Assembly: GCA_003451645.1 (NCBI GenBank)
Contig: DMER01000187.1
Coordinates: 6,910 to 24,349, forward strand
DNA: 17,440 nucleotides
From: Alphaproteobacteria bacterium
GTDB taxonomy: Bacteria > Pseudomonadota > Alphaproteobacteria > Micropepsales > Micropepsaceae
Reading direction: 5' to 3'
The notes below the pieces were generated by a model. It ran no database searches. It was given only the letters and a program-made list of their open reading frames with translations, and was not told the DNA's origin. Of this stretch, positions 1 to 17,440 are shown one piece after another. Position 1 is the stretch's first letter, and each line of letters begins with the position of its first letter. A program made the position numbers and the translations under genes.

Positions 1-114
1 CCCCACGAGATCGCGCATTTCCGGTGTCGCGGTCTCGCCGAGGAGTGACGCGACGCTCCAATCGAGGACAGGATTGCGAACCGGTAAGGCGGCTGCACTG
101 ATATGACTTGGCAT
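1..114 (-). CDS. Unidentified protein, N-terminal part only
   Basis: This is an open frame on the minus strand that leaves the window at base 1, so only about 38 N-terminal residues are visible (beginning MPSHISAAALPVRNPVLDW). The ATG at 114 is preferred because an AAGG sits 8 nt upstream of it. In-frame ATGs at 120 and 141 are alternatives, and both have poorer ribosome-binding sites. No signal peptide, membrane segment or recognisable motif is visible in this fragment, and I do not recognise the family. It lies about 180 bases downstream of the sulfatase operon in the same direction, so it could be read through from it or have its own promoter in 142-290. Coding status is inferred only from the open frame, start signal and position. 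Confidence 0.45.
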   Translation of the reverse strand, partial: MPSHISAAALPVRNPVLDWSVASLLGETATPEMRDLVG

Positions 115-226
115 GCTCATGACCTTGATATGGGAAGGCATTGTGGCAAAACTGGCGCAGGTGCGCCACGAATCGCCGCCCATACCGGGAGTCTTAGATC
201 AATTTGCGCTAAGTTCACAACTAACT

Positions 227-239
227 AATTGAATCAATT
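227..239. promoter_or_regulatory. 13-bp palindrome centred on a GANTC site
   Basis: AATTGA and TCAATT are perfect inverted arms around a single central A. The middle reads GAATC, which is a GANTC site (the CcrM methyltransferase target in many alphaproteobacteria). It lies in the AT-rich gap between the sulfatase operon and the partial gene at the left edge, where a regulator could control that gene. The palindrome is seen directly; a regulatory role is inference. Confidence 0.3.
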
Positions 240-247
240 TTACTTTT

Positions 248-274
248 CGGGCGGCGTCCAAACGGCGGCGCCCG
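248..274 (-). terminator. Possible terminator hairpin after the sulfatase operon
   Basis: CGGGCG (248-253) and CGCCCG (269-274) can pair, giving a six-base GC stem around a GC-rich loop. It starts 17 bases past the stop codon of the formylglycine-generating enzyme gene. On the minus strand the stem is followed by AAAAG, not by a T run, so it is not a classical intrinsic terminator. It could still stall polymerase or protect the 3' end. Confidence 0.25.
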
Positions 275-290
275 AGTACATTGTGCTTGA

Positions 291-1103
291 CTATTCCGCC
301 AGGTCCCACGCGCAGCGGAAACCCACATGCGCCGTAGTGCTGTCGGCGGTGAGGCCAATGCGGGCGGCGGGGCGGTAGCGCTGGCAATACTCAGGCGCAC
401 ACAAATAAGATCCGCCCTTGAGCGCGTAGAGTTTTCCCGGTGGCGCGTCAGGCCCGCAGCATGACGGCGCCGCCCGGTCGAAAGGGCTTTGCGTCCACTC
501 CCAAACATTGCCGGTCATGTCGAATAGGCCTAACGGGTTGGGGGGGAACTGTCCGGCGCGGGAGGGGCCGGGCACACCCTTAGCGCTATACCAGGGAAAC
601 GCCCCGGTCCAGATATTGGCCATGAGCCGCCCCGCGGGCATGAAGTCCTGGCCCCAGGCATAGGGCGCGCCGTCAAGCCCGCCGCGCGCCGCAAACTCCC
701 ACTCATCCTCCGTAGGCAGACGGCCCCCCGCCCATTGCGCATAGGCCAAGGCGTCACTGAGCGACACATGCACAACTGGCAATTCGGTGGCGCCAGCATC
801 AAGCCCCGCGCGCCAGGAGAGGCCAGCCTCGAACCGCCACCATTGCGAGGGATCGTGCAGATTGACCGGCCCAGCGCTCATCTGGAACTGGGCAGAGCCC
901 GGCGGCGAGGCGCGCTCCGCGGTGGTGACGGTGCCCGTTTCTGTGACAAAGCGTGCGAACTCAGCGACCGTGACGGGAGCTGTGCCAAGATAGAACGGCG
1001 CCACGGTGGCAAGCCGCACTGGGCGCTCCTCAAGGTAGTGATCCTCAGACCCGAGACGGACAGTGCCGCCGGGGATGAGGACCACAGACCCTCGCGCGCT
1101 CAA
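291..1103 (-). CDS. Formylglycine-generating enzyme (sulfatase-modifying factor)
   Basis: The 270-residue protein has the FGE-sulfatase (SUMF1-type, C-type lectin-like) fold. Visible marks are IPGG near the N-terminus, [15 protein letters not shown] at 128-142, GNVWEWT at 198-204, and the catalytic end [19 protein letters not shown] with Cys235 and Cys240. That C-x4-C pair matches the two catalytic, copper-binding cysteines of true FGEs, which many SUMF1-domain relatives lack. The family uses oxygen to convert the cysteine of a sulfatase CxPxR motif to formylglycine. No signal peptide is seen, so it should act in the cytoplasm. The start is a TTG whose last two bases are shared with the TGA stop of the sulfatase gene, indicating translational coupling; a GTG six codons later is the alternative. 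The adjacent sulfatase is its obvious substrate. Confidence 0.93.
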
Positions 1104-3493
1104 ATCCGGATCCCGATGCTGTTGATGAACTGCAAGGACTCATAGGCCGTGAACGGACGATTATCGACATTGATCCGGATGCGCGCGATTGCCCCTTGGA
1201 AGGGATTGTTTCCCTCATAGAGGGTCGAGACACGGTTGCCGCTGTCCCGGCCGACGGAGAAACCGTCATAGGACGTCGCTGCAACGCAATGGACAAAGGT
1301 GCGCTCGGCCAATTTGCGGTCGCCCAGATAGATCGCGCCGGACCCTTTGAACGGCCGCTGCGTCATCGTTTGCACATAGCGCACCGTGAGCGGCCCTTCG
1401 GGCAATGCAGCCGAGGCTTCGATGCGGTCGACATACGGAGCCAGGGACTGCTCATAGATGAGCCGGCCCTCCTTGATGTGCAACACATAGCCGGCATGGC
1501 GCGACCCATGAGCGACCAAGACGCCATTGCCTTGGCCCGCGGGCCGCGTTAGTTCGACAATGATCTCGTGCGAAAAGCCGGACACCAGCGGCGCCACCTG
1601 GCTGTGCAAACGCTCAAGCGGCGGCCGGATGTCATAGGCCGGACGGATGCCACGGCGCTGCCGGTCCTGGCTCATTTTGATGATTAGATTGCGGTCATCG
1701 AGCGGGAAGACGTTATAGCGCTTTGCCGCCACATCCCACTTGGCGATCAGCTCTTTGAGCTTATCGGGGTTCTTGGCGGCAAGGTCGTTCAGCTCGTTGA
1801 AGTCAGTGCTCGTATCATAGAGCTCCCAGACATCGTCCGCATAATCGCTGCCACGCTTATGCGCGACAACCGCCCGCCAGGAGCCCTCCATATAGGCGCG
1901 CTGCCCGCCAAGCTCGAAATATTGCTCATTGCGCGTTGGTGCCGCCTTGTCCGCGAAGGTTTTGAGGATGCTCGCCCCTTCCAGGGGCTTGAGCTTGCGC
2001 CCATGATAGACGGACGGCCGTTCGACACCGGCCGCCTCCAGCAAGGTCGGGTAGAGATCGATGACATGCACGAATCTGTCGCGGATGGCGCCCTTGTCGC
2101 TGATGCGCGCGGGCCAGGAGACGATAAGCGGGTCGGCAACACCGCCCAAATGCGCGTACTGCTTATAGAGCCGGAACGGTGTGTTGGACGCGCACGCCCA
2201 GCCAATCGGATAGTGCGGAAAAGTTGCGTCCTCACCCATCACGTCATAGAGCTTGGTGGCCTCCGCGACAGGCACAGGCCGCCCCAGAGCGGACGCCAGC
2301 ACATTGGGCGTGCCGGTCGGCGTGCCTTCCGCCGAGCCGCCATTGTCGGAGATCACGACAATCAAGGTGTTGTCGCGAATGCCTTGGGTCTCCAGCGCCG
2401 CCACGAGCCGCCCAATATTGCTGTCGAGATTGCTGATGAGGCCCGCATAAACCTCCATATAGCGGGCAAAGATGCGGCGCTCCTCGGCGCTCAGCGTGTC
2501 CCAGGCCGAGATACCGGGCGCCAAGGGCGGCAAGGACGTGCTCGCGGGCACCAGGCCCATTTGCTTTTGCCGCTCCAGACGTTGAGCGCGGATGACGTCC
2601 CAGCCGGTGTCATACTGACCCTTGTACTTGTCGCGGTCGCGCGCGCGGGCCTGCAGGGGCGAATGCGCGGCTGGATACCCGATCTGAAGGTAGAAGGGGC
2701 GCTCAGGGTTCAGCGCACGCTGGGTGTTGACATAGGCGATCGCCCGGTCCGTCAGATCATCACAGACGAAGTAATCCTCCGTCGCCGGAGGATCAATGGG
2801 TGCCACGCCGTCAATCAGCTCGGAAGGCTTGAAGTAATCGGTCGAATGGCCTTGGAACCAATAGGCGCGCTCAAACCCGCGCGAGGTTGGCCAATTGTGA
2901 TAGGGTCCATTGGCGCCATTGGCATGGGCAATATTGACGTGCCATTTGCCGACATGAAAGGTCGACCAGCCCTTCTCGACCAACACCTCGGCAGTGGTTG
3001 CGGCCTCAAAGGTCATGTCGCCGCGATAGCCGGGAAAGCCGCTATCCATTTCGGCGATCCAGCCCACACCGGCGGAGTGATGGTTGAGCCCGGTCATGAG
3101 GGCAGCGCGCGTCGGCGAACACATTGCTGTGGTGCGGAAATTGGTATAGCGCAAGCCCGCCTGCGCCAGCGCGTCGAAATGGGGTGTCTTGATCTCGCTG
3201 CCATAGCAGCCCAGATCGGAAAAGCCTACATCATCTAGGACAATGACAATGATATTGGGCGCGCCTTCGGGTGCCTTGCCCTCCACCGCATAAGAGGGCC
3301 TGGAATCGGAAAGCGTTTCGGCGATTTCTGGCGGCGCGCCTTCGGCCACGGCCTCAGGGGTAACGAGTTTGCGGCGCTGGCTGTTCAGATAGGACAGGCC
3401 CGCGGCGCCTGCGCCCACGACACCCGCCCCGCCCGCAGCACCAATGAGCAGCGACCGCCGGTCGAGACCTTTTTTGCCGTCTTGATCACTCAT
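1100..3493 (-). CDS. Tat-exported arylsulfatase, cysteine type
   Basis: The 797-residue enzyme belongs to the alkaline-phosphatase superfamily sulfatases (PF00884), which hydrolyse sulfate esters. The N-terminus has a twin-arginine signal: DRRSLLIG at 11-18, then a Gly/Ala-rich hydrophobic run to about residue 36. Active-site features are Asp87-Asp88 (metal), Cys125 in CSPTR (the CxPxR site for formylglycine), Lys183 and His185 in VGKWH, His277, Asp383-Asn384 in ISDNGG, and Lys444. About the last 170 residues (near 625-797) form a beta-rich module of the kind found in long (about 750-800 residue) bacterial arylsulfatases. The ATG at 3493 overlaps the stop of the preceding gene (ATGA) and has GGAGG 6 nt upstream. 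An in-frame extension upstream lacks comparable support. The substrate cannot be told from sequence. Confidence 0.95.
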
Positions 3494-4653
3494 GACAATC
3501 CTCCAGCCAATGCGCGTTGTAAGTCTTGCTCGACCGCCCAAAGACGGTCCTGGCCCCAATGGGTCGCGCCCTCATTTACCCGGAAGGACGGCACACCCCA
3601 AGCGCCACCGCCAAACATCTCCCGCCGGTTGGCCTCGACGACATCGCGCCAAGAGGGGTCGGCGAGCGCAGCCTTCACGATGCTGGCAGACCCCCCGGCC
3701 CGGGTGGCAAGACTGGCGAGCCCTGCATCTGACGCCGCATCAATCCCCTCGGCAAAGACCCCTGACAGAAAAGACTGCGCGAAGGCGGGCCCTTGCCCTG
3801 CGGGGATTGCATGATGCAGCACCGCAAGACCGCGCTCGGCGCCGGCACCAACCGGATCGGCCACCTTGCCAAAAGGAAGCCCCAGCCGCTCGGCCTCCCT
3901 CTTGCAGTCGGTCAGGATATAGAGCTGCTTGGCACGCGGCACGGGCAGGCCGCGCATGACCATGGGCAGCACGAAACGCAGGCGCAGCTCCGCGCCATAA
4001 TGATCCGCCAATGCCCGCAGCCGGGGGATCGAAAGATAGGTATAGGGGCTGCGGAAGGAGATAAACGCATGGAGGACAGGTTTGCGGGAGGAGGCGGCAA
4101 CGGCCCCGAGCCGAACCTCCAGACGCGGGGCGATGGGCGCGGACGGCGCCCCCTTGACCCTGAAGGGCGCTAAGCGCTCTTCCAGAAAGGCGAGCCGGTC
4201 GAGACCCCAATACCACTCACCTTCGAAATAGAACATGGCACCCAGATAATGCCCCAAGCGGCGCCGCAGGGCGTCACCTTGCGCCAAGGCCTCCTGCGAG
4301 GCGGATGGCAGAGCAACTGGATCCCCGAGGCCCTTGGGTGGCCACTGCAGGCCCTTCGCCAGAACCTGTGCGTCGCGCTCTGCAAAGGCGCGCAGCATCG
4401 CAGCCTCAGGCGCCGCGGCCTGATCGGGCGCGCTCACCACATGAACCTCCAGCGCGATGCGGTAGCGCGCCTTGAGCGCAGGCAAGGCCTGCACTGCCAA
4501 ATGACTATAAGGATCATCGGGCTGGTGAAAGTAATGCACGGTTGGCCGCCCGCCTGTCAGCACGCGCCACAGCGCATGACGTCCGCGCGACCACCCGCGC
4601 AGCGTGGGGCTCGTAACGATCTGAGAAACGACCCGGCTAACGGCCGCACGCAT
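3490..4653 (-). CDS. Tandem DsbA/HCCA-isomerase-like thioredoxin-fold protein
   Basis: The 387-residue protein appears to hold two related thioredoxin-fold domains. The first begins near residue 38 (VHYFHQPDDPYSHLAVQALP). The second begins near 192 (LHAFISFRSPYTYLSIPRLR) and runs to a Trx-type cis-proline loop, WGVPSFRV, with Pro355. The SPYTYL segment with Ser202 resembles 2-hydroxychromene-2-carboxylate isomerases and kappa-class GSTs, which use glutathione and a serine. No CxxC redox motif is present, so it is unlikely to be an ordinary disulfide oxidase. No clear signal peptide is seen. AGGAG lies 7 nt before the ATG. It is the first gene of the sulfatase operon; whether it helps degrade an aromatic sulfate's product or has another role is open. 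Confidence 0.85.
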   Translation of the reverse strand: MRAAVSRVVSQIVTSPTLRGWSRGRHALWRVLTGGRPTVHYFHQPDDPYSHLAVQALPALKARYRIALEVHVVSAPDQAAAPEAAMLRAFAERDAQVLAKGLQWPPKGLGDPVALPSASQEALAQGDALRRRLGHYLGAMFYFEGEWYWGLDRLAFLEERLAPFRVKGAPSAPIAPRLEVRLGAVAASSRKPVLHAFISFRSPYTYLSIPRLRALADHYGAELRLRFVLPMVMRGLPVPRAKQLYILTDCKREAERLGLPFGKVADPVGAGAERGLAVLHHAIPAGQGPAFAQSFLSGVFAEGIDAASDAGLASLATRAGGSASIVKAALADPSWRDVVEANRREMFGGGAWGVPSFRVNEGATHWGQDRLWAVEQDLQRALAGGLS

Positions 4654-4670
4654 CGCAAAGCTCCTGGGGC

Positions 4671-4712
4671 AAATCGGCGCGAGGCACGAATAATGTCAAT
4701 CATTAAAATGAT
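4671..4712 (-). promoter_or_regulatory. Likely promoter with operator-like palindrome for the sulfatase operon
   Basis: On the minus strand a perfect TTGACA (4699-4694) is followed after 17 bases by a weak CGATTT (4676-4671), and the start codon of the operon's first gene follows at 4653. An inverted repeat, ATCATT (4699-4704) and AATGAT (4707-4712), adjoins the TTGACA and overlaps it by one base. With gaps, the symmetry extends outward to TGTCA on one side and TGGCA on the other. This layout suits a repressor controlling the operon, but no regulator gene is in the window. The weak -10 lowers confidence. Confidence 0.45.
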
Positions 4713-4822
4713 GGCACGAGGCCGCCCCTGTCAATGGGTGAGTCCACCCTTGCTTTCACGACGCAGGGCGCCGATGTCTTGGGGGCTGCTCTGGCGTGCC
4801 GCCATGCCGATGGGAGGCCCTC

Positions 4823-6298
4823 ATGACCGCGCTGACAATGCCGTTTGACAACTCTTATGCGCGCCTGCCGGAGCGGTTTTTCGCGCACCATGAAGTGGCG
4901 CCAGTGGCCTCGCCGCGTTTGATCAAGCTGAACCACCGGCTTTGCCGCGTGCTGGGCCTTGACCCGGCACAGATGGAAAGCGCTGATGCCGTCGCGATGC
5001 TGGCAGGCCACCGCTTCCCCGACGCGGCAAGCCCAATCGCCATGGCCTATGCGGGTCACCAATTCGGCCACTTCGTCCCCCAATTAGGTGATGGGCGGGC
5101 GGTGCTGGTGGGCGAGATCCTGGCGCCTGAGGGCAGGCGCTTCGACCTTCATCTCAAAGGCTCCGGCCCGACAGCATTCTCGCGCAGGGGCGACGGAAGG
5201 GCCGCGCTAGGGCCCGTCTTGCGGGAATATATCATCAGCGAGGCGATGTCGGCCTTTGGCATCCCAACCACGTTGAGCCTCGCGGCCGTAGCGACGGGCG
5301 AACCGGTCTACCGCGAGACGGCCCTGCCGGGTGCAGTGCTGGCGCGCGTCGCCACGAGCCACATCCGGGTGGGAACCTTTCAGTACTTCGCGGCCCGCCA
5401 GGACACAGACGCCTTGCGCCTGCTTGCCGGTTACGCAATCGCCAGGCTCTACCCGCATCTCGCGCAAGAGGCCGAACCCTATGTGGCGTTTCTGGAAGCA
5501 GTGATCGCGGCGCAAGCGAGACTGATCGCACAATGGATGAGCGTCGGCTTTGTGCATGGTGTGATGAACACGGACAATATGTCGGTCGCGGGCGAGACCA
5601 TTGATTACGGCCCCTGCGCGTTCCTCGACACGTACGATCCGGCGGCCGTGTTTTCCTCCATCGACCAGCATGGCCGGTACGCCTTTGCCAACCAGCCGCA
5701 TATTGCACAGTGGAACCTGACAAGGCTCGCCGAAACGCTGTTGCCGCTGTTGGACGCAGACGAAACGCGCGCCATCGGCAAGGCTGAGGCTGCATTGGCG
5801 CAATTCGCCCCCCTCTTCAATGAACACTTCCGCGCCCTGTTTGCAGCGAAGATCGGCCTCACCACGCATAGGCCCAGCGATATCGATCTTATTCAGCGCC
5901 TCTTGAAGGCGATGCATGAAGGCCAAGCGGACTTCACGCTGACGTTCCGCGCCTTGGCGGGCGCGCTCACACAGGGCGGCGAGCCGGGCCTCTTGAGCCT
6001 GTTTGCCAACACCTATGGGATCAGCCAGTGGTTGCCGGACTGGCGCGCGCGTCTGGACCAGGAGAACCGCTCCAAGGACGATATTGCCGCTGCGATGCGC
6101 GCGGCCAACCCCGCGATCATTCCGCGCAACCATAAGGTCGAACACGCGCTGGCAGCGGCCACCGAAGGCGACCTCGCGCCATTCGAAGACTTGTTGCGCG
6201 CGCTTGAAACACCGTACACAGACGATACGCGCCTGAGCCCCTGGACCATGCCACCAATGGCCCATGAGCGCGTGACGAGGACTTTTTGCGGCACTTGA
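4823..6298 (+). CDS. selO: Protein adenylyltransferase SelO
   Basis: The 491-residue protein is a SelO/YdiU-family pseudokinase, which binds ATP in a flipped orientation and AMPylates hydroxyl side chains of target proteins, linked to redox stress. Visible motifs are the N-terminal NSYARLPERFF, LGDGRA (88-93), the lysine loop HLKGSGPTAFSRRGDGR around Lys112, Glu140, HGVMNTDNMS with Asp251 and Asn252, and DYGPCAFLD with Asp261. The C-terminus ends TFCGT; Cys489 is at the position where eukaryotic homologues carry selenocysteine. Length is typical of bacterial members. The ATG at 4823 is chosen over the ATG at 4796 because GGGAGG lies 5 nt upstream and the protein then begins as family members do. 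It is divergent from the sulfatase operon across a 169-bp gap. Confidence 0.96.
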   Translation: MTALTMPFDNSYARLPERFFAHHEVAPVASPRLIKLNHRLCRVLGLDPAQMESADAVAMLAGHRFPDAASPIAMAYAGHQFGHFVPQLGDGRAVLVGEILAPEGRRFDLHLKGSGPTAFSRRGDGRAALGPVLREYIISEAMSAFGIPTTLSLAAVATGEPVYRETALPGAVLARVATSHIRVGTFQYFAARQDTDALRLLAGYAIARLYPHLAQEAEPYVAFLEAVIAAQARLIAQWMSVGFVHGVMNTDNMSVAGETIDYGPCAFLDTYDPAAVFSSIDQHGRYAFANQPHIAQWNLTRLAETLLPLLDADETRAIGKAEAALAQFAPLFNEHFRALFAAKIGLTTHRPSDIDLIQRLLKAMHEGQADFTLTFRALAGALTQGGEPGLLSLFANTYGISQWLPDWRARLDQENRSKDDIAAAMRAANPAIIPRNHKVEHALAAATEGDLAPFEDLLRALETPYTDDTRLSPWTMPPMAHERVTRTFCGT

Positions 6299-6492
6299 GT
6301 GCGCGCCGCTACAGCTAAACGGGCGATGAACGCGCATACCAGCTTTGGTTCAGGATTAACCATGTAGGTTCGCGGCGTTCCTGGGGAGATGCTCTCACCC
6401 AGTGCAGGCCGGGGTCTTGGCGGTCGCAGGCGCCAAAGCCGGTCAGAGTTTAGTGCAGTATCAAAATCATTGTTCACACAGGAGACATCACT

Positions 6493-6873
6493 ATGACCAA
6501 ATCCATGAAAACCATTCTTGTTTCCGCTCTCGCCACTGCCTCGATCCTGGGCGCAGCGATGAGTGCACCAGCCGCGGCCAACTCCTTCATGGCCTTTGCG
6601 GTTGATATGAAAGGCAATGTGGGCCACGGCAAGTCGCCAAACCGCGCGACCGCCCGCAACTTCGCTCTGAGCTATTGTGGCGCACAAGGCTGTCGCGTCG
6701 TTGACGTGACCAAGGCGCGCTGCCACGCGCTCGCCCATAGCTTCAGGAACGGCTACTGGTACGGCACCGGCACCGCGGGCGACATGGGCACGGCGATGGG
6801 CTTTGCACTCGACTTCTGTGCGCAGAACGCACCAGCCTCCAGCTGCAAGATCGCCTACAAGCACTGCCAGTAA
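6493..6873 (+). CDS. Small secreted DUF4189-like protein, six cysteines
   Basis: The 126-residue protein has a clear Sec signal peptide: a basic start (TKSMK), a hydrophobic core at 7-23 and a likely cleavage after APAAA at residue 29. The mature part of about 97 residues has Cys62, 67, 77, 109, 118 and 125, an even number consistent with disulfides formed outside the cytoplasm. The pattern GNVGHGKSPNRATARNFALS, then a cysteine-rich core, resembles DUF4189 proteins, whose role is not established. AGGAG at 6480-6484 sits 8 nt before the ATG, an excellent ribosome-binding site. A strong hairpin terminator follows 17 nt after the stop, so it is probably a single-gene transcript. The 194-bp gap before it should hold its promoter, although I see no convincing -35/-10 pair. 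Confidence 0.82.
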   Translation: MTKSMKTILVSALATASILGAAMSAPAAANSFMAFAVDMKGNVGHGKSPNRATARNFALSYCGAQGCRVVDVTKARCHALAHSFRNGYWYGTGTAGDMGTAMGFALDFCAQNAPASSCKIAYKHCQ

Positions 6874-6890
6874 GGCTTGAGACGAATTGG

Positions 6891-6929
6891 AGGCCCGGCT
6901 GCAGCGTTAACACGCTCGGCCGGGTCTTT
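6891..6929 (+). terminator. Intrinsic terminator after the DUF4189-like gene
   Basis: Bases 6892-6899 (GGCCCGGC) pair with 6919-6926 (GCCGGGTC, one G-T pair). An inner stem, AGCG (6903-6906) with CGCT (6913-6916), closes a six-base loop TTAACA. A short TTT follows the stem. The T run is short, but the stem is long and stable, and its position right after the stop codon fits a terminator separating this gene from hisS. Confidence 0.7.
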
Positions 6930-7057
6930 CCGCATTTGCTGTCCACGCGTCACAGCATTTCGCAGATGACGCCACGATACCGGGCCGTTATATCCTGACC
7001 ATACGGACGTGCAATGCTGCCATCCCGGCAACTGAGGCACTCCACCTGGACAGGCGC

Positions 7058-8539
7058 ATGACCACCCCACTGAAACCCCGTCTTCCGCGTGGCTTTGAAG
7101 ACGCCAATGGCCCTGGACTCGACCTGCAGAACCGGATCATCACGATCCTGTCTGAGGTTTATGCGCGCTATGGCTTTGACCGCTTGACCACGCCAGCGAT
7201 TGAGTTCGCCGATGCGCTGGGCAAGTTCCTGCCCGATCAGGACCGCCCCAATGAAGGTGTGTTTTCGTTCCGCGATGACGACGAGCAATGGCTGTGCCTG
7301 CGCTATGATCTGACCGCGCCATTGGCCCGCTATGTCGCGGAGAATTATGAGCGCCTGAGCTTCCCGTTCCGCCGCTTCCAGACCGGCAGCGTCTTCCGTA
7401 ACGAGAAGCCAGGGCCTGGGCGCTTCCGCGAATTCGTGCAGTTTGATGCGGACACGGTCGGCAGCGCAAATATGGCGGCAGACACCGAATTCTGCATGCT
7501 GGTCGCCGACGCGCTGGAAGCCTTGGGGCTCAACCGCGGCGACTACGCGATCAAGATTAACAACAGAAAGGTTCTTAACGGCATTTTGGAATGCGCTGGC
7601 ATTGCACCCGGCGCCGAGGGCGACATGCAGCGCCTGACCGTGCTGCGCGCCATGGACAAGCTCGACCGGTTGGGCGTTGAAGGCGTGCGGATGCTGCTTG
7701 GCAAGGGCCGCAAGGATGAGTCCGGGGACTTTACCAAGGGTGCGGGCCTCGAGCCGCAGGCTATCGACCGGATTGTCAGCTTTCTGCAAGCGGGCACCAG
7801 CACGGCTAATGATGTGTGTAGCGAATTATCGCATCTGGTCGAGGGCAGCGCCCAGGGTCAAGAGGGCGTCGCGGAACTGAGCACCATGCGCGATCTGCTG
7901 ACGGCTGCGCGCTATCAGGCCGACCGTGTACGGATCGACCCGTCGGTGGTCCGCGGTCTTGCCTATTACACAGGACCGGTCTTTGAGGCGGAACTGACCT
8001 TTGAGATCAAGGACGAGGATGGCCGTGCGGTGCGCTTCGGCTCAATCGGGGGCGGCGGGCGCTATGACGACCTGGTTGAGCGCTTTCTAGGAAAGAAGGT
8101 CCCGGCCACTGGCGTCTCGATTGGCGTCTCGCGCCTTGCGGCCGCGCTCAAAGCGAAGGGCTTGGCGGGCGGAGCGCAGAGTGAGGGACCTGTCGTGGTG
8201 CTGGTTCTCGACCGCGATCAGCTGCCGGGCTATCAGGCGATGGTGAGCGAATTGCGCGGCCATGGGGTGCGGGCCGAGCTTTATCTGGGTGAAGCGGGCA
8301 TGAAGGCGCAGATGAAATACGCTGACCGCCGGGGCGCGCCCCTCATTGTGATCGAGGGCTCCAATGAGCGCGCGAGCGGTCAGCTGACCATCAAGGATTT
8401 GCGCCTGGGAGCAAAACTTTCGGCGGACATCGCCTCTCGCGAGGAATGGGCCAAGGCCAAGGATGGCCAGCAATGGACCATTACCCGCAGCGACCTGGTG
8501 AACAATATCAAAGCGAAGCTTGGCGCTACGGGTGCGTGA
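7058..8539 (+). CDS. hisS: Histidyl-tRNA synthetase
   Basis: The 493-residue class II synthetase charges tRNA-His with histidine in the cytoplasm. Visible features are motif 2 at about 111-133 (VFRNEKPGPGRFREFVQFD), the histidine-binding RGLAYYTG at 299-306, GGGGRYDDLV at 331-340, a class II motif 3 region around GVSIGVSRL, and an anticodon-binding domain from about 379 to the end. The motif 2 tail (VQFDADTVG) differs from the E. coli type (HQLGCEVFG) and matches the divergent HisRS of many alphaproteobacteria. The ATG has a modest GGACAGG upstream. It is first in the hisS-hisZ-hisG operon, with 16 nt to hisZ. Its likely promoter lies in 6930-7057, after the terminator. Confidence 0.96.
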   Translation: MTTPLKPRLPRGFEDANGPGLDLQNRIITILSEVYARYGFDRLTTPAIEFADALGKFLPDQDRPNEGVFSFRDDDEQWLCLRYDLTAPLARYVAENYERLSFPFRRFQTGSVFRNEKPGPGRFREFVQFDADTVGSANMAADTEFCMLVADALEALGLNRGDYAIKINNRKVLNGILECAGIAPGAEGDMQRLTVLRAMDKLDRLGVEGVRMLLGKGRKDESGDFTKGAGLEPQAIDRIVSFLQAGTSTANDVCSELSHLVEGSAQGQEGVAELSTMRDLLTAARYQADRVRIDPSVVRGLAYYTGPVFEAELTFEIKDEDGRAVRFGSIGGGGRYDDLVERFLGKKVPATGVSIGVSRLAAALKAKGLAGGAQSEGPVVVLVLDRDQLPGYQAMVSELRGHGVRAELYLGEAGMKAQMKYADRRGAPLIVIEGSNERASGQLTIKDLRLGAKLSADIASREEWAKAKDGQQWTITRSDLVNNIKAKLGATGA

Positions 8540-8555
8540 GGCAAGGTCGGGCACG

Positions 8556-10046
8556 ATGAGCTTATCCGGATTTCTGGACTATAACGAACCCTTGATCGAT
8601 GCCGTGCACCGCGTGCTTCGCGCGGTTCGCGGCACCTTGCGCAACTATGACTATGCGCTCTTGGAACCACCCGTCATTGACTTTGCGGACGCCTTTATCG
8701 AGCGCTCGGGCGAGGCCATCCGTGAGCGGATGTATTTGTTCGAGGACGAGGCGGGGCAAAATCTGTGCTTGCGCCCGGAGATGACGATTCCTGTGAGCCG
8801 CGCGCTTCTGCGCACCGGCTGGCGCGGCGAGGACGCGGCGCGGATTGGCTACTCAGGTCCCGTTTTCCGCCGCGACGTGGATGGGCCGGGCGGCTTTAAG
8901 CAATTCCTGCAAGCAGGCGCTGAGTGCTTCGGGCCCGGCCCCAGGGCCTATAATGAGGCCGAAATTGTCGCCATGGCGATCAGCATGCTGCAGGGATCGG
9001 GGATCAAAGCGGCACGGGTGCGCTTTGGCGATGTGCGCCTGATCAGCCGCCTAATGGACCGCATCGGCTTGCCCAGCCACGCAAGGCGCGATGCGAACTG
9101 GTTATCGGGCCAGATTGCCGCGTGGCGCAACCATGCGCTCACCGAGCGCGGGATCGAGCAGCAAGCCGGTGCCCGCGCGGATCTGGAATTCATCCGCATT
9201 CTGAAGGATTTGGGGACCGAGCGCGCAACCGCCCTCATCAGCCGGTTTTTGCAGATCAGTGGTATCTCGGTCGTGGGCGCCCGCCCGCTTGAGGCCATTG
9301 TGGAGAGGCTGACGGCACAGCTTTCTGCGACGATACCGCCGCTCCCGGATGCGATCTGGGAGGAGATAAGCGCCTTGTTGGCGCTCAAAGCGCCCGCAAA
9401 AGAAGCTCTCGGCCGGATTGCACAGGCGGGTGCTTCCATCGGCTTTGAGACGGCGGATATTCTCCACGATTTTCGTCACCGCTTTGACGTCATGGGTGCT
9501 GCGGGGCTCGACCTCGACACCATGACAATCGAGCCGGGCTTCCTGCGCGCGATTGAGTATTACACAGGCTTTGTGTTTGAGGTGGCGGCAGAGGCGGATG
9601 GCCAACCGGCACAACTGGCCGGCGGCGGCCGCTATGACGCGCTGATGTCTCAGCTTGGAGGCGGGGTGTCCAGCCCGGCGGTTGGATTTGCTCTGCACAC
9701 GGAGCGTGTCATGCGGGCGGCCGATCCAAGCGTCTTCGCCAAAGGCAGCCTCGCGCACGGCCATCCGGACGTCATCGTCGTGGCTGGGCCTGACGCCGAC
9801 AGCATGCAATGCATGCAGGCCCTACAGCATCTGCGCCAAGCGGGCTTCCGGTCATCCATCGCGCACCGCGATCCAGGGCCTAAACAGGCCGCGCACGCGA
9901 CACTCTTCCTTGAGAACAATGGCACAATTCGCCAGCGCGATGAGCGCAGCGGCGCGGTCACGAGTGTAACTCTGGACGAACTGTCCCGTATGGCGCCGCC
10001 TGCCCGGCCGAGTCTCGGCGCAGAGGCAAGGGGCCAGCGTCCATGA
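8556..10046 (+). CDS. hisZ: ATP phosphoribosyltransferase regulatory subunit HisZ, with extra C-terminal domain
   Basis: The 496-residue protein is a HisRS paralogue that cannot be assumed to charge tRNA; HisZ pairs with HisG to control the first step of histidine synthesis. Its catalytic-core-like region shows CLRPEMTIPVSRALLR (71-86), a motif-2-like FRRDVDGPGGFKQFLQ (104-119), AIEYYTGFVFE (332-342) and AGGGRYDALM (355-364). Unlike typical HisZ, which ends soon after the core, this one continues with about 80 residues (near 403-480, starting PDVIVVAGPDADSMQCMQAL) that resemble the HisRS anticodon-binding domain. The ATG at 8556 is preferred, with AAGG 9 nt upstream; an earlier in-frame start would overlap hisS. 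Its stop overlaps the hisG start (ATGA). A second, divergent HisRS is a less likely alternative. Confidence 0.88.
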   Translation: MSLSGFLDYNEPLIDAVHRVLRAVRGTLRNYDYALLEPPVIDFADAFIERSGEAIRERMYLFEDEAGQNLCLRPEMTIPVSRALLRTGWRGEDAARIGYSGPVFRRDVDGPGGFKQFLQAGAECFGPGPRAYNEAEIVAMAISMLQGSGIKAARVRFGDVRLISRLMDRIGLPSHARRDANWLSGQIAAWRNHALTERGIEQQAGARADLEFIRILKDLGTERATALISRFLQISGISVVGARPLEAIVERLTAQLSATIPPLPDAIWEEISALLALKAPAKEALGRIAQAGASIGFETADILHDFRHRFDVMGAAGLDLDTMTIEPGFLRAIEYYTGFVFEVAAEADGQPAQLAGGGRYDALMSQLGGGVSSPAVGFALHTERVMRAADPSVFAKGSLAHGHPDVIVVAGPDADSMQCMQALQHLRQAGFRSSIAHRDPGPKQAAHATLFLENNGTIRQRDERSGAVTSVTLDELSRMAPPARPSLGAEARGQRP

Positions 10047-11071
10047 CCCAAAACCCTCTCAGACTGGTGATCCCCAGCAAAGGGCGGCTGCAGCAGCCGG
10101 TGATCGACTTTCTGGCGGCCTGCGGTTTTGTGCTGGAGCGCGCCAGCTCCAACCGTGCTTACACGATGACTGTAGCGGGCACGGATGATGTGATTGTGGA
10201 CCTGGCAGCCGCCTCTGAGGTGCCGGGCATGCTCGCGGAGGGCCGCGCGCATCTGGGCATCACCGGCATCGATCTTGTGAATGAGATGTTGGGCGGCCCG
10301 GGGCCTGCCCTTGACGGCGCAAGCCTGCCTGGGGGGCCCATGCTGGTCGTCAAGCTGGGCTTTGGCAGAGCCAACCTGGAGGTGGCAGTGCCGCGCGCCT
10401 GGATCGATGTGGAGACGATGCGCGATGTGTGCGAGGTCGCCCATCAGCACCATGTGCAGAACAAGTCTCGCATCCGAGTCGCCACAAAATACGTCCGCCT
10501 GACGCGCAAATTCCTGAGCGAGGCGCAGCTCACCGATTACCGGATCGTGGAGTCCGCAGGCGCCACTGAGGCAGCGCCGGCCTCTGGCCTCGCCGAGATT
10601 GTCGTAGACATCTCATCGACCGGCGCCACCATGGCGGCCAATCATTTGAAGACGTTGTCGGACGGCCGGATCCTGTCGTCTGAGGCCGCCTTGTTCGCAG
10701 CCCCGCCCGCAACGGTGACCTGGTCCGCCAAGGCCATGGGCGCACTTGAACGCCTGATCCGCATGGCCCGCGCCAGACTAGCGGCGCAGCGGCACAAGCT
10801 GGTCCGGGCGAGCGGGCGCGTTCAGGACGCAAACGCGCTGACCCGCGAACTGGAGACCCTTGGCGTGACCGATGTCGTCCAGACTGTCGAAACAGCCACC
10901 GGCACAACGCGCCTCGATTGCACCGCGTCAGCCCGGCAGGTCTTCAAACTGGTCCAAACCTTACAGAGCTACGGGCTCACCCGTTGCGCGGTCGAGAACG
11001 CGGAACTCTTGTTCCTGCCCGGCGATCAAGACATCGGCGCCGCCCTGACCAAGCTGACTTCGGCACACTGA
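10043..11071 (+). CDS. hisG: ATP phosphoribosyltransferase catalytic subunit, extended form
   Basis: The 342-residue enzyme condenses ATP with PRPP, the committed first step of histidine synthesis. Catalytic-domain marks are IPSKGRLQQPV (10-20), GITGIDLV (72-79), RVATKYVRLTRKF (145-157) and the PRPP loop EIVVDISSTGATMAAN (185-200, Asp189). The short HisG that works with HisZ is usually about 210-230 residues. Here about 100 further residues follow, including GVTDVVQTVETATGTTRLDC and a final ENAELLFLPGD. They are reminiscent of the regulatory end of long HisG but may be a lineage-specific extension. AAGGGG lies 9 nt before the ATG, which overlaps the hisZ stop. Its stop is 13 bp from the convergent asd stop, leaving no room for a separate terminator. 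Confidence 0.93.
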   Translation: MTQNPLRLVIPSKGRLQQPVIDFLAACGFVLERASSNRAYTMTVAGTDDVIVDLAAASEVPGMLAEGRAHLGITGIDLVNEMLGGPGPALDGASLPGGPMLVVKLGFGRANLEVAVPRAWIDVETMRDVCEVAHQHHVQNKSRIRVATKYVRLTRKFLSEAQLTDYRIVESAGATEAAPASGLAEIVVDISSTGATMAANHLKTLSDGRILSSEAALFAAPPATVTWSAKAMGALERLIRMARARLAAQRHKLVRASGRVQDANALTRELETLGVTDVVQTVETATGTTRLDCTASARQVFKLVQTLQSYGLTRCAVENAELLFLPGDQDIGAALTKLTSAH

Positions 11072-11084
11072 CCAATGCTGGTGA

Positions 11085-12107
11085 TCAAGCCGCCTTCTTG
11101 AGATAGCGGCGCACAAGCTCCTCGGCGATTTGCACTGCATTGAGCGCCGCGCCTTTGCGCAAATTGTCCGAGACGATCCACATGCTGAGCCCGTGGTCGA
11201 CCGTCGGGTCCTTGCGGATGCGGCTGATATAGGTCGCGTCCTCACCCGCACATTCGAGCGGGCTGACATAGGCGCCATCCTCGCGCTTGTCTATGACCTG
11301 ACAGCCCGGAGCGTCACGCAAGATGCCGCGCGCTTGCTCGGCCGTAATGGGGCGCTCAAACTCGACCGTCACTGATTCAGAATGGCCGACAAAGACCGGC
11401 ACGCGCACGCAGGTGGCATTCACCTGAATGGCGGGATCGAGCATCTTTTGCGTTTCGGCCATCATCTTGAATTCTTCTTGCGTGAAGCCCGAGTCCAGAA
11501 AGTCGCCAATATGCGGAATGATATTGAAGGCGATCTGTTTGGTGAATGTCTTTGGCGTGACAGGATCGTTGACAAAGATAGCCTTTGTCTGCGCGAAGAG
11601 CTCGTCCATGCCGTCGCGCCCCGCGCCGGACACGGATTGATAAGTCGCCACGATGATCCGCTTGATTGTCGCGAAATCATGAAGGGGTTTCAGTGCCACC
11701 ACCATCTGTGCGGTTGAGCAATTGGGATTGGCGATGATGTTCTTCTTGGTATAGCCGCTTAGCGCTTCCGGGTTGACCTCCGGCACCACGAGCGGCACAT
11801 CGCGGTCCATCCGCCACTTGGAGGAATTGTCAATCACAATCGCCCCTTGGGCAGCGATCTTGGGCGACCATTCCCCTGACACGGTGCCGCCCGCGGACAT
11901 CAGGGCGATATCTGTGCCGCGGAAATCATAATGCTCTAGCGCCTGGCATTTCAGCACCTTGTCACCAAAGGAGACCTCCTTGCCCTGGCTCTTGCGTGAG
12001 GCAAGGGCCACTACCTCATGCGCCGGAAAGCGGCGTTCGCTGAGGATATTGAGCATTTGGCGGCCGACATTCCCGGTCGCGCCAACGACGGCAACTTTGT
12101 ACGACAT
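11085..12107 (-). CDS. asd: Aspartate-semialdehyde dehydrogenase
   Basis: The 340-residue enzyme reduces aspartyl phosphate to aspartate semialdehyde with NADPH, feeding lysine/diaminopimelate, threonine and methionine synthesis. It has the NADP-binding VAVVGATGNVGRQML (5-19), catalytic Cys130 in IIANPNCSTAQMV, the substrate-binding segment SVSGAGRDGMDEL (158-170), and RVPVFVGHSE with Arg235 and catalytic His242. The length is usual for bacterial Asd. AGGAG sits 8 nt before the ATG. It is 71 bp downstream of an unidentified gene in the same direction and converges with hisG at its 3' end. An asd gene close to leuCDB is a familiar arrangement in alphaproteobacteria; here two other genes intervene. 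Confidence 0.97.
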   Translation of the reverse strand: MSYKVAVVGATGNVGRQMLNILSERRFPAHEVVALASRKSQGKEVSFGDKVLKCQALEHYDFRGTDIALMSAGGTVSGEWSPKIAAQGAIVIDNSSKWRMDRDVPLVVPEVNPEALSGYTKKNIIANPNCSTAQMVVALKPLHDFATIKRIIVATYQSVSGAGRDGMDELFAQTKAIFVNDPVTPKTFTKQIAFNIIPHIGDFLDSGFTQEEFKMMAETQKMLDPAIQVNATCVRVPVFVGHSESVTVEFERPITAEQARGILRDAPGCQVIDKREDGAYVSPLECAGEDATYISRIRKDPTVDHGLSMWIVSDNLRKGAALNAVQIAEELVRRYLKKAA

Positions 12108-12178
12108 TCAGCGGTCTCCTGACGCGCCCGCCACGATGCTGCGGCGCAAGATGGTGAGATTAGGGGAAGTTTCGGACG

Positions 12179-13084
12179 CTAGGCAAGGAACTCCGCGATG
12201 GGAATGGGAGTGATGGCGACCCCGCCCACGCCGTCCACGGGCCCGTAATCGGTAAAATTGCTGAGACCTGTCGCCAAACTGCGTGGCAACGCATCGATCT
12301 CCGGAAAGCGCGCGGCGACCTTGGCGCGGTCAAGGGTCAAGACGCCCAAGGGCTCCATCCGCATCACGCTCAGATGTTTGCGCGCGAAGGTGCCCAAGCC
12401 GACGGCGCGATAGCCTAGCTTTGGCGTGCCCCTGATCGCCGACCAATCGATTTGGCTAGCTTTGACAGTATCCAGATCGGGCTTGGGCTTGTGCGGGAGT
12501 TTCAGGCGCGCCACTAGCGCGGCTGCGAAATAGCCCTCGGTATGCCCCGCCCAAAGAACCGCCATGGCGCCCCAGGCATGTGGCTTGAACTCTTGCGCAA
12601 TTGCTTTGGCACTGAAGTACCCATTGATGCTCTCCCCACGACGGTCGATGGGGTAGGCAAAGCACGTGCCCTCCTCCGCAAACAGGGGCTCTGGCTTAGC
12701 GAGCACCGCACGCGGCCGCGGCTTGGGGTGCGGCGTGGACCACTTGACCTTAAGGTCATTGAGGATCTTGGCCCGTTTGCGCAGATCGCTCTCGGACATC
12801 TCCAAGGCGCGATTGACCGCCAGATCGCGCCCGCTCGTGATGAGCGCCTGGGCCGTGGTAAAGAGCGAAGGACAGGCAATACCCAAACTGTGGAACTGGT
12901 CTGCGGCGGCCAGCACAAAGGCCGAATGGCTATCGTCATCGGCATCGCCAAGGGCCGGAAACTCGCCCGTCAGCCGCGCAAACAACGCCTCGCCATCGCC
13001 GGGCAAGCGCACCAAGATTTTCAGCCGGTTACGCAAATCCGCAGCATCGTCATTCCCATACAAAGTGGGCGACCAGGTCCCCAT
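12179..13084 (-). CDS. Unidentified 301-residue protein with MGTW-type N-terminus
   Basis: I do not recognise a function. The N-terminal segment MGTWSPTLYGNDDAADLRNR resembles the opening of a widespread unnamed family (MGxWG...DDxAxD, DUF4259-like), followed by a helical, acidic stretch and LITSGRDLAVNRALEMS, which fit that family's pattern. After about residue 125 comes a proline/basic linker (TPHPKPRPRAVLAK), then a second region with AYPIDRRGESINGYFSA and WGAMAVLWAGHTEGYFAAAL. No signal peptide or transmembrane span is evident. The start at 13084 is chosen because AGGAG at 13094-13098 lies 9 nt upstream and because MGTW begins relatives; the ATG at 13093 abuts that same AGGAG. It is divergent from the chlorite dismutase gene (124-bp gap) and could share a transcript with asd. 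Confidence 0.72.
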   Translation of the reverse strand: MGTWSPTLYGNDDAADLRNRLKILVRLPGDGEALFARLTGEFPALGDADDDSHSAFVLAAADQFHSLGIACPSLFTTAQALITSGRDLAVNRALEMSESDLRKRAKILNDLKVKWSTPHPKPRPRAVLAKPEPLFAEEGTCFAYPIDRRGESINGYFSAKAIAQEFKPHAWGAMAVLWAGHTEGYFAAALVARLKLPHKPKPDLDTVKASQIDWSAIRGTPKLGYRAVGLGTFARKHLSVMRMEPLGVLTLDRAKVAARFPEIDALPRSLATGLSNFTDYGPVDGVGGVAITPIPIAEFLA

Positions 13085-13093
13085 GCAGCGCAT

Positions 13094-13098
13094 CTCCT
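13094..13098 (-). promoter_or_regulatory. Ribosome-binding site that fixes the start of the unidentified gene
   Basis: AGGAG on the minus strand directly abuts an ATG at 13093 and lies 9 nt before the ATG at 13084. Zero spacing cannot work, so the second ATG, giving the protein that begins MGTW, is the likely start. Confidence 0.6.
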
Positions 13099-13208
13099 GA
13101 CAAAGCGTTGGCAGGAACTCTAAGGCCAAAAGTTTTCTGCCACGTTCACGCGCGCTCTCACGCAAGTGTCACTGGCCCGTGGTGACGCGCGCAGGCAGAC
13201 ATCGGCTT

Positions 13209-13775
13209 ATGAAACCTTATGCACAATCGCCTTTGCTGGTGACCTTTTGCGGCGCGGACATTGGCCCCTGGCGGATCGTCTCGGCCACGACCGTTTGCGG
13301 CGAGCCCTTGAGCCCTGCACCGCGCCTGTGGATTGGGGAGGGCCGCGACACGCCCGCTCTGCCCGATGCGCGGTGGAGCCTGCGCGCGACAACCAGCAAC
13401 GCCCGGTATACCGCAGCCTCAGAACTGAGCGCCATGCAAAGCAAGCAAGAAGGTCTGGGAAGGCCCGGAGCCACGCGTGCGGCGCTCATCCCGATCTCCA
13501 AGTCGCCCACGTGGTGGGGGATGGCCCAAGATGCGCGCCGTGCCATCTTTGAAGAGACCTCGCACCATATCGCCATCGGCCTCGATTACTTGCCAGCCGT
13601 CGCGCGCCGGCTGCACCACGGCCGGGATTTAGGCGAGCCGTTCGATTTTCTAACCTGGTTTGAGTATGCGCCGGAGGCGGAACCCGCCTTTGACGAGATG
13701 GTCGCGCGGCTGCGGGCAACGCCCGAGTGGACCTATGTCACCCGCGAGATCGATATTCGTCTCGCGCGCGACTAA
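13209..13775 (+). CDS. cld: Chlorite dismutase, short (lineage II) type
   Basis: The 188-residue protein closely resembles the compact heme b chlorite dismutases of Nitrobacter and relatives, which split chlorite into chloride and oxygen. Shared blocks are [19 protein letters not shown] (81-99), [19 protein letters not shown] (102-120), [11 protein letters not shown] (127-137) and [15 protein letters not shown] (142-156). His120 is at the position of the proximal heme ligand, and Arg133 matches the distal arginine required for activity (Arg127 in the Nitrobacter winogradskyi enzyme). It has no signal peptide, which suggests a cytoplasmic location as in other short forms. The ATG at 13209 is favoured by protein alignment although its ribosome-binding site is weak; GTGs at 13179 and 13182 are alternatives. 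Its stop overlaps the stop of convergent leuB. No perchlorate-reduction genes are nearby. Confidence 0.88.
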
Positions 13776-14869
13776 CTGAGCGCAGCAACGATCGCATCGC
13801 CCATTTGCGTTGTGCTCACGACAGCCGCGCCGGGCTCCGCGATATCGCCTGTCCGCAAACCTTGCGCGAGGGCGCGCTCAACAGCCCGCTCAACCCGCGC
13901 AGCGTCTGCCTCCAGCGAGAACGAATAGCGCAGGCACATGGCAAAGGACAGGATCGCAGCGATCGGATTGGCCTTGTTCTGCCCTGCGATGTCGGGCGCC
14001 GAGCCATGGATCGGCTCATAGAGGGCTGGAATGCGGCCATCGGGCAGCCGCGCGCCCAGCGAGGCGGACGGCAGCATGCCGAGTGAACCGGTCAGCATCG
14101 CGGCCTCATCCGACAAGATATCGCCAAAGAGATTATCGGTCAGGATGACATCGAATTGCTTGGGCCGCCGCACCAACTGCATGGCCATGTTGTCCGCGAG
14201 CATATGCGTGAGCTCGATATCAGGGAACTCGGCCGCATGCAGCGCACGCACCTCTTCCCGCCACAGCAGACCCGCCTCCATCACATTAGACTTCTCAGCA
14301 GAACACACCCGGCCTTGGCGCTTGCCCGCGAGCTCAAAGGCAACACGTGCCACGCGGTGAATTTCGTCGGTGGTATAGGAATGTGTATTGACGCCCCGCC
14401 GCTTGCCGCCGGGCAGCGGAATGATCCCGCGCGGCTCGCCGAAATAGACGCCGCCCGTCAGCTCACGGACGATCAGGATATCGAGGCCCTCAATGACCTC
14501 CCGCTTCAGCGTCGAGGCCCCGGCCAGAGGCGCAAAACACAAGGCCGGCCGCAGATTGGCGAACAGCTCCATATTCTTGCGCAAGGACAACAGGCCGCGC
14601 TCAGGCTTGGACTCAAACGGCAAGGTGTCGAACTGCGGACCGCCCACGGCCCCAAACAAGACCGCATCAGCGGCCATCGCCTGCGCCAGCGTCTCCTGCG
14701 ACAAAGGGATGCCGTGGGCTTCGATCGCGGCCCCGCCGACAAGGTCCTCGGTGATCTCAAATCGAAGATGGGACAGTGCGGCCATGACGCGGCGCACTTG
14801 CGCCATGACTTCAGGGCCGATCCCGTCGCCGGGCAGCATCAAGATTTGAAAGGGTCGATTCGTGGTCAT
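13772..14869 (-). CDS. leuB: 3-isopropylmalate dehydrogenase
   Basis: The 365-residue enzyme oxidises and decarboxylates 3-isopropylmalate with NAD, the third step of leucine synthesis. Family features are [16 protein letters not shown] near the N-terminus, [33 protein letters not shown], the metal-binding [17 protein letters not shown] and the NAD-binding [18 protein letters not shown]. The ATG at 14869 is chosen because the protein then begins as homologues do; an in-frame TTG at 14905 is an unlikely alternative. The ribosome-binding site is poor and a small inverted repeat abuts the ATG. A 93-bp AT-rich gap separates it from leuD upstream. Its TAG stop overlaps the TAA stop of the convergent chlorite dismutase gene. 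Confidence 0.97.
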
Positions 14870-14886
14870 GTCCAAATGTATTGGAC
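14870..14886. repeat. Inverted repeat abutting the leuB start
   Basis: GTCCAA (14870-14875) and TTGGAC (14881-14886) are perfect inverted arms around ATGTA. The repeat touches the leuB ATG, so it could be an RNA hairpin hiding the start region or an operator for a leuB promoter in the leuD-leuB gap. The symmetry is seen directly; the function is inferred. Confidence 0.35.
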
Positions 14887-14962
14887 CAAAGGCCGCACAA
14901 CGCAAGCAAGATCATGGCACAGCCAAATACCAGGGCCCCACAACCAAATAATCAACTCAAAG

Positions 14963-15568
14963 TTACAACCACGGTTGTGCCAGCCGCCTTTGCTCTTCGA
15001 AGGCAGAGACTGCTGCCTCATGCCGAAGGGTAAGTCCAATATCATCCCAGCCATTGAGCAAGCATTGTTTACGGAACGGATCGACGTCAAACTTGATGCA
15101 ACCGCCGTCAGGCCCCCTGATCTCTTGGGTCTGCAAATCGACGGAAATGACCGCATTGGCGCCGCGTGAGGCATCGTCCAGCAGCTTGTCTATTTCGCTC
15201 TGTGGTAACACGATGGGCAGGATGCCGTTCTTGAAGCAGTTGCCATGGAAGATATCGGCAAAGGACGGCGCGATCACGACGCGAATGCCAAAGTCGAGCA
15301 AGGCCCATGGCGCATGCTCCCGGCTTGACCCGCAGCCGAAATTCTCCCCCGCAATCAGGATCTGCGCTTTGCGATAAGCGGGCTTGTTCAAGACGAAGTC
15401 TGGGTTCTCCGTGCCATCGTTGCCATAGCGCATCTCGTCGAACAGATGCTTGCCAAGGCCGGTGCGCGCGATGGTTTTGAGGAACTGCTTCGGGATGATC
15501 ATGTCGGTATCGACATTGATCATGGGCAAAGGCGCCGCAACGCCAGTGAGGGAGGTGAACTTTTGCAT
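14963..15568 (-). CDS. leuD: 3-isopropylmalate dehydratase small subunit
   Basis: The 201-residue protein is the swivelling small subunit that joins LeuC to form isopropylmalate isomerase, the second step of leucine synthesis. It carries the family blocks [18 protein letters not shown] (14-31), [18 protein letters not shown] (73-90) and [17 protein letters not shown] (103-119). The length is normal. Its ATG directly follows the TAA of the upstream DUF4276-like gene with no intervening base, and its ribosome-binding site (TAGGA) lies inside that gene's last codons. In an undisturbed operon its upstream neighbour would be leuC, whose end is found 1.75 kb away. Confidence 0.97.
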
Positions 15569-16141
15569 TTAGGTTCCTAGCGATGAGGGGCTTCGAACGA
15601 TGCCCAAGGCTTGCGTAAAGTGACGAAAGCTTCGTGACCGGTTCTGGTCAATGATCATGTTTGGACCAACACGCCGTGCGAAATCCAAAGGACTGTAAGG
15701 CTTTACGATCTTTTTGAGCTCTTGCTTCGGATTGATGACCGCATCGGGATCGCGATACAAAGCTCTTGCCCCTAACCGCTTTGCTTCACGCAGTGAGATG
15801 TATCCGGTTTTGGCCAAGGCAGGGAAATCGCCCAAATACCAAGCCTCCAACTCCCGGCAAACGATCCGTACTTTCGTCTTTTGCTGCGCGCTTGCAGGTA
15901 TCTTTGCGGTCAGTTCCGCTTTGAGCTCGGTGCAATCCGTCGCGTGATCTTGGTCTCGTGCGACAACGAAGCGGGTGTCCGGCGCCAACCATGCGCCAAT
16001 CTTGCGCGGGAACGACTTCTCCAGGTCTGATTTACCTTCATGCGTGATCACCTTCACGTGGCTCATCTGATGGGCTTCGAGGAGCGCCTGGATCAAGACT
16101 GTCATGGACCGCTCCTCAACAAACACGGCCAGCTGATTCAT
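15569..16141 (-). CDS. DUF4276-like protein with TOPRIM-type acidic residues
   Basis: The 190-residue protein begins AVFVEERSMTVLIQALL, where Glu9/Glu10 fit the first acidic position of a TOPRIM domain. It continues to FVVARDQDHATDC, with Asp63 and Asp65 as a DxD motif. A third block, RIVCRELEAWYLGDFPALAK (93-111, Glu97, Glu99, Trp101), is typical of DUF4276 proteins as I recognise them. TOPRIM domains with these residues bind metal and cut or rejoin nucleic acid, so a nuclease effector is plausible but not shown. The ATG overlaps the stop of the ATPase gene (ATGA) with only a distant GAGGG, suggesting coupled translation. It ends flush against leuD. GC content is about 51% in a 120-base hand count (15661-15780), below the leu genes. 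Confidence 0.8.
   Translation of the reverse strand: MNQLAVFVEERSMTVLIQALLEAHQMSHVKVITHEGKSDLEKSFPRKIGAWLAPDTRFVVARDQDHATDCTELKAELTAKIPASAQQKTKVRIVCRELEAWYLGDFPALAKTGYISLREAKRLGARALYRDPDAVINPKQELKKIVKPYSPLDFARRVGPNMIIDQNRSRSFRHFTQALGIVRSPSSLGT
15575..15579 (-). promoter_or_regulatory. leuD ribosome-binding site inside the DUF4276-like gene
   Basis: TAGGA on the minus strand lies 6 nt before the leuD ATG and is read as the Leu-Gly codons (CTA GGA) just before the final Thr of the DUF4276-like protein. It overlaps one of the two CTAGG copies that flank the cassette. Confidence 0.6.
15576..15580 (-). repeat. CTAGG, cassette edge on the leuD side
   Basis: This five-base copy matches the one at 17331-17335, at the leuC end. 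Joining the two copies removes 1,755 bp and leaves leuC with its own TAG stop, then 8 nt, then the leuD ATG with its ribosome-binding site intact. Five bases can match by chance, so this is only suggestive of a target-site duplication or deletion endpoint. Confidence 0.35.
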
Positions 16142-17322
16142 TTGGGATCAGCACCCTCAAAAAGGCCCTGCTTCCACAGATCGCCGGGGTGATCGCCGGC
16201 TTCCGCGAACTTGACCAGTTGCTGTTCTTGGTTCGCGCGCCGCACGGATGTGAAACCCTTCGTCTTGTGCAGCCAATAAATGTTCTCTAGGTCCACATGG
16301 TTCAGAAAATCAGGCGAGTGCGTTGAAACAAAGACTTGGCCGCCGCGCGCGGAATACTCGGCGAATTCTTCGGCAAGGTGAGGCAGGAGCGTCGGATATA
16401 ACTGGTTCTCCGGCTCTTCGACGCAAAGCAGCGGGTGAGGCGTGGGATCATTCAAAAGAACCAGATAGGCAAACATCTTGATGGTGCCATCCGAGACAAA
16501 TCGCGAGACAAAAGGGTCCTTGAAGCTGCCATCCTGGAACCGAAGGACCAAACGGCCGTCGGCCATCGTTTCGGCGGTGACCCCGGCCACGCCCGGAACC
16601 CTTCGTTTCATCTTGTCCAGAATTCTACCGAATATCGTTGGATGAGACTCGTAGAGGAATTGCGTGACCAAGGGCAGATTGTCGCCCTCTGGCGACAAAT
16701 GTTCCGCATAACCCGCATCCTTGCTGCCCCTCGCAGCCGAGATATGGAAATCGGAAACATGCCAATTCTCGATCAGTGAGCGGAATTGGCTTGCCGCGAG
16801 GAATCGCTGAAATTGCCCCAATCCCTTTATGGCAAGAATATCGGGCGAGTCTAGCCTCTGCGTCTCGCGCTTCAGTTCAAGATCGGAAGCGAAGTTCTCT
16901 TCGTCGACGATCGCTTCCCCCTCGCCATTCGAAAACTTCAGAAAATAGAAAGGCTGGCCAGTGCCGCCTCGCCGATAGCGAAGATATTCGTTGGCGACGA
17001 TGGGTTGCCCCTTCTCAAGCCGGATTTCCACGCCATAGGTGACAACCCGCTCGCGGTCAATCAAGTTTACCTTGGCCTTCAGTTCAATGAGGATCGGCTC
17101 ATTTTCCTGCTCCCGGCTGACAACTTCCCGAAAGCCGCCGCGAACTTGCAGGGCTTGGCGGACATTGTTCTTGAGACAATCGCGCAAGAACCCAAAAATA
17201 TCAAAGAATGTCGACTTTCCCGACCCATTCGCGCCCACTAGCACCGTGAACTTGGGCACATTGGTGAGATGCACGTCCTTCAGGGACTTGAAGTTCTTGA
17301 TCCTGATGTCCTGTATGTGCAT
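16138..17322 (-). CDS. AAA/ABC-type ATPase (AAA_21/AAA_15, OLD-like)
   Basis: The 394-residue protein is a RecF/SMC/OLD-type ATPase without a coiled-coil arm. It shows the N-terminal IRIKNFKSLKDVHL, Walker A GANGSGKST (30-38), an ABC-signature-like FVSDGTIKM (275-283), Walker B LLCVEEPEN with Glu302/Glu303 (298-306), and a switch histidine in VSTHSPDFL (His335). The middle (about 60-270) varies and could hold a sensor surface. Such ATPases next to TOPRIM-like proteins are common in defence modules (OLD/Gabija, PARIS), where the ATPase senses or holds back the effector. The ATG is 9 nt past the leuC stop, with AGGAG about 19 nt upstream and TAGG 9 nt upstream. GC is about 54% in a 120-base hand count (16921-17040). 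The fold call is firm; a defence role is inferred. Confidence 0.92.
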   Translation of the reverse strand: MHIQDIRIKNFKSLKDVHLTNVPKFTVLVGANGSGKSTFFDIFGFLRDCLKNNVRQALQVRGGFREVVSREQENEPILIELKAKVNLIDRERVVTYGVEIRLEKGQPIVANEYLRYRRGGTGQPFYFLKFSNGEGEAIVDEENFASDLELKRETQRLDSPDILAIKGLGQFQRFLAASQFRSLIENWHVSDFHISAARGSKDAGYAEHLSPEGDNLPLVTQFLYESHPTIFGRILDKMKRRVPGVAGVTAETMADGRLVLRFQDGSFKDPFVSRFVSDGTIKMFAYLVLLNDPTPHPLLCVEEPENQLYPTLLPHLAEEFAEYSARGGQVFVSTHSPDFLNHVDLENIYWLHKTKGFTSVRRANQEQQLVKFAEAGDHPGDLWKQGLFEGADPK

Positions 17323-17330
17323 CGGATTTG

Positions 17331-17335
17331 CCTAG
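17331..17335 (-). repeat. CTAGG, cassette edge on the leuC side
   Basis: This copy spans the leuC stop codon (AAC TAG G) and pairs with the copy at 15576-15580. Only the five bases are identical; the neighbouring bases differ on both sides. Confidence 0.35.
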
Positions 17336-17440
17336 TTAAGGCTCCTCACATCCGTCAAACGCCCTGTCACGGCTGCAGCAGCGGCCATGGCGGGGCTCAT
17401 CAGATGGGTGCGCACGCCGCGGCCCTGGCGGCCTTCAAAG
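17332..17440 (-). CDS. leuC: 3-isopropylmalate dehydratase large subunit, C-terminal end only
   Basis: The last 35 residues are visible, beginning [20 protein letters not shown] and ending RLTDVRSLN before a TAG. This is the conserved C-terminal tail of LeuC (the block after the active-site SNRNFEGRQG), which with LeuD isomerises 2- to 3-isopropylmalate using a 4Fe-4S cluster. The rest lies beyond the right edge. The gene is the first visible member of the leu operon, and it is followed after 9 nt by the ATPase gene instead of leuD. Confidence 0.93.

Follow-up and report, generated by a model that had tools for sequence, protein, structure and literature searches.

PARIS consists of the ATPase AriA and the Toprim nuclease AriB and is described as 'class 4 OLD'; its ATPase restrains the nuclease until an infection signal arrives. 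We take the AriB-type Toprim partner to correspond to DUF4435. In the Septu and retron PtuAB systems the partner, PtuB, is an HNH nuclease. OLD proteins of classes 1 and 2, like GajA of Gabija, have a UvrD-like helicase as neighbour, and GajA combines the ATPase and the Toprim domain in one chain that is followed by the helicase GajB. According to PMC12796447, the ATPase of Gabija also controls a nuclease, by a different route. For Bp OLD, the catalytic residues given in PMC6755086 are E400, D455/D457 and E508. HEC-01, a PADLOC Hma-embedded candidate defined by the models PDLC04143 and PDLC04144, appears as a predicted system in PMC12724379. HECs in general are treated in PMC12988326 and PMC10855318, the former of which reports several as active in assays and names HEC-06. 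No phage phenotype was found for HEC-01 itself in the literature searched, which counts against a defence reading, and it contained no paper on DUF4276 or on MADS with mad3 and mad4.

A two-gene cassette between leuC and leuD

The window, that is, the whole stretch of 17,440 nt analysed here, ends where its 24,349-nt contig ends. An earlier note on this DNA had placed a two-gene cassette between leuC and leuD, on one strand and with gaps of 9, -4 and 0 nt. This leuC–cassette–leuD layout is real and its coordinates are exact, with LeuC present as a 35-codon fragment. Read along the minus strand, the order is as follows.

17332..17439, minus strand: leuC 3' end, last 35 codons plus TAG stop (the second frame of the reverse strand reads as the LeuC C-terminus)
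17323..17331, minus strand: 9-nt spacer from leuC stop to ATPase start (sequence)
16138..17322, minus strand: ABC/OLD-type ATPase, HEC-01 ATPase component, 394 aa (PADLOC, Pfam, model)
15569..16141, minus strand: DUF4276 protein of 190 aa, the predicted Toprim-like nuclease component (its gene overlaps that of the ATPase by 4 nt)
14963..15568, minus strand: leuD, isopropylmalate dehydratase small subunit (Pfam Aconitase_C, 1e-41), starting at the base right after the DUF4276 stop
13772..14905, minus strand: leuB, isopropylmalate dehydrogenase (Pfam Iso_dh, 3.8e-132)

LeuC was identified from its tail alone because the contig stops there, the remainder of the gene lying beyond the contig end; the fragment is 66–91% identical to the LeuC tails of relatives. 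LeuD reaches up to 86% identity to LeuD of relatives, and its matches include two at 84% named Alphaproteobacteria and one at 81% named Micropepsaceae, which marks the organism as an alphaproteobacterium. A leuC gene cut by the contig end, in a genome that is 83% complete and in 255 contigs, could mean that misassembly has joined an unrelated cassette to leuC, an explanation to which we give almost no weight. The ATPase–DUF4276–leuD–leuB side is internal to the contig, and the same gene order occurs in two other genomes. In addition, the database proteins identical to the window ATPase and LeuD, and one identical to the window DUF4276 over the 94% covered, all have 229,562 bases given as the length of their longest contig, which suggests that cassette and leuD are probably also linked in a longer assembly.

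The 9-nt spacer was searched for a good Shine–Dalgarno sequence at the usual distance from the ATPase start and none was found, so translational coupling to leuC is plausible. A scan for sigma-70-type promoters gave one promoter-like site, on the other strand, against 1.2 expected, and terminator-like sites numbered seven against 4.7 expected. Because no promoter-like site above chance was seen in the region, the pair may use transcription of the leucine operon.

Several other features of the window were recorded. A formylglycine-generating-enzyme-like gene lies beside a sulfatase gene (291-3559, minus strand), and two HisS-like genes followed by hisG occupy 7058-11071 on the plus strand; the second is presumably hisZ, which would make this cluster probably hisS-hisZ-hisG. 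A 328-aa ORF with no Pfam match at 1e-5 lies between an asd-like gene and leuB (12182-13165, minus strand). No Rfam families were found in the window.

The cassette belongs to HEC-01

Profile searches against defence-system models, which the earlier note had proposed as a check, returned HEC-01 for both proteins, nearly end to end. The ATPase matches PDLC04144 at 2.9e-191 (residues 1-394 on profile positions 1-395 of 395) and also Pfam AAA_21 (4.8e-31) and AAA_15. Its predicted model, with a mean pLDDT of 80.2, resembles SMC, Rad50, OLD and PtuA heads in structure comparison. Conservation was read from 33 aligned sequences, in which the motifs below are intact, as expected of an ABC-type ATPase of the OLD family in the broad sense; the key residues of the H-loop region are likewise invariant.

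17209..17235, minus strand: Walker A GANGSGKST, residues 30-38 (G30, N32, G33, G35 and K36 invariant in 33 aligned sequences)
16477..16494, minus strand: ABC signature-like SDGTIK, residues 277-282 (S277, D278, G279, T280 and K282 invariant in 33 aligned sequences)
16402..16431, minus strand: Walker B region LLCVEEPENQ, residues 298-307 (L298, C300, E303, P304, E305, N306 and Q307 invariant)

The corresponding model for the partner, PDLC04143, matches at 1.2e-47 (residues 1-179 on profile positions 1-180 of 190), and DUF4276 (2.5e-14) is the sole Pfam match of this protein at E up to 1. In VIA-align comparisons the nearest matches of its predicted model were Toprim nuclease regions, those of OLD proteins and of PARIS, whereas a Foldseek search with the model gave no match under 1e-3. 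The Toprim-like reading of DUF4276, and with it the predicted Toprim fold that the OLD family in the broad sense has in its nuclease part, thus rests on the VIA-align comparison and on a conserved motif, read from 40 aligned sequences.

16115..16117, minus strand: E9, possibly equivalent to the Toprim glutamate (conservation of 90% or more across 40 aligned sequences)
15947..15955, minus strand: D63 and D65 of a DxD motif, which may bind metal (conservation of 90% or more across 40 aligned sequences)
15845..15847, minus strand: E99, candidate counterpart of the OLD second-metal glutamate (invariant in 40 aligned sequences)

Judged from aligned ranges, E9, D63, D65 and E99 may correspond to E400, D455, D457 and E508 of Bp OLD.

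The earlier note had likened the cassette to Gabija and PARIS. The general likeness stands, in that the structure comparisons agree with an OLD-like ATPase and a Toprim-like partner, but by sequence the pair is neither and fits the two HEC-01 models instead. No AriB or DUF4435 match was found in the pair with PADLOC or Pfam at E up to 1, DUF4276 taking the place that AriB has in PARIS. Unlike Gabija, the window has two separate chains, and where OLD classes 1 and 2 and GajA have their helicase neighbour, the cassette has leuC and leuD. The Toprim-like partner likewise differs from the HNH nuclease of Septu. The ATPase also matches mad3 of MADS (1.4e-24) and the DUF4276 protein weakly matches mad4 (1e-5), but the NCBIfam MAD3 score of 124.3 bits falls well below the cut-off of 420. 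By its sequence, therefore, the cassette is a member of the known candidate kind HEC-01, differing from HEC-01 as known in standing directly after leuC, and it is best read as a split OLD-like nuclease with a probable role in defence.

Gene order and neighbours in related loci

GTDB genomes were scanned with the ATPase alignment, and the best 80 of at least 562 loci were kept. A DUF4276 ORF lies directly downstream of the ATPase in 74 of these 80 by the gap rule and in 78 when four longer overlapping ORFs are allowed, the same order as in the window, whereas L127 and L165 have none. The pairing is thus more than chance, and related pairs also stand after leuC elsewhere. Four of the 78 DUF4276 ORFs are short (L125, L133, L154 and L160, 87-133 aa) and a fifth, in L190, is split in two, which may mean that part of the copies are broken. 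Taken with the two loci that lack it, DUF4276 is missing, short or split beside an intact-looking ATPase in seven loci, a possible decay of the nuclease part.

Type I restriction-modification ORFs, recognised from BLAST clusters, were found within three ORFs of the pair in 18 of the 80 loci, or in 16 without the unconfirmed L148 and L149, and some of these rest on short ORFs. In a Pfam check, 8 of 10 such ORFs matched HsdR, HsdS or HsdM, and two from L149 were without match. In L175, L184 and L185 the pair lies between HsdS-like and HsdM-like genes (Pfam-checked in L185). These neighbours support a defence role by association. The defence reading of the earlier note is therefore supported in part, by the strong HEC-01 match and by restriction-modification neighbours in some other loci.

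Copies in L115, L116, L120 and L176 adjoin genes that we take, by eye, to be ileS, metH/htpG and rph/rdgB. Tight operon packing was considered as a habit of the pair and set aside: a same-strand neighbour lay within 50 nt on the upstream side at 24 of 77 loci and on the downstream side at 25 of 75, which was judged to be ordinary packing.

The fixed two-gene arrangement would also suit an addiction module, in which the ATPase is an antitoxin and DUF4276 a toxin that kills cells losing the cassette, allowing it to persist selfishly in operons. PARIS AriA is deposited as 'AriA antitoxin' in some entries, and the structures that DUF4276 matched include one chain from the PARIS complex. We nevertheless consider such a module unlikely as the explanation: low prevalence and empty sites (see below) mean that the cassette is often absent, and the restriction-modification neighbours favour defence. 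Nor does it exclude defence; abortive systems behave as both.

The leuC 3' end as a recurrent address

In 5 of the 80 loci the pair stands directly after leuC. These are L114, L130, L140, L150 and L157, from Magnetospirillum sp. SS-4, a Rhodospirillales bacterium, Methylocystis sp., Jiella flava and a Hyphomicrobiales bacterium, and they comprise all records among the best 80 that are titled with an alphaproteobacterial group. Three further records (L132, L148 and L189) are titled only 'Proteobacteria', of which L148 and L189 fall beside Thauera and Burkholderia in the tree. The exact order leuC–ATPase–DUF4276–leuD–leuB is found in SS-4 and the Rhodospirillales bacterium, while the other three have leuD elsewhere in the genome. 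L216, which belongs to the same family as Methylocystis, adds a sixth case of the pair directly after leuC. With the window, the leuC-linked lineages number seven: its own order, two Rhodospirillales and four Rhizobiales. Junction lengths differ among the leuC-linked loci. No LeuC match was found beside the pair in the other 75 of the 80 loci, a few of which have little upstream sequence.

Since these carriers include several bacteria only distantly related to one another, the observations suggest that the 3' end of leuC, a housekeeping gene, is a repeated landing site for HEC-01-type pairs. The recurrence of this address in other orders is the new and most interesting part of the analysis; no description of a site after leuC for defence genes was found in the literature searched.

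Patchy presence and empty sites

The earlier note had called for a comparison of the leuC–leuD interval across relatives, and the pair proved not to be fixed there. A DUF4276 search of the window's own family found the pair in 1 of 96 genomes, and an ATPase search of its own order, which returned the same 96 genomes, likewise gave 1 of 96. In a sample of the class, the ATPase was present at 1e-80 in at least 6 of 385 genomes, with leuC shown only at the window, although one of these loci, L195, has just 190 nt of upstream sequence in which leuC could show. The order of Jiella gave matches in at least 3 of 397 genomes, at least one of them at leuC. At most four first-look candidates per genome were scored in the scans of the class and of this order, which makes their counts lower bounds. 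In the family of Magnetospirillum, 3 of 55 genomes had a match, one at leuC and another after a gene reading as guaA, and in that of Methylocystis 2 of 149 genomes had one, both at leuC.

The junction itself was surveyed in the family of Magnetospirillum at 43 of 52 listed leuD places, one of which is SS-4. Between the point where LeuC ceases to align and the start of leuD lie 7-32 nt, stop codon included, in 27 of the 38 relatives measured, the remaining 11 having 79-1565 nt of other sequence; at four places no leuC was found within about 9.3 kb. Since junctions in relatives are mostly short, the SS-4 cassette is an insertion at a usually empty junction. In three relatives (L220, L227 and L247) 542-706 nt separate leuC from leuD, with GC-rich, repeat-like CCCCTCCCC stretches at the ends of the gap, and in L249 and L250 the junction is taken up by one same-strand ORF each, of 465 and 428 aa.

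The window's own family presents a different picture. Among 80 relative regions, leuC was found upstream of leuD within reach in 15, with gaps from 8 to 3093 nt, and the window pair was never found in these 15, other cargo being present instead. The leuC–leuD interval thus appears variable in its own right. Two more of the regions (L112 and L113) are paralogous leuCD pairs, and in the largest genus leuC is mostly located at another place. The leuD–leuB gap varies too, from overlap to about 1 kb in L034-L111, so extra DNA enters more than one joint of the leu operon in this family.

The idea that this cargo forms a defence island was set aside, since of ten interval ORFs, picked by eye from a longer list, none matched PADLOC at 1e-3. 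Pfam gave beta-lactamase-like, glyoxalase, DUF2442, DUF4160, DUF3089, HupE/UreJ and one weak HepT-like match, and two ORFs had none. Two overlapping ORFs fill the interval at L043:6585-7783, the first of them weakly HepT-like and just under the Pfam cut-off. At L037:5614-6094, a DUF4160 ORF identified with Pfam overlaps a short ORF just after leuC, read by eye as presumably DUF2442-like, in an arrangement that resembles a toxin-antitoxin pair.

A different role altogether, in genome maintenance, the cell cycle or leucine regulation, with a functional tie to the operon, would sit well with a leuC linkage that recurs in seven lineages. Cran1, an OLD-family protein of one archaeon, is reported to function in the cell cycle and seemingly has no part in defence (PMC12796447). 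We hold such a role to be quite improbable. The pair is absent from 95 of 96 genomes of the order and is therefore not needed for leucine synthesis; most copies lie away from leuC as far as upstream sequence reaches, some are in restriction-modification operons, and the best match is a candidate defence system.

Phylogeny, composition and the leuC junction

In a first tree, the six leuC-linked ATPases and the database proteins P0002 and P0003 formed one clade (92/63) next to a cyanobacterial clade. A second tree also included L216, L206 and L195 but omitted L196 and L148. Its best topology splits off the Rhodospirillales pair, although a p-AU of 0.49 does not reject a single clade; support of 97/95 unites the window with the four Rhizobiales and P0002/P0003. 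The leuC-linked ATPases therefore form one or two clades. Identity among the six leuC-linked ATPases is 59-71%, against 68-77% for LeuC of five leuC-linked genomes and two own-family stand-ins (81% between the stand-ins). The leuC-linked ATPases are 61-71% identical to a copy from the cyanobacterium Crocosphaera, as near as they are to each other, which counts against the reading favoured below.

The first tree groups the leuC-linked ATPases by order, and their divergence is roughly parallel to that of LeuC, as vertical descent with many losses would produce. The pair could accordingly be a relic of one early alphaproteobacterial insertion after leuC that has since been lost almost everywhere, a history also in keeping with the clade at 92/63, which the changed set of sequences leaves at p-AU 0.49. 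We regard it as unlikely. Prevalence is very low, at 1 of 96 genomes in the own order and, counting copies at leuC, 1 of 55, at least 1 of 397 and 2 of 149 elsewhere. Many losses would also have to restore short leuC–leuD junctions, though recombination with empty alleles could do so.

Composition bears on the same point, the GC3 of the cassette lying below that of its neighbours in all seven lineages. In six of them it is lower than that of their own leuC by 0.17-0.38, for instance 0.50/0.54 (ATPase/DUF4276) against 0.82 in L130 and 0.58/0.53 against 0.91 in L216. The window cassette is only modestly lower, at 0.66/0.62 against 0.71-0.78 in nine other window genes, and below leuB, leuD, asd and hisS by 0.05-0.12. 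Low GC3 together with patchiness favours repeated horizontal acquisition over vertical descent, although low GC is common in defence genes, which weakens the argument from GC3.

The LeuC tail may hold a trace of such an event. The motif LMSP occurs in the tail of the window, where 11 further residues follow, in 10 of 15 own-family tails and in none of 38 from the family of Magnetospirillum. At the place following it, V, I or L and then TG is found in all 38 tails of the latter family and in none of the 15 own-family tails. The residues of the window tail may have arrived together with the cassette as a short tract from the donor, a lead that concerns few residues in a genus of one genome. Over the leuC tail, nucleotide identity is 0.73 to SS-4 and 0.77 to the own-family L035, so SS-4 is not singled out.

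Proposed mechanism and mobility

We favour the view, probably correct though well short of secure, that the cassette is a split OLD defence pair of the HEC-01 type, acquired horizontally and repeatedly placed after leuC, the likely route being homologous recombination. An ABC-type ATPase would act as sensor or switch for a separate Toprim-like nuclease, DUF4276; the two genes overlap and their order is fixed. If the pair works in the manner of PARIS and Gabija, the ATPase may hold the nuclease inactive until an infection signal releases or positions it, and the freed nuclease would then cut nucleic acid, stopping phage production or the cell. The window pair was probably gained horizontally; it fits precisely into the space from the leuC stop to the leuD start, a position in which it would be transcribed with the leucine operon. 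In Alphaproteobacteria one or two related cassette lineages seem to have occupied the address after leuC repeatedly.

Regarding the route of entry, no recombinase was found among the window genes tested by Pfam, and no repeats of at least 11 nt bracket the cassette as a transposon signature would, the repeat pairs found lying inside genes. Because both recombinase and junction repeats are lacking in this sense, we infer homologous recombination through the conserved flanks of leuC and, where adjacent, leuD as the likely route. Searches for carriers returned one phage record (35% identity, E limit 1e-20), ten plasmid records (E limit 1e-40) and four viral contigs; so few records give no sign of phages or plasmids as main carriers. 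A bolder proposal, which we advance tentatively and think somewhat more apt to fail than to hold, is that an HEC-01 lineage without a recombinase of its own keeps the leuC 3' end as a standing alphaproteobacterial address and moves as an allele of the leu operon. It might pass between genomes by homologous recombination through leuC and leuD, with gene transfer agents, natural uptake or transduction as examples of vehicles, and rely on the operon for its transcription.

Known insertion hotspots of defence genes are mostly tRNA genes, prophages and islands between operons. If the proposal is true, a universal biosynthetic gene would be a docking site for the defence gene pool, and a recombinase-free two-gene cassette that recurs after one biosynthetic gene would offer another explanation for the spread of small defence systems. 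It would also supply a simple search rule, to look directly after leuC, and would bring a widespread OLD-like pair, of which copies from named organisms are known, within reach of direct assay.
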